DNA of 64,000 nt from Alphaproteobacteria bacterium (GCA_021774575.1 JAJFIX010000023.1:130166-194165), one strand, 5' to 3'. Shown: positions 1 through 64,000, counted from the first letter of the stretch. The notes: generated by a model from the letters alone, not told the origin. A program made the numbers and translations.

Positions 1-310
1 CGAGGACGGCGCGGGCCTCGGGCTCAAGATAAATCCCGCCGCGGGCATGGGTGGTCATTGAATAGAAATGCCCGGTCGAAAAATCGAGGCTCTCGGCCTC
101 TCCCGTTGTCGCGATATACCCGACGTCGCCGATTTCGGCGCCAGCGTCCTTGATCGCCAAGTCGAGGGCCTCGCGGGCCAGCTTATGGGGATCGCGCTGG
201 CGGATTTTTTCGATATGGCGGGAGACCCAGTTTATTTTTCCGTCGGTAACGTCGAAAATCACCGCCTTGACCGCGCCTGTTCCCAGGTCTATTCCTGCTG
301 CAAGGGTCAT
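1..310 (-). CDS. bcrD: Benzoyl-CoA reductase delta subunit, partial (BcrD/BadG)
   Basis: Last gene of the dearomatising operon; only about the first 103 codons lie in the window and the C-terminus runs off the left edge. The start is ATG at 310. The N-terminus carries the ASKHA-type ATPase phosphate loop (GIDLGTGAVKAVIFD, residues about 6-20). BcrD and BcrA form the ATP-hydrolysing electron-activation module of ATP-dependent benzoyl-CoA reductase. It starts 16 bp after bcrA ends, so it is almost certainly co-transcribed. BcrA and BcrD are paralogues; the assignment rests on gene order, which matches bcrCBAD. Confidence 0.85.
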   Translation of the reverse strand, partial: MTLAAGIDLGTGAVKAVIFDVTDGKINWVSRHIEKIRQRDPHKLAREALDLAIKDAGAEIGDVGYIATTGEAESLDFSTGHFYSMTTHARGGIYLEPEARAVL

Positions 311-326
311 GGTTTTATGTCTCCTC

Positions 327-1622
327 TTAACTATCGAGGGCGCGGCGGGCAAAGGCTGCGGCCCCAAGCGCTCCGGTATAGATTGATGCGGGGTCGATAT
401 TGATCGTGACGTCGCCGTAATTTTCCTTGACCAGCGCCTTTAATTCTTTGACCGCCGCCTGATTATTGGCGACCCCGCCGGTGAAAGTGAACTCGTCGGT
501 AATGCCGCCGGACCGGGAGACGATGGACATGGCGCGCAGGATGATCGCCCGATGCAGGCCACCGAGAATGTCCTCTCGTTTTTCACCCAAGGCCAGCCGG
601 TCGCGAAGTTCGGCGCCGGCAAAAACCGTGCAGGTTGAATTAATGCGCACAGCCTTGCTGGCCTTTAGGGCCAGGGGCCCAAGCTCGTGCAAGCCCATAT
701 TCATCTCGTCGGCGATATAGCCGAGATACCGGCCGCACCCGGCGGCGCACCGGTCGTTCATCTGGAAGTTTTCGACAATGCCCTCGCCATCGACTTGGAT
801 CGATTTTGTGTCTTGCCCGCCAATGTCGAGCACCGTCCGCGTGCCCGCATACATCATATGGGCGCCGAGACCGTGGCAGAGAATTTCAGACCGGATATTG
901 TCTTTGGGAAAGGGCAGGGTGACCCGCCCGTAACCTGTGCCAACTTGCGAGGCTTCTTCCAATTCGATATCGAGGGCGGCCTGCATGACCGTTCGCGCCG
1001 TCGATTGGTCGAGGCCCAGTTCAGACCCGGCTGTCGTTAGACGGTCAATGGCGCGCAGGAACATTTGCGCCATGTCGCTGGTGGGGGGGCGGTTTTCAAC
1101 TTCAATAATGGATTTATCATAGAGATTGATCAGCGTGTCGTAGGCGATCCCTGCTTGTTTGGCGACAGCCTCGCCGATCTGCATGACCCGGCTGCCGGCA
1201 ATGTCGCGAAAGAAATCGGATTTTCGGCGCGCATCCCGGGTAAACATGTCCGGCGCTTCGGTTTTAATTTGGCGAAAAATTTCATCCAATGCCTCAAGCA
1301 CGCCATCTTGCCCTGGCGCGATTTGCGTCGCACAGGTTTTGCGCAGATCTTCCAGCTGGTCGAGAAATTGTTCAAGGCGGATGGCCAGCTCGAGATCGGT
1401 CATCAATGTTTCCGCAGCGCTGCTGGATAATTCTCCACCCAGTCCGCGGCGAAACAGTTCCAGCCTGGCACCGGTCAGCGCTTCTTCTTTGGCCACCGCC
1501 GCAGCGGTGGCATAGTTGGAGCGCGAATTGGTGATGCCCTTGCCTAGCATTTCTAAATCCTCGTCGAGGATTAACGCTTTGGTTGTGGTTGAGCCGAGAT
1601 CGATGCCGATAAAGGTTTTCAT
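327..1622 (-). CDS. bcrA: Benzoyl-CoA reductase alpha subunit (BcrA/BadF)
   Basis: 431 residues, close to the usual length of about 437. N-terminal phosphate loop [10 protein letters not shown] at residues 6-15, a second ATPase motif DIGGQD near 265, cysteines in [11 protein letters not shown] near 290 and in STCTVF about 35 residues later that fit the [4Fe-4S] cluster shared by the BcrA/BcrD pair, and the adenosine motif FTGGVANN near the C-terminus. It couples ATP hydrolysis to electron transfer into the BcrB/BcrC active-site module. The roughly 200-residue insert between the ATPase halves is typical of BcrA rather than the shorter BcrD or HgdC. It lies 15 bp downstream of bcrB. Confidence 0.92.
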
Positions 1623-1637
1623 GTCCGTGTCCTTCGG

Positions 1638-2963
1638 TTATGCGGCCCGGGCCGACCCGCCAGCGCGGCGTTTTTGCTCGATCATTTGGAAATAACTCTC
1701 CAGCCGGTTTTTCACATTGGCGGGGGAGAAATAGCGGGGATCGACGAGATCGGTCTCGATGAAGGCGGCGGGTTTGCCCGTCCGTTCCTCGATCGTGCGC
1801 ATGATCATCAATTGTCCGGCCGAAAAGCTATTGCAGCTCTTAATCGAATTCACCAGCAGCCCGTCGGCTTGATAATCTTCGAGATATTGCTCGATCATAT
1901 CGACGCGGGTTGGCAGGTTACGATTGGTGTAACAACCGAGGCAATATTCGGCGAGGCTTTCGAGCGGGTTATCGGGATCGTGGCGGAACCCGTCATAATC
2001 ATAGACGCCGCCGACCTTGGTGTAGGTGCTGGCGACCACCACCGCACCTTCTTCATAGAACATTTTCCAAAACTCGCGGAACGAGGTCCAGTTGGGCGGT
2101 CCCTCGACCACCAGCCGGTATTTCTCCTCGCCGAGATCGCCATCTGGGGTGACCGGCCCCATGCGGGCTGCAATGCGTTGTTCGATCTCGCCGCGCAGCA
2201 ATTGGTAATATTCAACTGCGTCGGGGGTGCCGCGAAACGCGGTAAATATCGGTCCGATATAAAAAACCCCGCCAAAATAGGCATCAATTGGCGATGGTGT
2301 GTTTTTGGCGCTCTTCAGTACCCAGACCAAATCGTCTTCGGCTTTGGCCGATTGGCGCAGATATTCGCGCAACCGGTCGATATCGAATTTGACCCCCGAC
2401 ACTCTTTCCAAAGTCGGGATAAGTACTTCCTTCAGCTGCTTGACCACATAGTCGCGCATATTGTCGGTGATAATGCCGTCGCCGGTATAGGGCACATGCA
2501 ACATGGCGGTCTCGCACCCATATTGGTCACGCAACAGCTCGAACCATTTCAAAAAGGTGAAGCACCCGGTATAGGACAGCAGCAATAGATCGGGAACGGG
2601 CATCGGCTTGCCGTTTGGCGCAATGGAGCCCTTGGCCATGTTGCCGATATCGGCCTTCACATAGGTGCAGACATCCTCCGAGTGGCCCATTTTCTCGGCG
2701 TCCATGATCATCCCGCCGGATTTTTTGCGCATGCCGTTTTGAATGGCATTGATCTCGGGCAAATTATTCAGCATATCGAAACACATGATAAGCTCGTTTA
2801 AGTTGCCCGGCACATAGGTCGAAGCGACCTTTAATCCGAGCTCTTTGGCCCGGGTGAGTTTGTCGTAATTATCGGCAATCATTGCTTTTTGCTTCAGCAT
2901 CGAGGCGTCCTTGATCACCTCTTGGCTGGCTGCCGGGGTCGTGATTTGGGTCTGGTTGCTCAT
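1638..2963 (-). CDS. bcrB: Benzoyl-CoA reductase beta subunit (BcrB/BadE)
   Basis: 441 residues, near the family's 438 or so. HgdB/BcrB-type subunit that with BcrC binds benzoyl-CoA and carries Fe-S clusters at the site of ring reduction to cyclohexa-1,5-diene-1-carbonyl-CoA. Scattered conserved cysteines are visible, for example LSYTGCFTFLKW near residue 133, AEYCLGCYTNRN near 340 and NSIKSCNSFSAGQ near 375. Its start overlaps the stop of bcrC by the ATGA arrangement at 2960-2963, which suggests translational coupling of the two active-site subunits. Confidence 0.92.
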   Translation of the reverse strand: MSNQTQITTPAASQEVIKDASMLKQKAMIADNYDKLTRAKELGLKVASTYVPGNLNELIMCFDMLNNLPEINAIQNGMRKKSGGMIMDAEKMGHSEDVCTYVKADIGNMAKGSIAPNGKPMPVPDLLLLSYTGCFTFLKWFELLRDQYGCETAMLHVPYTGDGIITDNMRDYVVKQLKEVLIPTLERVSGVKFDIDRLREYLRQSAKAEDDLVWVLKSAKNTPSPIDAYFGGVFYIGPIFTAFRGTPDAVEYYQLLRGEIEQRIAARMGPVTPDGDLGEEKYRLVVEGPPNWTSFREFWKMFYEEGAVVVASTYTKVGGVYDYDGFRHDPDNPLESLAEYCLGCYTNRNLPTRVDMIEQYLEDYQADGLLVNSIKSCNSFSAGQLMIMRTIEERTGKPAAFIETDLVDPRYFSPANVKNRLESYFQMIEQKRRAGGSARAA

Positions 2964-4150
2964 GCTTCACCCCATAATTTGATTGTGTCGGCAAAGGTCC
3001 CGGCCTGCTCGCGAATCGGTTGCATTTGGCCGGAGTTTTCGGCGTATTTAAAGGATATGTGGGGAATGTTTTCGCGGGCGAGGGCGCCCGATAGCATCGG
3101 CCGGTCGAGCAGGGCCGGGTCGCAAAAACTCGGCGCGGCGAATATGACTCCCTCGGCCCGGCGCTCGCGGACCGCATCAATGAGGAATTTTCCTTTATCC
3201 TCGCGCTCGGGCACATATTTGCACGCCGTTTCGCCGGAATAGTTTAAAAACGCGTCGGCGAGGTTCTCCATTGGGTTGCCGTCTGTCGGCACCTCGTCTT
3301 GGAGCCAGCGATTAACCAGCATGTAATCATCGTCGACGATATAGCAGCCAGCAAGCTCGATGGATTTGACCAGATTGAGTGGCGGTTGTTCGCAAAACGA
3401 GCCCTGAACGATGACCCGGCAATTGTCGCGCTTGGGCCGGTCTTCGGCTTGTACGGCGGCGAGATAGTCGGTCATGAGCTGACTATGCTCTTCGACCGGC
3501 AGCACCATGCCGGCGCGCATCAGCAGGTAAACCTCCCACGATAGCGCCTTCCACGGCGTCACCTGGCGCACATTGTAGACATCGTTCACCAGACGTCGGT
3601 TTTTGTTATAGAGATCGATTGACCGATTGAGCGCTTCGTCGGTGATTTTGGTGCCGCTAATCCCCTCCAGCCCTTCGGCCAATTCGCGCAGTTCTTGCAC
3701 ATAATATGTGCCGCCGACGGCGCTGGTGAAATTTTGTGGGACATCGAAATAGCGGGAATAAACGTCGGGATAGAGCAGCTTCCATATGCCCGAAAGATTG
3801 CGGATGACGTCACAGGTCGATGGAAACAACATGCCGTCGACAAAATTCAACCGCTTGGTGACCGCGAGTTCTATGGTCGAGCGGGGAATGCGACAGATAT
3901 AGCTTTGGTAATAGGCGTCGCCGTGAATGACTTCTAAATTATCGCCGCCCCCCAGAACGCCCAGGGGCAGCATGCCAGCGGCATGGATGATTTCCCGGGG
4001 CACATAGGTCGGCATATAGCCGATCACATGACGGCCGGGTTTGGCCGCCTTCCAATCTCTGGCGGCGGTAAAATTCAAATCGTCATAGAGGGTCTGGCAA
4101 TAGTCGACAATGTCATTCAGTTTGCGCATGTCTTTCACCCATGTATCCAT
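2960..4150 (-). CDS. bcrC: Benzoyl-CoA reductase gamma subunit (BcrC/BadD)
   Basis: 396 residues, similar to the usual 386 or so. HgdB-like fold; with BcrB it forms the substrate-reducing half of the enzyme. Recognisable segments include GRHVIGYMPTYVPREIIHAAG (residues about 39-59) with its cluster-region follow-up SYICRIPRSTIEL, and FPSTCDVIRNLSGIW near 110. The start lies inside the 3' end of dch (16-bp overlap), so the hydratase and reductase are one transcription unit. No ferredoxin gene, the usual electron donor, is seen beside it; it may lie left of the window or elsewhere. Confidence 0.92.
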   Translation of the reverse strand: MDTWVKDMRKLNDIVDYCQTLYDDLNFTAARDWKAAKPGRHVIGYMPTYVPREIIHAAGMLPLGVLGGGDNLEVIHGDAYYQSYICRIPRSTIELAVTKRLNFVDGMLFPSTCDVIRNLSGIWKLLYPDVYSRYFDVPQNFTSAVGGTYYVQELRELAEGLEGISGTKITDEALNRSIDLYNKNRRLVNDVYNVRQVTPWKALSWEVYLLMRAGMVLPVEEHSQLMTDYLAAVQAEDRPKRDNCRVIVQGSFCEQPPLNLVKSIELAGCYIVDDDYMLVNRWLQDEVPTDGNPMENLADAFLNYSGETACKYVPEREDKGKFLIDAVRERRAEGVIFAAPSFCDPALLDRPMLSGALARENIPHISFKYAENSGQMQPIREQAGTFADTIKLWGEA

Positions 4151-4905
4151 TTTGCCGGTCTTTTCTCGATGAAGGCTTTGAGCCCCTCAACTGCATCGTG
4201 GGTTGCCATCAGGCTGTTCAAATAGAGCGCCTCCACCCGATCCAGGTCGGCGGCGATTTCCCAGCGGCTGACTTCATTGGCCGCCTCGACCGCACAGCGG
4301 AGGGAGCTTGCCGAGAGCCCTGCATAATGCGCGTCGAAATAGGCCAGTGCCGTGGCCTTTGGGTCATTGCTTACTGAATGGGCGAGACCTATTTCGGCGG
4401 CCTGTGCCCCGGAAATAGACCTGCCCGAAAAAAGCAAATCTCGAGCGTGCACGGGCGCAACCAGGCGCGGCAGAAGGCAGGTCGCAGCGGGTGCGATAAC
4501 GCCGATTTTGATTTCCGGCTGGCCGAGCTTCGCATCGGGGTCGACAAAAATGAGACTACCCGCCATTGCGACTTCCAGCCCACCGCCTAGGCACTGACCG
4601 GAAACGGCGACCAGGACCGGCACCGGGCAAGCAAGCATTTTCTTTATCAGCCCGTGCATCGCACCGAGCATCGCACCACATTGGTCGGGCAGATGTTCCT
4701 CGACACTGGCGCCGAAACTGAAATTCGGCCCGTCGTGATCAAGCAAAACGGCTAGCAATTCGGGCGTGTCATTGGCCTGAGTAAACCCATTGGTGAGAGC
4801 CTCGATCATCTCGGCGTCGATGATATTGGCCTTAGCCCGGTTGAGGGTCAGCCGCAGCAACTTGCCGTCGCGCTCGAGTTTTGATGTGACGGCGATGTTG
4901 GTCAT
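4135..4905 (-). CDS. dch: Cyclohexa-1,5-diene-1-carbonyl-CoA hydratase
   Basis: 256-residue crotonase-fold protein, the length of Thauera Dch. It adds water to the dienoyl-CoA product of benzoyl-CoA reductase to give 6-hydroxycyclohex-1-ene-1-carbonyl-CoA. The oxyanion-hole segments are visible as FSFGASVEEH (near 62) and SGQCLGGGLEVAM (near 105). The start overlaps the stop of oah by 4 bp (ATGA) and the end overlaps bcrC by 16 bp. A generic enoyl-CoA hydratase cannot be excluded from sequence alone, but its place between oah and bcrC makes Dch the best call. Confidence 0.88.
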   Translation of the reverse strand: MTNIAVTSKLERDGKLLRLTLNRAKANIIDAEMIEALTNGFTQANDTPELLAVLLDHDGPNFSFGASVEEHLPDQCGAMLGAMHGLIKKMLACPVPVLVAVSGQCLGGGLEVAMAGSLIFVDPDAKLGQPEIKIGVIAPAATCLLPRLVAPVHARDLLFSGRSISGAQAAEIGLAHSVSNDPKATALAYFDAHYAGLSASSLRCAVEAANEVSRWEIAADLDRVEALYLNSLMATHDAVEGLKAFIEKRPAKWIHG

Positions 4906-6038
4906 GACGCGTCGTCGCCCGGAATCAGGCTGTCAATTAGCTCGGGCGTCCAGGGGGTGCCTTGGGCCAGCGCTTGGCGCAGGGCGACAAAGTTGATTTC
5001 GCGGCCGGTCTCTTTGGTGCCTTCGTTAAAGGCGCGAAAGCCGGTGCGGGCCTCGTTCATCATATTGAGCGCAAGCCAGGCCCGCGAATTTTCCTTGTTT
5101 TGGGTCCAGGCCTGGAGTTTGGGTTTGCGTAATTCCTCGAGGCTCTTGGTCATGCATTCGGGGAAGGTTTCCAGAAGCTTGGCGGTCAGCGTGTCGACGG
5201 CTTCGTCGAGAAGGGTGAGGTCGATCTCGCCTTTTTTTATGGTGTCGCGACCGGTTTTGAAGGCGACGCCGGTTTTAAATTCGCCGTGAACGATGCGGCC
5301 ATAGTCGTCGAGCATCGTATCGGTGATCACGGTTGGGTTGGCGACAAAGGCGCCGTCAATTTTTAATGCCGGGACAACGTTCATGGCGATGCCCAACCGA
5401 TACGCCTTGTGGGCCGAAAAGGGTTCGCACAATGTGCCCGACACCAACGCCTGTTCGCAGCCGATCATTAGCGGCAGAAAATCCGTCGCGCCGCCGATTG
5501 CCGCCGAGCCATGCTTGGGGCCGGCCTGGCCGAAATTTGCCAGATCCTGGGCGATGGAGAAATCGCAGGCCATGCCAATTTCCTGGCCGCCGCCGATCCG
5601 CATGCCGTTGACCCGGCAGATCACCGGCTTGTCACAGCCCAAAATTGCCGAGACCATGTCATTAAAGAGCCGCATATATTGCCGATATTCCTGCGGGTTT
5701 CCCGCATAATATTCGGCATATTCCTTGGTGTTGCCGCCGGTGCAAAATGCTTTGTCGCCGGTGCCGGTGAAAACCACGGCATTGACGGCACGGTCGGCGG
5801 AGGCGCGGCGGAAGGCGAGAATGAGGCCCTTCACCATTTCGGTAGTGTAGGAATTATATTGGGCCGGGTTATCGATGGTGATCCAGGCGTTAAAGATCTG
5901 CTCGGCAATCGAGCCGTCGGCGCGCTTGGCCGGGCGGAGTTGGTAGTCTACGCCTTTTGTCTCGGCGGCCGGGACAAGGTCGTGATCGACCAGGCTATCT
6001 GGGCGCGTGGCGTTGACGACTTTGTCGGTCTCAGACAT
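4902..6038 (-). CDS. oah: 6-Oxocyclohex-1-ene-1-carbonyl-CoA hydrolase
   Basis: 378 residues, matching the unusually long crotonase-family Oah (about 377). It adds water and opens the alicyclic ring hydrolytically to 3-hydroxypimelyl-CoA. The crotonase core is visible (VFTGTGDKAFCTGGNTKEY near 90, NGMRIGGGQEIGMACDFS near 143) and is followed by a C-terminal extension of over 100 residues that ordinary hydratases lack. Its stop overlaps the dch start, and had ends 14 bp upstream. An Oah implies ring opening by the Thauera/Magnetospirillum route rather than the Rhodopseudomonas route. Confidence 0.92.
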   Translation of the reverse strand: MSETDKVVNATRPDSLVDHDLVPAAETKGVDYQLRPAKRADGSIAEQIFNAWITIDNPAQYNSYTTEMVKGLILAFRRASADRAVNAVVFTGTGDKAFCTGGNTKEYAEYYAGNPQEYRQYMRLFNDMVSAILGCDKPVICRVNGMRIGGGQEIGMACDFSIAQDLANFGQAGPKHGSAAIGGATDFLPLMIGCEQALVSGTLCEPFSAHKAYRLGIAMNVVPALKIDGAFVANPTVITDTMLDDYGRIVHGEFKTGVAFKTGRDTIKKGEIDLTLLDEAVDTLTAKLLETFPECMTKSLEELRKPKLQAWTQNKENSRAWLALNMMNEARTGFRAFNEGTKETGREINFVALRQALAQGTPWTPELIDSLIPGDDAS

Positions 6039-6052
6039 CTTCGGCTCGCTCC

Positions 6053-7123
6053 TTAGGCTGGTACCAAAATGGCCCGGCGTTGCAATTCATGACCGTGCAC
6101 GGCTTCAAAAATTTCGTTGATATCGTCGAGGGGATGGCGCTCGATAAAGGGCAAAATCTGCACCCGCCCATCGAACACCATGTCGAGGGCGGCCGGGTAG
6201 AGGTCGGGAGGGCATCCCCAATTGCCGAGCGCTCGCGCGTGAAACGCCATCAAATTCGACAGCCGTAATTCGGTCTTATCCATGGTGAAACCAACCACGC
6301 AAAGGGTCGCGCCGTGGACCAGCAAACCAAAGGCCGTCTGTTGGCCAGCCGTGCTGCCCGAACATTCGAAGATCGTCCATTCGGTGGCGCGCAGGCCTCG
6401 CGCGGCTGCAAAGGCGCGGATTTCTTTTTTTAGCTCGCGGCCGGATATTTCGGTTGCATTAAATGTCTTTGCCACACCGTGTTGGGCAATGGTCGCCAAC
6501 TTGGCGTCGTCAATATCGATGGCGATAACGGTGGCGCCGAGGGCGCCGGCGATTTGCGCGGCGTAACCGCCGACCCCGCCAATGCCGACGACGATGGCTA
6601 AATCGCCGGGACCTATCCCTGCCTGTATGGCCGCTTGATAGGGGGTGGTGAGAGCGTCGGCGACGATCGAGACGTCGGCCAGTTCCAGTCCGGCTTTGGC
6701 TAGCCGCTTCTCATCGACTTCGCATAGGCCGTGGGTTGGCACGGTAATATGGGTGGCAAAGCCCCCATGTATGTCGTAGCCCGGCATCATCTGATCGCGA
6801 CAGATCGTGGCTTTGCCGCGCTGGCAAAGATCGCAGATACCACAGGGAATGACGGCGGGAATGATCACCGATTTATCGCGCCAAGCCTTGGATTTCTCGC
6901 CGGTTTCAATAACCCGGCCACTGATTTCATGCCCGAGGGCGAGGGGCAATTCGTGGGTCGTGCGCACGCCATCGTAAAGATATCCAAGATCGGTATGACA
7001 GACGCCGCAGCCGGCAATTTCGACCAACACTTCGGTTGGGCTGGGGGGCGCCGGCTCAAACGTTGCCTTGGTCATGGCGGCGTTTGTTTGGGTCATCAGC
7101 CAACGATGCGGCGCTTTCAGCAT
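6053..7123 (-). CDS. had: 6-Hydroxycyclohex-1-ene-1-carbonyl-CoA dehydrogenase
   Basis: 356-residue zinc-type medium-chain alcohol dehydrogenase. Catalytic zinc motif [14 protein letters not shown] (near 39) and GHEISG (near 64); structural zinc loop [15 protein letters not shown] (near 95); NAD-binding [11 protein letters not shown] (near 178). It oxidises the hydroxy-enoyl-CoA made by Dch to 6-oxocyclohex-1-ene-1-carbonyl-CoA, the substrate of Oah. It is first in the operon. The start at 7123 is preceded by a GGGGAA SD; a later in-frame ATG is possible because family members often begin closer to the zinc domain. Confidence 0.9.
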
Positions 7124-7142
7124 TGCATTCCCCTTATCAGTA

Positions 7143-7169
7143 ATTAAGTACCTTAATACCTATTTAGGT
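7143..7169. promoter_or_regulatory. Two adjacent palindromes in the had operon promoter
   Basis: A perfect 15-bp palindrome, ATTAAG-TAC-CTTAAT (7143-7157), abuts a perfect 12-bp palindrome, ACCTATTTAGGT (7158-7169). They lie 20-46 bp upstream of the had start in an AT-rich stretch set in GC-richer surroundings. The placement suits an operator or activator site for a pathway regulator. No regulator gene of the BadR, BzdR or BadM type is visible nearby. Confidence 0.45.
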
Positions 7170-7264
7170 GAAGTGCCAGGGTGTTGAGCGCGGTCGATTG
7201 ACGCAGGTGCAAATGTGGCGCCGATATCGGCTGGATGTGGGAGCAAGCGCGGGTTTAATAACGG

Positions 7265-7762
7265 TCAGCGATTTTCCGCATAGACAAGGGTTAACTCACG
7301 GTCAATGTCTTCACTCAGGGTTTCGTCGAGCAACGGCAATAGGGCCGCTTCTTCTTTGTCGATATGGTCGCTCAGTTGGCCGGCCAACGCATTGGCCAGG
7401 CGGCGGAAGGTGGCCCAGCTTTGCGGGGCAGCGTTTTTAGCAAGCCCGGTTGCTTGAAGAAGTTCGCCAGCGGTTTGTTCGATTTCGCGATGTTCCTCGG
7501 TCAACAGTGCGCCAATTTCCGCTTCGCCTTCATCGGCGAGCAGGGGAAACAGTTTCTCCTCCTCCAGCGCGAAATGGGCATCGGGCGCATGGGCAAACTC
7601 GACGGCGATTAGGGCGGCGACGGCGCCAAATTCATGGTCGTCGGGCGGCGGCGGGTTATCGGCATCATGGCTGGCGACGAGACCGCGAATTCGATCCAGG
7701 AACCGAAGCTTTGCCATATGATCTTCATGCAACATGCGCACAATTTGCCGGGTAAATTCCAT
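7265..7762 (-). CDS. Hemerythrin-like HHE domain protein
   Basis: 165 residues from ATG 7762, which has a strong AGGAGGAA SD; a longer open frame to 7816 lacks one. Helical protein with the HHE pattern: HEDH at 12-15, HFALEEEKLFPLL near 64, EEHREIEQ near 89 and HIDKEEAALLPLL near 130. Such domains bind a non-haem di-iron centre and handle O2, NO or peroxide, or store iron. It lies between the benzoyl-CoA operon (same strand, upstream of it) and a divergent reductase gene. A protective role for oxygen-sensitive enzymes is an inference. Confidence 0.75.
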   Translation of the reverse strand: MEFTRQIVRMLHEDHMAKLRFLDRIRGLVASHDADNPPPPDDHEFGAVAALIAVEFAHAPDAHFALEEEKLFPLLADEGEAEIGALLTEEHREIEQTAGELLQATGLAKNAAPQSWATFRRLANALAGQLSDHIDKEEAALLPLLDETLSEDIDRELTLVYAENR

Positions 7763-7923
7763 GATGTTCCTCCTGTCGGGGCTTTGAGGTTGACCCAAGA
7801 ATAGACCTCGGGGCAATTATTTCATGCGCGGCAAAACCGAGCACCCTCGCGTCCAGGTCGGTGTAGGGCGGCGGAAATCTGTTAGAGTGACGACATCTAG
7901 ATGTTTTCCACGGAGTGGATGCG

Positions 7924-8643
7924 ATGCCAATAGATCCATATGACTTTACCGGTAGGACCGTCGTCGTTACCGGCGGCGCGCGCGGTATCGGTCGCGCCAT
8001 TGCCCATGCCTTTGCTGCAGTGGGTGCTGATGTTCATGTTTTCGATCGCGATTTTGGTGAAGACATGGCGGGTGCTTTTACTTTGCATCAAATTGATATT
8101 GCCGATGGGCAGAGCGTCGGACAATCCGTGGCAACTTTACCCAAGCCGCCGTCGGTACTGGTCAATAATGCGGGCATCACCCGGGACCGTAGCCTGGCGA
8201 AAATGAGCGATGACGAATGGGGCGATGTGCTGGCAGTCAATTTGACCGGGGCCTTTAATATGCTGCGCGCGGTCGCTCCGGCGATGACCCAGGCCGGGTA
8301 TGGGCGGATCATCAATATCACCTCGATCAATGGCATGCGGGGCAAATTCGGCCAGGCAAATTATGCGGCGTCTAAAGCCGGGTTGATCGGCTTGACTAAA
8401 ACGGCGGCGCGGGAATTGGGGGGCAAGGGCGTCACCGTCAATGCGGTAGCGCCGGGCATGGTAATGACCGAGATGGCGAAAGAATTGCCTATCGAAATTT
8501 TGGACCGGGCCCTCGCCGAGACGGTCACCGGTCGGCTGGCGACGCCTGAAGAGGTAGCGGCATGTGTGTTGTTTTTGGCTGGCGAGACTAGCGGGTCGAT
8601 CACCGGGCAGGTGCTGCAGGTCGATAGCGGGCAATATTTGTAG
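7924..8643 (+). CDS. SDR-family 3-oxoacyl-(ACP/CoA) reductase, FabG-like
   Basis: 239 residues from ATG 7924, chosen over GTG 7915 because a GGAG motif sits 8 bp upstream of the ATG. Classical short-chain dehydrogenase: TGGARGIGRAIA cofactor loop near 16, NNAG near 81, catalytic Ser in INITSINGM and YAASK near 145-149, and a C-terminal GSITGQVLQVDSGQYL typical of FabG and acetoacetyl-CoA reductases. It could be a 3-hydroxyacyl-CoA dehydrogenase of the lower benzoate pathway or a fatty acid or PHB enzyme; context does not decide. Confidence 0.8.
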   Translation: MPIDPYDFTGRTVVVTGGARGIGRAIAHAFAAVGADVHVFDRDFGEDMAGAFTLHQIDIADGQSVGQSVATLPKPPSVLVNNAGITRDRSLAKMSDDEWGDVLAVNLTGAFNMLRAVAPAMTQAGYGRIINITSINGMRGKFGQANYAASKAGLIGLTKTAARELGGKGVTVNAVAPGMVMTEMAKELPIEILDRALAETVTGRLATPEEVAACVLFLAGETSGSITGQVLQVDSGQYL

Positions 8644-8777
8644 CTCAAGAATTTTCGAATGTGACACCGTGCCTCACCCACATCTGACCTCCGCCTCACC
8701 TGCGACTCGGAGGAAGATATATCAAGATTCTTATGATGCAACCGCACTGGCGCGGGGGCTCGAAGGAGAATCTGGAC

Positions 8778-10031
8778 ATGAAACTGGGAATTTGGCGCAC
8801 TGGTCTTTGCGCGAGCCTATTATGCACCGCACTCATTTCGGGGCCGGTGGTGGCTGAAAATGAGATTGTTAACTCGCTGATCGAGACGGTACGCGAAGGC
8901 GAAGTTATTTTAAATGTGCGCTATCGCTATGAAATGGTCGACCAAGCAAGTTTTGCCCGAGACGCCCATGCCAACACCGTGCGCACACGCTTTGGCTACC
9001 AAACCGCCGAATGGCATCAATTCAGGGTGCTGGCCGAGGGCGAGCATGTCGGACATATCGGTGACGACCAATTTAACGATACGGTGAATGGGCGGGTCAT
9101 GTTCCCGGTGGTCGCCGACCCCGATGTGTTAGAGCTAAATCGGCTGCATATTACCTATAGCGGCCTGCCCGATACGCAAATCAAAGCCGGGCGCCAGCGC
9201 ATCATTTTCGACAATGCTCGGTTTTTCGGCAATGTCGGGTTCCGCCAAAACGAGCAGACCTTTGATGGTGTGGTGGTTGCCAATTCCTCGATCCCTATGG
9301 TCGACATCGCTTATGGCTATGTTCTTCAAGTGAACCGGGTTTTCGGCGATGATTCGCCAGCCGGTGATTTTAATACCTCGGTCCACGTCGTCCGAGCGGG
9401 AACGTCGGCAATTCCCTTCGGCTATTTGCAGACCTATGCTTATCTTGCCAAGGTCGATGATGTTCCGACCCTTTCCAGTGAGACCTACGGTGTGCGTTTT
9501 TCCGGTGGCCAGGATATCGGCCAGACCGGGGTCCGGCTTCTTTATACGGGTGAATTTGCGCATCAGTCGGAATATCGGAACAATCCGATGACCTTCGATC
9601 ATCATTATTTTCACGCCGAGGGCGGTTTTGCCTTTCGTGGTCTGACGGCCAAAGGCGGTTGGGAAAGTCTTGACGGTGACGGAACGTCTGCCCTGCAGAC
9701 CCCGCTGGCGACCCTGCATGCGTTTCAAGGCTGGGCCGATCAGTTTTTGACGACACCTGTGGGCGGCATTGAGGATATTTACGGCAGCATTTCCTATGTC
9801 GTGCCGCCAATTCCCAATCTTGGTTTCGTCGACAAAATTACCCTAACCGGTGTTTATCACGATTTTCAGGCTGAGCAAGGTGGGGCAGATTATGGTTCAG
9901 AGATCGATGCCCAGGTCGCGGTCAAATTATTCGACCGCTTCAGCATGGCAGTTCGCTATGCCAACTATCAATCCGATGGATTTTTGGCGGATGCGGAGAA
10001 GGTCTGGCTGACGGTAGGTATGGATCTATAA
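8778..10031 (+). CDS. Outer-membrane porin-like protein (alginate-export-like)
   Basis: 417 residues from ATG 8778, preceded by AAGGAG; the open frame extends to 8733 without support. Signal peptide (residues about 1-25, ending near VVAEN), then a beta-rich sequence with many alternating hydrophobic and polar segments and a C-terminal aromatic-containing strand, as in outer-membrane beta barrels. Segments such as INRLHITYSGLPDT-like strands and AGRQRIIFDNARFFG resemble the alginate-export/OprD-like channel group. Substrate unknown; its position between catabolic and nitrate genes suggests uptake. Confidence 0.6.
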   Translation: MKLGIWRTGLCASLLCTALISGPVVAENEIVNSLIETVREGEVILNVRYRYEMVDQASFARDAHANTVRTRFGYQTAEWHQFRVLAEGEHVGHIGDDQFNDTVNGRVMFPVVADPDVLELNRLHITYSGLPDTQIKAGRQRIIFDNARFFGNVGFRQNEQTFDGVVVANSSIPMVDIAYGYVLQVNRVFGDDSPAGDFNTSVHVVRAGTSAIPFGYLQTYAYLAKVDDVPTLSSETYGVRFSGGQDIGQTGVRLLYTGEFAHQSEYRNNPMTFDHHYFHAEGGFAFRGLTAKGGWESLDGDGTSALQTPLATLHAFQGWADQFLTTPVGGIEDIYGSISYVVPPIPNLGFVDKITLTGVYHDFQAEQGGADYGSEIDAQVAVKLFDRFSMAVRYANYQSDGFLADAEKVWLTVGMDL

Positions 10032-10056
10032 AAAAAATCAGCGCCCCGGCCAATGC

Positions 10057-10070
10057 TTGATTTGGATCAA
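10057..10070. promoter_or_regulatory. FNR/CRP-family box upstream of narK1
   Basis: TTGATTTGGATCAA is a perfect match to the FNR consensus TTGAT-N4-ATCAA. The centre (10063.5) lies about 41.5 bp upstream of a predicted start near 10105, and a TAGAAG hexamer at 10093-10098 falls where the -10 should be, the geometry of a class II FNR-activated promoter. It would drive narK1-K2-GHJI under low oxygen. Dnr or NarR family proteins bind similar sites, so the exact regulator is open. Confidence 0.75.
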
Positions 10071-10151
10071 GGGACGGCGCGGGGTGCTGAGCTAGAAGTG
10101 GGCCGATAAGAGACGTCGGCACTCGTCGATTTCGCAGGAAAGGCCCACATT

Positions 10152-11504
10152 ATGAATCATTTGGACAGTGTTTCCGCACGCCAGCAGAATGGCGCCCTTG
10201 GCGTCAGCACGATTTCGTTCACCGTGTGTTTTGCCGTTTGGACGATTTTTTCGATTATTGGCCTGCAGATCAAACAAGATCTGGGACTTTCCGACACGGC
10301 GTTTGGGCTATTGGTGGCGACACCGATACTGACCGGGTCGGTCAGCCGCATTTTTCTCGGCATCTGGACTGATCAATATGGCGGGCGGCTGGTTTATACA
10401 ATTGTGATGCTGGCAACTTCGGGCGCTGTATTTTTGCTGTCGACAGTGGAAACCTATTCGATGATGCTGGTGGCCGCCCTTGGGGTCGGCTTGGCGGGCG
10501 GTTCTTTTGCCGTCGGTATCGCCTATGTGTCGCGCTGGTTCGAACGTGATCGCCAGGGAACGGCCCTGGGTATTTTTGGCATGGGCAATGTAGGCGCGGC
10601 GGTGACCAATTTCGGCGCGCCGTTCTTGCTCGTCGCCGTTGGCTGGCAGCAGACGGCAGTCATTTATTCGATCATCCTGTTTTGCACGGCAATTCTCTTT
10701 TTCCTCCTGACAAAAGAAGATCCGGCAACACGCCAGCGCAAGCAAAACGGTGAAAAGCCCAATTCAGCCTGGATGGAACTGGAACCATTACGCAAGCTCC
10801 AGGTTTGGCGGTTTGCCCTCTACTACTTCTTCGTTTTTGGTGCTTTTGTCGCCTTGGCTTTGTGGCTGCCGCGTTATTATGTCGGCGTCTACGGGCTTGA
10901 TATCGTAACGGCGGGCATGCTGGCGGCGGCCTATGCATTGCCTGGCAGTATCTTTCGGGCGCTGGGTGGCTGGCTTTCGGATAAATTCGGCGCCCGCGCG
11001 GTCATGTATGCAACATTCGTTGCTGCGGTGGTGATCTGCTTCCTGCTCAGTTATCCGGCAACCGAGTATAGCGTTGCTGGGATCGAAGGGCCGATTGATT
11101 TTTCGATTGTCATCAGCTTGCCGGTCTTTGTCACGCTGACCGTCTTCCTCGGCTTTTTCATGTCGCTGGGTAAGGCAGCGGTCTACAAACATATCCCTGT
11201 TTACTATCCCGAAAATGTCGGCGCTGTCGGGGGGCTTGTCGGCATGATCGGTGGGCTCGGCGGCTTCATCTTGCCGATCAGCTTTGGCATCATGAACGAT
11301 TTCATCGGCGTCTGGACGAGCTGCTTCATGTTGCTTTTCGCGCTGGTCTCTATTGCCCTCATTTGGATGCACTTCACCATCCGACGGATGGAACGGGCCA
11401 AAATCGGCGCGCTGGGCCAACTGCCCGAATTGCCGGAAATGGTCGATATCCATCAACCACACCATAATGTCGGGCCACATCGTGCGCCCGCCGCCACTAG
11501 TTAA
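10152..11504 (+). CDS. narK1: NarK1-type nitrate/nitrite transporter (MFS)
   Basis: 450 residues with about 12 hydrophobic helices. It carries the nitrate-porter features TDQYGGR (after helix 2), the glycine-rich GVGLAGGSFAVGIAYVS and GMGNVGAAVTNFG segments, and a second half with GGLGGFILP. NarK1 types usually act as proton-linked nitrate symporters. It is first in the nitrate operon behind the FNR box, and ends 15 bp before narK2. Assignment to NarK1 versus NarK2 follows the pairing order seen in Paracoccus and related bacteria. Confidence 0.85.
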   Translation: MNHLDSVSARQQNGALGVSTISFTVCFAVWTIFSIIGLQIKQDLGLSDTAFGLLVATPILTGSVSRIFLGIWTDQYGGRLVYTIVMLATSGAVFLLSTVETYSMMLVAALGVGLAGGSFAVGIAYVSRWFERDRQGTALGIFGMGNVGAAVTNFGAPFLLVAVGWQQTAVIYSIILFCTAILFFLLTKEDPATRQRKQNGEKPNSAWMELEPLRKLQVWRFALYYFFVFGAFVALALWLPRYYVGVYGLDIVTAGMLAAAYALPGSIFRALGGWLSDKFGARAVMYATFVAAVVICFLLSYPATEYSVAGIEGPIDFSIVISLPVFVTLTVFLGFFMSLGKAAVYKHIPVYYPENVGAVGGLVGMIGGLGGFILPISFGIMNDFIGVWTSCFMLLFALVSIALIWMHFTIRRMERAKIGALGQLPELPEMVDIHQPHHNVGPHRAPAATS

Positions 11505-11519
11505 AGAAGGATCGTATTG

Positions 11520-12914
11520 ATGGCTTCGCACTCAAAAACCGCGAAACACGTGCTCGATGATTGGCGTCCGGATGACCCGGCGTTTTGGGATCAGACCGGC
11601 CACAAGATTGCCTCGCGCAATCTTTGGATTTCGATCCCGGCGTTGCTCTTGGCCTTTTCCGTCTGGTTGGTCTGGAGCATGGTGGTGGCGAAATTGCCGC
11701 TGGTTGGGTTTAACTATTCGACCAATCAGCTGTTTTGGCTGGCCGCCCTACCGGGTCTTTCCGGCGCGACCCTGCGGATTTTCTATTCGTTCATGGTGCC
11801 AATATTCGGTGGCCGATTATGGACCACGCTGACCACCGCGTCGTTGCTGCTGCCGGCTATCGGCATAGGCTATGCGGTGCAGGACCCGACAACGCCCTAC
11901 ACGATGTTCTTGGCGCTGGCCTTCCTGTGCGGTTTGGGTGGCGGCAATTTTGCCTCATCGATGGCCAATATCAGTTTCTTTTTCCCGGCCAATCAAAAAG
12001 GTCAGGCCCTGGCGTTGAATGCTGGGCTGGGCAATGCCGGAGTCAGCGTCATGCAGTTTCTGGTGCCGTTGGCGATTACCGCCGGTGTCTTTGGCGCCCT
12101 TGGCGGCGCACCGCAACTGATTACGACCGATGCCGGGACCAGCGAGCTGTGGCTGCAAAATGCTGGATTTGTCTGGGTTCCTTTTCTTCTTCTTGCGACC
12201 ATCGCCTCTTGGTTTGGCATGAGCGATATCGCCGATGCAAAGGCTTCTTTTGCCGATCAGGCGGTGATCTTCAAGCGCAAGCATAATTGGATCATGTGTT
12301 GGCTCTATACTGGAACCTTCGGGTCCTTCATCGGCTATTCGGCGGGCTTTCCGCTATTGGCGACGACCCAGTTTCCCGATGCCGACGCCTTGCGGTTTGT
12401 CTTTCTCGGTCCCCTTGTTGGCGCGCTCAGTCGGTCAGCGACCGGCTGGATTGCCGATAAATTCGGCGGCGGTCGGGTGACGTTCTGGACCTTTATCGGC
12501 ATGGCGCTGGCGGTTGTTGGGGTGCTCTATTTTCTTGGTATCAAGGACCAGCCCGGCGCGTTCTGGGGTTTCTTTGCGATGTTCATGATTTTGTTTTTTG
12601 CCACCGGTGTCGGCAATGCGTCGACTTTCCAAATGATCCCGGTGATTTTCAAGAGCGAAGTCGCCCGCTTGATGCCGTCTGAAAGTGCCGAAAACAAACA
12701 ACGTCATGCCAGTAAAGAAGCGGCCGCGACCATCGGCTTTACCTCGGCGATTGCCGCCTATGGCGCTTTCTTTATTCCAAAGAGTTACGGCACATCGATT
12801 GTTGCGACCGGCGGGCCCGAGGCGGCGCTGATCGGCTTTATCGGATTTTACATCACCTGTATTGCCGTAACCTGGTGGTACTATACTCGTAAAAATGCTG
12901 AGATCTCCTGCTAA
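11520..12914 (+). CDS. narK2: NarK2-type nitrate/nitrite antiporter (MFS)
   Basis: 464 residues from ATG 11520 (AAAGAAGGA upstream; TTG 11517 is less likely). A hydrophilic N-terminus (WRPDDPAFWDQTGHKIASRN) precedes helix 1, which is characteristic of NarK2 proteins. Nitrate-signature glycines are visible in FLCGLGGGNFASSMANIS and LGNAGVSVMQFL. It likely exchanges nitrite for nitrate, complementing NarK1. In Paracoccus the two are fused; here they are separate genes 15 bp apart. narG follows after 26 bp. Confidence 0.87.
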   Translation: MASHSKTAKHVLDDWRPDDPAFWDQTGHKIASRNLWISIPALLLAFSVWLVWSMVVAKLPLVGFNYSTNQLFWLAALPGLSGATLRIFYSFMVPIFGGRLWTTLTTASLLLPAIGIGYAVQDPTTPYTMFLALAFLCGLGGGNFASSMANISFFFPANQKGQALALNAGLGNAGVSVMQFLVPLAITAGVFGALGGAPQLITTDAGTSELWLQNAGFVWVPFLLLATIASWFGMSDIADAKASFADQAVIFKRKHNWIMCWLYTGTFGSFIGYSAGFPLLATTQFPDADALRFVFLGPLVGALSRSATGWIADKFGGGRVTFWTFIGMALAVVGVLYFLGIKDQPGAFWGFFAMFMILFFATGVGNASTFQMIPVIFKSEVARLMPSESAENKQRHASKEAAATIGFTSAIAAYGAFFIPKSYGTSIVATGGPEAALIGFIGFYITCIAVTWWYYTRKNAEISC

Positions 12915-12940
12915 GGCAGGACAGAGGAGAGTTACCGACG

Positions 12941-15900
12941 ATGAGCCATTTTCTCGATAGGCTAAGTTTCTTCCGACGCCAGTCAGATAGTTTTTCCGAC
13001 GGTCACGGGGTGACGACCGATGAATCCCGCTCTTGGGAGGAGGGGTATCGCCGCCGTTGGCAGCACGACAAGATCGTGCGCTCGACCCACGGGGTGAATT
13101 GCACCGGGTCGTGTAGTTGGAAGATTTATGTCAAAGGCGGCATTGTCACCTGGGAAACTCAGCAGACCGATTACCCGCGCACCCGGCCCGATATGCCCAA
13201 TCACGAGCCGCGCGGTTGCTCACGGGGCGCCAGCTATTCCTGGTATCTCTATAGCGCCAATCGGTTGAAATATCCGCTGATCCGCGGGCGGCTGATCCGC
13301 CTGTGGCGCGAAGCCCGGGCCACTCTGTCACCGGTGGCTGCTTGGGCCTCGATTGTCGAGGATCCGGTGAAATCCAAATCCTATCAGTCGGTGCGGGGGC
13401 TCGGTGGATTTATCCGGGCCGATTGGGATGAGGCCAACGAGCTTATCGCTGCGGCCAACGCCTATACGGCCAAGACCCATGGTCCCGACCGGGTTCTGGG
13501 CTTTTCGCCAATTCCGGCGATGTCGATGGTCTCCTATGCCGCCGGTAGTCGTTACCTGTCGTTGCTGGGCGGCGTTTGCATGAGTTTTTACGACTGGTAT
13601 TGCGACCTGCCGCCAGCCAGCCCGCAGACTTGGGGGGAACAAACAGATGTCCCCGAAAGTGCCGATTGGTTCAATTCCGGGTTCTTTATCTTGTGGGGGT
13701 CCAACGTTCCCCAGACCCGCACTCCCGACGCGCATTTTTTCACCGAGGCCCGTTATCGCGGCGCCAAGGCGGTTGTCGTCACCCCCGATTATAGCGAGGC
13801 GTCGAAATTCGCCGATCTGTGGCTGCATCCCAAACAGGGAACGGATTCCGCCCTGGCCATGGCCCTTGGGCATGTTGTTTTGCGGGAGTTTCACCTCGAT
13901 AATCCGAGCGACTATTTTCTCGATTATTGCCGTCGCTATTCGGACATGCCGTTCTTGGTGCGGCTGAAAAAGCAGGGCGATTATTTTGTGCCCGAACGTT
14001 TGATCAGGGCCGCCGATTTTTCCGACGGCCTCGGTGAAACGGAAAAAGCCGAATGGAAAACCATCGCCATTTCCGACGCGACCGGCGATCCGGTCGTGCC
14101 CCATGGTTCGGTCGGCTTCCGCTGGGACGGCAGTGGCAAATGGAACCTTGAGGAAAAATCCGGTGACGGCAAAGACGCCGAGCTCACTTTGAGCCTATTG
14201 GAAACCAAGTCGGATATTGCCGAGGTTGGTTTTCCCTATTTCGGCAATGCTGAGCATGATCATTTCGCTGGCACCGAACATCCCGACGTGCTGGTTCGCA
14301 ATGTCCCGGTGCGTAGCCTCAACCTGGCCGAGGGCGAGACCTTTGTCGCCACGGTCTATGATTTGCTGATGGCCAATTACGGGCTCGACCGAGGCTTGGG
14401 CGGCGATTTTGTCGCAACGAGTTTTGATGATGATGTGCCCTACACCCCGGCCTGGGCCGAACGGATCACCGGCGTTGAACCGAAACAAATTATCGCCGTC
14501 GCGCGCGAATTTGCCGAGAACGCCGACCGGACCGAAGGCAAGTCGATGGTCATTCTCGGGGCCGGTCTCAATCACTGGTACCACATGGATACGCATTACC
14601 GGGGTATCATCAATCTGCTGGTGATGTGTGGTTGTGTTGGTAAGTCGGGCGGTGGCTGGTGCCATTATGTCGGCCAGGAAAAACTGCGGCCGCAAACCGG
14701 TTGGCAGCCCTTGGCATTTGCCCTCGACTGGGCGCGTCCGCCCCGTCATATGAACTCGACCTCTTTTTGGTACGCCCATACCGATCAGTGGCGTTATGAA
14801 ACCCTCGGCGTTGATGAAATCCTATCGCCGACGGCTCCGGAAGGAGATTGGTCGGGCAGCTTGATCGACTATAATGTGCAGGCCGAGCGGATGGGTTGGC
14901 TGCCGTCGGCACCACAGCTTAAATCAAATCCCCTTGAAATAGCCGCGGCGGCAAAGGCGGCTGGTCAGGAACCCAAGGATTTTGTTGCGGCAGGCCTTAA
15001 ATCCGGCGATCTTCAAATGTCGTGCGAGGAACCCGATGATCCGGCCAACTGGCCGCGCAACCTCTTTGTCTGGCGATCCAACCTGCTTGGGTCGAGCGGT
15101 AAGGGGCATGAATATTTCCTCAAGCATTTGCTCGGCACCAAACATGGAGTGAAGGGCAAGGATTTGGGTGAAATGGGGATGCAAAAACCCCAGGAAGTCG
15201 TTTGGGAGGAAAAGGCGCCCGAAGGAAAACTCGATCTTTTGGTCACCCTCGATTTCCGCATGTCGACGACGTGCATGTATTCCGACATCGTGTTGCCGAC
15301 GGCGACTTGGTACGAAAAATCCGACCTCAATACCTCCGACATGCATCCCTTTATTCATCCTCTGAGCCCCGCGGTTGATCCGCTTTGGGAGAGCCGCAGC
15401 GATTGGGAGATTTTCAAAGGGATCGCACGACGTTTTTCCGAAATCGCACCCGAGGTTTTGGGCGTCGAGCAAGACACGGTTTTGGTGCCGATCTTGCATG
15501 ATACACCGGGCGAGCTCGCTCAGCCCTACGATGTCGAAGATTGGAAGCGGGAAGACACGATGCCTGTGCCCGGTCTAACCATGCCGAACGTGATTGTCGT
15601 CGAGCGCGATTATCCCAATCTTTATAAGCGCTTTACCGCACTGGGGCCGCTGCTGGAGAAGACGGGCAATGGCGGTAAGGGCATGGCCTGGAAGACCGAA
15701 ATTGAGGTCGACCAATTGCGGGCCATTAACGGCACGGTAACCGAGGAAGGCCCGACCAAGGGCCTGGCGCGGATCGAGACCGATGTTGACGCGGCCGAAG
15801 TTATCTTGACCTTGGCTCCGGAAACCAATGGCCAAGTGGCGGTCAAGGCCTGGGAGTCGTTGGGCAAGACGACCGGACGCAGCCACACCCATCTGGCATT

Positions 15901-16672
15901 GCCGCGAGAAGACGAGAAGCTGCGGTTTCGCGATCTGCAAGCCCAGCCGCGCAAAATTATTTCATCGCCGATCTGGTCGGGGCTGGAATCCGAGCATGTC
16001 TCTTATAATGCGTGCTATGTCAATGTGCATGAGCTGGTCCCGTGGCGCACTTTAACCGGGCGCCAGCAACTCTATCAGGATCATTTGTGGATGCGGGCCT
16101 TTGGCGAGCAGCTCTGCGTCTACCGTCCGCCGATCGATACCCGCACCACCAAGCCGATCATGGCGAGCCAGGAAAACGGCAACAAACAAATTGTGCTGAA
16201 CTTCATCACGCCGCACCAAAAATGGGGCATTCATTCGACCTATACCGATAACTTGCTGCTGCTAACCTTGTCGCGGGGGGGGCCGATTGTCTGGCTTTCC
16301 GAAGACGATGCGAGACGCGCCGGCATTGTCGATAATGATTGGGTTGAGGCCTATAACGTAAATGGGGCGCTGGTTGCACGAGCGGTTGTTTCCCAACGCA
16401 TAAAGCCTGGCATTCTCTTGATGTATCACGCCCAGGAAAAAATTGTGAATGTGCCGGGGTCGGAAGTGACCGGCTTGCGGGGTGGCATTCATAATTCGGT
16501 CACCCGGACGACGCTAAAGCCAACCCATATGATCGGCGGGTACGCCCAACTGAGTTACGGGTTTAATTATTACGGTACCGTCGGGTCGAACCGGGACGAA
16601 TTCGTGATCTTGCGTAAAATGAACAAAGTCGACTGGCTCGAACGGCCTCTCGCAGAGGAGGCCGCCCAATGA
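12941..16672 (+). CDS. narG: Respiratory nitrate reductase alpha subunit
   Basis: 1243 residues, full length. Catalytic molybdo-bis-MGD subunit reducing nitrate to nitrite at the cytoplasmic face. The FS0 [4Fe-4S] ligands His50, Cys54, Cys58 and Cys93 sit in HGVNCTGSCSW and PRGCSRGA at exactly the E. coli positions, and the molybdenum-ligand Asp is D222 in DWYCDLPP. The start at 12941 follows GAGGAGAG. The stop overlaps the start of narH by ATGA. No disruption was seen across the gene. Confidence 0.97.
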   Translation: MSHFLDRLSFFRRQSDSFSDGHGVTTDESRSWEEGYRRRWQHDKIVRSTHGVNCTGSCSWKIYVKGGIVTWETQQTDYPRTRPDMPNHEPRGCSRGASYSWYLYSANRLKYPLIRGRLIRLWREARATLSPVAAWASIVEDPVKSKSYQSVRGLGGFIRADWDEANELIAAANAYTAKTHGPDRVLGFSPIPAMSMVSYAAGSRYLSLLGGVCMSFYDWYCDLPPASPQTWGEQTDVPESADWFNSGFFILWGSNVPQTRTPDAHFFTEARYRGAKAVVVTPDYSEASKFADLWLHPKQGTDSALAMALGHVVLREFHLDNPSDYFLDYCRRYSDMPFLVRLKKQGDYFVPERLIRAADFSDGLGETEKAEWKTIAISDATGDPVVPHGSVGFRWDGSGKWNLEEKSGDGKDAELTLSLLETKSDIAEVGFPYFGNAEHDHFAGTEHPDVLVRNVPVRSLNLAEGETFVATVYDLLMANYGLDRGLGGDFVATSFDDDVPYTPAWAERITGVEPKQIIAVAREFAENADRTEGKSMVILGAGLNHWYHMDTHYRGIINLLVMCGCVGKSGGGWCHYVGQEKLRPQTGWQPLAFALDWARPPRHMNSTSFWYAHTDQWRYETLGVDEILSPTAPEGDWSGSLIDYNVQAERMGWLPSAPQLKSNPLEIAAAAKAAGQEPKDFVAAGLKSGDLQMSCEEPDDPANWPRNLFVWRSNLLGSSGKGHEYFLKHLLGTKHGVKGKDLGEMGMQKPQEVVWEEKAPEGKLDLLVTLDFRMSTTCMYSDIVLPTATWYEKSDLNTSDMHPFIHPLSPAVDPLWESRSDWEIFKGIARRFSEIAPEVLGVEQDTVLVPILHDTPGELAQPYDVEDWKREDTMPVPGLTMPNVIVVERDYPNLYKRFTALGPLLEKTGNGGKGMAWKTEIEVDQLRAINGTVTEEGPTKGLARIETDVDAAEVILTLAPETNGQVAVKAWESLGKTTGRSHTHLALPREDEKLRFRDLQAQPRKIISSPIWSGLESEHVSYNACYVNVHELVPWRTLTGRQQLYQDHLWMRAFGEQLCVYRPPIDTRTTKPIMASQENGNKQIVLNFITPHQKWGIHSTYTDNLLLLTLSRGGPIVWLSEDDARRAGIVDNDWVEAYNVNGALVARAVVSQRIKPGILLMYHAQEKIVNVPGSEVTGLRGGIHNSVTRTTLKPTHMIGGYAQLSYGFNYYGTVGSNRDEFVILRKMNKVDWLERPLAEEAAQ

Positions 16673-18156
16673 AAATTCGTGCGCAAATAGGCATGGTCCT
16701 GAATTTGGACAAATGTATCGGCTGTCACACCTGCACGGTCAGCTGCAAAAACGTTTGGACGTCGCGCGAAGGCGTTGAATATGCCTGGTTTAATAATGTC
16801 GAGACCAAACCCGGTGTCGGTTACCCAAAAGAATGGGAAAATCAGGAAAAATGGAACGGCGGCTGGGAACGGCTGGCCAACGGTAAAATTCGTCCGAAAA
16901 TGGGCGGCAAGGCGCGAATCCTGTCGAAGATTTTTTCCAACCCGGACCTGCCGGAAATCGATGATTATTATGAGCCCTTCACCTTCGATTACGAGCATCT
17001 GCATTCGGCAAAAGAGTCCGAGACCATGCCGACGGCGCGCCCGCGTTCGCTCATTTCAGGTGAGCGCATGGAAAAAATCGAGGGTGGCCCGAACTGGGAG
17101 GAAATCCTGGGTGGCGAGTTTGAAAAACGCTCGAAAGACAAAAACTTCGACGGCATAGAAAAGAAGATTTACGGCGAATTCGAAAATACCTTCATGATGT
17201 ATTTGCCGCGGCTTTGCGAGCATTGCCTCAATCCGACCTGTGTTGCCGTTTGCCCCTCGGGCGCGATGTATAAGCGCGAAGAAGACGGAATTGTTCTGGT
17301 CGACCAAGATAAATGCCGGGGCTGGCGCATGTGCGTCTCGGGCTGCCCCTATAAGAAAGTCTATTATAATTGGAAATCGGGCAAGTCGGAGAAATGCCTC
17401 TTTTGTTATCCACGCATTGAAGCCGGGGAGCCGACGGTCTGTTCCGAAACTTGCGTTGGGCGTATCCGCTATCTCGGCGTGATGCTTTATGATGCCGACC
17501 GTATCGGCGAAGCGGCGGCGGTAGAAGATACGCAAGACCTCTACCAATCCCAGCTCGATATTTTCCTCGACCCCAACGATCCGGCGGTGCGCCGCCAAGC
17601 GCTCAAAGACGGGGTGCCCCAGGCGTGGGTCGACGCGGCGGTCAAATCGCCGATTTGGAAAATGGCGATGGACTGGAAAATCGCTTTCCCGCTGCATCCC
17701 GAATTTCGCACCCTGCCGATGGTCTGGTATGTGCCGCCCTTGTCGCCGATCCAATCGGCGGCCGATGGCGGGCAGATCGATTGGAAGGGCGGCATTCCCG
17801 ATGTGCGGTCGCTGCGCATACCGGTTGCCTATCTGGCAAACCTGCTGACGGCGGGGGCTGAGGCGCCGATTGTCTCGGCGCTCGAACGGATGTTGGCGAT
17901 GCGCGCCTATATGCGCCAGAAGGCGGTCTTAAATGAACCGATCGAGAGCCTGGCGACAAATGTCGGCCTGACCGGTGACATTATAGAAGAGATGTACAAG
18001 CTGATGGCCATTGCCAACTATGAAGACCGGTTCGTCATTCCGACCAGTCACCGGGAAAACTCCGAAGACGCCTTTGACCTGCGGGGAGGAAGCGGTCTGT
18101 TTGAGACGGCAAAGCCCCATCCGCTGCCGACAACTGCTGGGGGGGCTGGCAAATGA
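16669..18156 (+). CDS. narH: Respiratory nitrate reductase beta (Fe-S) subunit
   Basis: 495 residues. Four cysteine groups hold the Fe-S clusters: CIGCHTCTVSCKNVW at residues 16-30 (same numbering as E. coli), CEHCLNPTCVAVCP near 183-196, CRGWRMCVSGCP near 216-227, where Trp replaces one Cys and produces the [3Fe-4S] cluster, and CLFCYPR with CSETCVGR near 243-265. It transfers electrons from NarI to NarG. It overlaps narG and narJ by 4 bp on each side. Confidence 0.97.
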   Translation: MKIRAQIGMVLNLDKCIGCHTCTVSCKNVWTSREGVEYAWFNNVETKPGVGYPKEWENQEKWNGGWERLANGKIRPKMGGKARILSKIFSNPDLPEIDDYYEPFTFDYEHLHSAKESETMPTARPRSLISGERMEKIEGGPNWEEILGGEFEKRSKDKNFDGIEKKIYGEFENTFMMYLPRLCEHCLNPTCVAVCPSGAMYKREEDGIVLVDQDKCRGWRMCVSGCPYKKVYYNWKSGKSEKCLFCYPRIEAGEPTVCSETCVGRIRYLGVMLYDADRIGEAAAVEDTQDLYQSQLDIFLDPNDPAVRRQALKDGVPQAWVDAAVKSPIWKMAMDWKIAFPLHPEFRTLPMVWYVPPLSPIQSAADGGQIDWKGGIPDVRSLRIPVAYLANLLTAGAEAPIVSALERMLAMRAYMRQKAVLNEPIESLATNVGLTGDIIEEMYKLMAIANYEDRFVIPTSHRENSEDAFDLRGGSGLFETAKPHPLPTTAGGAGK

Positions 18157-18854
18157 CCGCGACTTTTAAAATACTCTCGGCCTTGCAGAGCTATCCCAGG
18201 GCTGAACTGAAAGAGGCGGTCGGCGATTTCGCGAAAATGCTGGCCGATGACGGGCTGATTGATCCCGCGCCGTTGGGCCCGCTTATTGAGCGCCTTGCGA
18301 CGACGGATCTGCTCGACCTGCAGCAAGATTATGTGGCGCTGTTTGATACCAATAAAAGCCTGTCGCTGCATTTGTTTGAGCATATCCACGGCGAATCCCG
18401 CGATCGGGGTCAGGCGATGGTTGACCTCGACGCCCATTATCGGTTTCACGGGCTGGAACTGACGGCGCGCGAGCTGCCCGATTATCTGCCGTTGTTTCTT
18501 GAGTTTCTTTCGGTCTTGCCCCAGAGCGAGGCCTTGGCGCTGTTTGGCGAGGTGCGACATGTCATCGTCGCTCTGGGCGCGCGCCTGGACCGGCGTGAAA
18601 GTCCTTACGCCGGTATTTTTGCCTGCCTGATAACCCTGTGCCCGGCAGTGCCAAATCCGAGCGAGCTCGTTCTGGCGACCAAGGACGAGGATGGCGATGC
18701 CGCAAGCCGGGACGCCGAATGGGAAGAGGCGGAAATATTATTCGGCCCGGCGAACGAGCCGGGCGCAGAAGACGCGGACTGTCCAAAAATCGAAGACATG
18801 CTGGCCGACATCAAATCCGCTCCGGCGGCTGAAAAAAGCGGGAGCCTAGGATGA
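18153..18854 (+). CDS. narJ: Nitrate reductase assembly chaperone
   Basis: 233 residues, TorD/DmsD-type all-helical chaperone that guides molybdenum cofactor insertion into NarG before membrane attachment. Family landmarks are ILSALQSYP at the N-terminus, LQQDYVALFDTNKSLSLHLFEHIHGESRDRGQAMVDL near 55-90, split here by prose only, and ELPDYLPLFLEFLS near 107. It overlaps narH and narI by 4 bp each, so the four structural genes are translationally chained. Confidence 0.95.
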   Translation: MTATFKILSALQSYPRAELKEAVGDFAKMLADDGLIDPAPLGPLIERLATTDLLDLQQDYVALFDTNKSLSLHLFEHIHGESRDRGQAMVDLDAHYRFHGLELTARELPDYLPLFLEFLSVLPQSEALALFGEVRHVIVALGARLDRRESPYAGIFACLITLCPAVPNPSELVLATKDEDGDAASRDAEWEEAEILFGPANEPGAEDADCPKIEDMLADIKSAPAAEKSGSLG

Positions 18855-19540
18855 CACAGTACGCCACGAATTTTCTGTTCGGCATTTTCCCCTATATCTG
18901 TTTCGCCGTGCTCATCGTCGGCAGTATCGCCCGCTTTGACCGGGACCAATATAGCTGGCGGTCGGGGTCGAGCCAGCTCCTGCGCCGCAAGCAAATGCGG
19001 ATTGGCAGCAATTTGTTTCACGTCGGTATTCTGGTCATTCTTTTCGGTCACGCTGGTGGCCTGCTGACCCCGATATTCATATTTGATGCTCTGGGCATTT
19101 CTCACGGTGCCAAACAAATTCTGGCGATGGCCGCGGGCGGTGGGGCCGGTATCCTTTGTTTTATCGGTCTGACCATGCTGATCCATCGACGGCTGTTTGA
19201 TCCGCGTATCCGCAATAACAGCTCGTTCGGTGATATTGCCGTTCTGCTGCTGCTTTATGCCCAACTCATTCTCGGTATGGGAACGATCCTCATTTCCGCC
19301 CAGCATCTCGATGGAGACGAAATGGTCAAGTTCATGGGCTGGGCTCAGGGCATTGTGACCTTCCGGGGCGGCAGTGCGGCGCTGGTTGCCGAAGTGCATC
19401 CTGTCTTCAAACTACACTTGGTGCTTGGCATGGGGCTGCTGCTGGTCTTTCCCTTCACTCGGCTGGTCCATATCTTTAGCGCGCCGATCTGGTATCTCGG
19501 GCGGCGTGGCTATCAAATCGTGCGGATGGCTGGGCGCTAA
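18851..19540 (+). CDS. narI: Respiratory nitrate reductase gamma (cytochrome b) subunit
   Basis: 229 residues with five hydrophobic helices. It is the di-haem b quinol oxidase subunit that anchors NarGH. Candidate haem-ligand histidines are H57 and H67 (FHVGILVILFGHAGG) and C-terminal histidines in HPVFKLHLVLG and RLVHIF. It ends 2 bp before the end of the convergent TPR gene, leaving no room for a separate terminator. Confidence 0.96.
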   Translation: MTQYATNFLFGIFPYICFAVLIVGSIARFDRDQYSWRSGSSQLLRRKQMRIGSNLFHVGILVILFGHAGGLLTPIFIFDALGISHGAKQILAMAAGGGAGILCFIGLTMLIHRRLFDPRIRNNSSFGDIAVLLLLYAQLILGMGTILISAQHLDGDEMVKFMGWAQGIVTFRGGSAALVAEVHPVFKLHLVLGMGLLLVFPFTRLVHIFSAPIWYLGRRGYQIVRMAGR

Positions 19541-19542
19541 CC

Positions 19543-20154
19543 CTAATTTGTCGACTGGACGGCGAGGCCTAGCTCTGCCAGCGCCGCCTCGCGGCCGTCG
19601 AGGGCCAATATATTATCGGGGTCGAGCGCCAGCGCCGCATCGTAATCCCCGATAGCCCGGCGATGGTCGCCGAGGTCGGCATAGCGGTCACCACGATAGA
19701 TCAGCGCGCGCACCAAGGCAGGGGTTCCCGTTTCAAAGGCAATGACCTGGTCCAGGTTTTGCGTCGGGTGGTGAGAGCTGTGGAACCGTTGATAGCGGGT
19801 CAGGCGGCGAAAATTTGCCTGACTGTTGGGATCCAGGCTGATCGACTGGTTGGCGTCATTATTTGCCGAGTTTGCATCTCCGCTCATGACAAAGGCCCGG
19901 CTGCGGCCATTGAGTATGGTCGCCTGGGATTTATTGTCGAGGGCGGGCGCCTGTAGGGCGCTGTTAAAGAGCTGAATGGCGAGATCGAAATCTCCCCGGC
20001 TATAGGCAAACATCGCTGCCTGAAAATCGGCCCGCGGGTCAGCGGCCTCGGCCGGGTTACCCGATATGGCCATCAGCAGGCCAAGCAGAGCAGCGGCCAG
20101 AGCAGCCCGACTCTTTTCGAACACCGAAATAACTGAGGAATAAAAGGATCGCAT
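19543..20154 (-). CDS. Secreted tetratricopeptide-repeat protein
   Basis: 203 residues from ATG 20154, which has a GGGGAGG SD; the open frame reaches 20178 without one. Signal peptide over residues about 1-37 (hydrophobic ALAAALLGLLMAISG, cleavage near AEA-AD). TPR-like helices follow, with A-rich repeats such as ADFQAAMFAYSRGDFDLAIQLF-type turns near 40 and DHRRAIGDYDAALALDPDN near 170. It is probably a periplasmic scaffold for protein contacts. Convergent with narI; no functional link is evident. Confidence 0.65.
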   Translation of the reverse strand: MRSFYSSVISVFEKSRAALAAALLGLLMAISGNPAEAADPRADFQAAMFAYSRGDFDLAIQLFNSALQAPALDNKSQATILNGRSRAFVMSGDANSANNDANQSISLDPNSQANFRRLTRYQRFHSSHHPTQNLDQVIAFETGTPALVRALIYRGDRYADLGDHRRAIGDYDAALALDPDNILALDGREAALAELGLAVQSTN

Positions 20155-20571
20155 GGCGACCTCCCCAATATTGCGCAAGGTGCAACGGCAAGGACCAGCC
20201 CAAGAATATTAGCATAAAAATACCGTGGAATACAGAGGTATAGGCCAGGCAGCCTATCCAGTCTTGAGAAAATGTGACTCGCCCCGCGCCGCCTCGAAGG
20301 CAAAAATACGGGTTTTCAGTATATAAATTGGAGATTTAAGGAGTGAAAGTGATATTTAAAGTAATAAAAAGGTAAAATATAGGTAATATAAAATATAATG
20401 CATTATTATTTCGGGTTGTTAATAAAATATTAGTTTGTTTCGACGATACTCCCTCTTGTCGAGGCAGCAAAATATGAAATAAATACTTTTCTGCCCAGAG
20501 AAATAACTTTGTTTTGTTCCTGAATATTAACTGGAACTTGGGTCATTTAACACTTGAACGAGGATTTACTA
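20155..20571. other. AT-rich intergenic region
   Basis: 417 bp between divergent starts. The stretch 20320-20560 is strikingly AT-rich (runs of AAAATATAGGTAATAT type) compared with the GC-rich coding DNA around it. No plausible gene is seen. It probably holds the promoter of the DUF4402-like gene and possibly a bent or protein-bound upstream element; no exact promoter can be assigned. Confidence 0.6.
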
Positions 20572-21090
20572 ATGTCAAAGCTCAATCTTAAAAAAGCTCT
20601 CATTCCCGCCATCGCTTCCGTTGCCACCGCCGCAACTCTGTTCTCGGGCGCTGCCCAATCTGCTTCTGAAGACGGCACGGCGAATGCTGTCGTTGTTGTT
20701 CCGATTACTATCGCAGAGGTTCAGCCATTAGACTTTGGTACGGTCGCGCCGGGTACGTCGTCTCTTGGTCGGGTTAAGATTGACTCCGCTGGTGTCGTTA
20801 CTGCACTCGAGACCGCGACTCATTTCAGTGGTGGTGCTGTGGGGCGATTCAATCTCACCGGTATGAACAACGCCAGTTACAGTGTCGCCCTCCCGGTATT
20901 CGTGGTGCTGAATAGTGGAGCGGAAACTATCACCGTTAATAATTTCACGAGCGATAAAACTCTGACGGGCAATTCCCTCGATGCGGCTGGAATTGGTTCA
21001 ATCAATGTCGGTGCAACGTTGCAACTGCCTGCTGGCCAGAAAGCCGGCTCCTATTCCGGCCCCTATACGGTTGAAGTTCTGTATGAGTAG
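20572..21090 (+). CDS. DUF4402-like secreted protein
   Basis: 172 residues from ATG 20572, with CGAGGA upstream. Signal peptide (residues about 1-26, charged LNLKKALIP then a hydrophobic run, cleavage near AQSA). The mature part starts with VVVPITIAEVQPLDFGTVAPG, the beta-strand pattern of DUF4402 and related pilin or adhesin subunit domains, and ends with GSYSGPYTVEVLYE, a typical last strand. It is likely surface or periplasmic. No chaperone or usher genes are adjacent; it is monocistronic with a terminator behind it. Confidence 0.65.
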   Translation: MSKLNLKKALIPAIASVATAATLFSGAAQSASEDGTANAVVVVPITIAEVQPLDFGTVAPGTSSLGRVKIDSAGVVTALETATHFSGGAVGRFNLTGMNNASYSVALPVFVVLNSGAETITVNNFTSDKTLTGNSLDAAGIGSINVGATLQLPAGQKAGSYSGPYTVEVLYE

Positions 21091-21156
21091 AGTTTGCATC
21101 GCGTCAAACGACCGATGGACAGTCCTGGTATAATTGACTGACCATCCGAGCAAGAT

Positions 21157-21187
21157 CGCCCGGGATCATTTGATCTCGGGCGTTTTT
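21157..21187 (+). terminator. Rho-independent terminator after the DUF4402-like gene
   Basis: Stem CGCCCGGGATC (21157-21167), a 4-base loop, then GATCTCGGGCG (21172-21182) with a single G-T wobble, followed by a run of five T. It lies 66 bp after the stop codon. Confidence 0.85.
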
Positions 21188-21267
21188 CGTTGTGTCGGCA
21201 GCCCATTCGCGCTAACGGCCGTCCCGAATACCAAGCAGCCATATCGATACGCTGGCATTTCATCTTT

Positions 21268-21311
21268 TGTTATGTTATTTCATTTCACATATAATGATAT
21301 ATCATAACATT
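21268..21311. promoter_or_regulatory. Candidate Zur operator upstream of the zinc operon
   Basis: An AT-rich segment with inverted halves TGTTATG (21268-21274) and CATAACA (21303-21309), and a perfect 12-bp palindrome ATGATATATCAT (21294-21305) inside it. Alphaproteobacterial Zur sites are palindromes built from TGTTAT/ATAACA-like halves, and a zur gene ends this operon. The exact binding site is inferred from that resemblance. Confidence 0.55.
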
Positions 21312-21323
21312 TGAGCCTTGCCG

Positions 21324-21434
21324 ATGACATCCTTACGTCCATCATTGCTGCGCCTGAGCGCGGGCCGCCGCGTGGTCTATGCGCTGGCGATGGTTTTGCT
21401 CATTTGGCTCCTGGTTTTTTGGGCGATCTCATAA
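21324..21434 (+). CDS. Putative 36-residue single-span membrane peptide
   Basis: ATG 21324 to TAA 21434. A basic N-terminus (SLRPSLLRLSAGRRVV) is followed by one strong transmembrane segment (YALAMVLLIWLLVFWAIS), giving an N-in topology. It ends 1 bp before the first ATG of znuC and begins 15 bp after the candidate Zur site, so it would be co-expressed with the zinc transporter. The SD is weak (GAG 10 bp upstream). It may be a small transporter-associated subunit, or non-coding; I do not recognise the family. Confidence 0.45.
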   Translation: MTSLRPSLLRLSAGRRVVYALAMVLLIWLLVFWAIS

Positions 21435-21435
21435 G

Positions 21436-22215
21436 ATGGCCGCGATGCATGATCCGACACCGGCAATAGACCTCGATAATCTGGCGGCTGGGTACAACCG
21501 GGTTCCGGTCTTTTCCGGGGTGACCGGCAGTTTTCGGCCGGGCAGTTTGACGGCAATTGTTGGGCCGAATGGCGGCGGTAAGACGACCCTGGCCAAGGCG
21601 ATTGCCGGGGTGCTGCCGCCGCTTGCCGGGCAGGTTCGGTTCTCTGGTAAGCGGCGGGCAGGCCGGGTTGGCTATTTGGCCCAGCGGGTCGATCTGGCGC
21701 GTGGGTTTCCGATATCGGTTTTTGACGTGGTGGCGCTCGGGCTGTGGCGCGATGTTGGTGGGTTTGCTGCCGTGACCAAACCCTATCGCGACCGGGTCGA
21801 GGCGGCGCTGGAGCAGGTTGGACTGGTCGATGCGGCCAGCCGCGATATTGCCGATCTCTCCGGCGGCCAATTTCAGCGGGTGCTGTTTGCCCGGCTGATC
21901 GCCCAGGACGCCCCGATCATATTGCTCGACGAGCCGTTTTCGGCGGTCGACCGGGAGACGACCAGCCGTCTTATTGAGCTGGTCGCCCAATGGTATGGCG
22001 CGGGTCGCACAGTGATTGTCGTGCTGCACGATGTTGGAATGGTCCGCGCCTTTTTTCCCGAGGCGCTGATCATGCGGGGCCGGTTGGTCGATTGGGGGCC
22101 GACGGAACAGGTGCTCGCCGATCAAGATCACGCCAGCGTCGAACATGGGGTCGATGCGGATCTGATGCGCGAATTGTCGACGGCTCTTGCTGGAAAAAAA
22201 GAGACCGGGTCATGA
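21436..22215 (+). CDS. znuC: Zinc ABC transporter ATPase (ZnuC-like)
   Basis: 259 residues from ATG 21436; ATG 21445 is also possible, and the open frame to 21379 overlaps the small upstream ORF. Walker A GPNGGGKT at residues 43-50, signature LSGGQFQR near 147, Walker B ILLDEPFSAVD near 167 and the switch His in VIVVLHDVG near 198. It powers the metal importer encoded next. The stop overlaps the start of the permease gene (ATGATG at 22212). The Zn assignment comes from the linked Zur-type regulator; Mn cannot be excluded. Confidence 0.88.
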   Translation: MAAMHDPTPAIDLDNLAAGYNRVPVFSGVTGSFRPGSLTAIVGPNGGGKTTLAKAIAGVLPPLAGQVRFSGKRRAGRVGYLAQRVDLARGFPISVFDVVALGLWRDVGGFAAVTKPYRDRVEAALEQVGLVDAASRDIADLSGGQFQRVLFARLIAQDAPIILLDEPFSAVDRETTSRLIELVAQWYGAGRTVIVVLHDVGMVRAFFPEALIMRGRLVDWGPTEQVLADQDHASVEHGVDADLMRELSTALAGKKETGS

Positions 22216-23963
22216 TGGACGTCCTTATTTCTCCTTTTACCGATTATGGGTTCATGCGCCGGGCGCTGGCGGCGATTTTGGTGGTTGGGTTGGCGGCAGC
22301 ACCTTCGGGCGTGTTTTTGATGCAGCGGCGGATGAGCCTGGTCGCCGCCTCATTGGTTCATGGGGCGATGCCCGGTGTCGCGGTGGCTTTTGTGCTATTT
22401 GGCGGCGGGGCGTTGGCGATGACCATCGGCGGTTTTACCGCCGCCCTTGCCGTGGCTTGGGGGGCCGCGCTGATCACCCGGCTGACGCCGCAGGGCGAGG
22501 ATGCCAGCCTGGCGGCAATCCACCTGATTTTCTTTGCCCTTGGGGTGGCGATCATCGGTCTGTTTGGTAATTTTGCCGATATTGAGGGCATTTTATTTGG
22601 CCGGGTCTTGGCAATCGACAACGAGGCGCTGTTTGTGCTGGCGAGTTTGGCCTCGGTGGCGCTAATCCTATTGGCGCTCATTTACCGGCCGCTGGTCCTC
22701 GATAGCTTCGATCCGGGATTTATGGCGTCGGTCGGCGGCTCGATATGGGCAAGGGGGATGCCGATCTATTTTGTTTTTCTTGCCCTCATATGCGCCCAGC
22801 TTGTCGCCGGTATTCAGGCGATCGGGCTTTTGTTGATGGTTGGCATCATGATGCTGCCGGCAACGGCGGCGCGGTTTTGGGCAAAGAGCATGGGGGCGAT
22901 GATCCTGGTTGCGACCCTGTTTGCCGTTGGTGCCGGCTTTGTCGGGCTGCTCTGTTCTTTTTACTGGGATATTCCGTCCGGCCCCGCCGTTATATGCGCC
23001 GCCGGGCTGATTTATCTTGTTTCGGTGGTTATCGGGCCGCGTGGCGGCATTGTTGCTAATTGGCGAGTTCGTCATTCGAACGGGGCGCTAGTTGGCGTTT
23101 TGGTAATTGCTGCGAGTTTTGCTCAACCTGGGCCGGCGGCGGCCCAAGACCGCCCCCAAGTGGTTGCGACATTTTCGATCCTCGGCGATATGGTCCGGGT
23201 TATCGGCGGCGATCATATCGACCTGGTCACGCTGATCGGTCCCGGCGGCGATGCCCATCAATTCGATCCGCGCCCGTCCGATGCAAGATCCGTTGGGGCA
23301 GCGGACTTAGTGGTGGCTAACGGGCTTGGGTTCGAGCGGTTTCTTGATCGGCTGGTCGCCTCTACCGGCTATGACGGATTGGTTGTGACCGCCTCGACCG
23401 GAGTGACTGCTCGCCATTTTGAAAGTGCGCCCGCGGTCGACCCCCATGCTTGGCACGATCTTGAAAATGCCCGGCGTTTTATTGAAAACATTACTGTCGG
23501 ATTGGCGACGATTGACCCGGCGCGGGCGGACACATATCGCGCCAATGCTGCGGCCTATAATGGTCAATTGGACGAGCTGGAAGCCGAATTGACGTCCCTG
23601 TTTGCACCGATAATTGCCGACCGGCGACGCATCGTTACCAGTCATGATTCTTTTGGCTATTTTGGTGCCGCCTTTGATTTGCAATTTCTCGGTGCTGGTG
23701 GGGTTTCGACGTCTATTGAGCCCTCAGCCGGGGAAATAGCCGGGCTGGTCGACCTGATCCGTGATTTTGGCGTGCGGGCGATTTTTGTCGAAACGCTGGT
23801 GAACTCGGCCCTAATCAACGAGATTTCCCGCGAAACCGGGGTGGCGGTCGGTGGCACGCTTTACGGTGATACTTTATCGACGCCCGATGGCCCGGCGCCG
23901 TCATTCATTGCTATGATGCGCCATAATGCCCGCACCATCGCGAGCGCACTGAACGGCAGTTAG
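22212..23963 (+). CDS. Fused zinc ABC permease and substrate-binding protein (ZnuB-ZnuA)
   Basis: 583 residues from ATG 22212 in one uninterrupted frame. Residues about 1-288 are a ZnuB-type permease with about 8-9 helices, ending in the usual IGPRGG motif. Residues about 289-583 are a ZnuA-type cluster A-I binding protein preceded by a signal-like hydrophobic segment (GALVGVLVIAASFAQPG, cleavage-like AAAQD). Candidate metal ligands: His near 348 (DAHQFDP), His near 411 (DPHAWHD), His near 477 (SHDSFGY), Asp near 553 (YGDTLS). The His-rich loop common in ZnuA is absent. No internal ATG is available for a separate start; a TTG in the signal-like segment is the only alternative. Confidence 0.85.
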   Translation: MMDVLISPFTDYGFMRRALAAILVVGLAAAPSGVFLMQRRMSLVAASLVHGAMPGVAVAFVLFGGGALAMTIGGFTAALAVAWGAALITRLTPQGEDASLAAIHLIFFALGVAIIGLFGNFADIEGILFGRVLAIDNEALFVLASLASVALILLALIYRPLVLDSFDPGFMASVGGSIWARGMPIYFVFLALICAQLVAGIQAIGLLLMVGIMMLPATAARFWAKSMGAMILVATLFAVGAGFVGLLCSFYWDIPSGPAVICAAGLIYLVSVVIGPRGGIVANWRVRHSNGALVGVLVIAASFAQPGPAAAQDRPQVVATFSILGDMVRVIGGDHIDLVTLIGPGGDAHQFDPRPSDARSVGAADLVVANGLGFERFLDRLVASTGYDGLVVTASTGVTARHFESAPAVDPHAWHDLENARRFIENITVGLATIDPARADTYRANAAAYNGQLDELEAELTSLFAPIIADRRRIVTSHDSFGYFGAAFDLQFLGAGGVSTSIEPSAGEIAGLVDLIRDFGVRAIFVETLVNSALINEISRETGVAVGGTLYGDTLSTPDGPAPSFIAMMRHNARTIASALNGS

Positions 23964-23986
23964 CGTGGGATTTGAGGAGAGGGAGC

Positions 23987-24424
23987 ATGGCTAGAGCAAA
24001 CGTTATCGCCGCCCTTAATCTGGCCGAGGAACGCTGCGGCCGCAGTGGCAAGCGGCTGACCGACCTGCGGCGCCAGGTTCTGGAAATCGTTGCCGCAAGC
24101 CCGACGCCGATGGGCGCCTATGACGTGTTGAGCGAACTCTCCCAAATACGCGGGCGCACCGACCCGCCGACCGTCTATCGATCCTTGGAGTTTCTACTTG
24201 ATTTGGGATTGCTGCACCGGGTCGAATCGCTCAATGCATATCTCGCCTGCAGCGAGGCCCATGAACATGTCAGCCAGTTTCTGATCTGCCGGTCCTGCGG
24301 CGCGACGACCGAGCTTAGCCGGGGCTCGGTGGTTGAAACCTTGCGCGATGCGGCAAAATCACAAGGGTTTTCCCCCGACCGTTTTACCGTCGAGGTTTCG
24401 GGCACCTGCACGACCTGCGCTTGA
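23987..24424 (+). CDS. zur: Fur-family zinc uptake regulator (Zur)
   Basis: 145 residues from ATG 23987, behind GAGGAGAGGGA. N-terminal winged helix (LTDLRRQVLEIVAAS and TDPPTVYRSLEFLLDLG) and a C-terminal metal domain with HEHVSQFLICRSCG near 94-107 and a terminal CTTCA, two CxxC pairs that suit a structural zinc site. It is expected to repress the upstream operon when zinc is plentiful. It lies 23 bp after the fused transporter gene. Confidence 0.85.
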   Translation: MARANVIAALNLAEERCGRSGKRLTDLRRQVLEIVAASPTPMGAYDVLSELSQIRGRTDPPTVYRSLEFLLDLGLLHRVESLNAYLACSEAHEHVSQFLICRSCGATTELSRGSVVETLRDAAKSQGFSPDRFTVEVSGTCTTCA

Positions 24425-24442
24425 AGAGGACTGAGGATCACC

Positions 24443-25552
24443 ATGCAGACACGAGCGGCAATCGCCACCAAGGCCGGTGCGCCATTGGAAATCGCCACCG
24501 TTGATTTGGCCGGGCCGAAGGCCGGCGAAGTTTTGGTTGAAATTAAGGCGACCGGCGTCTGCCACACCGACGCCTTCACCCTGTCCGGCGACGACCCCGA
24601 GGGGTTGTTTCCGGCGATCCTCGGTCACGAAGGCGCGGGCATAGTTGTCGATGTCGGGCCGGATGTGGCGTCGCTGAAAAAAGGCGATCACGTCATTCCC
24701 CTTTACACGCCGGAATGCCGCCAATGCGATTACTGCACCAGCGGCAAGACCAATCTTTGCCAAGCGATCCGCCAAACCCAAGGGGCGGGCATGATGCCCG
24801 ACGGGACCAGCCGGTTTTCGATCGGCGGCGAAGCAATCCATCATTATATGGGCACCTCGACATTTTCCAATTTCACCGTGATGCCGGAAATTGCCGCGGC
24901 CAAAATCCGGCCCGACGCGCCGTTTGAGAAGGTTTGTTATATTGGGTGCGGTGTGACCACGGGGATCGGCGCGGTGATCAACACCGCCAAGGTTGAGGCG
25001 GGGGCCAATGTCGTGGTCTTCGGGCTTGGGGGTATTGGCCTCAATGTCATTCAAGGGGCCCGGCTGGTTGGGGCCAATATGATTATCGGTGTTGATTTAA
25101 ACGATGATCGCCGGGCGTTGGGCGAGCAGTTCGGCATGACGCATTTTGTAAATCCGCGCGATGCCGGGGATGATCTTGTTGCGCATCTGGTCGAGCTGAC
25201 CAAAGGGGGCGCCGATTATAGTTTTGAATGTATTGGCAATGTCGCAACGATGCGCCAGGCCCTTGAGTGCTGCCACAAAGGCTGGGGCGAAAGCGTGATC
25301 ATCGGGGTGGCGCCCGCTGGGGCGGAAATTTCCACTCGGCCTTTCCAGTTGGTGACCGGGCGGGTTTGGCGGGGCACGGCTTTTGGCGGGGCCAAGGGGC
25401 GCACCCAGGTTCCGCAAATCGTTGATTGGTATATGGACGGCAAGATCGAAATAGATCCATTGATCACCCACACCATGGGGCTAGATCAAATCAATGACGC
25501 CTTTGACCTGATGCATAGCGGGGAATCGATCCGTTCGGTGATACTCTACTGA
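24443..25552 (+). CDS. frmA: S-(hydroxymethyl)glutathione dehydrogenase (class III ADH)
   Basis: 369 residues, the family length. Catalytic zinc ligands in [13 protein letters not shown] (near 36) and GHEGAG (near 61), structural zinc cysteines in [15 protein letters not shown] (near 90-104) and NAD-binding [11 protein letters not shown] (near 192). Uses glutathione to oxidise formaldehyde and can also reduce S-nitrosoglutathione, useful in a nitrate respirer. It follows zur by 18 bp, so it may be partly co-transcribed; as a zinc enzyme it could fit the Zur regulon, which is an inference. Confidence 0.92.
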
Positions 25553-25582
25553 TCTCGTTTTCGATGGTCACGAAGAGGTACG

Positions 25583-26566
25583 ATGCCCCGCAATATCCTG
25601 CTGATCGGTAGCTTGCCGTTCGAAAATGCCGCTCAGGCATTTGATGAAATCGACGCGAGGTTTGCCGGGCGGGTCAAGCGCCTGCCCGATGGCGAAACGG
25701 GACCGCGGCGCAATTGGCTGCAATGGCAGTCGGAAAATTTCTCCCACATTTCGGTTATCGAACCGGCGGGGATTTCAATGAATGGCGCGCCTCTATACCG
25801 GATGCGGCCCGGCATGCCGAGCCAAGCGGTCAGTTTTGCGCCGCTGGGTTATGCCGAGGCGGCGATGGACTCTTATACGGAATTTGCCAAACGGGCGGGG
25901 GCCGAGAGATTTCAAATTGGACTGGCGACACCGTTGAGCATTGTCGCCCATCATGTCGATGACGCGTTTCAGCAACTGATTGAACCGGCCTACGAGCAAC
26001 GGCTGCTTGCTGAAATCGACGCGATTACGGCGGCGATCCCGCCGGATAAATTGGCGATCCAGTGGAATCTCGCGGCTGAACTCAGCGTGTTCGAGGGTTA
26101 CCGGAAAGTTCATTTTGAAAAGGTCTTTGACGGTGTGCTGGCACGCTTGGTGCGCCTGGCCGAGCATGTGCCCGACCAAGCGGAACTCGGCCTGCATTTT
26201 TGTTTCGATGATTTTAGCGATTGCGGATTTCCCCAGCCCGAAACCCTCGACCGCTTTGTCGATCTGGCCAACGGTCTGTCAGGCATGATCGGGCGGCGCA
26301 TCGATTATCTTCACTTTCCCTGCCCGGAAGGGCCGACGGGGCCGGATTATTTCAGGCCCCTCGAACGCCTCACTCTGCGGCCTGAAACGGAGCTTTATCT
26401 CGGGGTGGTGAAATCGGCCGATGGGCTGGCCGGGGCCCAGTCGCGGATCCGCGCGGCGGCGGAATATATCGCCGATTTTGGTATCGCGGCGGAATGCGGG
26501 CTGGGGTCAATTGATGCGGGCGATATCGGCGAGATCCTGGATTTGCATTTGGCGGCGGCCGGTTAG
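25583..26566 (+). CDS. MetE/UROD-like TIM-barrel protein of unknown function
   Basis: 327 residues. The N-terminal NILLIGSLPFENAAQAFDEI and KRLPDGETGPRRNWLQWQ, and the central KLAIQWNLAAELSVFEG, resemble uncharacterised relatives of cobalamin-independent methionine synthase and uroporphyrinogen decarboxylase barrels. A GLGSIDAGD segment closes the sequence. I see no complete MetE zinc motif, so methionine synthase activity is not claimed. It is 30 bp after frmA on the same strand; a methyl- or thiol-transfer role is only a guess. Confidence 0.5.
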   Translation: MPRNILLIGSLPFENAAQAFDEIDARFAGRVKRLPDGETGPRRNWLQWQSENFSHISVIEPAGISMNGAPLYRMRPGMPSQAVSFAPLGYAEAAMDSYTEFAKRAGAERFQIGLATPLSIVAHHVDDAFQQLIEPAYEQRLLAEIDAITAAIPPDKLAIQWNLAAELSVFEGYRKVHFEKVFDGVLARLVRLAEHVPDQAELGLHFCFDDFSDCGFPQPETLDRFVDLANGLSGMIGRRIDYLHFPCPEGPTGPDYFRPLERLTLRPETELYLGVVKSADGLAGAQSRIRAAAEYIADFGIAAECGLGSIDAGDIGEILDLHLAAAG

Positions 26567-27144
26567 GGGCCGTTGCGATAATTTTCTAAATCCATGAGGT
26601 TTTCACGGATGGGCCCGATGGCGTCGGCATAAGCGGTCAGCATTTTGAGCCCATAGCGCATCCGATCCATCGTCCTGGGCTCGTTCACCGGGTCGAAATT
26701 GCGCACATCGCGCAAAATGAGTTGCTCGGGTACCCAGCAAATATGGCTGTTTTTGGCCGCTGTCATGCGCAATTCGGCGGCGGGATAGGCGCCCCCAACA
26801 CCCGCCGAAACACCAACGATCATCGCCGGTTTATGGGCAAACTGGCCGTTGGTCAGCAGAAATAGGTTTTTAACATGGGGCGGCGCCATGCCGTTCCATT
26901 CGGGAACGACAAAGGCAAAACCGTCGGCCCGGGCCAGCCGGTCGCGAACGGGTACCCAGACCTCATCCCAGGGCGGGGTGTCGTCGTTTTTCGTCTCGTC
27001 CCAAAAGGGAAGCGGGGTCTGGTGGAGGTCTAGAATGTCGTGGCTGACCGGCCCCAGGGCCGTTAATTCGTCAGCGATAATAGCGGCGATTCGGCCCGAT
27101 TGAGACTGGGCGCGATTGCTGCCGGCAATAATGACAATGTGCAT
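26563..27144 (-). CDS. NADPH-dependent FMN reductase family protein
   Basis: 193 residues from ATG 27144; the frame extends to a TTG at 27165. Flavodoxin-like fold with phosphate-binding loop IIAGSNRAQSQSGRIA near 4-19 and FVVPEWNGMAPPHVKN near 79. NAD(P)H:flavin or quinone reductase type. It is convergent with and overlaps the MetE-like gene by 4 bp, and lies downstream of the LysE-type gene on the same strand. Confidence 0.75.
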   Translation of the reverse strand: MHIVIIAGSNRAQSQSGRIAAIIADELTALGPVSHDILDLHQTPLPFWDETKNDDTPPWDEVWVPVRDRLARADGFAFVVPEWNGMAPPHVKNLFLLTNGQFAHKPAMIVGVSAGVGGAYPAAELRMTAAKNSHICWVPEQLILRDVRNFDPVNEPRTMDRMRYGLKMLTAYADAIGPIRENLMDLENYRNGP

Positions 27145-27175
27145 AATGAGTTTTCGGCTCCGCAAATAAGGGTGG

Positions 27176-27784
27176 CTAAAACAGGTCGGCGATAACCGGT
27201 ATGAAAGACGCGATCAGCAGCAGGGCCATCGAAATATTAAACACCCGTACCCGCCGCGTGTCATGCAACAGCCTATTCAACTTCGTGCCAAAATACGTCC
27301 AGAGACAGACATTGGGTATGGTAATGAGCGCCGAGACGGCGATGACCACCAGCAAGCTGGGCAAATAATTATCGGCCATCGTATAGGCAACGGTCATGGT
27401 CAAGGTGACCGCCCAGGCCTTCGGGTTTATCCATTGAAACAAGACCGCCTGTAAGAAACTCATTGGCCTTGCATTGGCGGAAATCTTTCCTGACTGGCTC
27501 GGTTGAGCGGTGGCTATTTTCCAGGCAAGCCAGAGCATATAGGTAAATCCGACAAGTTTCAGCACATCGCTCAATGTCGCATTCGACTGCAGGATTTGCC
27601 CAAAGCCAACCCCCATGATCGTCAGCATGGCGGTAAAACCAAACCCAATACCGAGCATATGCGGCACCGTACGACGCATGCCAAAATTCAGCCCCGACGC
27701 CAGCAGCATAATATTATTCGGCCCAGGGGTGACGGCGCTGGCAAAAGTGAACCCGGTCAGGGCGAGAAAAAGGTCGGTGGGCAC
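27176..27784 (-). CDS. LysE/RhtB-family exporter
   Basis: 202 residues, about six hydrophobic helices. The family motif near the N-terminus is clear: FASAVTPGPNNIMLLASG, followed by GFRRT-like NFGMRRTVPHMLGI. Exports amino acids or small metabolites. GTG start at 27784 with AAGGAG upstream. Substrate cannot be told from sequence. Confidence 0.82.
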   Translation of the reverse strand: MPTDLFLALTGFTFASAVTPGPNNIMLLASGLNFGMRRTVPHMLGIGFGFTAMLTIMGVGFGQILQSNATLSDVLKLVGFTYMLWLAWKIATAQPSQSGKISANARPMSFLQAVLFQWINPKAWAVTLTMTVAYTMADNYLPSLLVVIAVSALITIPNVCLWTYFGTKLNRLLHDTRRVRVFNISMALLLIASFIPVIADLF

Positions 27785-27818
27785 GAGCTGCGGTCTCCTT
27801 TCCTGAGGGTCTGGCTTG

Positions 27819-27841
27819 ATAGGTCTGCATTGCTGACCTAT
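27819..27841. promoter_or_regulatory. Inverted repeat in the divergent promoter region
   Basis: ATAGGTC (27819-27825) and GACCTAT (27835-27841) form a perfect 7-bp inverted repeat with a 9-bp spacer. It lies 35-57 bp before the LysE-type gene and about 140 bp before the MatB-like gene. It resembles a dimeric regulator site; no regulator gene is adjacent. Confidence 0.35.
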
Positions 27842-27982
27842 TATCTAGTTTCCCAGGGCGCTGTCAAGCTGCCTATTGTTCACCGGAATATACCCCATTC
27901 TAATCATGGCGTTTGCGCCCGAAAACCGCTACCTCTTCGCGGCACAGAGTGAGCAACCAAACCGTATGAGGAGCTAGGTCGC

Positions 27983-29503
27983 GTGAGCGCTAATCTGTAT
28001 GCCTTGTTTCAGTCTCGTTTTCCCGCCGACCGGGGGGCGCGGTTCCTGGAATGCGAAGATGGCCAGGTCGTGACCTATGGGGCGCTTGAGGCGCAGGTCG
28101 AGTCTTATGCGCTGGCGCTCTCTTCACTTGGTGCGGTGCCCGGCGACCGGGTGGCGGCGCAGATTGGCAAATCGCGCGAAGCGGTGGCGCTGTATCTGGC
28201 CTGCCTCAAGGCTGGGCTAATTTTCCTCCCCCTTAATCCGGCCTATTCGGCCGATGAAATCGCCTATTTCATTACCGATGCCGAGCCGCGCCTGTTTATC
28301 TGTGCGCCGGGAGGGGAGGGGGCGATTGCCGATCTGGGCGGCGAGGCGGATTTTGACGTGGCCTCCCTCGGCCTTGCCGGGGACGGCAGTTTCCCCGAAC
28401 ACGCCCAGGCCTTTGCCGGCCGGTCCCATGAAACTGTTTCCTGTCATCCAGACGATGTCGCCGCCATCCTCTATACCAGCGGCACGACGGGCAAGCCCAA
28501 GGGGGCAATGATCAGCCATGATAATCTGGCCTCCAATGCGCTCTCGCTGATCGATATTTGGGGGTTTGAGCCCGATGATGTGTTGCTCCATGCCCTGCCG
28601 ATTTTCCATGTGCATGGGCTTTTTGTTGCGATCAACACGGTGCTTTTGAGCGGCACGTCGATGCTGTTTTTGGAAAAATTCGACGCTGGGTCGGTGGTGA
28701 AATATTTACCTCGGGCGACGCTGCTGATGGGGGTGCCGACCTTCTACACAAGGCTGTTGGCCCGTGATGATTTCACCGGTGAACTTTGCGCCCATATGCG
28801 GCTCTTTATTTCCGGCTCGGCGCCGTTGCTCGAAGAGGTCTTTGCCGCCTTCGAAGCAAGGACGGGCCAGCGCATTCTCGAACGCTATGGCATGACCGAG
28901 ACGGGAATGAATACCTCCAACCCGCTGGTTGGCGACCGTATCGCCGGGACCGTCGGGCATCCTTTGCCCGGTGTGACAGTGCAAGTTGTCGGCGAAGATG
29001 AGGCGGTCTTGGCTGCTGGCGAGATCGGCGTGCTGCAAATGAAAGGCCCGAATGTCTTTAAGGGGTATTGGCGCAATCCGGAAAAAACGGCGGAGGAATT
29101 CAGCGACGATGGCTGGTTTATCACCGGCGATCTGGCGACCATCGACCAGACCGGCCGGGTGGCCATTGTCGGCCGGGCCAAGGATTTGATTATTTCCGGC
29201 GGGCTCAATATTTACCCCAAGGAAATCGAAACCGAAATCGATGGACTGGCGGGGGTCAAGGAGTCTGCTGTCGTGGGTGTTCCCCATGCCGATTTTGGCG
29301 AGCAGGTCATCGCCTTTGTCGTGTGCGATGGATCGGTTCAGACCTTGAGCGAAACGGATATTCTCGATGGGCTGGCAACTTGTTTGGCGCGCTACAAACA
29401 GCCCAAGGAAATCCATTTCATCGACGCATTGCCCCGCAACGCGATGGGCAAAGTGCAGAAGAAGATGTTGCGCGATCAATTAGCAGAAGGCGCCAAAGGA
29501 TGA
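27983..29503 (+). CDS. Malonyl-CoA synthetase-like acyl-CoA ligase (MatB-like)
   Basis: 506 residues, GTG start with GAGGAG 12 bp upstream. Adenylate-forming enzyme: AMP-binding loop YTSGTTGKPKGA near 165-176, ERYGMTETGMNTSNP near 305, hinge GDLATIDQTGRVAIVGRAKDLI (about 375-396, given in two parts in the protein: GDLATIDQTG then RVAIVGRAKDLI) and catalytic Lys in PRNAMGKVQKK near the C-terminus. The ERYGMTETGMNTSNP region matches MatB malonate-CoA ligases. Activation of malonate or methylmalonate is therefore likely. The stop overlaps the next gene by ATGA. Confidence 0.75.
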   Translation: MSANLYALFQSRFPADRGARFLECEDGQVVTYGALEAQVESYALALSSLGAVPGDRVAAQIGKSREAVALYLACLKAGLIFLPLNPAYSADEIAYFITDAEPRLFICAPGGEGAIADLGGEADFDVASLGLAGDGSFPEHAQAFAGRSHETVSCHPDDVAAILYTSGTTGKPKGAMISHDNLASNALSLIDIWGFEPDDVLLHALPIFHVHGLFVAINTVLLSGTSMLFLEKFDAGSVVKYLPRATLLMGVPTFYTRLLARDDFTGELCAHMRLFISGSAPLLEEVFAAFEARTGQRILERYGMTETGMNTSNPLVGDRIAGTVGHPLPGVTVQVVGEDEAVLAAGEIGVLQMKGPNVFKGYWRNPEKTAEEFSDDGWFITGDLATIDQTGRVAIVGRAKDLIISGGLNIYPKEIETEIDGLAGVKESAVVGVPHADFGEQVIAFVVCDGSVQTLSETDILDGLATCLARYKQPKEIHFIDALPRNAMGKVQKKMLRDQLAEGAKG

Positions 29504-30126
29504 AAAACCGGCAGGAACTGATCGATTTTTTCACCCCCTTCGACCTGCCCGTCTTTAACGTGACGGCACCGTGCGAGGTTGCGAACTTCCTGCCCCATGC
29601 CAAAGCCGCCGGGGTCCCGTCCTTTGCCGCGATGCTGCATTGCCTTGGCCGTGCCAGCCTGGAGGTCGAGCCGTTCAGATACCGACTAGCCAACGGCACC
29701 GCCCAGCCGATCGGCGAGACAATCGGTCTTTCTTATACAATCGTCGATGCCAATGAGAATTTGAATTTTTGCAATGTCGATTATGATGCCGATATCGGCG
29801 TTTTTACCGAGGCCTATATAGCGGCTCGCACGCGCGGGCAGGCGGCGACATCAATGTTGCTGGAGGCCGAAGAGAGCCGGGATTACCTCTACGTAACTTG
29901 TCTGCCCTGGTTCGCCTTTACCTCTATCCAGCATCCGATCGGCCGTATTGACGACAGCTCAATTCCCTCAATCGCCGTGGGTAAATATGCGCCCGATGAC
30001 GACCGGCTGAGCTTTCCACTGGCCGTGCAGGTGCATCACGGTTTGATGGACGGGTTGCATATCCATCGATATTTCGAGGCTGTCGCAGCCGCCGTAGACG
30101 CGTTGATTGCCGAGTTGAAAAGCTAG
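29500..30126 (+). CDS. Chloramphenicol acetyltransferase-fold acyltransferase
   Basis: 208 residues from ATG 29500 (overlapping the MatB-like stop). CAT-like: N-terminal RQELIDFFTPFDLPVFNVT, central FTSIQHPI near 147 and the active-site HHGLMDGLH near 183-191, the HHxxxDG motif with catalytic His. Real antibiotic resistance is unlikely without closer similarity. The tight coupling to an acyl-CoA ligase suggests it uses the acyl-CoA made by that enzyme on an unknown acceptor. Confidence 0.7.
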   Translation: MKNRQELIDFFTPFDLPVFNVTAPCEVANFLPHAKAAGVPSFAAMLHCLGRASLEVEPFRYRLANGTAQPIGETIGLSYTIVDANENLNFCNVDYDADIGVFTEAYIAARTRGQAATSMLLEAEESRDYLYVTCLPWFAFTSIQHPIGRIDDSSIPSIAVGKYAPDDDRLSFPLAVQVHHGLMDGLHIHRYFEAVAAAVDALIAELKS

Positions 30127-30139
30127 CGGCATAAAAAAA

Positions 30140-30180
30140 CGGCGGCCCGCATCATCTGCGAGCCGCCGCGATTTTTATTG
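30140..30180 (+). terminator. Rho-independent terminator after the acyltransferase gene
   Basis: Stem CGGCGGCCCGCA / TGCGAGCCGCCG (30140-30151 and 30157-30168, one mismatch) with a 5-base loop, preceded by seven A and followed by ATTTTTATT. The flanking A and T runs let it work in both directions, serving also the convergent cupin gene. Confidence 0.85.
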
Positions 30181-30197
30181 GACCGGAAGACGGTTAA

Positions 30198-30671
30198 TCA
30201 GGTGACGCCTTCTTTGCGCTGTTGAACGTGGTCTTCGACGCCCTTTTTGCCTTCGTCGGTCTCGGCTTTCCATTCCAGCTCATGTTTCAGATGCTGTTCT
30301 TTTTCCCATTTGTGGGAAGTGTCACCCATATAGACGATGAACACTTCACAGCCGTCGGGATACTCGTAAGGGCCGTGCATCTTGTCCCAGCCGAACACAT
30401 AATCGCCGGGGAGCAGGTCTTTGCCGGCAACGCACATGCGGCCCTTGGTCACCAAGATCGAGTGATAGCTATCGTGGAAATGGGCGGGCTCGACATAGCC
30501 GGCGGGGAAGCGCTGCTTCATGTCGATGCGGCCCATCACCGGGTCGTGGTTCAAGATCTTCACTTTGACGCCTTTGGGCAGGGTCAAAAGCCCGCGTACA
30601 TCATCGTCTTCCCATTCTGCCTCATGGTCGTGAATGGCCTTAAATGAGTGGTCAAAACCGTCGTCGGACAT
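30198..30671 (-). CDS. Cupin-domain protein
   Basis: 157 residues; SD AGGAGGGA before ATG 30671. A small beta-barrel cupin with metal-binding HxH pattern in PAHFHDSYHSILV near 62-74, second cupin motif near LLPGDYVFGWDKMHGPYEY, and a charged helical tail (EKEQHLKHELEWKAETDEGKKG). Cupins of this size are often dioxygenases, isomerases or ligand sensors; no substrate is suggested. Confidence 0.65.
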   Translation of the reverse strand: MSDDGFDHSFKAIHDHEAEWEDDDVRGLLTLPKGVKVKILNHDPVMGRIDMKQRFPAGYVEPAHFHDSYHSILVTKGRMCVAGKDLLPGDYVFGWDKMHGPYEYPDGCEVFIVYMGDTSHKWEKEQHLKHELEWKAETDEGKKGVEDHVQQRKEGVT

Positions 30672-30776
30672 GTATTCCCTCCTCGGAAACTTGGGGTCTT
30701 ATAAAAGAGTGTGGGGCGGTTTTAGACAAACCGCCCGGCGCTGTCCATGGCTATCCATGGGGGCTGAGCGGGGTGC

Positions 30777-31217
30777 CTATCCCAGGGTCGGACTGATCCA
30801 GCCGAGCATCAGCCCATAGACGGCGTGGGCAATCAGGCTCGCCGCCCAGGCCATCGGGTGGACCTTGGATAAAAAGAAGCCTTCGCGCAAGTAAAGCGGC
30901 ACATACATCACCCCGGAGACAAACCAAAGAATGACCCCATAGGCCAGCCCGTCAATCAGCGGTGTGAAGGGCAGATATTGATAGACCACACCGGCGTAAA
31001 GCAGGCCGAAAAATATGCCGTTGAGATAGACGATGATCTGCCCGGCAAAATAGGGCGGTGGTCCCTCGACCGAATCACCATAGGTCAGCGCCGTCATGAC
31101 CTTGGCAAAATCCAGCCGTGGCAGGCCGATCCGGTGTGACCATAAAGCCATGACCAGCAGTGTGTAGGTCGCCATGATCCCGGCGATAATCACTGGAATT
31201 AGGAATTCGAGTGTCAT
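30777..31217 (-). CDS. Four-helix membrane protein of unknown function
   Basis: 146 residues with four hydrophobic segments: about 5-25, 60-85, 88-110 and 122-142. The first loop holds HRIGLPRLDFAKVMTALTYGDS. I do not recognise the family. It is on the same strand as the downstream cupin (105 bp gap) and the upstream Fe-alcohol dehydrogenase (71 bp gap), so the group may be loosely co-transcribed. Confidence 0.6.
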   Translation of the reverse strand: MTLEFLIPVIIAGIMATYTLLVMALWSHRIGLPRLDFAKVMTALTYGDSVEGPPPYFAGQIIVYLNGIFFGLLYAGVVYQYLPFTPLIDGLAYGVILWFVSGVMYVPLYLREGFFLSKVHPMAWAASLIAHAVYGLMLGWISPTLG

Positions 31218-31288
31218 GGCGTCGGTCCCTCTCGGTAAATTTCAACTCCGGGGTCTTTTAGCGCACCGGCGGCGAGTCCGAAAGAGCG

Positions 31289-32407
31289 CTAGCCCAGCGC
31301 CGCTTCGATGATGGCTCGATAGGCCGACTGGTCTGGTTTGTGCGGTGCATCGGCGTCGAAGGCGCCTTTGGCCGCGTCGACGGCGAGGGCGTCGAGGTCG
31401 GTTCCCGGATAGCCCAATTCCCGCACCCCCGATGGCAAGCCGATTTTGCCGTTGAGTGCCGTCACCGCACCGGCCAGATCGCGCTGGTCGGCGACCCCCG
31501 AAGCTTGGGCGATGGCCCCAAGCCGGGTTTCGCCCCGGTCTTGGTAAAATCTCATGACCGGTGGCATACACAGCGCCACCAAAGCGCCGTGATGCAATGG
31601 GCTGTCGCCAAAAACATGGGACAGCGTATGGACCGGCCCCAGTCGTTTATATATCGCCATGCCCCCTTGCACCGCGGCCATCATCATATGCCAGCGGGCC
31701 TCCCGGTCGGTGCCGTCGGCCACGGCGCGCTCGATATAGGCGATAACTCGGGCGATACCATCAAGGGCGATGGCGTCAATCGGCGGATTTACCGTTGTCG
31801 CCATATAGCCTTCAAAACAATGGCTATAGGCATCCATGCCCGTCGCCGCGGTGAGCAACGGCGGCAGGGTCATGGTGAGCTCGGGATCGCAAATGGCGAC
31901 ATCGGGGCGCACATGGGGTGAGCGAATGGGCAGGGCGTGGGCGTTGGTTTCGACATGAATGCCGCCGCCAAAGGTGATCTCGGCCCCAGTCCCCGCCGTT
32001 GTCGGCACGGTGATATAGGGTGCCACCTTGGCGGTGATTTTCGTCGGGTCTTTCAAATAGTCGATCAGAGGCCCGGAATGGGTGGCGACGGTGCGCAGGG
32101 CCTTACCCGAATCGAGCACCGAGCCGCCGCCGACCCCGATAATGGCGTCATGCCCATCGGCCCGGTAGTGGTCGAGGGCGGCCTCAACCCCGGCAATGGT
32201 CGGGTTGGGTGGGATATCGGCAAAAACGCCATATCCCATGCCGCTTGGCATAACCGCTTTGACCTTGGCGATGATCCCATGTTCGACCAGCCCGGCATCG
32301 GTAATGATCAGCGGGCGTTTAATTCCCCACGCCGCAAGTTCCGGCCCAATCGCCGCAACCGCACCGAAATCGAAATGGATCTTGGGAAAGGCCGGAAGGA
32401 TGGTCAT
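31289..32407 (-). CDS. Iron-containing alcohol dehydrogenase
   Basis: 372 residues, group III (Fe-type) ADH. Cofactor motif GVGGGSVLDSGKALR near 97-111 and TTAGTGAE near 146; metal ligands in CDPEL (Asp near 190), YSHCFEGY (His near 209), VHTLSHVFG (His near 270) and HHGALVA (His near 283). Oxidises or reduces an unknown alcohol or hydroxyacid. Its start overlaps the stop of the MFS gene by ATGA, pointing to transport and oxidation of the same compound. Confidence 0.85.
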   Translation of the reverse strand: MTILPAFPKIHFDFGAVAAIGPELAAWGIKRPLIITDAGLVEHGIIAKVKAVMPSGMGYGVFADIPPNPTIAGVEAALDHYRADGHDAIIGVGGGSVLDSGKALRTVATHSGPLIDYLKDPTKITAKVAPYITVPTTAGTGAEITFGGGIHVETNAHALPIRSPHVRPDVAICDPELTMTLPPLLTAATGMDAYSHCFEGYMATTVNPPIDAIALDGIARVIAYIERAVADGTDREARWHMMMAAVQGGMAIYKRLGPVHTLSHVFGDSPLHHGALVALCMPPVMRFYQDRGETRLGAIAQASGVADQRDLAGAVTALNGKIGLPSGVRELGYPGTDLDALAVDAAKGAFDADAPHKPDQSAYRAIIEAALG

Positions 32408-33612
32408 GCTGGGGCAGGCGTAGGATTGCGGGTCAAGGGCCGCTCGGCAATCGGCAAGTGGAAGAGGGCCGATATCAGGCCCAGGGCAATAGAGATTTGC
32501 CAGATCAAATCATAAGAGCCGGTGGCGTCAAACACATATCCCCCCAGCCAGACGGCGCAAAAAGAGCCGAACTGATGGCTCATAAAGACAATGCCGAACA
32601 GGGTCGCGAGATAACGCACCCCATAGATTTGGCCGACCAGACCGCTGGTCAGCGGCACCGTCGCCAGCCACAAAGATCCGATGGCGGCGACAAAGATCAG
32701 TACCGAGGGCACGGAAACCGGCACCATCAGAAAAAGAGCGAAAACAGCTGCCCGGGCCAAATAAAGCCCGCTCAAGAGATACTTCTTGCTGTAGCGATCG
32801 CCGAGCCAGCCGACGATCACCGTGCTGATCATATTAGCCACGCCGATGACGGCAATCGCCCAGACTGCCAGCCATTCTGGAAACCCCTCGCTGGCCAGAA
32901 AATTGGGAAAATGGGCCATGATGAACATCACATGGAACCCACAGACGAAAAACCCGGCATTGAGATACCAAAAACTCCGATGCCGCCGGACTTCGTTTAG
33001 GGCCAGGGTCAGCGATCCGGCCCCATCCACCGCGACGGGCCCGGACCCGTCGGACTTGCCGGTCAGAAAAACCGCCAAGGGAATGAGCGCACCCAATATC
33101 ACCGCCCAGATAATAAAGGTAGACGACCAGCCGATATTGCTCAAAAAATACTGGGTCATCGGCGCCATGCTGATCTGACCCAGGGTCCCCGTCGCCGCCG
33201 TCAGCCCAAGCACTGTCGAGCGGATATGCGCGGGAACATTGCGCGCCACAACGGCAAGTATCAGCGCAAACGTACTGCCCGATCCTGCCAGCCCCAAAAA
33301 CACCCCGGCCCCAGCATAAAGATCACCGGCCCCATCGGCATTGGCCAGGATCACCAGGCCAATGACATGCAGCACCCCGGCGCTGGCAATGACCTTGCCC
33401 GACCCATATTTCTCGGCAATCGCCCCGGCAAAAGGCTGGGATATACCCCAGAGCAAATTCTGAATGGCAATGGCCAGCGAAAACACCCCGATATCAAACA
33501 TCAACGTGTCGCTGACCGGCTTCAAAAACAACCCAAAACTATAACGCAGCCCCATGCCGAACAGCAGGATGATACTGCCGGCGGCGATGACGAGTATGGC
33601 GCGTTTGCTCAT
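32404..33612 (-). CDS. MFS transporter (MCT/oxalate-formate-antiporter type)
   Basis: 402 residues, about 12 helices. N-terminal GMGLRYSFGLFLKPVSD and the GSGSTFALILAVVARN region are typical of the monocarboxylate/OFA branch of MFS carriers; GWLGDRYSKK marks the central loop. Translationally coupled to the Fe-ADH gene. A monocarboxylate or hydroxyacid substrate is inferred. Confidence 0.75.
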   Translation of the reverse strand: MSKRAILVIAAGSIILLFGMGLRYSFGLFLKPVSDTLMFDIGVFSLAIAIQNLLWGISQPFAGAIAEKYGSGKVIASAGVLHVIGLVILANADGAGDLYAGAGVFLGLAGSGSTFALILAVVARNVPAHIRSTVLGLTAATGTLGQISMAPMTQYFLSNIGWSSTFIIWAVILGALIPLAVFLTGKSDGSGPVAVDGAGSLTLALNEVRRHRSFWYLNAGFFVCGFHVMFIMAHFPNFLASEGFPEWLAVWAIAVIGVANMISTVIVGWLGDRYSKKYLLSGLYLARAAVFALFLMVPVSVPSVLIFVAAIGSLWLATVPLTSGLVGQIYGVRYLATLFGIVFMSHQFGSFCAVWLGGYVFDATGSYDLIWQISIALGLISALFHLPIAERPLTRNPTPAPA

Positions 33613-33799
33613 GGCGGGTGGCTCCTAGATGTCGGGTGTCGGCAGTACAACATTTCGGATACAGGCAGAAGGGAAAAATAACACCGCTTTCATCTAGTTT
33701 TGAGCTGATCGTCAACAGCCCAATAAGAGCCAACATGGCGACTGCTGCACTGCCATCGCCTTTGGCCAGCCCCACCACTTACCCATGATTTGCCCTGCA

Positions 33800-33924
33800 A
33801 AATTATTTTTTGTTGGGCAAATTTGCTGAGACTGATCAAACCACTGGTGTTTATTGCTGACTTGCAGCAGAAAGACAGAAACAGTATATTGCCCAACAAG
33901 AAATAATTTTGTTGGGCAATATAC
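33800..33924. promoter_or_regulatory. Repeated TTGTTGGGCAA elements with a perfect 16-bp inverted repeat
   Basis: GTATATTGCCCAACAA (33884-33899) and its exact reverse complement (33909-33924) flank a 9-base spacer, and a further TTGTTGGGCAA lies upstream (about 33810-33820). The second arm ends 11 bp before the ATG of the downstream gene. A dimeric or multimeric operator, probably autoregulatory, is the simplest reading; an mRNA hairpin masking the ribosome site is the alternative. Confidence 0.6.
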
Positions 33925-33935
33925 ATGAGCTTGAA

Positions 33936-35303
33936 ATGACCCAAATTCAACGGCTGCCCTTGGCGGTGCAAACCGCCTACTCAGATCTCTTGGATCGACT
34001 GCAAGAAGATGCGGTTCTAGAACTCAACGGAACACCCGTCCTTCGAGAAAGAAATGGGCGCAAATATTGGTATATAGTTCAACGGCTTGCCGGCCATACC
34101 GACGAAAAATACCTGGGTCCCAATACAGATGAAGTGAAGGCGCGAGTCGAGCGAGTCCAAGAGATTAAGGCGGGCTTGAAACTGCGAGAAAAACAACGTG
34201 GCAAACTAACGCGAATGTGTCGCGAAGGAGGGGTGCCACCGGTAGATGCTCAGACGGGTAAGGTCTTGCTGGCGCTCAGCAAGGCGGGCCTCTTCCGACT
34301 TCGCGGCGTTATAGTGGGCTCTCACGCGTTTCGCTGTTACCCTGGTCTTCTTGGAACGCAAATCTTGGAAGCACACGCCGCAACCGAAGATATTGACGTG
34401 GCCGCTTTTCGTTCAATCTCCGTTGCCTTGGACGATCATCTCGATCCAGCATTGGAGGATACGCTGCGCCAAATCGGACCGTTCGTGGCTCGGCCTAATC
34501 TCCATAATCAGCCGACAGCATGGCGCGATCATGGTGGCGGGACGATGGTGGAACTACTTGCGCCCAACGAAGGGCCAGAACGGGGCGAACCAATGGAATT
34601 ACCAGCTCTTGGAGCCTATGGTACGCCACTTCGATTTCTTGATTATCTAATCCATGAGCCAGCGCAAGCAGCCGTGCTTTACCGATCTGGTGTTCTCGTC
34701 AATGTTCCACAGCCAGCGCGGTACGCGATCCATAAACTCATTGTTGCAACGCGACGCTCCGCTACTGCAAGACAGAAATCCGCGAAAGATATCCAGCAAT
34801 CCGCAGCTCTGATTCGTATCCTTGCCGAGGACCGCCCCGATGAGCTCGTGGAGGCCTATCACGAAGCATACGGACGCGGCCCATCGTGGAAATCCCACAT
34901 CCAAAAAGGATTGCTGCGCTTGCCTGAAGATGCGCGAAGGGCACTTGACGATGTGATCAAGGAATGGTCTCAGGTTTCAGTGGACATGGCGTTTGAGTCA
35001 CTCCCAAACAATATCGAAGATCTCATCGACGAGTTGGAAAACCCCCTTAGTGAGGTCGACATTGAAGGGTGGGCGAAGGGTTTCGGGGCAACGACGGATT
35101 GCGCCATATGCGGTACCACCGTAACTCGAACATTCTCTTTTGCTGAGGCTGCGGTGGGGTATTACAACATTCCAGAGAAAGCCAAGGACGCAGCACGTGA
35201 GCAAATTGAAAACGCTTTGTCTAAGACAAGTGTCGAAACCGGAGGTTGGGGCGACGGGTCACTGTGCGCGTATCATAACGCGCAGGCCGCGAAGGACGAT
35301 TAG
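33936..35303 (+). CDS. GSU2403-like nucleotidyltransferase-fold protein
   Basis: 455 residues from ATG 33936; the frame opens at TTG 33909 inside the inverted repeat. The nucleotidyltransferase-like segment is VIVGSHAFRCYPGLLG followed by ATEDIDVAAF (near 130-165), matching the GS...D-x-D pattern. A helical segment and a C-terminal cysteine pair (CAICGTT near 405) with a distant Cys-His (CAYHNA) follow. Base composition and codon use look less GC-biased than neighbours. It is bordered by repeats and phage-like debris, so horizontal acquisition is likely. A defence or toxin role is possible but unproven. Confidence 0.6.
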   Translation: MTQIQRLPLAVQTAYSDLLDRLQEDAVLELNGTPVLRERNGRKYWYIVQRLAGHTDEKYLGPNTDEVKARVERVQEIKAGLKLREKQRGKLTRMCREGGVPPVDAQTGKVLLALSKAGLFRLRGVIVGSHAFRCYPGLLGTQILEAHAATEDIDVAAFRSISVALDDHLDPALEDTLRQIGPFVARPNLHNQPTAWRDHGGGTMVELLAPNEGPERGEPMELPALGAYGTPLRFLDYLIHEPAQAAVLYRSGVLVNVPQPARYAIHKLIVATRRSATARQKSAKDIQQSAALIRILAEDRPDELVEAYHEAYGRGPSWKSHIQKGLLRLPEDARRALDDVIKEWSQVSVDMAFESLPNNIEDLIDELENPLSEVDIEGWAKGFGATTDCAICGTTVTRTFSFAEAAVGYYNIPEKAKDAAREQIENALSKTSVETGGWGDGSLCAYHNAQAAKDD

Positions 35304-35628
35304 GCTCACAACCGGACACAAACCAGCCCGAAACAGACACCCAAACAAGAAAGTTCGTACGCGTCGGCCCCATCCCAGCTGAGCCAGTCGCCAACCTCGC
35401 CCGTAACCGGCTGGGCCGGCTTTCCGTAACCTCGATTGAGCAACTCCTTAGCCGCCGCTAATTGCGTTCTCTCGTCCACGGCCCCGCTGATCAATTAGAG
35501 GAAATCCTCAATCGTAAACGCCTGGTGTCCATAATGGCGATCTAGCGATTTAATTTGCTGACGGCTGGCACTGTTTAGCCGGTGCACTTTGTCGGCGGAT
35601 TATTCTTTTCTCACTTATCCTTTCCCCC
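35304..35628 (-). pseudogene. Phage-like gene remnants
   Basis: 325 bp without an intact gene. On the minus strand, 35306-35494 reads VDERTQLAAAKELLNRGYGKP, the kind of segment found in small phage terminase-associated or DUF5681-like proteins, then runs into unrelated sequence. Further right, the minus frame ending near 35498 reads RLNSASRQQIKSLDRHYG and stops after TIEDFL, looking like the C-terminal end of another protein. Both lack proper starts. They suggest past phage or island insertion at this site. Confidence 0.35.
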
Positions 35629-36093
35629 TCAAACAATCCCCGTATCCAAGCCCGCCGCGATGGTCGCGCCAAACGTCTCGCACTGGCCAATAAACGCCTC
35701 GTCCCAACCGCCGCGGCAGATCAGCGGCGCTTGGACCGCCTTCCAGCGTAGGCCGGTAACAATCGTCTCGACGCCGGTTTTGGTGCCGGTGCCGTCCTTG
35801 CCTGCCCGGATGTAGAGGGCGTAGGGCAGGCCTTGGGTTTTTTCCAGGCAGGGGCGGTAAATGCGGTCGAAGAAGTCTTTCAGCGCGCCGCTCATATAAC
35901 CTAGGTTTTCCGTCGTGCCGAGGATCACTGCCTGGGCGGCGAGCACGTCTTCGGCGGTGGCCTCCAGCGGTGGGATGTGGACCGCCTCGACATCGTCGAT
36001 GCCTGGTGATCGCGCGCCTTTGAGCACCGCGTCGAGCAGGGCTTGGGTGTTTTCCGACGGGGCATGGGCGACGACGAGGAGGCGTTTTTTCAT
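35629..36093 (-). CDS. Flavodoxin-like NAD(P)H-dependent reductase
   Basis: 154 residues from ATG 36093. Flavodoxin fold: LLVVAHAPSENTQALLDAV (near 5-23) as the FMN phosphate loop and LGTTENLGYMSGALKDFFDR near 57-76 as the second flavin-binding loop. Short for the family but intact. Divergent from the SnoaL-isochorismatase operon. Confidence 0.7.
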   Translation of the reverse strand: MKKRLLVVAHAPSENTQALLDAVLKGARSPGIDDVEAVHIPPLEATAEDVLAAQAVILGTTENLGYMSGALKDFFDRIYRPCLEKTQGLPYALYIRAGKDGTGTKTGVETIVTGLRWKAVQAPLICRGGWDEAFIGQCETFGATIAAGLDTGIV

Positions 36094-36189
36094 GAAACCT
36101 GTTCCTGGACTCTGGCATAGGGGTAGTATGCCATATCGGAATTCGGGAGAGATGTCATTTCATTCGACGACACGGCTGCCAAAGCGCTG

Positions 36190-36570
36190 GTGCGCGCATT
36201 TTTGGACCATATGGAAGCGCGCGACCTTAAGTCGGCGCGGGCCTTGCTGCATGCCGACTTTGTCATGGTATTTCCCGGCGATGTGCGCATGCACAGCCTG
36301 GAAGAGCTGATCGCCTGGGCAAAACCCCGCTACCGCTCGGTGGCGAAAAACTATCAAAATTTTGATGTTGCCGAAGCAGGGGGCAGGTGGCTTGTATACG
36401 CCTATGGCACCTTGGAGGGTGAACGGCTCGATGGGTCGCGTTTTGCCGGTATCCGGTTTATCGACCGGTTTGAAATTTGTATCGACGAGAATGGCGAAGC
36501 GCTGATCATCGATCAGAAGGTTTGGAACGATCTCGCAGAGGTCGAGCATGGGACGAAAAAGGAACGATAA
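36190..36570 (+). CDS. SnoaL-like NTF2-fold protein (5' end apparently shifted)
   Basis: 126 residues from GTG 36190. SnoaL/NTF2-type small alpha+beta barrel: MEARDLKSARALLHADFVMVFPG near 8-30 (split as MEARDLKSARALL and HADFVMVFPG), RSVAKNYQNFDV and GIRFIDRFEI. The family-like sequence extends upstream in frame to about 36157, but the ATG with a good SD at 36152 is out of frame because TCATT is duplicated (36155-36164); removing one copy gives MSFDDTAAKALVRAF. The stop overlaps the next start (TAATG). Function unknown. Confidence 0.6.
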   Translation: MRAFLDHMEARDLKSARALLHADFVMVFPGDVRMHSLEELIAWAKPRYRSVAKNYQNFDVAEAGGRWLVYAYGTLEGERLDGSRFAGIRFIDRFEICIDENGEALIIDQKVWNDLAEVEHGTKKER

Positions 36571-37247
36571 TGGAAGCGTCGGATCAAACACCAAAAGAAT
36601 ATTATGCGGCGATCAAGGCCAATCCGGCCCGGGCGCGCTTTGGCTTCGGCAAAAAGGCAGCGATCGTCAATATCGATCTGCAAAAAGCCTATACGATGGT
36701 CGGCGAGTTTAAGACCGCCTATGAAACTGACCCCAAGCAGCTCGACTATGTCAATCAGGTCTCCAATGCAGCGCGGGCCAAGGGCTTGCCGGTGATCTGG
36801 ACCCATGTCGGCTATATGGCGTCGGGTGAGGATTGCGGTATTTGGGGCACCCGCACCGATACCCCGGATAGTTTGCAGAATATCAAGGTGGGGTCACGCC
36901 GCTATGAGTTCGATGACCGGCTGGAGATCGATCACGAGCGCGACGCGGTCTATATCAAGCGCATGCCGTCGGCTTTTTTCGAGACCAGCCTGTCGTCGCT
37001 GATGGTCTTTCACCAGTGCGATACACTGATCTTGACCGGCGGATCGACCTCGGGCTGCATTCGCGCGACAGCGGTCGATACCCTGTCCCACGGTTATCGC
37101 ACCATCGTGCCCGAAGAATGCGTCGCCGATAAGCATGAGATCCCCCATTATTCAAACCTCTGCGATATGGCGTTGAAATATGCCGACGTCCTGCCGGTGC
37201 AAGAGGTGCTCGAATACCTTGATGCCTACACGCCGGAGACCAATTAA
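36570..37247 (+). CDS. Isochorismatase-family (cysteine) hydrolase
   Basis: 225 residues from ATG 36570. Catalytic triad of the family: Asp in NIDLQKAY (near 34), Lys in IKRMPSAFF (near 127) and Cys in GGSTSGCIRATAVD (near 159). Best fit is the N-carbamoylsarcosine or ureidoacrylate amidase branch. It lies between a SnoaL-like gene and two deacetylase-fold genes with TAATG overlaps on both sides, so all act in one pathway, probably cleaving C-N bonds of a small amide or ureide. Confidence 0.82.
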   Translation: MEASDQTPKEYYAAIKANPARARFGFGKKAAIVNIDLQKAYTMVGEFKTAYETDPKQLDYVNQVSNAARAKGLPVIWTHVGYMASGEDCGIWGTRTDTPDSLQNIKVGSRRYEFDDRLEIDHERDAVYIKRMPSAFFETSLSSLMVFHQCDTLILTGGSTSGCIRATAVDTLSHGYRTIVPEECVADKHEIPHYSNLCDMALKYADVLPVQEVLEYLDAYTPETN

Positions 37248-38173
37248 TGGCGGGCGTGCAAAAATCCGATCCGGACCTTTATGACTATTGGCCTTATCTC
37301 GACCGACCCAAAATTGTCTGGCCGGGCGGGGCGAAAGTCGCCCTGTGGGTGGCGCCCAATATCGAATATTACGAGCTCGATCCGCCGGTCAATCCGTCGC
37401 GCAAACCCTGGCCGCGCCCGGTGCCCGACATCTTGACCTATGGGGCTCGCGATTACGGCAACCGGGTCGGCCATTGGCGGCTGATGGAAGTGCTCGACCA
37501 TTGCGGGGTGCGGGGCAGTGTTTCGCTTAATGTTGCTTTGTGTGGGCACCATCCGGAAATCATCGAAGCATGCGCCAAGCGGGGCTGGGAGTTTTATTCC
37601 CACGGGATTTATAACACCCGGTTTTGCTATAATATGGATGAGGCCCAAGAACGCGCCATCATCGAAGATGCCATTGAAACGGTGAAAAAACACACCGGTC
37701 AGATGATCGCCGGCTGGCTCGCCCCGGCCCTGACCCATACTGAACGAACGATGGACCTGTTGGCCGAATATGGGATCGCCTATACCTGCGATCTTTTCTG
37801 TGACGACCAGCCCCAACCGGTGAATGTCAAACAGGGCAAATTCATCTCCATCCCCTATTCTTTGGAGATGAACGATATCATTCATTATAACGTCAATCTT
37901 GGCGCGCCGCGCCGCTACGCCGATATCATCAAGGCCAACTTCGATCAGCTTTATGAAGAGGGGGAGAGTTCGGGCACGGTGATGTGCATTCCCTTGCACG
38001 CCTATGCCGTCGGCCATCCCCACCGCATCGGGCCGTTTGCCGAGGCGTTGGAGTATATCACCGGCCATGACGATGTCTGGGTAGCGACGGGGCGCGAAAT
38101 CGCCGAGTTTTATTACGAGAATTATTACGACAAAACGGCGGCGGCAATTGCCGCCCAGAAAGTGGGGGGCTGA
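37247..38173 (+). CDS. Polysaccharide deacetylase-fold hydrolase 1 (PuuE-like)
   Basis: 308 residues. NodB-type barrel: KVALWVAPNIEYYEL near 30, RDYGNRVGHWRLMEVLDHCG near 64, SHGIYNTRF near 117 and LHAYAVGHPHRIG near 250. This branch includes PuuE-type allantoinases and other cyclic amide hydrolases as well as sugar deacetylases. With the adjacent isochorismatase-family amidase, a purine- or ureide-like amide substrate is more plausible than cell wall. Confidence 0.75.
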   Translation: MAGVQKSDPDLYDYWPYLDRPKIVWPGGAKVALWVAPNIEYYELDPPVNPSRKPWPRPVPDILTYGARDYGNRVGHWRLMEVLDHCGVRGSVSLNVALCGHHPEIIEACAKRGWEFYSHGIYNTRFCYNMDEAQERAIIEDAIETVKKHTGQMIAGWLAPALTHTERTMDLLAEYGIAYTCDLFCDDQPQPVNVKQGKFISIPYSLEMNDIIHYNVNLGAPRRYADIIKANFDQLYEEGESSGTVMCIPLHAYAVGHPHRIGPFAEALEYITGHDDVWVATGREIAEFYYENYYDKTAAAIAAQKVGG

Positions 38174-38176
38174 CAC

Positions 38177-39097
38177 ATGGCTTTACCTCCCGAACATCTC
38201 GAGTATGCCCATCGCGGCTATGGCATGGACCAGAGCTGGTATGAATGGTCGATGCTGCCGGCGCGTCCCGCCGTTAAATGGCCGAATGGCGCCAAGATCG
38301 CTCTCTGGGTTTCGACGGCGATTGAGTTTTTTCCGCTGAACGCCCCGGCCGAGCCATTTCGCGCGCCGGGTTCGATCTCGACCCCTTATCCGGATCTGCG
38401 CCACTATACTTTGCGCGACTACGGTAACCGGGTCGGCATTTTCCGTATCATGAAGGTACTGGAGAAATTCGGCATCACGCCGAGCGTCGCCATCAACTCG
38501 GCGGTTGCCGAGCGCTATCCGCGCCTGATCGAAGAAGTGGTCAAGCGCAACTGGGAGGTGATCGCCGGTGGCGTTGATATGGGCCATCTGCATCACGGTG
38601 GGCTTGATGAGGCGATAGAAAGTGCGTGGATCGAGGAATGCCTCGCCACCCTGCGTTCGGCAACCGGCCAGCCGGTCAAAGGCTGGCTCTCACCGGCGCG
38701 CTCCCAATCGATGCGGACCATGGACCTGGTTGCGGCCCAGGGCGTCGACTATATTTGCGACTGGGTTAACGACGAAATGCCCTATCCGATCACCACGCAA
38801 AATGGCGGGCTGACCGCCATGCCTCACTCCCACGAAATTAACGATGTTACCATAGTCTTGCAGTATAAGCGCTCGGAAGAGGAGTTTACCCAGCATGTGA
38901 TCGACCAGTTTGAGGTGCTCTATGCCGAGGCTGGCGCCGATAACGGCCGCATCATGGCGCTGACCATTCACCCGTGGATCATCGGCCAGCCCCATCGGAT
39001 CAAGGCGCTGGAAAACGCCCTGACCCATATCATGGGCAAAGGCGGCGTTTGGGCGGCGACGGGCACCGAGATTTTGGACGCGTGGCGGGGGCAGTAG
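38177..39097 (+). CDS. Polysaccharide deacetylase-fold hydrolase 2
   Basis: 306 residues, a paralogue of the preceding protein with the same landmarks (KIALWVSTAIEFFPL, RDYGNRVGIFRIMKVL, VDMGHLHHGG, IHPWIIGQPHRIK) but clearly diverged. It starts 3 bp after the first paralogue ends. The pair may form a heteromeric enzyme or act in sequence. Confidence 0.75.
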   Translation: MALPPEHLEYAHRGYGMDQSWYEWSMLPARPAVKWPNGAKIALWVSTAIEFFPLNAPAEPFRAPGSISTPYPDLRHYTLRDYGNRVGIFRIMKVLEKFGITPSVAINSAVAERYPRLIEEVVKRNWEVIAGGVDMGHLHHGGLDEAIESAWIEECLATLRSATGQPVKGWLSPARSQSMRTMDLVAAQGVDYICDWVNDEMPYPITTQNGGLTAMPHSHEINDVTIVLQYKRSEEEFTQHVIDQFEVLYAEAGADNGRIMALTIHPWIIGQPHRIKALENALTHIMGKGGVWAATGTEILDAWRGQ

Positions 39098-39129
39098 GGT
39101 AGCCAATACCTAGCAGAAAGGGAATTGTC

Positions 39130-39702
39130 ATGAGTTGGACCATCCTGATTATCGTCTTGGTCATTGTCGGCGGCTTATATGCCTGGTATGCGGGCATGAT
39201 CGGCAAGCGCAACAAGGCGTTGGAGGCGCTGTCGGGGATTGATGTGCAGCTCAAAAAACGCTCGAACCTGATTCCGAATATTTTGACCATTGCGCAAAAA
39301 TTCATGGATCACGAAAAATCACTGCTGACCGAGATCACCGAGTTAAGGGCTGGCGTCGATAAGGATTATGACAAAAAAGACGCCGGTGCGGTGCAGCAGC
39401 ATCTGGCCTTGGCCGAACAGTTGAGTTCGGGCATGGGCAAATTAATGATTGCCGTCGAGGCCTATCCCGACCTGAAGTCCGACGCGGTGATGATCCAGGC
39501 CCAGCAAACATATAATGAGGTCGAGGGCCAGATTGCCGCATCCCGGCGGTTCTATAATTCGTCGGTGACGGCGTTGAATAATTCGGTGCAGATTTTCCCC
39601 GGCAGCCTGATCGCCAATATGGCGAGCATTGTGCCAATGCCGTTTTACGAAGCCGACGAGGCGTCAAAGGCGCCGGTCAGTGCCGGAGATTATCTGAAAT
39701 AG
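39130..39702 (+). CDS. LemA-family protein
   Basis: 190 residues with one N-terminal membrane helix (TILIIVLVIVGGLYAWY, residues 4-20) and a long helical domain beginning KRNKALEALSGIDVQLKKR and SNLIPNILTIAQKFM, the LemA signature. Function in bacteria is poorly known; envelope-associated. It is paired with the DUF3137 gene 12 bp downstream. Confidence 0.88.
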   Translation: MSWTILIIVLVIVGGLYAWYAGMIGKRNKALEALSGIDVQLKKRSNLIPNILTIAQKFMDHEKSLLTEITELRAGVDKDYDKKDAGAVQQHLALAEQLSSGMGKLMIAVEAYPDLKSDAVMIQAQQTYNEVEGQIAASRRFYNSSVTALNNSVQIFPGSLIANMASIVPMPFYEADEASKAPVSAGDYLK

Positions 39703-39714
39703 AGTGGTATTCCG

Positions 39715-40779
39715 ATGGTCGATGTAAGGGCTTTAATAAGGCGCCGGAATAATTTGGCAGGGAATTTTCGAGCCGTGCCGGGACTGGCCTTTGGTCGCGG
39801 CCTGGTGCCGTTCACCGGCGCCGTTGAGTTCAAAGATCAGCCCGACGCGCCGCGAAAATTTGCCCCTCATTATGAACAGTTTATCCGGCCCCGCGTCGTG
39901 GAATTCGAGACCAGCCGTGTCGCTGCGGTAAAAAGCAGTCGGACCCGGTTTTTCTTCTTTTTGCCCCTCGCAGTGCTGGTTGTTTTGGCCGCCGTGGCCT
40001 TGGCCAATTGGCATCCGCAAGTTGGTCTGGCTGTGGGGTTGGTTGGGCTGTTTGGGTTATGGGCTTGGGTTTACTGGCCGATCGGCAGCTATAAAAGCTC
40101 AGTCAAAGAGATAATTTACCCGGAAATTTTTAAATTTTTTGGCGACGACTATGTCTATTTCGAAGATGGGCCGCTCAGCGTCGCCTCGCTCAAACCGTCG
40201 GGCATCATCCCATCCTATGACAACTCCCATGTCGAAGATTATGTAAAAGGCAGCTACAAAGACGTCGGCTTGGAACTCACCGAAGCCAAACTCACCGAGG
40301 AGCGGGGCAGCGGCAAAAACCGGAGCACCGTCACCGTGTTTCGCGGAATTTTTGTGCTGTTCAGCGCCAACAAAAATTTCTCCGGCCAGACCATTGTCAG
40401 AAAAGACAGTGGCCGGATCGGCAATTGGCTACGCGATAAATTCAATAAATTGGAGAACGTCGCCTTAGAAGACCCGAAATTTGAAAAAAAATTCGAGGTC
40501 TATTCCGACGATCAGATCGAGGCGCGCTATCTGTTGACCCCGAGTTTCATGGAACGGCTGTTGACCCTGTCGGACCTATTTCGCGGGTCCGGCGTGCAAT
40601 GCAGTTTCTATGATAACCGGTTGCTGTTGATGATTGCCTCGACCCACGACCGTTTCGAAACCGGGTCCGCTTTTGTCCCGGCAACCTTCGTCGATGAGAT
40701 CGATACGATCCTTGAAGAAATGTCGCTGATCTTCCAGATCGTCGATACTTTGAAACTGAACGAGCGAACTGGGCTCTAG
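39715..40779 (+). CDS. DUF3137-domain membrane protein
   Basis: 354 residues. A cytosolic N-terminal region is followed by two close membrane helices (about 80-96 and 101-122: FFFLPLAVLVVLAAVALAN then VGLAVGLVGLFGLWAW), then a long soluble domain with GIFVLFSANKNFSGQTIV and TPSFMERLLTLSDLF. This matches DUF3137, whose genes often follow lemA; the conserved pairing suggests one envelope complex. Confidence 0.82.
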   Translation: MVDVRALIRRRNNLAGNFRAVPGLAFGRGLVPFTGAVEFKDQPDAPRKFAPHYEQFIRPRVVEFETSRVAAVKSSRTRFFFFLPLAVLVVLAAVALANWHPQVGLAVGLVGLFGLWAWVYWPIGSYKSSVKEIIYPEIFKFFGDDYVYFEDGPLSVASLKPSGIIPSYDNSHVEDYVKGSYKDVGLELTEAKLTEERGSGKNRSTVTVFRGIFVLFSANKNFSGQTIVRKDSGRIGNWLRDKFNKLENVALEDPKFEKKFEVYSDDQIEARYLLTPSFMERLLTLSDLFRGSGVQCSFYDNRLLLMIASTHDRFETGSAFVPATFVDEIDTILEEMSLIFQIVDTLKLNERTGL

Positions 40780-40792
40780 AAATTCGCCCAAC

Positions 40793-42124
40793 TCATTCAA
40801 TCAAGCGGACCGTTTCTGACCCGCCATTTTGAGACAAGGGGCTTTCGATCAAGGATTGGAAATTTGTGTTCCCGCCGAAATCGACCGTATCTGAAACAAT
40901 GGCAATTCGCGAAATTTCTACGTCCGAACCGCCATTAAACTGAACCTCTGAACCGGCGAAATAGAGCGCGCCGTTAAGCACCATGTCCGAGCCGCCATTA
41001 AATTTCTGCAGCAAATTTCCGGTAGCGTCTCGATCCTGGTAAAATAAGACATTGGCATAATCATCGTGGGGGTCCGTCGGTGCGGAAAGGTTGACGTCAG
41101 AACCACCGTTAATGGTCAACTCGCCACCGCTATCATCCATAAAAAATGTAACTCCCGTTCCCGTCGCAACGGAATGGGAATTGAAGCTAATGTCGCCGCC
41201 GCGAATATGGTAGAGGCCCGGATTGAAATGTACCGTGCCTTGAATTTGCAGATCACCACAATAGGTGCCTGGCGATAAGGTGGCGGTTTTACTGGATTTG
41301 ACCTGTGTCTTGCCCGAGTGATTGCAGCCAAGGAACGAAGGTTCCGGTAATCGATCTAGGGGATCTTCGAAATGGCCAATCCCAGTGATGGGGTTGGGGT
41401 TTAAGCAGTCGCCAGACGAGCCGCCGACGCTTTGTATGGCGTTGGCATTTACGCATGAGTTCCCGACCTGATTGATCGAAACTGGCGAATTCGAATTTGA
41501 AACGAGGCCACAGTCGAGGTTAATGATGGCGGTGCCATGAATTTTGATGGCGCTATCTACTGTCTCGTTGAGTGCGTATATGCACCCCCCGGCGCTGATA
41601 CCGGCGTTGCCGGCGGCGACGGCCCTGGCGCCAATAGTGAAATCGGAAGATAAGAAGGGTCTGGCAAAAAATAATTGTGCCGGTCGGCTGACGACGACTT
41701 CTGCTGAATTCATGTCGCCAATACTCTGTCCTGTGCTCGGCGGCCAGAAAACATCTATCGAGGCACCCGAAGCTATTCCAAATCCGGCTTGTGAAGTCGC
41801 TTGCAATGCGGCTGTATTCACTGAATTGCTGACGCCGCTGCGCAAAATTTCGTGGGCGGCAGAAACCGCCCCGGCGTCGGCGGCATTTTGGGCGGAACGG
41901 CGGGCCGCGAACCATATGCTGGTATCGACGGCCAGACCGGCAAAGCCGAGTAAGACCGGCATCATTATCGCTGTATAAATCAAGACATTACCGCGTTCAT
42001 TTGATAGCAGCGATGACAGCGGGGGAAGCCGAAGTGGTTTCTTGGATGAATGGTTTTTGGCTGGTCTGTCAATATTGGCCAAGAGCTTGGTCCCAATAGT
42101 CGTATCTAAGACTGATATTCGCAC
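40793..42124 (-). CDS. TadG-like pilus assembly protein
   Basis: 443 residues from GTG 42124; the start is uncertain because the SD is weak. The TadE/TadG hallmark is RGNVLIYTAIMMPVLLGFAG (near 44-63) followed by AVDTSIWFAARRSAQNAADAG, a membrane-anchored prepilin-like N-terminus. The rest is a Ser/Asn/Gly-rich extracellular domain with beta-helix-like repeats: NGGSD recurs at several places (LTINGGSDVNL, FNGGSDMVL, FNGGSDVEI). No other tad genes are adjacent, so it may serve an unlinked Tad system. Confidence 0.65.
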   Translation of the reverse strand: MRISVLDTTIGTKLLANIDRPAKNHSSKKPLRLPPLSSLLSNERGNVLIYTAIMMPVLLGFAGLAVDTSIWFAARRSAQNAADAGAVSAAHEILRSGVSNSVNTAALQATSQAGFGIASGASIDVFWPPSTGQSIGDMNSAEVVVSRPAQLFFARPFLSSDFTIGARAVAAGNAGISAGGCIYALNETVDSAIKIHGTAIINLDCGLVSNSNSPVSINQVGNSCVNANAIQSVGGSSGDCLNPNPITGIGHFEDPLDRLPEPSFLGCNHSGKTQVKSSKTATLSPGTYCGDLQIQGTVHFNPGLYHIRGGDISFNSHSVATGTGVTFFMDDSGGELTINGGSDVNLSAPTDPHDDYANVLFYQDRDATGNLLQKFNGGSDMVLNGALYFAGSEVQFNGGSDVEISRIAIVSDTVDFGGNTNFQSLIESPLSQNGGSETVRLIE

Positions 42125-42211
42125 AAAGAACTTAAAGAACAGTTAGCCGCGTGCGGCCGTTTCGTTTCTTTTGGGTTGGTTCTGGTATTCACCCAAGCTC
42201 TTCGGTGCTAA

Positions 42212-42352
42212 TTGGGCCGCCGGCGTTGGAATATCGATGGACGAACCGTCAACCGCGATGATGCCCGCAAGTCAGGCGCTGCCATCGCCATTGAAGCCGC
42301 GTTTATCGTCGCCATGGGCATTATAATGATCGGAGCGCAGGCGGTCTTTTAG
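42212..42352 (+). pseudogene. Possible TadE-like N-terminal fragment
   Basis: An open frame of about 46 codons reading RKSGAAIAIEAAFIVAMGII then a stop, resembling the start of TadE/TadG-type pseudopilins (basic residues, G-A-A-x-x-I-E, hydrophobic helix). It has no ATG or SD and ends too early, so it looks like a decayed remnant beside the TadG-like gene on the opposite strand. Apart from this, 42125-42381 holds nothing recognisable. Confidence 0.3.
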
Positions 42353-42381
42353 GCTTCGGTCAGGTTTTGCCGGGCAAAATA

Positions 42382-42891
42382 TTAGTTTGGCAGGACCTCA
42401 ATATAAATGAGGATGACGTCCTCGTCATCGTGTCCGGCGTCTTCGGCGTCTTCTGCCTCGTCATCGTGTCCGGCGTCTTCTGCCTCGTCATCGTGTCCGG
42501 CGTCTTCGGCCTCGTCGTCGTGTCCGGATTCTTCTTCATCCGTCAGCAGTGCGGTGGCGAGGAAACTGTGAGCTTCGAGGGCAAAGCGCCCGGTGAAATC
42601 AGCGTCAAATTCCATTCGCGCCGAATGGCCAGCCTCCAAATTCAGATCAATATCATAGCCATGCAGGTGAAGTTCAGTCGTCTCATCGGTCTCCCAGACC
42701 AGGGTGATCCTGTCGCCTTTTTTGAAACGCAAAACCGCGAGCCCACCACTTTGTTCCAGGGTATCCTGGAGGGAGCGTTCGGTGATCGTCAGGGTGATGG
42801 GCTCTCCGCTCTCGTCTTGGGCGCTAACGGGTGCGGCCCAGAGACCGAGGGAGATGACGGCGACGGTTAATCCTTTGAAGCTCATGCGCAT
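42382..42891 (-). CDS. Cupredoxin-like periplasmic protein with acidic/His repeat tail
   Basis: 169 residues. Signal peptide 1-24 (cleavage at VSAQD). Residues about 30-110 form a cupredoxin-like domain with ELHLHGYDIDL and GRFALEAHSFL, the pattern of EfeO/cupredoxin relatives. Residues about 118-155 are tandem copies of GHDDEAEDA, encoded by 27-bp direct repeats, before a short hydrophobic end (DVILIYIEVLPN). The tail would bind divalent metals. A periplasmic metal-binding role is inferred. Confidence 0.6.
   Translation of the reverse strand: MRMSFKGLTVAVISLGLWAAPVSAQDESGEPITLTITERSLQDTLEQSGGLAVLRFKKGDRITLVWETDETTELHLHGYDIDLNLEAGHSARMEFDADFTGRFALEAHSFLATALLTDEEESGHDDEAEDAGHDDEAEDAGHDDEAEDAEDAGHDDEDVILIYIEVLPN
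42421..42530. repeat. 27-bp tandem repeats in the cupredoxin-like gene
   Basis: About three full in-frame units of 27 bp (core TCATCGTGTCCGGCGTCTTC on the plus strand) plus a shortened unit missing 6 codons. They encode GHDDEAEDA. Near-identical units invite slipped-strand copy number change. Confidence 0.85.
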
Positions 42892-42952
42892 GGTGTTCTT
42901 GCTCTCATCAATTTTTTCGGATCGCTATAGTTATAGCCAAATTTGGCGAAAT

Positions 42953-43816
42953 TTAGCCGTTCTCGTATTTTTTTCCTAGCTCTAACATTTCCGGGGTGCC
43001 GACCAGGTCGGTGAGACCTTTGAAATCGAACATATTGTCCATGAAGGGAGCTGTCGTTCCATGCTCGGCGAGGCTGGCGAAATAGTTTGTCAGGTGATGG
43101 GCCAGCGCCCGCACCGTGCCGCCGGGGAAAATGACAAAACCATAGCCCAGCGCTTGTAGCTCGGCCGCCGGTAGGATCGGCGTTTTACCGCCCTCGACCA
43201 TATTGGCCATCAGCGGCACGCGGCCTTTGAACCGGTCGCAGAGGGCGCGCATTTGCGCGTCGTCTTGGGGGGCTTCGATAAACAGCATGTCGGCACCCGC
43301 CTCGACATAATGTTCGGCCCGGTCGAGGGCCGCGTCAAAGCCTTCGACGGCAATGGCATCGGTGCGCGCGATGACCAGAAAATTATCCGACCCGCGGGCA
43401 TCGAGGGCCGCTTTGATCTTGCCGGTCATCTCGCTGGTGCCGACCAGGGTTTTATCTTTCAGGTGGCCGCAGCGTTTGGGCATGGTCTGGTCTTCGAGCT
43501 GGATGGCGCCGGCGCCGTTGCGCTCAAACAGGCGCACAGTGCGCTGAACGTTGAGCGCATTTCCAAACCCCGTGTCCCCGTCGATAATGATCGGCACGTT
43601 AACCCGTTCGGCAATGGCGCCCAGGGTGCTGGTCACCTCGTCCATCGCTACCAGGCCGATATCGGGGCGGCCAAACCGTGTGTAGGCGATACTGGCGCCG
43701 GAAAGATAAACCGCCTTAAAGCCCGCCTGCTCAGCCATCAATCCGGTCAGCGCATCGTAAATACCGGGGGCGACGAGGATCTCCGGGGCGTTCAGCATTT
43801 CTTTTAACGTTGCCAA
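42953..43816 (-). CDS. Isocitrate lyase/PEP mutase-family lyase (2,3-dimethylmalate lyase-like)
   Basis: 287 residues; TTG start at 43816 with AGGAG upstream. Barrel landmarks: YLSGASIAYTRFGRPDIGL near 38-56, IIIDGDTGFGNALNVQRTV near 76-94, the catalytic-loop signature PKRCGHLKD near 113-121 and IARTDA near 148. The KxCGH-type motif marks lyases (2-methylisocitrate, dimethylmalate or oxaloacetate-type) rather than mutases. It follows the LeuD-like gene directly, implying that it cleaves the hydroxyacid formed by the dehydratase. Confidence 0.75.
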   Translation of the reverse strand: MATLKEMLNAPEILVAPGIYDALTGLMAEQAGFKAVYLSGASIAYTRFGRPDIGLVAMDEVTSTLGAIAERVNVPIIIDGDTGFGNALNVQRTVRLFERNGAGAIQLEDQTMPKRCGHLKDKTLVGTSEMTGKIKAALDARGSDNFLVIARTDAIAVEGFDAALDRAEHYVEAGADMLFIEAPQDDAQMRALCDRFKGRVPLMANMVEGGKTPILPAAELQALGYGFVIFPGGTVRALAHHLTNYFASLAEHGTTAPFMDNMFDFKGLTDLVGTPEMLELGKKYENG

Positions 43817-44317
43817 TTATAAATCTCCTGCGTCTATTTTTTTCTTCAAATGGGCCATCAACCCGCCATCGGCGATCATCGCCATCAGGTGGTCGGGGAT
43901 CGGCTCACAGTTATAGCTTTTGCCGTTTTTGCCGTTGACGATTTTTCCGGCGGCGGCGTCGACCGAAATTCGGTCACCGGGGTCGATTTCCCCGGCCTCG
44001 GGCAGGATCAGGGCGGGCAGGCCGAGATTGAGCGCATTGCGGTAAAATATACGGGCAAAAGAGGATGCCAGCACGGCACCCACACCGAGCATCTTGAGTA
44101 GCTGCGGCGCCTGCTCACGCGATGAGCCCATGCCGAAATTGGCCCCGGCGACAATGATGTCGCCAGCCCGCACATTTTTGGCAAAATCCGGGGCGACGGC
44201 CTCCAGACAATGCTGGGTCATTTCCTCTGGGGTGAGCTTCATATAGACGCCTGAGATAATCAGGTCAGTGTCGATATTGTCGCCGAAAATCCAGGCGCTG
44301 CCGGTGATCGCACTCAT
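43817..44317 (-). CDS. LeuD-like dehydratase small subunit
   Basis: 166 residues, aconitase swivel domain: GDNIDTDLIISGVYMKLTP near 12-30, GANFGMGSSREQAPQLLK near 57-74 and FARIFYRNALNLGLPAL near 85. It completes the active site of the partner LeuC-like subunit. Its start overlaps the stop of that gene by ATGA. It is shorter than true LeuD (about 200) and matches the dimethylmalate/methanogen-type small subunits. Confidence 0.82.
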   Translation of the reverse strand: MSAITGSAWIFGDNIDTDLIISGVYMKLTPEEMTQHCLEAVAPDFAKNVRAGDIIVAGANFGMGSSREQAPQLLKMLGVGAVLASSFARIFYRNALNLGLPALILPEAGEIDPGDRISVDAAAGKIVNGKNGKSYNCEPIPDHLMAMIADGGLMAHLKKKIDAGDL

Positions 44318-45594
44318 GTCAAAAACGTGCGCGGGTCGGTTATGCGGCCGGTCACTGCCGCCGCCGCCACCGAATATGGCGAGGCGAGATAGACCTCGGA
44401 TGATGCCGGGCCCATGCGGCCCTGGAAGTTTCGATTGGTCGAGGAAATGCAGACCTCGTTCTCGGCCAGGATGCCGGCCCCCATACCGGGGCAGGCGCCG
44501 CAGCCCGTTGGCATCATGATCGCCCCGGCCTTTGTCAGGATGGCCAATGTTCCGTCGGCAGCCGCCTGGGCCGTTGCTTTGGTCGAAGCGGGGGCGACCA
44601 GCAATCTTGTGGATTTGGCAACGCTGCGCCCATCTAGGACTTCCGCCGCCATTTTAAGGTCGCCATATTTCGCTCCGGTGCAGGCGCCGATATAACATTG
44701 ATCGACCGCGATATCTTCGAACGCACCGACCGGTTTGGTATTGGCCGGTGCGTGGGGCGCGGCGACCATTGGCCCGAGAACGGCGGCGTCGAATTTATGC
44801 TCGGCGACATAGGTGGCGTCAGTGTCGCTGCGCCATTCGAGGGCATCTTCGGGCGGCGTGCCGCCAGCGGTCTTTATCGCCGCGACCGTCGTTGCGTCGG
44901 CGGCAATGATGCCGGTTTCGGCGCCCAGCTCGGCGGCCATATTGGTCAGCACCATACGCTCGCTCATATCCATGTCGGTGACCGTATCACCGTCATATTC
45001 GACGACTTTAAAACTGTTATCCATGCCAAGCTCGGCACAGAGATGCAGCATGATGTCTTTGGCCGCCACTCCGGTGCCGAATTTTCCCGACCAGGTGACG
45101 CGAATAGTCTCGGGCACTTTGACCCAAATTTCCCCGGTCACCATGATGCCGGTCATCTCCGTCGCGCCATAGCCGGCCATGTAACAGCCGAAGGCCCCGC
45201 CGGTGGTCGAATGACTGTCGCCGCCGGCAGCAAACAGGCCGGGGGTCAAATGGCCGTTTTCGGCCAGGACGACATGGCAAATTCCTTCCATGTCATAAAA
45301 ATGGGCGATTTTGTTATCGCGCACCCAGTCGCGGGTGAGCTTCAAAATATTAGCCGCCGCAATATCGACGGCGGGGACAAAATGATCGGTGACGACCACC
45401 ACCCGGGTCGGATCCCAGACCTTAGCGCCCAGCGCCTCCAGCCGGGGCGCCACCCGGCGCGGGCCCGAACTGTCATGAAACATCGCCAGATCGACGGTGC
45501 AGGTGACAATTTCCCCTGGCTTGGCCGGGTTGCCAACCGAAGAGCGACCGATGGCCTTGGCGTTAATGATTTTTTCGACGAGAGTTTGGCCCAT
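44314..45594 (-). CDS. LeuC-like dehydratase large subunit
   Basis: 426 residues, 3-isopropylmalate dehydratase/homoaconitase family, in the short class that pairs with a small LeuD. Substrate loop GGDSHSTTGGAFGCYMAG (near 123-140); [4Fe-4S] ligands in IGACTGAKYGDL (near 305) and TGCGACPGMGAG (near 363-374). The neighbouring lyase argues for 2,3-dimethylmalate dehydratase (DmdA/B-like) rather than leucine biosynthesis. Confidence 0.8.
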   Translation of the reverse strand: MGQTLVEKIINAKAIGRSSVGNPAKPGEIVTCTVDLAMFHDSSGPRRVAPRLEALGAKVWDPTRVVVVTDHFVPAVDIAAANILKLTRDWVRDNKIAHFYDMEGICHVVLAENGHLTPGLFAAGGDSHSTTGGAFGCYMAGYGATEMTGIMVTGEIWVKVPETIRVTWSGKFGTGVAAKDIMLHLCAELGMDNSFKVVEYDGDTVTDMDMSERMVLTNMAAELGAETGIIAADATTVAAIKTAGGTPPEDALEWRSDTDATYVAEHKFDAAVLGPMVAAPHAPANTKPVGAFEDIAVDQCYIGACTGAKYGDLKMAAEVLDGRSVAKSTRLLVAPASTKATAQAAADGTLAILTKAGAIMMPTGCGACPGMGAGILAENEVCISSTNRNFQGRMGPASSEVYLASPYSVAAAAVTGRITDPRTFLT

Positions 45595-45682
45595 TTTGGT
45601 CCTTAATAGATGCGACTGGCTGATGACGGGCGGGACTATAGGCGATTAAGATGGCGCACGCGATATTCTCTTGAGGGGAACT

Positions 45683-46408
45683 ATGAATAAAAATAACCCA
45701 ACACCGCAATTGCTCGACGGGCAGGGCCGCCACTGTTTTATTGCCGGACTCTCCGGCGGTATCGGTGGCGCAACGGCGGAGCTATTCGCCGCGGCCGGAG
45801 CGACGGTCAGTGGTGGCGATATTGCCGGTCCCGAACCAAGACTAGAGGCAACCGACGAGCAATCCGTGCGCCGGTCGCTGGCCGACGCAGTCGACGCCCA
45901 TGGGCCGATCGATTTTCTGATTAACGCCGTCGGTGTGACCGGCGACGGTCCCGTGGCCGATATGAGCACCAGCGAATGGGAACGGGTGATCGCGGCCAAT
46001 CTGACCTCGTCCTTTTTGCTGGCACGAGAAGGCTATACTCATTTACGCCGGCCGGGTGGTGTGTTGGTCATGCTCTCTTCGACCAATGGCCGAAATGGCG
46101 GCACACTTTTCTCGGGCGCTGCCTATGGCGCGGCAAAGGCAGCGATACTCAATCTGGCTCGTGGTTTGGCCAAGGAATGGGCCGGCGAAGGTCTGCGGGT
46201 TAATTGCGTGGCGCCGGGACCGGTGGCAACGCCGATGCTTGGTCGGTTGAGTGAGGGCGCCCATGCGCGGTTAAAAGCGGCGGTGCCCCTTGGCCGCTAT
46301 GCCGAACCGGGCGAGATTGCGGCGGCGATCGCCTTTCTCTGTTCCGATCACGCAAAGTCAATGACCGGCGCGGTGATCAATATATCGGGCGGGTTGGTGC
46401 TGGATTGA
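45683..46408 (+). CDS. SDR-family oxidoreductase
   Basis: 241 residues from ATG 45683 (GAGGGG SD). Cofactor loop GLSGGIGGATAELF near 22, NAVGVTGDG near 78, catalytic SSTNGRNGG and Tyr-Lys in AAYGAAKAAI near 150, terminal GAVINISGGLVLD. Divergent from the LeuCD-like/lyase operon with an 88-bp gap, and upstream of the TRAP genes. It may oxidise the imported hydroxyacid before the dehydratase-lyase steps. Confidence 0.78.
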   Translation: MNKNNPTPQLLDGQGRHCFIAGLSGGIGGATAELFAAAGATVSGGDIAGPEPRLEATDEQSVRRSLADAVDAHGPIDFLINAVGVTGDGPVADMSTSEWERVIAANLTSSFLLAREGYTHLRRPGGVLVMLSSTNGRNGGTLFSGAAYGAAKAAILNLARGLAKEWAGEGLRVNCVAPGPVATPMLGRLSEGAHARLKAAVPLGRYAEPGEIAAAIAFLCSDHAKSMTGAVINISGGLVLD

Positions 46409-46460
46409 ATTGGCACCGGTTTTTCACGCTCCCTCTCGCCTGATATTATTTTTTTGCACA

Positions 46461-46500
46461 GTGGGGGGCGACGTAGTAGCTTTTAGCCCCCGTGTTTTTA
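46461..46500 (+). terminator. Weak terminator-like hairpin after the SDR gene
   Basis: GGGGGC (46464-46469) and GCCCCC (46486-46491) can pair across a 16-base loop, followed by GTGTTTTTA. The loop is long and the T-run interrupted, so termination may be partial. Confidence 0.35.
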
Positions 46501-46555
46501 CCTAAATTTGCGGGCGTAATCGAGCAGGAACCAAGACCCGCGAAGGGGGGAATAG

Positions 46556-48844
46556 ATGGAATTTGAGGCTCTTTCCGGCCTTATTCGATGGATGGACCGG
46601 TTTGGCGAGAGCCTCGCCCTGGTGCTGGCTTGCGTCGGTGTAATTTTGCTCGTTTCCTTCCTGGTCACGGTAATGGCTTGGCGTGAAGAACCGCGTGGTT
46701 TCGTGTTTTTTGTCAAATTGCTTGAATGGACGCTTTACGTTGCCTGTCTGACTTTGATTGCCGATTTGGTGGCGGCGGCGATTTATAACTTTGGCCTGGT
46801 TGGCGCTTTCGACGGTGACATTCCGGCCTGGGCGGAGGGTCTGTCCTTGATCCTCTATCTAGGGCTGATTGCTTCTGTGGTGGTTGTGACCGGCGTCTTG
46901 ATGATTGCCGCCATTCTTAGTCTTATGCAATCGGTTGACGACCGGCCATTATTGGTTCGATTTAGCCAGTCAGTTGAGCGGGTGTTGTTCCAGACAGCGG
47001 GCGTATTACTGTTATTGGTCCTGGCGGGTGTTTTCTACAACACTGTGGCCCGGTATTTTTTCAATTCGCCGGAACAGTGGTCGGAAGCCGCGCCGCGGGT
47101 TTTTTATCTCTGGATGACCTATTTGGCGGTTGCGGTGGCAACCAAGCGCGGCGAAAATATCCGCGTGACCTTCATCTTCGATCGGTTGGATCCTTTGCGG
47201 CGCCTGTTGCTGGAAGTTTTCATGCACGTGCTGGTCATGTCGATGCTTTCGATCGTTATCTGGCATAATTTTCCGCTGCTGCGGCTCGGTTTGCGCGGCA
47301 CCATGCTGGCGACGCAGTGGAGTAATGTGGTGACTTTTTTGCCGCTGACCGTCGGCGGCTTGTTCATTCTATTTTATCAGGCCTTGCTGGTTCCCAAGGC
47401 ATTTGCCGCCTACCGGGCCAGTGGTGCGCCGCGCTTACGGGATCGGCGAAAAGCGGTTTTCCTCCATCTTTTTGGGGCGTTGGTGGTTTTTTTCGTGCTC
47501 CAACAGACCTTGGTTTGGGCGAATAATCACTATGATCTGGCGCTGCTGGCCTTCCTCGTCATCATGTTGCTGTTCTTTTCCCTGGTCGGGATGGAGATCG
47601 CCTGGGCCATCGCATTCGCCGGTTTCGGCTATTTGGTTTTGACCCAGTTCGGGTTCACGCCTCGGGCCGAGCCCTTTGTGATTTTTTCCCAGATGATGAC
47701 CGTTGGCATTGACAGCCTGATCCTGGTGGCAATCCCATTGTTTATATTTGCCGGGGAATTGATGAATTTAACCGGCGTTACCCATCGGATCGTTCGTCTG
47801 GGGGCGGTTCTGGTCGGCCATTTTTATGGCGGGCTGGCAAATGTCGGGGTTGTGGCTAATTTTATCATGTCGGGAATTTCGGGCTCCGCCCTGGCCGATG
47901 CTGCCGCCACGGGTACGGTGTTATTGCCGGAAATGAAGAAACGGGGATTTCCACCGGATTTCTCGGCTGCCGTTATCGCGTCGGCGGCAACGGTTGGCCC
48001 GATCGTTCCGCCATCGATTTCCTTTGTTTTGCTGGGGGTCATTGCTCAGGTTTCGGTTGCCCAGCTTTTCCTGGGCGGAATCGTCCCCGGTGCGGTGATG
48101 TTTTTCGCGATGTTTGCCTTGACCTATTGGCTGTGTCGGCGCAACGACTACCCGCGCGAGCCAAAGGCCTCAGTGCCCGAGATTGGCAACGCCATAACTG
48201 GCGGCCTGTTGGCAATCTTGGCCCCAGCTTTTGTTGTCGGCAGCATCATCTTCGGCATTGCGACACCGACCGAGGCGGCGACGATTGCCGTTGTTTATAC
48301 CTTGCTCTTAGGCGTTGTCGTTTATCGCAACGTGTCGGCCAAACAGATTTTGGATGCGGCAGGACGGGCGGCGATAATTTCGTCGATCGTCATTTTGACC
48401 GTGGCTGCGTCGCAGGTCTTCAATTTTGCCGCCAATATCGAGCGCATGGGCGAAGTCTTGGTTGCCGCCATGCTGTCGATTTCCGAGAATAAATATGCTC
48501 TGCTGGCGATGATCAACGTGCTGTTGCTGATTTTGGGCATGTTCATGGAAATTTTGCCGATCATGCTGATCTTGGCACCGATCCTGTTTCCATTGCTCGA
48601 AGGGATGGGGGTAAGTGACGTCCATTTCGGTGTGGTCATGGTGCTGAACCTGATGATTGGCATGATTACGCCGCCCATTGGGCTCAATCTATTCGTCATG
48701 TCGACCATCGGCGGCGTCGAGGTTTTGTCGATTTTCCGACGGGCAATACCTTATTTTATTGTTTTGATAGCCGTACTATTGGCAATCACATATATTCCCG
48801 TGTTAACGTTATACTTGCCCAACTTGGTTTACCCACCTGGATGA
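46556..48844 (+). CDS. TRAP transporter fused DctQM with extra N-terminal membrane domain
   Basis: 762 residues, SD GGGGGGA. Residues about 1-130 hold three or four helices not found in ordinary DctQ (VLACVGVILLVSFLVTVMAW, LYVACLTLIADLVAAAIYNF, YLGLIASVVVVTGVLMIAA). Residues about 145-290 are the DctQ small subunit (ARYFFNSPEQWSEAAPRVFY, KRGENIRVTFIFDRL). Residues about 320-760 are DctM (SGSALADAAATGTVLLPEM, TVGPIVPPSISFVLLG, TPTEAATIAVVY). It imports a carboxylate with the binding protein encoded 58 bp downstream. Confidence 0.88.
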   Translation: MEFEALSGLIRWMDRFGESLALVLACVGVILLVSFLVTVMAWREEPRGFVFFVKLLEWTLYVACLTLIADLVAAAIYNFGLVGAFDGDIPAWAEGLSLILYLGLIASVVVVTGVLMIAAILSLMQSVDDRPLLVRFSQSVERVLFQTAGVLLLLVLAGVFYNTVARYFFNSPEQWSEAAPRVFYLWMTYLAVAVATKRGENIRVTFIFDRLDPLRRLLLEVFMHVLVMSMLSIVIWHNFPLLRLGLRGTMLATQWSNVVTFLPLTVGGLFILFYQALLVPKAFAAYRASGAPRLRDRRKAVFLHLFGALVVFFVLQQTLVWANNHYDLALLAFLVIMLLFFSLVGMEIAWAIAFAGFGYLVLTQFGFTPRAEPFVIFSQMMTVGIDSLILVAIPLFIFAGELMNLTGVTHRIVRLGAVLVGHFYGGLANVGVVANFIMSGISGSALADAAATGTVLLPEMKKRGFPPDFSAAVIASAATVGPIVPPSISFVLLGVIAQVSVAQLFLGGIVPGAVMFFAMFALTYWLCRRNDYPREPKASVPEIGNAITGGLLAILAPAFVVGSIIFGIATPTEAATIAVVYTLLLGVVVYRNVSAKQILDAAGRAAIISSIVILTVAASQVFNFAANIERMGEVLVAAMLSISENKYALLAMINVLLLILGMFMEILPIMLILAPILFPLLEGMGVSDVHFGVVMVLNLMIGMITPPIGLNLFVMSTIGGVEVLSIFRRAIPYFIVLIAVLLAITYIPVLTLYLPNLVYPPG

Positions 48845-48902
48845 ACAGAGGGGTGAGCTAAAAAAAATGATAAACAAGATATCCTTAGGGAGGATTTTGA
48901 CA

Positions 48903-49901
48903 ATGAAATCAAAAATTACGAGACGGCAGTTTGGTCAAGGAACCGCTGCTGCTGCTGCGACCGCTGCTCTGACGGCGGGCTTCCCGATGAGTGCCCTTGG
49001 CGCCATCGAATTGAAATATGGTAATGCGGGTCCGGGCTTTACCTCGACCAACAGATTTGCCGCTGCCCTGTTTGAGGAAGTCAGCAAGCGCACCGGCGGT
49101 GAAGTTTCCGCGCAAATTCTCGCCGGGACCCTCGGCCTGGGCGAAGAGGCGTTGGCCCAAGGCATGTCGGTCGGCACCATCGACGTTTATTCGGGCGCCT
49201 TCACCGGTACCCGTGAATTCGATATTTTCTACACCCCCTACATGTTCCGCGACATGGATCATGCCGGTGCGGTGGCCAACGGTCTCTTGCGGTCCCAGGG
49301 TGCGGCGGCTCTCGAAGATCTCTACGAAGCCAAATATCTCGGCGTTGGTCGGGCCGGGCCGTGGACGCTTTTCTTGAACGAGCCGATCGAAACTCTTGAC
49401 GATCTGAGGGGCCGGAAAATCCGCGCACCTGCCATCGAAGGCATGGTCAAAGGCGTGGAATTTGTCGGCGCCGAGCCAACGGTGATTTCCTTTGGTGAAA
49501 TGCAAGAAGCACTGGCCCAAGGCGTTGTCGACGGTCTGGTTACCCTGACCGATCTGGCTATTCTCATTGGTTTGCCGGAAAACGCTAAATTCATGATGCG
49601 TGGCGAATTTGGTTTGGGCCTCGATAAGTTCATGATGTCACGCCGGATTTGGAACACACTCACCGATGAGCAGCAAGACATCATCGTCGGTACGTTCGCG
49701 CAGATGGAGGATAGTTTCCTCAATCAGCCGACAATCGCCAAACTGCCCGGTATTTATGATGAATGGGAAAGCATCAATGGTCCGGGTTCGGTGCTAAATG
49801 TTGACGCTACTGCCGCCATCGCGGCGATGGAGCCCCTCAACATGCAACTGGCCAATGAAGTCTATGGCCCGGGCACCTGGGACATCATCACGGGCTCTTA
49901 A
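48903..49901 (+). CDS. TRAP transporter solute-binding protein (DctP-like)
   Basis: 332 residues from ATG 48903, chosen over ATG 48867 because AGGGAGG lies 9 bp upstream. Twin-arginine-type signal (TRRQFGQGTAAAAATAALTA, cleavage near ALGA). The mature domain is a DctP fold with GPWTLFLNEPIETLDDLRGRK near 153 and FGEMQEALAQGVVDGL near 202. The conserved arginine of the LRGRKIRAP region would hold the ligand carboxylate. Tat export of a TRAP binding protein is known but less usual. Confidence 0.88.
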   Translation: MKSKITRRQFGQGTAAAAATAALTAGFPMSALGAIELKYGNAGPGFTSTNRFAAALFEEVSKRTGGEVSAQILAGTLGLGEEALAQGMSVGTIDVYSGAFTGTREFDIFYTPYMFRDMDHAGAVANGLLRSQGAAALEDLYEAKYLGVGRAGPWTLFLNEPIETLDDLRGRKIRAPAIEGMVKGVEFVGAEPTVISFGEMQEALAQGVVDGLVTLTDLAILIGLPENAKFMMRGEFGLGLDKFMMSRRIWNTLTDEQQDIIVGTFAQMEDSFLNQPTIAKLPGIYDEWESINGPGSVLNVDATAAIAAMEPLNMQLANEVYGPGTWDIITGS

Positions 49902-49951
49902 GAGTTAGCTCGTTTTAGCATTTGCTCGTTTTTTCGGGCGTGTAAAAAAGC

Positions 49952-49983
49952 GAAACGCCGCAGAAGTATTTCTGCGGCGTTTC
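49952..49983. terminator. Bidirectional Rho-independent terminator
   Basis: A perfect 14-bp stem, GAAACGCCGCAGAA (49952-49965) with TTCTGCGGCGTTTC (49970-49983), and a GTAT loop, with A-rich left and T-rich right flanks. It ends the TRAP operon on the plus strand and the peptide genes on the minus strand. Confidence 0.9.
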
Positions 49984-50064
49984 TTTTGTTCCCAACACAC
50001 ACCTCAAATCCTAAAAACGGCAAGGGCCTCGGCGTGAATGTCGGAAATTCGGCTGGTCAAACTC

Positions 50065-50169
50065 TTACGGAGTTTGGATCCAGGGGCTGCCCTGGGCGGC
50101 GTTGGCGGGAGCCGAAACCGTGCTGAAAGAGGCAATGGCGACGAATAATGCGGCAAAAAGGATTTTCAT
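50065..50169 (-). CDS. Small secreted peptide A (34 residues)
   Basis: ATG 50169, stop TAA ending at 50065. Lys near the N-terminus, hydrophobic run (ILFAALFVAIASFSTVS), a cleavage-like APANA site, then a mature tail of ten residues, AQGSPWIQTP. TTGGAG lies 9 bp upstream of the ATG. It is one of three tandem paralogues of identical length; the conserved upstream block (24 bp) and coding pattern support real genes. Possible roles: exported signal, peptide toxin of the Ldr type, or small envelope peptide. Confidence 0.65.
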   Translation of the reverse strand: MKILFAALFVAIASFSTVSAPANAAQGSPWIQTP

Positions 50170-50278
50170 CTGAAATACTCCAAGTTCTAATTTTCGGTGA
50201 TTTTAACAACCGCGCCTCAGGCCCAGTGAATATGAAGGGCCATCGGCGCGGATATCGGAAATTTGGTCGGTTAAACTC

Positions 50279-50383
50279 CTACTGTCCTTGGATCCAGGGA
50301 CTGCCGTCGGAGGCGTTGGCGGGAGCCGAAACCGTGCTGAAAGAGGCAATGGCGATGAACAATGCGGCAAAAAGGGTTTTCAT
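50279..50383 (-). CDS. Small secreted peptide B (34 residues)
   Basis: ATG 50383, stop ending at 50279. KTLFAALFIAIASFSTVS hydrophobic core, APANA cleavage-like site, mature tail SDGSPWIQGQ. Differs from peptide A at only a few signal residues but more in the tail, keeping the GSPWIQ core. Preceded by the same TTGGAGTATTTCAG leader. Confidence 0.68.
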   Translation of the reverse strand: MKTLFAALFIAIASFSTVSAPANASDGSPWIQGQ

Positions 50384-50538
50384 CTGAAATACTCCAAGTT
50401 CTAAAATAGTACTGATAAGACATATGCCCCAATCCGGACCATCCGGAGCTGGTAACATCCTATTTTTGGTGATTTCAACAACCACGCCTCAAGCCCAGTG
50501 AACATGAAGGGGTATCGGCGCGAATGTCGGAAGTTTGG

Positions 50539-50643
50539 TCAGTCAACCCACGGGTTGCCATCGGCCGCAATGGCGTCGACGGGAACGGAGATGATGCTGA
50601 CGGAAGCGGCGGCAAGAAACAAAGCGGCAAAAAGGATTTTCAT
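50539..50643 (-). CDS. Small secreted peptide C (34 residues)
   Basis: ATG 50643, stop ending at 50539. KILFAALFLAAASVSIISV core, cleavage-like DAIA site, tail ADGNPWVD. The most diverged copy, yet length, signal layout and the G-[SN]-P-W-[IV] core are kept. It shares a 42-bp leader with copy B (50641-50682 against 50381-50422), including AGTACTGATAAGAC. Confidence 0.68.
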   Translation of the reverse strand: MKILFAALFLAAASVSIISVPVDAIAADGNPWVD

Positions 50644-50978
50644 CTGAAATACTCCAAGTTCTAATATAGTACTGATAAGACCAGCTCGCCAATTCCAGAC
50701 CATCCGGAGCCTAGCGAGCACCTCTCATTTCCGAAAGGCGAGGGTGTTAGATCATCTAATTATTAATGAAATGTTAAAATATAATAACCCGATATAATTA
50801 TACCTACTGTAGGTGGCGCGATGTGTTGGTTGGTACATTGTTTGCGGCGTTCTTTGTCGGAAAGCCCTTTGAAAACACATTATTTTATAATTTTGATCAC
50901 GAAGTGGTGAGAATCGAAAGAAAGTTGAAAGATTTTATTCATTTTGGGACATTTTGCCCAATGACCCCGACTCAATCA
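50644..50978. other. Intergenic region right of the peptide genes
   Basis: 335 bp. Its left 70 bp is the leader of peptide C. The middle (50755-50810) is AT-rich with two TATAAT-like hexamers (50780 and 50793), but I cannot pair them with a -35 and gene. No other gene is seen. Confidence 0.5.
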
Positions 50979-51608
50979 TTAATAAGGTGATGGGCAGAGA
51001 CCCAATTGCGCCGTTTCCTGCCACTCACTTGCCGCGTCTATGAGGGTTGGCCCACCGCAGGGGAGAATGAGGTAACTCATCGCCTCGGCCATCTGGCTTT
51101 TTGTGATGCCCGCGTCAAAGGCGCGAACAAGGTGGAGCCGCTGGGCGGCGCGGCATCCGGTGGCGGCGTGGCAGACCGCTAAAATCATTTCGGCGATGGG
51201 CGCCGGAACGCGGCCACGGGCCGTCTGGGTCACGGCGAGATAACGCTGGGTGGTGGCCTCTTTGGGCATCCAGTCCGACCAACTCTTCATCGCAAAGGCC
51301 AATGTCGAATAGCTGGCAGCGGCGCCGGCCAGGGCGATGGCGTCGCCGATTTCGTCCAATGTCAGTCCGGCTTTCACCGCCCGCTCCATATGGATGCGTC
51401 CATGTTCCTCGCGCGCCGTTGCCAGCAGCCCGGCCCAAACATATTCCCGCTCCTTGGCCGAGAGGACCCGCGGCGCCAGGGTCAGTTTTTCATAAAACTG
51501 GTCATAGGCCGCCAGCAGGCCCGGATCGTCATTGGCCAGCATTCGATGATAGGAGAGGAGGTAGCCGCGTTTGGCCTCGACTTGCGCTAAAATTTCTTCT
51601 TTTTTCAT
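50979..51608 (-). CDS. Carboxymuconolactone decarboxylase-like protein (two CMD halves)
   Basis: 209 residues from ATG 51608; the longer frame to 51674 lacks an SD. Two AhpD/CMD-like helical repeats: EREYVWAGLLATAREEHGRIHMERAVKAGLTLDEIGDA (about 50-87, cited in pieces: EREYVWAGLLATAREE and HMERAVKAGLTLDEIGDA), and AVCHAATGCRAAQRLHLVRA near 145. The peroxidase CxxC pair is missing from the first half, so a redox role is doubtful. Upstream of it, divergent, is the M24 gene. Confidence 0.68.
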   Translation of the reverse strand: MKKEEILAQVEAKRGYLLSYHRMLANDDPGLLAAYDQFYEKLTLAPRVLSAKEREYVWAGLLATAREEHGRIHMERAVKAGLTLDEIGDAIALAGAAASYSTLAFAMKSWSDWMPKEATTQRYLAVTQTARGRVPAPIAEMILAVCHAATGCRAAQRLHLVRAFDAGITKSQMAEAMSYLILPCGGPTLIDAASEWQETAQLGLCPSPY

Positions 51609-51763
51609 GTCTTGTCCGTTCCAAAAAAACAAAACTGCCGGGCCAGCTTGCCGCGAATGGGCGATGGGCCGCAAGTCCGACCTTTGCCCCGGCCTTTACC
51701 TGGGCCTTTACGGTGCCCCGGTCGATAGGTTTTACTGTGCGCCTACTATGGAGGCGCGATACG

Positions 51764-52966
51764 ATGCTGATGAATATTGAGCGGGCGAGAGCCCTGATGG
51801 AGGAGGCGGGGCTCGACGCATTGATCGGCGCGACGCCGGTCAATGTCACCTATATGTCCGATTTTGCGTCGGAGTTTCTGCTCGGTAAGTTTGAAGATTA
51901 TGTTGCGGCGGTCATCGTGCCCCGCTCGCCCGATTTAGCGCCGGTGCTGATTATTCCCGAATTCGACCTGCCCTACGCCGTTGCGCGCCCGGGTTGGATC
52001 AAAACCATCCGCAGCTATGGCAATCCGTGGAGTTCGGTCGGGGTCTATATGGAAGCTGCGTTGGTCGAAGAAAACAGCGCATTGAAAGCAGACTTGGCTT
52101 CCTTGCGCGCGGCGACCGGCCCGACCCAAAAAGCAAATTATTTTGATGCATTGGCGGCTGCGCTGGCTGAGCTGGGGCTGGGCGATGCGCGGCTGGGTAT
52201 TGACGATCCCCGCCTTGGAGCGCGGCTTGGCGGTGCGACAGACACACTCGAATTGATGCGCCGCATCCGCATGGTCAAAACAGAGGATGAAATCGCCATT
52301 CTGACACGCGGGGCCGAAATCAACGCCGAAGCGCTGCGCAATGTGATTGCGGCGGGAGCCGCGGGGGCAGCCGAAGACGAGCTCATTCGAGTTTATCGCC
52401 GCACACTGACCGAGCGCGATGCGCGGTATTTGGGCGAGCGGGGCATGATGTTTGGCCCGGGCGAGGCCTCGGCCTTCAGCCTGCCTGCGAGCGCGGAGCG
52501 GCGATTGACCCCAGGCGACGCGGTGGTGCTCGATTGCCTGGGAACTTGGGCGGGCTATCATATGGACTTGGCTCGCACGGCGGTGGTGGGTGAACCGACA
52601 GTAGCGCAGAAAACGCGATACGACGCTGTCGCCGCGGCCTTGGCTGCAATCGAGGCGGCGATCAAGCCGGGGGTTCATACCGCCGATTTGCGCGATCTCG
52701 CCCGCCGCACCATCGAGGGTTTCGGTCTGCGCGGTGATTTGACGTCGGTAACCACCCACGGGCTGGGCTTGGAAATCTTTGAATTCCCGACCGCCGACAG
52801 CCTGGCCCAAGGTTTTGCCCTGGAGGCTGGTATGGTGGTCAATACAGAGGTATTTTACCGGGACCCGGACCTCGGGGCCTTTCACCTGGAAGACAGTGTG
52901 CGGGTGACTGCGTCGGGTTGCCATTACCTGCACGAGGTGGCGCGAGATCTCGTCATATTCGATTAA
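51764..52966 (+). CDS. M24-family (Xaa-Pro peptidase/creatinase-like) protein
   Basis: 400 residues from ATG 51764, with GGAGG 9 bp upstream; the frame opens far upstream at 51302 but that stretch is antisense to the CMD gene. N-terminal creatinase domain (1-150), then the pita-bread domain with the full metal-ligand set: LDCLGTWAGYHMDLART (two Asp), THGLGLEIFE (His), NTEVFYRD (Glu) and HLEDSVRV (Glu). It could be a proline peptidase or a C-N hydrolase. First gene of an operon ending in glutaryl-CoA dehydrogenase. Confidence 0.82.
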   Translation: MLMNIERARALMEEAGLDALIGATPVNVTYMSDFASEFLLGKFEDYVAAVIVPRSPDLAPVLIIPEFDLPYAVARPGWIKTIRSYGNPWSSVGVYMEAALVEENSALKADLASLRAATGPTQKANYFDALAAALAELGLGDARLGIDDPRLGARLGGATDTLELMRRIRMVKTEDEIAILTRGAEINAEALRNVIAAGAAGAAEDELIRVYRRTLTERDARYLGERGMMFGPGEASAFSLPASAERRLTPGDAVVLDCLGTWAGYHMDLARTAVVGEPTVAQKTRYDAVAAALAAIEAAIKPGVHTADLRDLARRTIEGFGLRGDLTSVTTHGLGLEIFEFPTADSLAQGFALEAGMVVNTEVFYRDPDLGAFHLEDSVRVTASGCHYLHEVARDLVIFD

Positions 52967-52986
52967 ATAACCGAGGCGTGAAATCA

Positions 52987-54054
52987 ATGACCGGTATGGA
53001 TGCGGAAATCTCTTTTGAGGCGCGGGCCTATCAGGCCTGTATCAGTGGCTTGAAACGGCAGTGGAGCGGGCCTCTCTATCGCCAGGTGGTCGATCTTGCC
53101 GGTACCAATTGCGATGCGAAGGGCATCGAACAAAATCTTCGCAAGGACAGCCGGTATCAGGTCTTCGGCTGGCTCGAACATTATCTGCAACAGTTCAAAT
53201 ATCTCGGGCGCTGGGGCATGTTGACCGAGTTCACGCCCCAGGAAGAAAAACTGGCTAAGCTGCTCGCCGATGCGGCAGCGATCGAGCCCGACCGCCTTGA
53301 CCTTGATCCGGATATGGCCCTGCCCGATTATTTTTGCGTCGGTGATTTTCACCAACATCCCGGTGGTATCTGGAGCGATGCCCACGATGCATTCGCCTAT
53401 GAATGGGGCGCCACGCTAACGACGCCGATGAGCGCCGATCATGGAGATCTGCATGACCGGTTCGCCGGGTTGGTCAATGAGATGGCGGCACCTGAAAATA
53501 TACTCGATCAGGCTTGCGGCTTTGGCAAGACCACCCTCGCGCTCAAATCCCTCCTGCCCGACGCGCGTGTTACCGGCAGCGATGTCGCCGGGCCATGCCT
53601 GATGCTGGGCCATAAACGCGCGGTTGAGGCAGGGTTGGATATCCGGTTTGTGCAATGCCCAGTCGAGGATTTACGTTTCGACGATAGTAGTTTTGACGCC
53701 GTAACCGGATCGATGCTGCTGCACGAAATGCCGCCCTCGGCCATTCGCGCCAGTTTGATCGAAGCCCGCCGCGTGCTCAAACCGGGCGGGCTCTACGCCC
53801 AGCTCGATTTTTATGACGTGCCGGGGGGCGAGGTCGGGCGTTTTTTCCATAACGGCCATAGCGCCCGCAACCGCGAACCCTATATGATGAGCTTGATAAA
53901 AATGGACCTGGCGGGCGAGCTGGAAGCCGCCGGATTTGAAGATGTCGCCATTGTGCCCTTCGAAGAAGGCGCTGGCGCCCTCGATAATGGACCCGACCTG
54001 CCGCACCAGTGGCGTTTTCCATGGACCCTAATTACCGGGAGGGCGAAACCGTGA
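52987..54054 (+). CDS. SAM-dependent methyltransferase
   Basis: 355 residues from ATG 52987 (GAGG upstream). An N-terminal helical part of about 165 residues precedes a class I methyltransferase domain: ILDQACGFGKTTLAL near 178 (SAM motif I, with GxGxx altered to ACGFGK), DVAGPCLMLGHKRA, FDAVTGSMLLHEMP near 238 and RRVLKPGGLYAQLDF near 261. Substrate unknown. It overlaps the next gene by GTGA. Confidence 0.78.
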   Translation: MTGMDAEISFEARAYQACISGLKRQWSGPLYRQVVDLAGTNCDAKGIEQNLRKDSRYQVFGWLEHYLQQFKYLGRWGMLTEFTPQEEKLAKLLADAAAIEPDRLDLDPDMALPDYFCVGDFHQHPGGIWSDAHDAFAYEWGATLTTPMSADHGDLHDRFAGLVNEMAAPENILDQACGFGKTTLALKSLLPDARVTGSDVAGPCLMLGHKRAVEAGLDIRFVQCPVEDLRFDDSSFDAVTGSMLLHEMPPSAIRASLIEARRVLKPGGLYAQLDFYDVPGGEVGRFFHNGHSARNREPYMMSLIKMDLAGELEAAGFEDVAIVPFEEGAGALDNGPDLPHQWRFPWTLITGRAKP

Positions 54055-54413
54055 CCCACCCAAGCCATCACTATTTCGACGATCCCGCGATGACCCGGCT
54101 GATGGGTATGGTCACCGCCCTTGCTGGTGAGGTGTTTGTGCTCAAGGCGCAAAACCGTCGTTTGACGGTGGCCCTTGAGGATGCCGGATCGTTGGATCCA
54201 GAAACCCTGTCGGCCGCCGGGGACAGCCCGGACCTTGCCATTTGGATGGAACAGGAGCGGGACGCCTTTGCCGCCGCCCTAATGGCGCCGCTGACCGAGC
54301 CCGACATGGCCCAGGCCGCTCATGATCGGATCTTTGGCACCGGCACAATTGGCGATAAGGTCGCCCATGCGACAGGCAAATCCAGGGCGACCGGCAAAGG
54401 AGACGCGATATGA
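54051..54413 (+). CDS. Small protein of unknown function in an operon
   Basis: 120 residues from GTG 54051, preceded by GGGAGGG and overlapping the methyltransferase stop; ATG 54021 is less likely. Begins HPSHHYFDDPAMTRLM, then a helical ALAGEVFVLKAQNRRLTVAL segment and an acidic middle. No motif recognised. Translational coupling on both sides (GTGA, ATGA) suggests an accessory subunit for the methyltransferase or aldolase. Confidence 0.6.
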   Translation: MTHPSHHYFDDPAMTRLMGMVTALAGEVFVLKAQNRRLTVALEDAGSLDPETLSAAGDSPDLAIWMEQERDAFAAALMAPLTEPDMAQAAHDRIFGTGTIGDKVAHATGKSRATGKGDAI

Positions 54414-55162
54414 CCGAGAATAGACCAGAAGGCATCAGCGATGAAGAATGGGCGCTACGCGTCGATCTGGCCGCCTGTTATCGCCTGATCGCCCATTACG
54501 GCATGACCGATTTCATTTTCACCCATGTGACCGCCCGGGTGCCGGGGCCTGATCATCATCTGTTGATCAATCCCTATACCTATTTTTTCGAGGAAGTGAC
54601 CGCCTCCAACCTGATCAAATGCGACCTCGATGGCGCGGTGGTGGGGCAGAGCGAGCATCGCTCGAACCCCATCGGATTTGCCTTTCACGCCGTGGTGCAC
54701 GACGCCCGCGACGATGTCGGCTGTGTCATTCATACCCATAGCCATGCGGGAACGGTGGTGGCGAGCATGGAGCGCGGCCTGTTGCCGCTGTCGCAAATGG
54801 CGCTACGGTTTAAGGATCGAATTGCCAGCTATGAATATGACGGGATCGCACCGTCCCGTGAGGATCTCACCCGGATGGTTGAAACCCTAGGTGATAAGGC
54901 GGCGTTGTTGATGGCCAATCACGGCCTGTTGCTTGCCGGAAAAACCATCCAGGAAGCCTTCCATTTCGCCTATTATCTGGAACGGGCCTGCCGGTTGCAG
55001 GTCGATATGCTGGCCAGCGGCGAAAAACTGATTGAACCGAGCGAAAAAATCCAAAACCAGGCGCGGGACTATTTTCTCAATAACCCCAACCCAACCGGGG
55101 CGCGGGAATGGCCGGCGCATTTGCGCATGCTAGACCGGCTCGATCCGGGCTATCGATTATAG
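54410..55162 (+). CDS. Class II aldolase/adducin-family protein
   Basis: 250 residues. FuCA-type zinc site: His-x-His in HTHSHAGTVVASMERG near 104-119, and the third His in NHGLLLAG near 166. Active-site Gly/Asn segment THVTARVPGPDHHLLINP near 38. Without the catalytic Glu being certain, it may be an aldolase, decarboxylase or epimerase. AAAGGAG SD and ATGA overlap with the preceding gene. Confidence 0.8.
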   Translation: MTENRPEGISDEEWALRVDLAACYRLIAHYGMTDFIFTHVTARVPGPDHHLLINPYTYFFEEVTASNLIKCDLDGAVVGQSEHRSNPIGFAFHAVVHDARDDVGCVIHTHSHAGTVVASMERGLLPLSQMALRFKDRIASYEYDGIAPSREDLTRMVETLGDKAALLMANHGLLLAGKTIQEAFHFAYYLERACRLQVDMLASGEKLIEPSEKIQNQARDYFLNNPNPTGAREWPAHLRMLDRLDPGYRL

Positions 55163-55195
55163 TAATATCGGCAAGACCGACCAACGAGGAAGACT

Positions 55196-56407
55196 ATGAG
55201 TACACAACCCGACCTTAAATCCAGCCAAGCCGCTCGCGCCTCTTTTGCCTGGGACGATCCGTTACTGTTTGACGAGCAGCTGAGCGAAGACGAGCGGCTG
55301 ATCCGCGATGCCGTGCGCGGCTATTGCCAAGATAAACTCATGCCGCGCATTCTCGAGGCCAATCGCAACGAGCATTTCGATCGCGAGATCATGAATGAGT
55401 TCGGCGAGATGGGTTTGCTTGGTTCGACGATCCCGGAAAAATATGGCTGCGCCGGATCTTCCTATGTCGGGTACGGGTTGGTGGCGCGCGAGGTTGAGCG
55501 GGTCGATAGCGGCTATCGCTCGGCCCTTTCGGTGCAATCGAGCCTGGTCATGTATCCGATCTATGCCTATGGCGACGAAGACCAGCGGATGAAATATCTG
55601 CCCAAACTCGCCAGTGCCGAACTGGTCGGTTGTTTCGGCCTGACCGAGCCCGATCACGGATCGGATCCGGGCGGGATGAAGACCCGAGCCAAAAAAACCG
55701 ACGGCGGCTGGATTCTCAAGGGCGCTAAAATGTGGATCACCAATTCGCCGATCGCCGATGTGATGGTCGTCTGGGCCAAGGATGACGAGGGGATCATTCG
55801 CGGCTACATTCTCGAGCGCGGCATGAAGGGCCTCTCAACTCCCAAAATCGAGGGCAAGTTTTCCCTGCGCGCCTCAATCACCGGTGAGATCGTGATGGAC
55901 GATGTCTTCGTCCCCGACGAAAACCTGTTGCCCAATGTAAAAGGCCTGAAGGGCCCCTTCGGCTGCCTGAACCGGGCGCGATTTGGTATTTCATGGGGCG
56001 CCCTGGGGGCGGCGGAGTTTTGCTGGCACGCGGCGCGCAGCTATACCCTGGAGCGCGAGCAGTTCGGCAAACCCCTGGCCGCCAATCAGCTCATTCAGAA
56101 AAAGCTCGCCGACATGCAGACCGAAATCACCCTCGCCCTGCAGGCCTGCCTGCGGCTCGGCCGGTTGATGGACGAAGGACGGGAGGCCCCGGAAATGATC
56201 TCCCTGCTCAAACGCAACTCAGCCCGCAAGTCTCTGGACATCGCCCGCATGGCCCGGGATATGCACGGCGGCAACGGCATCTCCGACGAATATCACGTCA
56301 TCCGCCACATGATGAACTTAGAGACCGTCAACACGTATGAGGGCACCGAGGACGTCCACGCGCTGATCCTCGGCCGGGCGCAAACGGGGTTGCAGGCGTT
56401 TACCTGA
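55196..56407 (+). CDS. gcdH: Glutaryl-CoA dehydrogenase
   Basis: 403 residues, acyl-CoA dehydrogenase fold. FAD-binding [16 protein letters not shown] near 145-160 and [17 protein letters not shown] near 180; [16 protein letters not shown] near 262; catalytic Glu in [17 protein letters not shown] near 380. The [10 protein letters not shown] and YEGTEDVH forms are those of GCDH. It oxidises and decarboxylates glutaryl-CoA to crotonyl-CoA, the step after pimelyl-CoA beta-oxidation in anaerobic benzoate breakdown. Start behind GAGGAAG. Confidence 0.88.
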
Positions 56408-56599
56408 GGGGGATATTAATTCTTCCGGGCTAAAGGGTGGCCCGGAATGGCTACCCGTGTTAGCGTTTCGCCTATGGGCACTGAAATCCGAGCAAACTTC
56501 TCGGCCGGAAAGCTTGATTGGCGGGCGCGAAATGGCACGCTGAGCAATAGGCTGAACGGTGAGCTATGCGCGAGCCTATTGGACACTGACCGACCGGAT

Positions 56600-57532
56600 A
56601 TGCGCCGTTGGCCTATATCATTGGCGGTCAAGAGGAGCCTTGGGGCATTTGCCACCATTGCCGCTTTGCTGGTGGAGCCAAATCTTGCAAACGCGCAAAT
56701 TACCTTCGGTCCCACTGTCTTGCCGCAGCTGCAAACACCACAAATCCAGATCAATCCGGGCCTTCAGCTGGGGCCGATTCAGCCCCAATTCGTGATCGTC
56801 GATTTTCAAGCGACTTTGGCCCAGCCGATATCCGTATCCCAGGGCGGAGTCGGGCAGTTTGCGACCCAGTCGCTCGCCTGGTTCTGCCAAGGCAATATCT
56901 GCACATCGCGTGGCACCAGCCAGTTGGCGACCGTCGCCAACTGTCAGGATTTGGTTCGCCAGTTCGGACCGGTCACAGATTATCTGACCACTCAACGACG
57001 TTTTAGCGCCAGTGAATTGGCCGCCTGCAATCGCGTCGCGCCGCCAATTATTCAATTTGGGAATGGTCAGACCAATGGTCAGATATTGAGAAACGGCCCC
57101 ATTATTATCGTCCCCAACAATCAAACGACACGCCGGGTACCTGACCCGCCGACCCTTGATATCCGGCCGCCGACGATAACGCCGCAAGGGCCAAGAATTA
57201 CCATCCCCGGCGCCGACACAAACATAAGGGGTGCCCCCAAGGCGCCGCGCCGCGTTGTCGCCGTGCCGAAGGCGCCGTCGCCGGGGGGTACTACCGAAAC
57301 ACGTTCGGACGATAATACCGTGCGCACGGTGCTGCTGACCGTCACCGGCAAGGGGCTTTCCGGCGCCCCGGTTTTTCCATCGGGATTTGTCCCCGGTACG
57401 ATCCGCACGCAGGCCTTGACCGTGACCGGTAAGGGCCTGTCGGGTGCTCCCGTATTCCCCACGGGATTTGTCCCCGGAACGATCCGCACCACGCCTTTGA
57501 CGGTGACTGGCTTGGGGGCAATAGCTGAGTGA
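56600..57532 (+). CDS. Secreted protein with C-terminal 27-residue repeats
   Basis: 310 residues from ATG 56600, chosen because it begins a signal peptide (RRWPISLAVKRSLGAFATIA, cleavage near ANAQ); the frame is open to 56447. The middle holds paired cysteines (WFCQGNICTSRG, NCQDLV, AACNRV). A Pro/Thr-rich linker precedes two full and one partial copy of a 27-residue repeat (LTVTGKGLSGAPVFP then SGFVPGTIRT). Family not recognised; probably periplasmic or outer-surface. Its stop overlaps an ATG of the next frame. Confidence 0.55.
   Translation: MRRWPISLAVKRSLGAFATIAALLVEPNLANAQITFGPTVLPQLQTPQIQINPGLQLGPIQPQFVIVDFQATLAQPISVSQGGVGQFATQSLAWFCQGNICTSRGTSQLATVANCQDLVRQFGPVTDYLTTQRRFSASELAACNRVAPPIIQFGNGQTNGQILRNGPIIIVPNNQTTRRVPDPPTLDIRPPTITPQGPRITIPGADTNIRGAPKAPRRVVAVPKAPSPGGTTETRSDDNTVRTVLLTVTGKGLSGAPVFPSGFVPGTIRTQALTVTGKGLSGAPVFPTGFVPGTIRTTPLTVTGLGAIAE
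57335..57529 (+). repeat. 81-bp in-frame tandem repeat
   Basis: Units at 57335-57415 and 57416-57496 are near identical, with a third truncated unit (LTVTGLG) at 57497. They encode LTVTGKGLSGAPVFP...GFVPGTIRT. In-frame duplication of the C-terminal region of the preceding gene. Confidence 0.85.
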
Positions 57533-57558
57533 TGACGACGCGAAAAAGGAGACGAGCT

Positions 57559-58080
57559 GTGAAACACAAAATCCCAGGGTTAACCGGATCGACGACAGTT
57601 TTCGTTGCCGCTCTCGTCTGTTCCGTATCGAGTTTTGCCGTTGCGCCGGCCTCCTTTGCCCAAGACGTGCCATATACTTTTTTGGTTCCGGTTGAGCTGG
57701 TCAACCTGCATCCCGATCTAACCCAGTTTCAAGCACAATGCAGAATTTCACGAGGCCGACTGGATGACGTTCCGGCCTCGGGTGTCAACCAGCTCGAAGG
57801 TGGTTTCAGCGATTTTATTGGGACCGTCCTGGCCGGTGATGGGCGGCATTTTTCCGGAAATGTCCGGGTTGATCTCCTTCTGTCGCCCCGTGACGCCAGC
57901 CTGGCCCAGACCTATTTATGCGATCTCATTCTGCAAGGTGGTAGCGGCCCGGAAGCCGGGCGCATCAGCGTTACTGAGTCGTTTATCAGTGGCGACAACG
58001 ATGTGTTTTTCAACGAAACCTATGCCGCCGACCGAACCGAGCCATTTGTCATGAGCACCGGGTGGCAAATACTGCCGTGA
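57559..58080 (+). CDS. Secreted protein of unknown function
   Basis: 173 residues from GTG 57559, which has AAAAAGGAG 7 bp upstream; ATG 57532 overlaps the preceding stop but lacks an SD. Signal peptide (KHKIPGLTGSTTVFVAALVC, cleavage near SFAQD). Mature part is beta-rich with two cysteines (AQCRIS and YLCDLIL) that could pair. Likely co-transcribed with the repeat protein before it. Family not recognised. Confidence 0.6.
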   Translation: MKHKIPGLTGSTTVFVAALVCSVSSFAVAPASFAQDVPYTFLVPVELVNLHPDLTQFQAQCRISRGRLDDVPASGVNQLEGGFSDFIGTVLAGDGRHFSGNVRVDLLLSPRDASLAQTYLCDLILQGGSGPEAGRISVTESFISGDNDVFFNETYAADRTEPFVMSTGWQILP

Positions 58081-58151
58081 TCTTGGGTTCGGTGCCGTCC
58101 GCACCCTCGCCGGAGTTTAAAAACCTTTAGGCGGGGCGTATAACCACATCC

Positions 58152-58985
58152 ATGTTGATTGAATGTCCAGAGTCCCAGGCGACCGGCCGGGTAAGTCAGA
58201 TCTATGCCGATATTCGGGCGGCGTCCGGGGTTGGCATGGTGTCGCTGTGTTATCGGCATGTGGCGGCATATGAGGGCGCGCTCGATTGGGCCTGGCGTAT
58301 TCTAGGGCCGGACTTTGTTTCCGGGCGTTGTCGCCAACTGGCGCAGGGCGTCGTGGCCCAAGATGTTGCCGGTCGATTGGCCAAGGCCGGGCGCGCCGGT
58401 CCGTCGGGACCCGAATTGCCCCCCGAAGGGGTGGTCGGGTGCGAAGCGACCATTGACGCCTTTAACCGGGCCAATCCGTTGAACTTCATGTTTATTGGGG
58501 TGCTGGAGCGGTTATTGGCTGGGGAGCAACCACTAGGTGACAATGTGGGCGACACCATGGTTTCGGTATCGGCCCCGGATTACACCGAACCGATCACCAA
58601 AGTGCCGCCGATTGTCGCCCTTGATGACATGGCGCCGGCGCTTCGGGAAAAGATGATGGTGTTGGGCAATCTTGGTATCGGCCAGCACGACTTAATCGTT
58701 CCAAGCCTTTACCGCCATGTCGCCCACTGGCCCGACTATATCGACTACCTGCATGATGTGCTGACCCGTCCGGGGGTTTTTGAGGTGATTGAGGCGGCGA
58801 GTTACGATATCCGGCAAGGGCTGGAACGCGCGGTCGACGATTTATTTGCCGGTTGCGCCGCCCGGGATGTGGGCGAGGGGCGCCCGGCGGGGGCGGCGCG
58901 GACCGAGTTACGGGCGAGCCTGCCGAGCTTTCAGCCGCGTATTCCGCTGATGATTGCCACCGGGTATTTTTTAAAGGAGCTATGA
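58152..58985 (+). CDS. DehI-like (haloacid dehalogenase/CMD-related) protein
   Basis: 277 residues. Two similar helical halves: RVSQIYADIRAASGVGMVSL with YRHVAAYEGALDWAW near 13-48, and KVPPIVALDDM with SLYRHVAHWPDYIDYLHDVL near 148-205. The IYADIR...YRxxA...LxWxW pattern is that of group I alpha-haloacid dehalogenase DehI and its uncharacterised relatives. Dehalogenase activity is not implied without the active-site residues. Confidence 0.55.
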   Translation: MLIECPESQATGRVSQIYADIRAASGVGMVSLCYRHVAAYEGALDWAWRILGPDFVSGRCRQLAQGVVAQDVAGRLAKAGRAGPSGPELPPEGVVGCEATIDAFNRANPLNFMFIGVLERLLAGEQPLGDNVGDTMVSVSAPDYTEPITKVPPIVALDDMAPALREKMMVLGNLGIGQHDLIVPSLYRHVAHWPDYIDYLHDVLTRPGVFEVIEAASYDIRQGLERAVDDLFAGCAARDVGEGRPAGAARTELRASLPSFQPRIPLMIATGYFLKEL

Positions 58986-58988
58986 GCC

Positions 58989-59678
58989 TTGGGCGTTTTG
59001 GTCGTCTGTTCCGGCGGTTTGGATTCGGTGGTGCTGGCTCATCAAGTCGGCAAGGACCGGGATCTCGACCGGCTGCTGTCATTTGATTACGGCCAGCGGC
59101 ACAAAAAAGAGCTGGATTTTGCCGCCCTTGCCGCCGCCGATTTGGGGGTGCGCCATGATATTATCGATATCTCCAACGTCGCCCAGTTCCTCACCGGCTC
59201 GGCACTGACCGATGATGTCGCGGTGCCCGACGGGCATTATGCGGAAACTTCGATGCAGGCGACCATTGTGCCCAACCGCAATGCGATCATGCTCTCCGTG
59301 GCCTATGGGGTGGCCGCCGGTGCCGGCGCGAGGGAAGTTGCGATCGCCGTCCATGGGGGCGATCATTTCATTTATCCCGATTGCCGACCGGGGTTTATCG
59401 ATGCCTTTCGGAGGATGGAAAATCAGGCCCTGGAGGGCTCGTGGGAGATCGATCTCTACGCGCCTTATGTCGATAAATCGAAAGCCGATATTGTGCGCAC
59501 CGGTGCCGCACTTGGCGTGAAGTTTGAAAGAAGTTGGAGCTGCTACAAAGGCGGGGCGACCCATTGCGGGCGCTGCGGCACCTGCGTCGAACGGGCCGAG
59601 GCGTTTCATCTGGCCGGTGTCGCCGACCCCACCGACTATGAAGATGCCGATTTTTGGCGTAGCGCGGGATCACCCTGA
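58989..59678 (+). CDS. queC: 7-Cyano-7-deazaguanine synthase (QueC)
   Basis: 229 residues from TTG 58989; AAGGAG lies 10 bp upstream and an in-frame TGA at 58983 rules out a longer form. PP-loop SGGLDSVVLA near 8-17, YGQRHKKEL near 34, and zinc cysteines SCYKGGATHCGRCGTC near 187-202. It makes preQ0 for queuosine tRNA modification (or DNA deazaguanine). No other que genes or dpd genes are adjacent. Starts 3 bp after the DehI-like gene. Confidence 0.92.
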   Translation: MGVLVVCSGGLDSVVLAHQVGKDRDLDRLLSFDYGQRHKKELDFAALAAADLGVRHDIIDISNVAQFLTGSALTDDVAVPDGHYAETSMQATIVPNRNAIMLSVAYGVAAGAGAREVAIAVHGGDHFIYPDCRPGFIDAFRRMENQALEGSWEIDLYAPYVDKSKADIVRTGAALGVKFERSWSCYKGGATHCGRCGTCVERAEAFHLAGVADPTDYEDADFWRSAGSP

Positions 59679-59679
59679 C

Positions 59680-59908
59680 GTCTAACCTCGTCGACCCGAC
59701 CGATATTGCCGCGTCGGTCATGGGCTCATCGACGGCCCAGTTTTTTCACGACCATATGCTGGTCAAAGAATCCGAAACCTCCAAGGCGACCCCCTGGCAC
59801 CAGGATATGCCCTATTACTATGTCGACGGACCCCAGTCGGTGAGTTTTTGGGTCTCCGTCGATTCGTGGCGTCGGACCCCGTCGACCTCAGTGATCCGAC
59901 TTGGCTAA
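59680..59908 (+). pseudogene. Phytanoyl-CoA dioxygenase fragment fused to an array tail
   Basis: The frame reads an internal PhyH segment (SSTAQFFHDHMLVKE, TPWHQDMPYYYVDG with the iron-binding HxD, then VSFWVSVDS) without its N-terminus, and at about 59870 passes into the 3' end of the downstream repeat family in a different frame, stopping at 59908. Both ends of the original gene are gone. Remnant of a gene cut by the array. Confidence 0.75.
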
Positions 59909-59978
59909 AACCCGGCGCCGCCTGGTGGGGCAGTGACCTACCGTCACCGCCCCCAAGACGAACACCGGATTGACCGAC

Positions 59979-60007
59979 TTGGCGTGATCTCGGTTTGGTT
60001 GTATGAT
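59979..60007 (+). promoter_or_regulatory. Promoter of array unit 1
   Basis: TTGGCG (59979-59984), 17-bp spacer, TATGAT (60002-60007). Sigma70-type. Confidence 0.65.
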
Positions 60008-60037
60008 GGCCGCAAATAAACATGGTGGAGTGGTGCG

Positions 60038-60955
60038 GTGGGCTTCTGTCGTAAATTCAAAGTTTTTGTCATTCGGGCCGGCCTGCTGGCCGTCATGGCG
60101 ACGCTGGTGCCCTCCGGCGTGTCCGCCCAAAAGCTGTGGGTCCCCCGGCCTAAGGGCGCGCCGGATGTCCCGACACCGATGGAGGTCTATCGCCGATCCG
60201 GGGTTGCGGTGGCGATCATTGCCGAGGATCTGGAATTACGCGCCGAGCTTGATCGGTACACGCGTGAATTAATCGACTTCTTGGTACCGAGGACGGACGT
60301 GGGGCCAGTGTCCACCGCTGAGAGGACCGAGTATGTGATTGCCGTTAGTTTATCGCTGGACCTGATGCGGCGGAACTTGGACCGCTATGTCTTGCGCACC
60401 ACCGACGAAAAACTCGTCGCTTATTATGCCCGTATGCGGGACATGTTAGTGGAACTCGCGGCGATGGAGACGTTTTCCTGCGTCGATTGGATTAGGGAAC
60501 GGCTTCTTTATACGTCAATCGGCGACCGGGACACCGGTGGATTATCGGACCCGGTATTTTTCGCATGGACCGGTGCGTTTGAGGCGATGGTGCGGTCCGC
60601 CTATGGTCGGCGACCCGACACGATTGTCGATCCGGCGATTGCGGAGCTGCGCAAGCAACTCCTGTTCCAAGCGGCGCCGACGCTGGATTATGCCCTGACT
60701 ATTCGCCGGTATTACAATTTTTCGAATACCGAGGACCGGGTGCGAACCCTCATCATGAGTGCCTGCACCCAGCGCATCCGCTATATCGATGTGGTTCTGG
60801 CCCTGCCGGTCCCCACCGCCGCAGCGATCCTGCGGGCCGAACATGTCCCGCCGTCGGACCCCGTCGACCTCAGTGATCCGACTTGGCTAAAACCCGGCGC
60901 CGCCTGGTGGGGCAGTGACCTACCGTCACCGCCCCCAAGACGAACACCGGATTGA
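60038..60955 (+). CDS. Array protein 1, secreted, unknown family
   Basis: 305 residues, GTG start 8 bp after GTGGAG. Signal peptide about 1-30 (KFKVFVIRAGLLAVMATLVP, cleavage near VSAQ). Then a Pro-rich start (WVPRPKGAPDVPTPMEVYRR), a mainly helical body with YVLRTTDEKLVAYYARMRD near 128 and two cysteines (FSCVDWI, MSACTQRIRYI), and a fixed C-terminus WLKPGAAWWGSDLPSPPPRR. Function not recognised; likely periplasmic or released, with one possible disulfide. Confidence 0.72.
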   Translation: MGFCRKFKVFVIRAGLLAVMATLVPSGVSAQKLWVPRPKGAPDVPTPMEVYRRSGVAVAIIAEDLELRAELDRYTRELIDFLVPRTDVGPVSTAERTEYVIAVSLSLDLMRRNLDRYVLRTTDEKLVAYYARMRDMLVELAAMETFSCVDWIRERLLYTSIGDRDTGGLSDPVFFAWTGAFEAMVRSAYGRRPDTIVDPAIAELRKQLLFQAAPTLDYALTIRRYYNFSNTEDRVRTLIMSACTQRIRYIDVVLALPVPTAAAILRAEHVPPSDPVDLSDPTWLKPGAAWWGSDLPSPPPRRTPD

Positions 60956-60960
60956 CCGAC

Positions 60961-60989
60961 TTGGCGCGATCTCGGTTCGGTTGTATAAT
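60961..60989 (+). promoter_or_regulatory. Promoter of array unit 2
   Basis: TTGGCG (60961-60966), 17-bp spacer, perfect TATAAT (60984-60989). Confidence 0.75.
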
Positions 60990-61019
60990 ACCCGCAAATA
61001 AACATGGTGGAGTGGTGCG

Positions 61020-61934
61020 GTGAGTCTCAGTTGTAAGTTCAGGGTTTTTGTCATTCGAGCCGGCCTGCTGGCCGCCATGGCGGCGCTGGTGCCCTCCGGC
61101 GCATTCGCCCAGACCTGGGTTCCGCGGCCCCCCGGCGCGCCGGATGCGCCGACACCAATGGAGGTCTATCGCCGGTCCGGTGTTGCGGTGGCGATAATTG
61201 CCGAGGATCCAGAACTACGCGCCGAACTTGATGATGATATCGGCAGATTTATTGACTTTTTGATCCCGAGGGGGGGCGGGCACCCGATGCCTACCGCCGA
61301 TAGGGCCGAATATGTCAGTGCCACTGATTTGACGCTGGATCTCATGGGGCGGACTGAGGGTCGCTATGTCTTGCGCACCACCGACGAAAAACTCGTCGCC
61401 TATTATGCCCGAACGCGGGACACCCTGGCGGAGCTCACAGCGATGGAGACGTTTTCCTGTGTCGATTGGATAAGGGATAAACTTTTTTTTGGGCCTATCG
61501 GCGACCGGGATGCCGGTAGGTTTTCGGACCCAGTTTATTATGGGTGGACCGGTGCCTTCGAGGCGATGGTGCGAGCCTCATATGGTCGGCGGCCCGACGC
61601 GGTTGTCGATCCGGCGATTGCCGCGCTGCGCGCGCAAATCTTGTTCCAGGCGGCACCGACGTTGGACTATGCCCTGACTGTCCGCTCGAATAATGGGTAT
61701 CCGGGAACCGAGGGGCGGGTGCGGACCGTGATGATGAGTGCCTGCACCCAGCGGATCCGCTATATCAATGCGGTGTTTGCCCTGCCGGTCCCCACCGCCG
61801 CAGCGATTCTGCGGGCGGGACATGTCGCGGTGACGGATCCCGTCGACCTCAGCGACCCGGCGTGGCTGAAACCCGGCGCCACCTGGTGGGACAGTGACCT
61901 CCCGTCACCGCCACCAAGACGAACACCAGATTGA
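61020..61934 (+). CDS. Array protein 2, secreted, unknown family
   Basis: 304 residues, GTG start. Same signal peptide, cysteines (FSCVDWI, MSACTQRI) and C-terminus as copy 1, but with its own variable stretches: PRGGGHPMPTADRAEY near 88, DLTLDLMGRTEGRY near 109, CVDWIRDKLFFGPIGDRD near 147 and RSNNGYPGTEGR near 223. It is the most diverged of the four copies in the centre. Confidence 0.72.
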   Translation: MSLSCKFRVFVIRAGLLAAMAALVPSGAFAQTWVPRPPGAPDAPTPMEVYRRSGVAVAIIAEDPELRAELDDDIGRFIDFLIPRGGGHPMPTADRAEYVSATDLTLDLMGRTEGRYVLRTTDEKLVAYYARTRDTLAELTAMETFSCVDWIRDKLFFGPIGDRDAGRFSDPVYYGWTGAFEAMVRASYGRRPDAVVDPAIAALRAQILFQAAPTLDYALTVRSNNGYPGTEGRVRTVMMSACTQRIRYINAVFALPVPTAAAILRAGHVAVTDPVDLSDPAWLKPGATWWDSDLPSPPPRRTPD

Positions 61935-61939
61935 CCGGC

Positions 61940-61968
61940 TTGGCGAGATCTCGGTTCGGTTGTATAGT
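61940..61968 (+). promoter_or_regulatory. Promoter of array unit 3
   Basis: TTGGCG (61940-61945), 17-bp spacer, TATAGT (61963-61968). Confidence 0.6.
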
Positions 61969-61998
61969 ACCCGTAAATAATCATGGTGGAGTGGTGCG

Positions 61999-62913
61999 GT
62001 GGGCCTCAGTTGTAAGTTCAGAGTTTTTGTCATTCGAGCCGGCCTCCTGGCCGTTATGGCGGCGCTGGTGCCGCCCGGCGCATTCGCCCAGACCTGGGTT
62101 CCGCGGCCCCCCGGCGCGCCGGATGCCCCGACACAAATGGAGGTCTATCGGCGGTCCGGTGTTGCAGTGGCGATAATTGCCGAGGATCTGGATCTGCGCG
62201 CCGAACTTGATGATGATATCGGCAAGTTTATTGACTTCATAATACCGCGGACGCCAATGCATGGAGTGTCCACCGCCGATGGAGCCGAGTATGTCGTCGC
62301 CGTTAGTTTGTCGCTGGACCTGATGCGGCGGAACTTGGACCGCTATGTTTTGCGCACCACCGATGAAAAGCTCGTTGCCTATTATGCTCGTATGCGGGAT
62401 ACGCTGGTGGAACTCGCGGCGATGGAAACATTTTCCTGCGTCATTTTGATCGGGGAAGGGCGCCTTTCGAGTGGGATCGGCGACTGGGATACCGGCGGGT
62501 TATCGGACCCTGTTTTTTTCGCATGGACTGGTTCCTTCGAGGCGATGGTGCGGGCCTCCTATGGTCGGCGGCCCAACAGGATTGTCGATCCGGAGACTGC
62601 CGCGTTGCGCGCCCAAATATTGTTCGAGGCGGCGCCGACGCTGGACTATGCACTGAGTATCCGCCGGTATTTCCATTTTCCCGAAACTGAGGATCGATTG
62701 CGCACCGTGATCATGAGCGCCTGTACCCAACGCATCCGTTATATCGATGCGGTTCTAGCGCTGCCGACCCCCACCGCCGCAGCGATCCTGCGGGCTGGGC
62801 ATGTCGTGGCGACCGACCCCGTCGACCTCAGTGATCCGGATTGGCTAAAACCCGGCGCCGCCTGGTGGGGCAGTGACCTACCGTCACCGCCCCCAAGACG
62901 AACGCCGGATTGA
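61999..62913 (+). CDS. Array protein 3, secreted, unknown family
   Basis: 304 residues, GTG start. Shares VSLSLDLMRRNLDRYVLRTT with copy 1 but PRTPMHGVSTAD and LPTPTAAAILRAGHVVATDP with copy 4, a mosaic. After the first conserved cysteine it has a unique stretch (FSCVILIGEGRLSSGIGDW). Both cysteines and the fixed ends are kept. Confidence 0.72.
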   Translation: MGLSCKFRVFVIRAGLLAVMAALVPPGAFAQTWVPRPPGAPDAPTQMEVYRRSGVAVAIIAEDLDLRAELDDDIGKFIDFIIPRTPMHGVSTADGAEYVVAVSLSLDLMRRNLDRYVLRTTDEKLVAYYARMRDTLVELAAMETFSCVILIGEGRLSSGIGDWDTGGLSDPVFFAWTGSFEAMVRASYGRRPNRIVDPETAALRAQILFEAAPTLDYALSIRRYFHFPETEDRLRTVIMSACTQRIRYIDAVLALPTPTAAAILRAGHVVATDPVDLSDPDWLKPGAAWWGSDLPSPPPRRTPD

Positions 62914-62919
62914 CCTGGC

Positions 62920-62948
62920 TTGGCGCGATCTCGGTTCGGTTGTATGAT
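62920..62948 (+). promoter_or_regulatory. Promoter of array unit 4
   Basis: TTGGCG (62920-62925), 17-bp spacer, TATGAT (62943-62948). Confidence 0.65.
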
Positions 62949-62978
62949 GGCCGCAAATAATCATGGTGGAGTGGTGCG

Positions 62979-63893
62979 GTGGGCCTCAGTTGTAAGTTCA
63001 GAGTTTTTGTCATTCGAGTCGGCCTGCTGGCCGTTATGGCGGCGCTGGTGCCCTCCGGCGCATTCGCCCAGACCTGGGTCCCCCGGCCCCCCGGCGCACC
63101 GGACGCCCCCACACCGATGGAGGTCTATCGCCGGTCCGGTGTTGCAGTGGCGATAATTGCCGAGGATCCAGAACTGCGCGCTGAACTTGATGATGAAATC
63201 GGCCGCTTTATCGACTTCATAATACCGCGGACGCCAATGCGCGGGCGTGCCACCGCCGAAGGGGCCGAATACGCTATTGCTGTTAGTTTGACGCTGGACC
63301 TGATGCGGCAGACCGAGGACCGCTATGTCTTGCGCACCGCCGACGAAAAACTCGTTATATATTACGCCAGTATGCGGGACGCTCTGGTGGAACTCGCGGC
63401 GAAGGAGGCATTTTCCTGCATCGAATGGATAAAATACAGATATATATTTGGGTCAATCAGCGACCGCACCCCTGGCGAGCTGTCGGACTCCGTATTTTTC
63501 GCGTGGACCGGCGCGTTTGAAGCGCTGGTGCGGGCCTCCTATGGGCGATGGCCTGACACGATTGTCGATCCGGCGATTGCCGCGTTGCGGGAGCAAATCT
63601 TGTTCCAGGCGGCGCCGACGCTGGACTATGCTCTGACTTTCCGCCGCTACAATAATTTTCCTGAAACCGAGGACCGGCGGCGGACCGTCATGATGAGCGC
63701 CTGTACCCAACGCATCCGTTATATCGATGCGGTTCTGGCGCTGCCTACCCCCACCGCCGCATCGATCCTGCGAGCCGGGCATGTCGTGGCGACGGACCCC
63801 GTTGACCTCAGTGACCCGGCATGGCTGAAGCCCGGCGCCGCCTGGTGGGGCAGTGACCTACCGTCGCCGCCCCCAAGACGAACACCGGATTGA
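62979..63893 (+). CDS. Array protein 4, secreted, unknown family
   Basis: 304 residues, GTG start. PRTPMRGRATAEGAEY and LPTPTAASIL link it to copy 3, whereas VSLTLDLMRQTEDRY has features of copy 2. Its post-cysteine stretch is unique (FSCIEWIKYRYIFGSISDR). Two cysteines and the C-terminus WWGSDLPSPPPRR are conserved. Confidence 0.72.
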   Translation: MGLSCKFRVFVIRVGLLAVMAALVPSGAFAQTWVPRPPGAPDAPTPMEVYRRSGVAVAIIAEDPELRAELDDEIGRFIDFIIPRTPMRGRATAEGAEYAIAVSLTLDLMRQTEDRYVLRTADEKLVIYYASMRDALVELAAKEAFSCIEWIKYRYIFGSISDRTPGELSDSVFFAWTGAFEALVRASYGRWPDTIVDPAIAALREQILFQAAPTLDYALTFRRYNNFPETEDRRRTVMMSACTQRIRYIDAVLALPTPTAASILRAGHVVATDPVDLSDPAWLKPGAAWWGSDLPSPPPRRTPD

Positions 63894-63898
63894 CCGAC

Positions 63899-63927
63899 TT
63901 GGCGCGATCTCGGTTTGGTTGTATAAT
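63899..63927 (+). promoter_or_regulatory. Promoter of array unit 5
   Basis: TTGGCG (63899-63904), 17-bp spacer, perfect TATAAT (63922-63927). Confidence 0.75.
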
Positions 63928-63957
63928 ACCCGCAAATAAACATGGTGGAGTGGTGCG

Positions 63958-64000
63958 GTGAGTCTCAGTTGTAAGTTCAGAGTTTTTGTCATTCGAGCCG
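63958..64000 (+). CDS. Array protein 5, partial at right edge
   Basis: GTG start and the first 14 codons (SLSCKFRVFVIRA), identical in type to copy 2. It shows that the array continues beyond the window; nothing can be said about its length. Confidence 0.7.
   Translation, partial: MSLSCKFRVFVIRA

What the first reader, a model, noticed from the sequence alone, without database searches (positions are those of the whole stretch)
59870..64000. Tandem amplification of an unrecognised secreted-protein gene, at least five units
Four full and two partial units of about 980 bp, each a self-contained promoter-gene cassette for a secreted protein of about 304 residues with two conserved cysteines and fixed ends but variable internal stretches. 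I recognise no known domain. Conserved export signal and termini with varied interior resemble surface or secreted antigen, receptor or toxin/immunity families kept diverse by copying. The array leaves the window, so its true size is unknown.
Basis: partly seen in the sequence, partly recalled or inferred. Interest (0 to 1): 0.82.

Follow-up and report, generated by a model that had tools for sequence, protein, structure and literature searches.

The report
Exported orphan genes beside lipase toxin
A bacterium carries five head-to-tail, individually promoted copies of a gene for an exported protein found in no other genome searched, and they lie tail-to-tail against a lipase-like toxin gene of a polymorphic toxin family, so they are best read as a stockpile of periplasmic immunity proteins, which is plausible and testable but not shown.

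Summary
The array is real. There are exactly five intact ~304-residue genes: four in the window and the fifth completed just beyond it. The period is 979-982 bp, each gene has its own sigma-70-like promoter, and a 3' remnant precedes the first. Copies are 79-89% identical (dS 0.26-0.54), so this is not an assembly artefact. They evolve under purifying selection (dN/dS 0.22-0.36) with significant mosaicism. No Pfam, NCBIfam, PHROG, PADLOC or PDB relative exists, and none was found in the searched genomes of its order and class, the GTDB scan, plasmids or phages. The structure model failed (pLDDT 36).

What the window hides is the neighbour. Past its edge, the array runs tail-to-tail into a lipase-like gene (GHSLGGG) whose N-terminal region recurs at several other sites of this genome with unrelated C-termini, as in polymorphic toxins. 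Two further, degenerate unit sites also abut this toxin family. A sister toxin has a hydrophobic C-terminal stretch and a tail-to-tail integral-membrane protein. My best reading is a homogeneous polyimmunity-type array of exported proteins protecting the periplasm against lipase toxins (confidence 0.55). Neutralisation is untested, the toxin gene carries an internal stop codon, and its export route is unknown.

The parts
58989..59678 (+). queC (left flank, not part of the array)
   Evidence: Pfam QueC E=3.5e-56
59687..59869 (+). Internal fragment of a PhyH-type dioxygenase gene, both ends lost, joined to the unit remnant
   Evidence: PF05721 PhyH E=3.1e-7 on 63 residues; relatives carry complete ~270-390 aa frames
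59870..59973 (+). 3' remnant of a sixth unit (C-terminal ~35 codons)
   Evidence: Near-identical to the tail of unit 1 for ~130 bp; protein search match
59979..60007 (+). Promoter-like site of unit 1
   Evidence: TTGGCG-17-TATGAT
60038..60955 (+). Unit 1, exported orphan protein, 305 aa, GTG start
   Evidence: ORF, alignment A1
60961..60989 (+). Promoter-like site of unit 2
   Evidence: TTGGCG-17-TATAAT
61020..61934 (+). Unit 2, 304 aa, GTG start
   Evidence: ORF, alignment A1
61940..61968 (+). Promoter-like site of unit 3
   Evidence: TTGGCG-17-TATAGT
61999..62913 (+). Unit 3, 304 aa, GTG start
   Evidence: ORF, alignment A1
62920..62948 (+). Promoter-like site of unit 4
   Evidence: TTGGCG-17-TATGAT
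62979..63893 (+). Unit 4, 304 aa, GTG start
   Evidence: ORF, alignment A1
63899..63927 (+). Promoter-like site of unit 5
   Evidence: TTGGCG-17-TATAAT
63958..64000 (+). Start of unit 5. The complete gene is L009 10124-11038, 304 aa. It is followed after 22 bp by the convergent lipase-like toxin gene (L009 12542-11061, minus strand), which lies outside the window

Best explanation
The five genes form a homogeneous polyimmunity-type array. Each makes a Sec-exported, helix-rich protein (about 30 kDa mature, two conserved cysteines) that acts in the periplasm. There it would bind and block a lipase-like toxin domain, or its close variants, encoded by the convergent gene and by relatives of it in other strains. 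Copies are produced by tandem duplication through the conserved promoter/signal and 3' blocks, are reshuffled by recombination between copies, and are each kept functional by selection. The variable middle (residues about 71-160 and 220-232) would set specificity. Shown here: the array, promoters, export-signal sequence pattern, purifying selection, mosaicism, orphan status, the convergent lipase-like neighbour, and the polymorphic-toxin architecture of that neighbour's family. Inferred: immunity function, periplasmic site of action, specificity in the variable middle, antibacterial role of the lipase.
For: (1) The array ends 22 bp from the stop codon of a convergent 493-aa lipase-like ORF (GHSLGGGLG; weak Lipase_3). 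(2) That gene's N-terminal part recurs at C13, C17, C29, C36 and C43 (62-86% identity at the better-preserved sites), and where a C-terminus is readable it is unrelated. Its lipase domain also sits on a different carrier at C4 (39-44% identity). Exchange of C-termini and carriers is the hallmark of polymorphic toxins. (3) The other two unit-bearing places, both on C36, also abut this toxin family: a degenerate unit with the same convergent junction to a lipase pseudogene, and a promoter/5' remnant beside a toxin start. (4) The C13/C29 toxin has a hydrophobic C-terminal stretch and is likewise convergent, 86 bp away, with a small membrane protein with several predicted membrane segments, a pair that recurs in degraded form at the start of C17. 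The C17 toxin C-terminus is instead followed in the same direction by two homologous acidic ORFs. Opposite-polarity immunity genes are typical of membrane-acting colicins and colicin M (PMC6668396). (5) Lipase immunity (Tli) proteins carry lipoprotein or Sec signals because the toxin acts in the periplasm, and Tle5b has three Tli5b immunity proteins (PMC13133936). (6) Exported TipC immunity genes occur in tandem runs of up to 15 with conserved ends, a variable centre and inter-paralogue recombination (PMC9484751); the units show the same pattern. (7) All five array units are intact while the lipase genes beside units carry an internal TAG or are pseudogenes, as expected if immunity outlives toxins.
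Against: No sequence similarity to any known immunity family. There is no independent second lineage in which unit and lipase co-occur: both exist only in this genome, and the unit sites are probably one expanded cluster, so the co-occurrence counts little more than once. The C16 lipase gene has an in-frame TAG before its lipase part. The toxin N-terminal region has no evident signal peptide, and the one T6SS marker tested is absent, so export is unexplained. The C4 lipase lacks a unit homologue; its neighbour is an unrelated membrane-anchored protein. The structure prediction gave no usable model.
Confidence: 0.55

Rival explanations
1. A lineage-specific exported protein of unrelated function (periplasmic or surface protein, stress or nutrient binding) that was duplicated. 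Its position next to toxin genes only reflects a shared, rearranged genomic island.
For: Toxins and units share one island-like, rearranged neighbourhood (truncated PhyH gene at the left edge; pseudogenes on C36). Other exported or surface proteins lie near on C36.
Against: The same tail-to-tail junction with a lipase gene is kept at both unit loci. A different toxin of the same family has a different gene in the same position.
Confidence: 0.28
2. The units are lipase-specific foldases or secretion partners (Lif-like helper proteins), helping rather than blocking the lipase.
For: Lif proteins are helical periplasmic partners encoded beside lipases (own knowledge). The low-confidence model is all helix.
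Against: No Pfam hit to any foldase. Five copies, opposite transcription, and a lipase without an evident Sec signal.
Confidence: 0.05
3. The units are themselves exported toxins or effectors diversified by copying.
For: Exported, variable interior, tandem.
Against: No partner immunity gene between units, each unit has its own promoter, no toxin-domain hit, and all copies are under purifying selection.
Confidence: 0.07
4. Neutral or decaying amplification with no current function.
For: Remnant units and pseudogenes exist at the left edge and on C36.
Against: All five array genes are intact at dS up to 0.54 with dN/dS 0.22-0.36, and all promoters and starts are kept.
Confidence: 0.05

Closest known systems
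TipC immunity arrays of streptococcal TelC (T7SS) (PMC9484751)
   Same: Tandem runs of non-identical exported immunity genes next to a toxin that acts outside the cytoplasm; conserved 5' and 3' blocks, variable centre, recombination between paralogues
   Different: TipC is a lipoprotein immunity to a lipid II phosphatase in Gram-positives; no sequence relation was detected, and here each unit has its own promoter and lies opposite to the toxin
Tli immunity proteins of T6SS lipase effectors Tle (PMC13133936)
   Same: Sec or lipoprotein signal, gene beside a lipase effector, sometimes two or three paralogues
   Different: No DUF3304 or other Tli domain, the one T6SS marker tested (VipB) is absent, opposite transcription, no lipobox
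Homogeneous polyimmunity loci of polymorphic toxin systems (PMC3482391)
   Same: Tandem paralogues, same orientation, small intergenic gaps, no toxin between copies
   Different: The unit is not one of the described Imm families; an individual promoter per copy; a toxin directly at the end of the array
Colicin-type toxin/immunity pairs acting on the membrane (e.g. PMC6668396)
   Same: Immunity gene adjacent and opposite in polarity
   Different: Those immunity proteins are single genes (pore-forming types: membrane proteins); here five exported soluble proteins and a lipase-like toxin
MafB / Microscilla-N lineage-specific toxin N-terminal domains (PMC3482391)
   Same: A constant N-terminal region found only in one lineage with variable C-terminal toxin domains
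   Different: In those, the domain is associated with a signal peptide; none is evident here

Membership tests
Homogeneous polyimmunity locus | Tandem paralogues in one orientation with small gaps, uninterrupted by toxin genes | tested here: met
   Five units, gaps of about 65 bp between stop and next start, no intervening gene
Homogeneous polyimmunity locus | Unit belongs to a recognised immunity family | tested here: not met
   No Pfam, NCBIfam, PHROG or PADLOC hit
Homogeneous polyimmunity locus | Copy number varies between strains | not testable with these tools
   No second genome with the family was found
Homogeneous polyimmunity locus | Copies neutralise toxins | not testable with these tools
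   Needs an experiment
Tli lipase immunity | Sec or lipoprotein signal directing the protein to the periplasm | tested here: met
   Basic-hydrophobic-AFA|Q signal pattern in all units, hydrophobic segment 7-25, no lipobox cysteine; read from sequence, no SignalP available
Tli lipase immunity | Gene adjacent to a lipase effector | tested here: met
   Convergent lipase-like gene 22 bp away; antibacterial effector role not shown
Tli lipase immunity | Known Tli domain (e.g. DUF3304) | tested here: not met
   No Pfam hit up to E=10
Tli lipase immunity | T6SS present in the genome | tested here: not met
   VipB (PF05943) absent from a 97%-complete genome, positive in the E. coli control; other T6SS genes not tested
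Polymorphic toxin family (the neighbour) | Conserved N-terminal region with unrelated C-terminal domains | tested here: met
   N-terminal region at C13, C16, C17, C29, C36 and C43; C-termini of C16, C13/C29 and C17 unrelated to each other
Polymorphic toxin family (the neighbour) | Recognised trafficking domain | tested here: not met
   No hit for the N-terminal region in Pfam, NCBIfam or PHROGs
Membrane-acting colicin/immunity pair | Immunity gene adjacent and opposite in polarity | tested here: met
Membrane-acting colicin/immunity pair | Integral-membrane immunity protein | tested here: not met
   Units show only the signal-peptide hydrophobic segment in four of five; the C29 partner does look like a membrane protein
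Lif lipase foldase | Match to a known lipase-chaperone Pfam family | tested here: not met
   No family hit

The most novel reading that the evidence does not exclude
A genome-restricted, modular antibacterial toxin system. A constant N-terminal region of unknown export route carries lipase-like, hydrophobic (possibly pore-forming) or other C-termini. Each membrane- or periplasm-directed toxin is paired tail-to-tail with an immunity gene of matching location, and the lipase branch has evolved a recombining five-gene array of a new exported immunity family.
Probability: 0.35. Interest if true: 0.65.

Novelty: new variant of a known kind. Interest (0 to 1): 0.5.

Why it matters
If right, it adds a new exported immunity protein family and a new toxin N-terminal region with an unknown delivery route. 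It also gives a small natural series of five recombined immunity variants against one lipase type, usable to map which residues set specificity. It shows too how an array that looks orphan inside a window can be assigned a likely role from the gene just beyond its edge.

Tried and rejected
Assembly duplication: rejected, copies differ by 11-21%. Known family: no hits in four libraries or PDB. Mobile or phage gene: no match in phage, plasmid or viral collections. Positive selection: not found. T6SS delivery: VipB absent. Homology between units and the C4 lipase's neighbour: blastp hint E=0.06 not supported by profile comparison. A weak toxin N-terminus hit in G369 lies in a locus filled by ordinary genes and was taken as chance. 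The G038 and G295 lipase hits (E about 5e-4 to 8e-4) were not pursued. AlphaFold on the four window copies: pLDDT 35.6, pTM 0.29, not usable, so no fold search was run. RNA families: none in 55-64 kb.

Full report
OBSERVATION. Four complete genes of 304-305 codons with GTG starts lie at 60038-60955, 61020-61934, 61999-62913 and 62979-63893. A 3' remnant begins at about 59870 and the fifth gene begins at 63958. The genome holding the window (3.50 Mb, 46 contigs, 97% complete) continues the contig by 2.7 kb. The fifth unit is complete there and is the last. Spacings are 982, 979, 980 and 979 bp. Promoter-like sites TTGGCG-17-TATRNT sit a few bases after each preceding stop; these five are the only promoter-like sites in the region. 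All units have a basic, then hydrophobic, then AFA|Q-type signal sequence without a lipobox, a mature part of about 30 kDa and two invariant mature cysteines.

AGE, SELECTION, EXCHANGE. Nucleotide identity between array units is 79-89%, dS 0.26-0.54, dN/dS 0.22-0.36. The ends are conserved and the middle varies: variable columns 26%, 58%, 48% and 20% in four successive parts. No 20-codon window exceeds pN/pS of about 0.67; high values fall at residues 71-120 and around 141-160. Neighbouring informative sites are more compatible than shuffled ones (P = 0.0005 for three window sizes), and exact tracts of 52-95 bp occur between otherwise about 82% identical copies. This is a mosaic of old duplicates, each under constraint. 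It is neither a fresh amplification nor a positively selected antigen.

DISTRIBUTION. No relative was found in the 24 held genomes searched for the order, 385 genomes of the class, a scan of 84,980 GTDB species genomes with two peptide patterns, plasmids, phages or viral contigs. No family library or PDB entry matches. AlphaFold on the four window copies gave pLDDT 35.6 and pTM 0.29 with only helices; I draw nothing from it beyond 'probably helical'.

LEFT EDGE. Between queC and the array lies an internal PhyH-dioxygenase fragment with both ends lost (PF05721 E 3.1e-7), fused to the unit remnant. Relatives carry complete PhyH frames. The array therefore sits at a rearrangement point.

RIGHT EDGE AND THE TOXIN FAMILY. 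Twenty-two bp after unit 5 is the stop codon of a convergent 493-aa ORF with GHSLGGGLG and a weak Lipase_3 match (E 0.0045, below cut-off). Read upstream, the same gene continues in frame through one TAG into an N-terminal region that runs off the contig. That N-terminal region occurs at C13, C17, C29, C36 and C43 as well. The readable C-termini differ: lipase-like (C16), a hydrophobic stretch near residue 262 of the C29 piece (C13/C29), another sequence (C17). The lipase domain also occurs at C4 on a different N-terminal carrier (39-44% identity). The constant region was not found outside this genome. This is the architecture of polymorphic toxins with a lineage-specific N-terminal region (compare PMC3482391). 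No antibacterial activity has been shown.

CO-LOCATION. Units occur at three places and each abuts this toxin family. (a) The C16 array. (b) A degenerate unit on C36 (8554-9402) joined to a convergent lipase pseudogene, the junction being alignable to that of C16, with a toxin N-terminal remnant on its other side. (c) A remnant at C36:163-310 beside a toxin start at the very end of that contig. For the same reason the co-location is close to one evolutionary event, not three.

PARALLEL PAIR. The C13/C29 toxin is convergent with a 162-residue protein with about three predicted membrane segments, a pairing seen again in degraded form at the start of C17. At C17 the toxin C-terminus is followed, in the same direction, by two acidic ORFs related to each other (E about 0.002). 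In colicins, opposite-polarity immunity is typical for membrane-acting types and colicin M (PMC6668396). A lipase acting on membranes from the periplasm would need an exported immunity protein, as with Tli proteins (PMC13133936). Runs of exported TipC immunity genes have the same conserved-ends, variable-centre, recombining pattern (PMC9484751).

MECHANISM. The best-supported account is a homogeneous polyimmunity-type array (term from PMC3482391) of exported proteins that bind lipase-like toxins in the periplasm. Shown: anatomy, constraint, mosaicism, context. Inferred: binding, neutralisation, role of the variable middle, toxin delivery. Confidence 0.55. The main rival is an exported protein of unrelated function sharing an island with toxins (0.28).

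LIMITS. One draft genome of unnamed species; no second lineage; signal peptides judged by eye and hydropathy only; one T6SS marker tested; the TAG may be real or an error; failure to find homologues reflects the collections and sensitivities used.

Noticed in passing
window 59687-59869: Internal fragment of a PhyH dioxygenase gene, both ends lost, fused to the unit remnant, next to queC.
   Followed up: yes
window 57336-57511: 81-bp in-frame tandem repeat (2.2 copies) in an ORF of unknown family at 56447-57532.
   Followed up: partly
L009 12573 region (contig C16): In-frame TAG in the lipase-like toxin gene just before its lipase part; no frameshift.
   Followed up: partly
L031 4080-4160 (contig C17): A 16-17 bp tandem duplication (AATCCTGGCGATCAAAA) shifts the frame of another toxin of the family; could be decay or phase variation.
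   Followed up: partly
L031 5763-6335 (contig C17): Two adjacent acidic ORFs, weakly homologous to each other, downstream of a toxin C-terminus; candidate tandem immunity genes.
   Followed up: partly
contig ends of C13, C16, C29, C36, C43: Genes of the toxin family sit at contig ends, so this repeat probably breaks the assembly; C13 end and C29 start share the residues PDTR and may adjoin.
   Followed up: partly
L010 14338-14904 and 15600-15998 (contig C36): Another pair of similar short exported orphan proteins (MSLSIK..GAVAPA..SLALIFATSGVLLVTG).
   Followed up: no
L010 3697-5985 and 6431-7882 (contig C36): Inverse autotransporter with beta-helix passenger and a paralogous beta-helix protein near the degenerate unit.
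   Followed up: no
L030 (contig C4, 6.6 kb): A second lipase-domain protein (787 aa) on another carrier, with a neighbour weakly similar to a phage internal virion protein (PHROG E 8e-4) and a membrane-anchored 402-aa protein downstream.
   Followed up: partly
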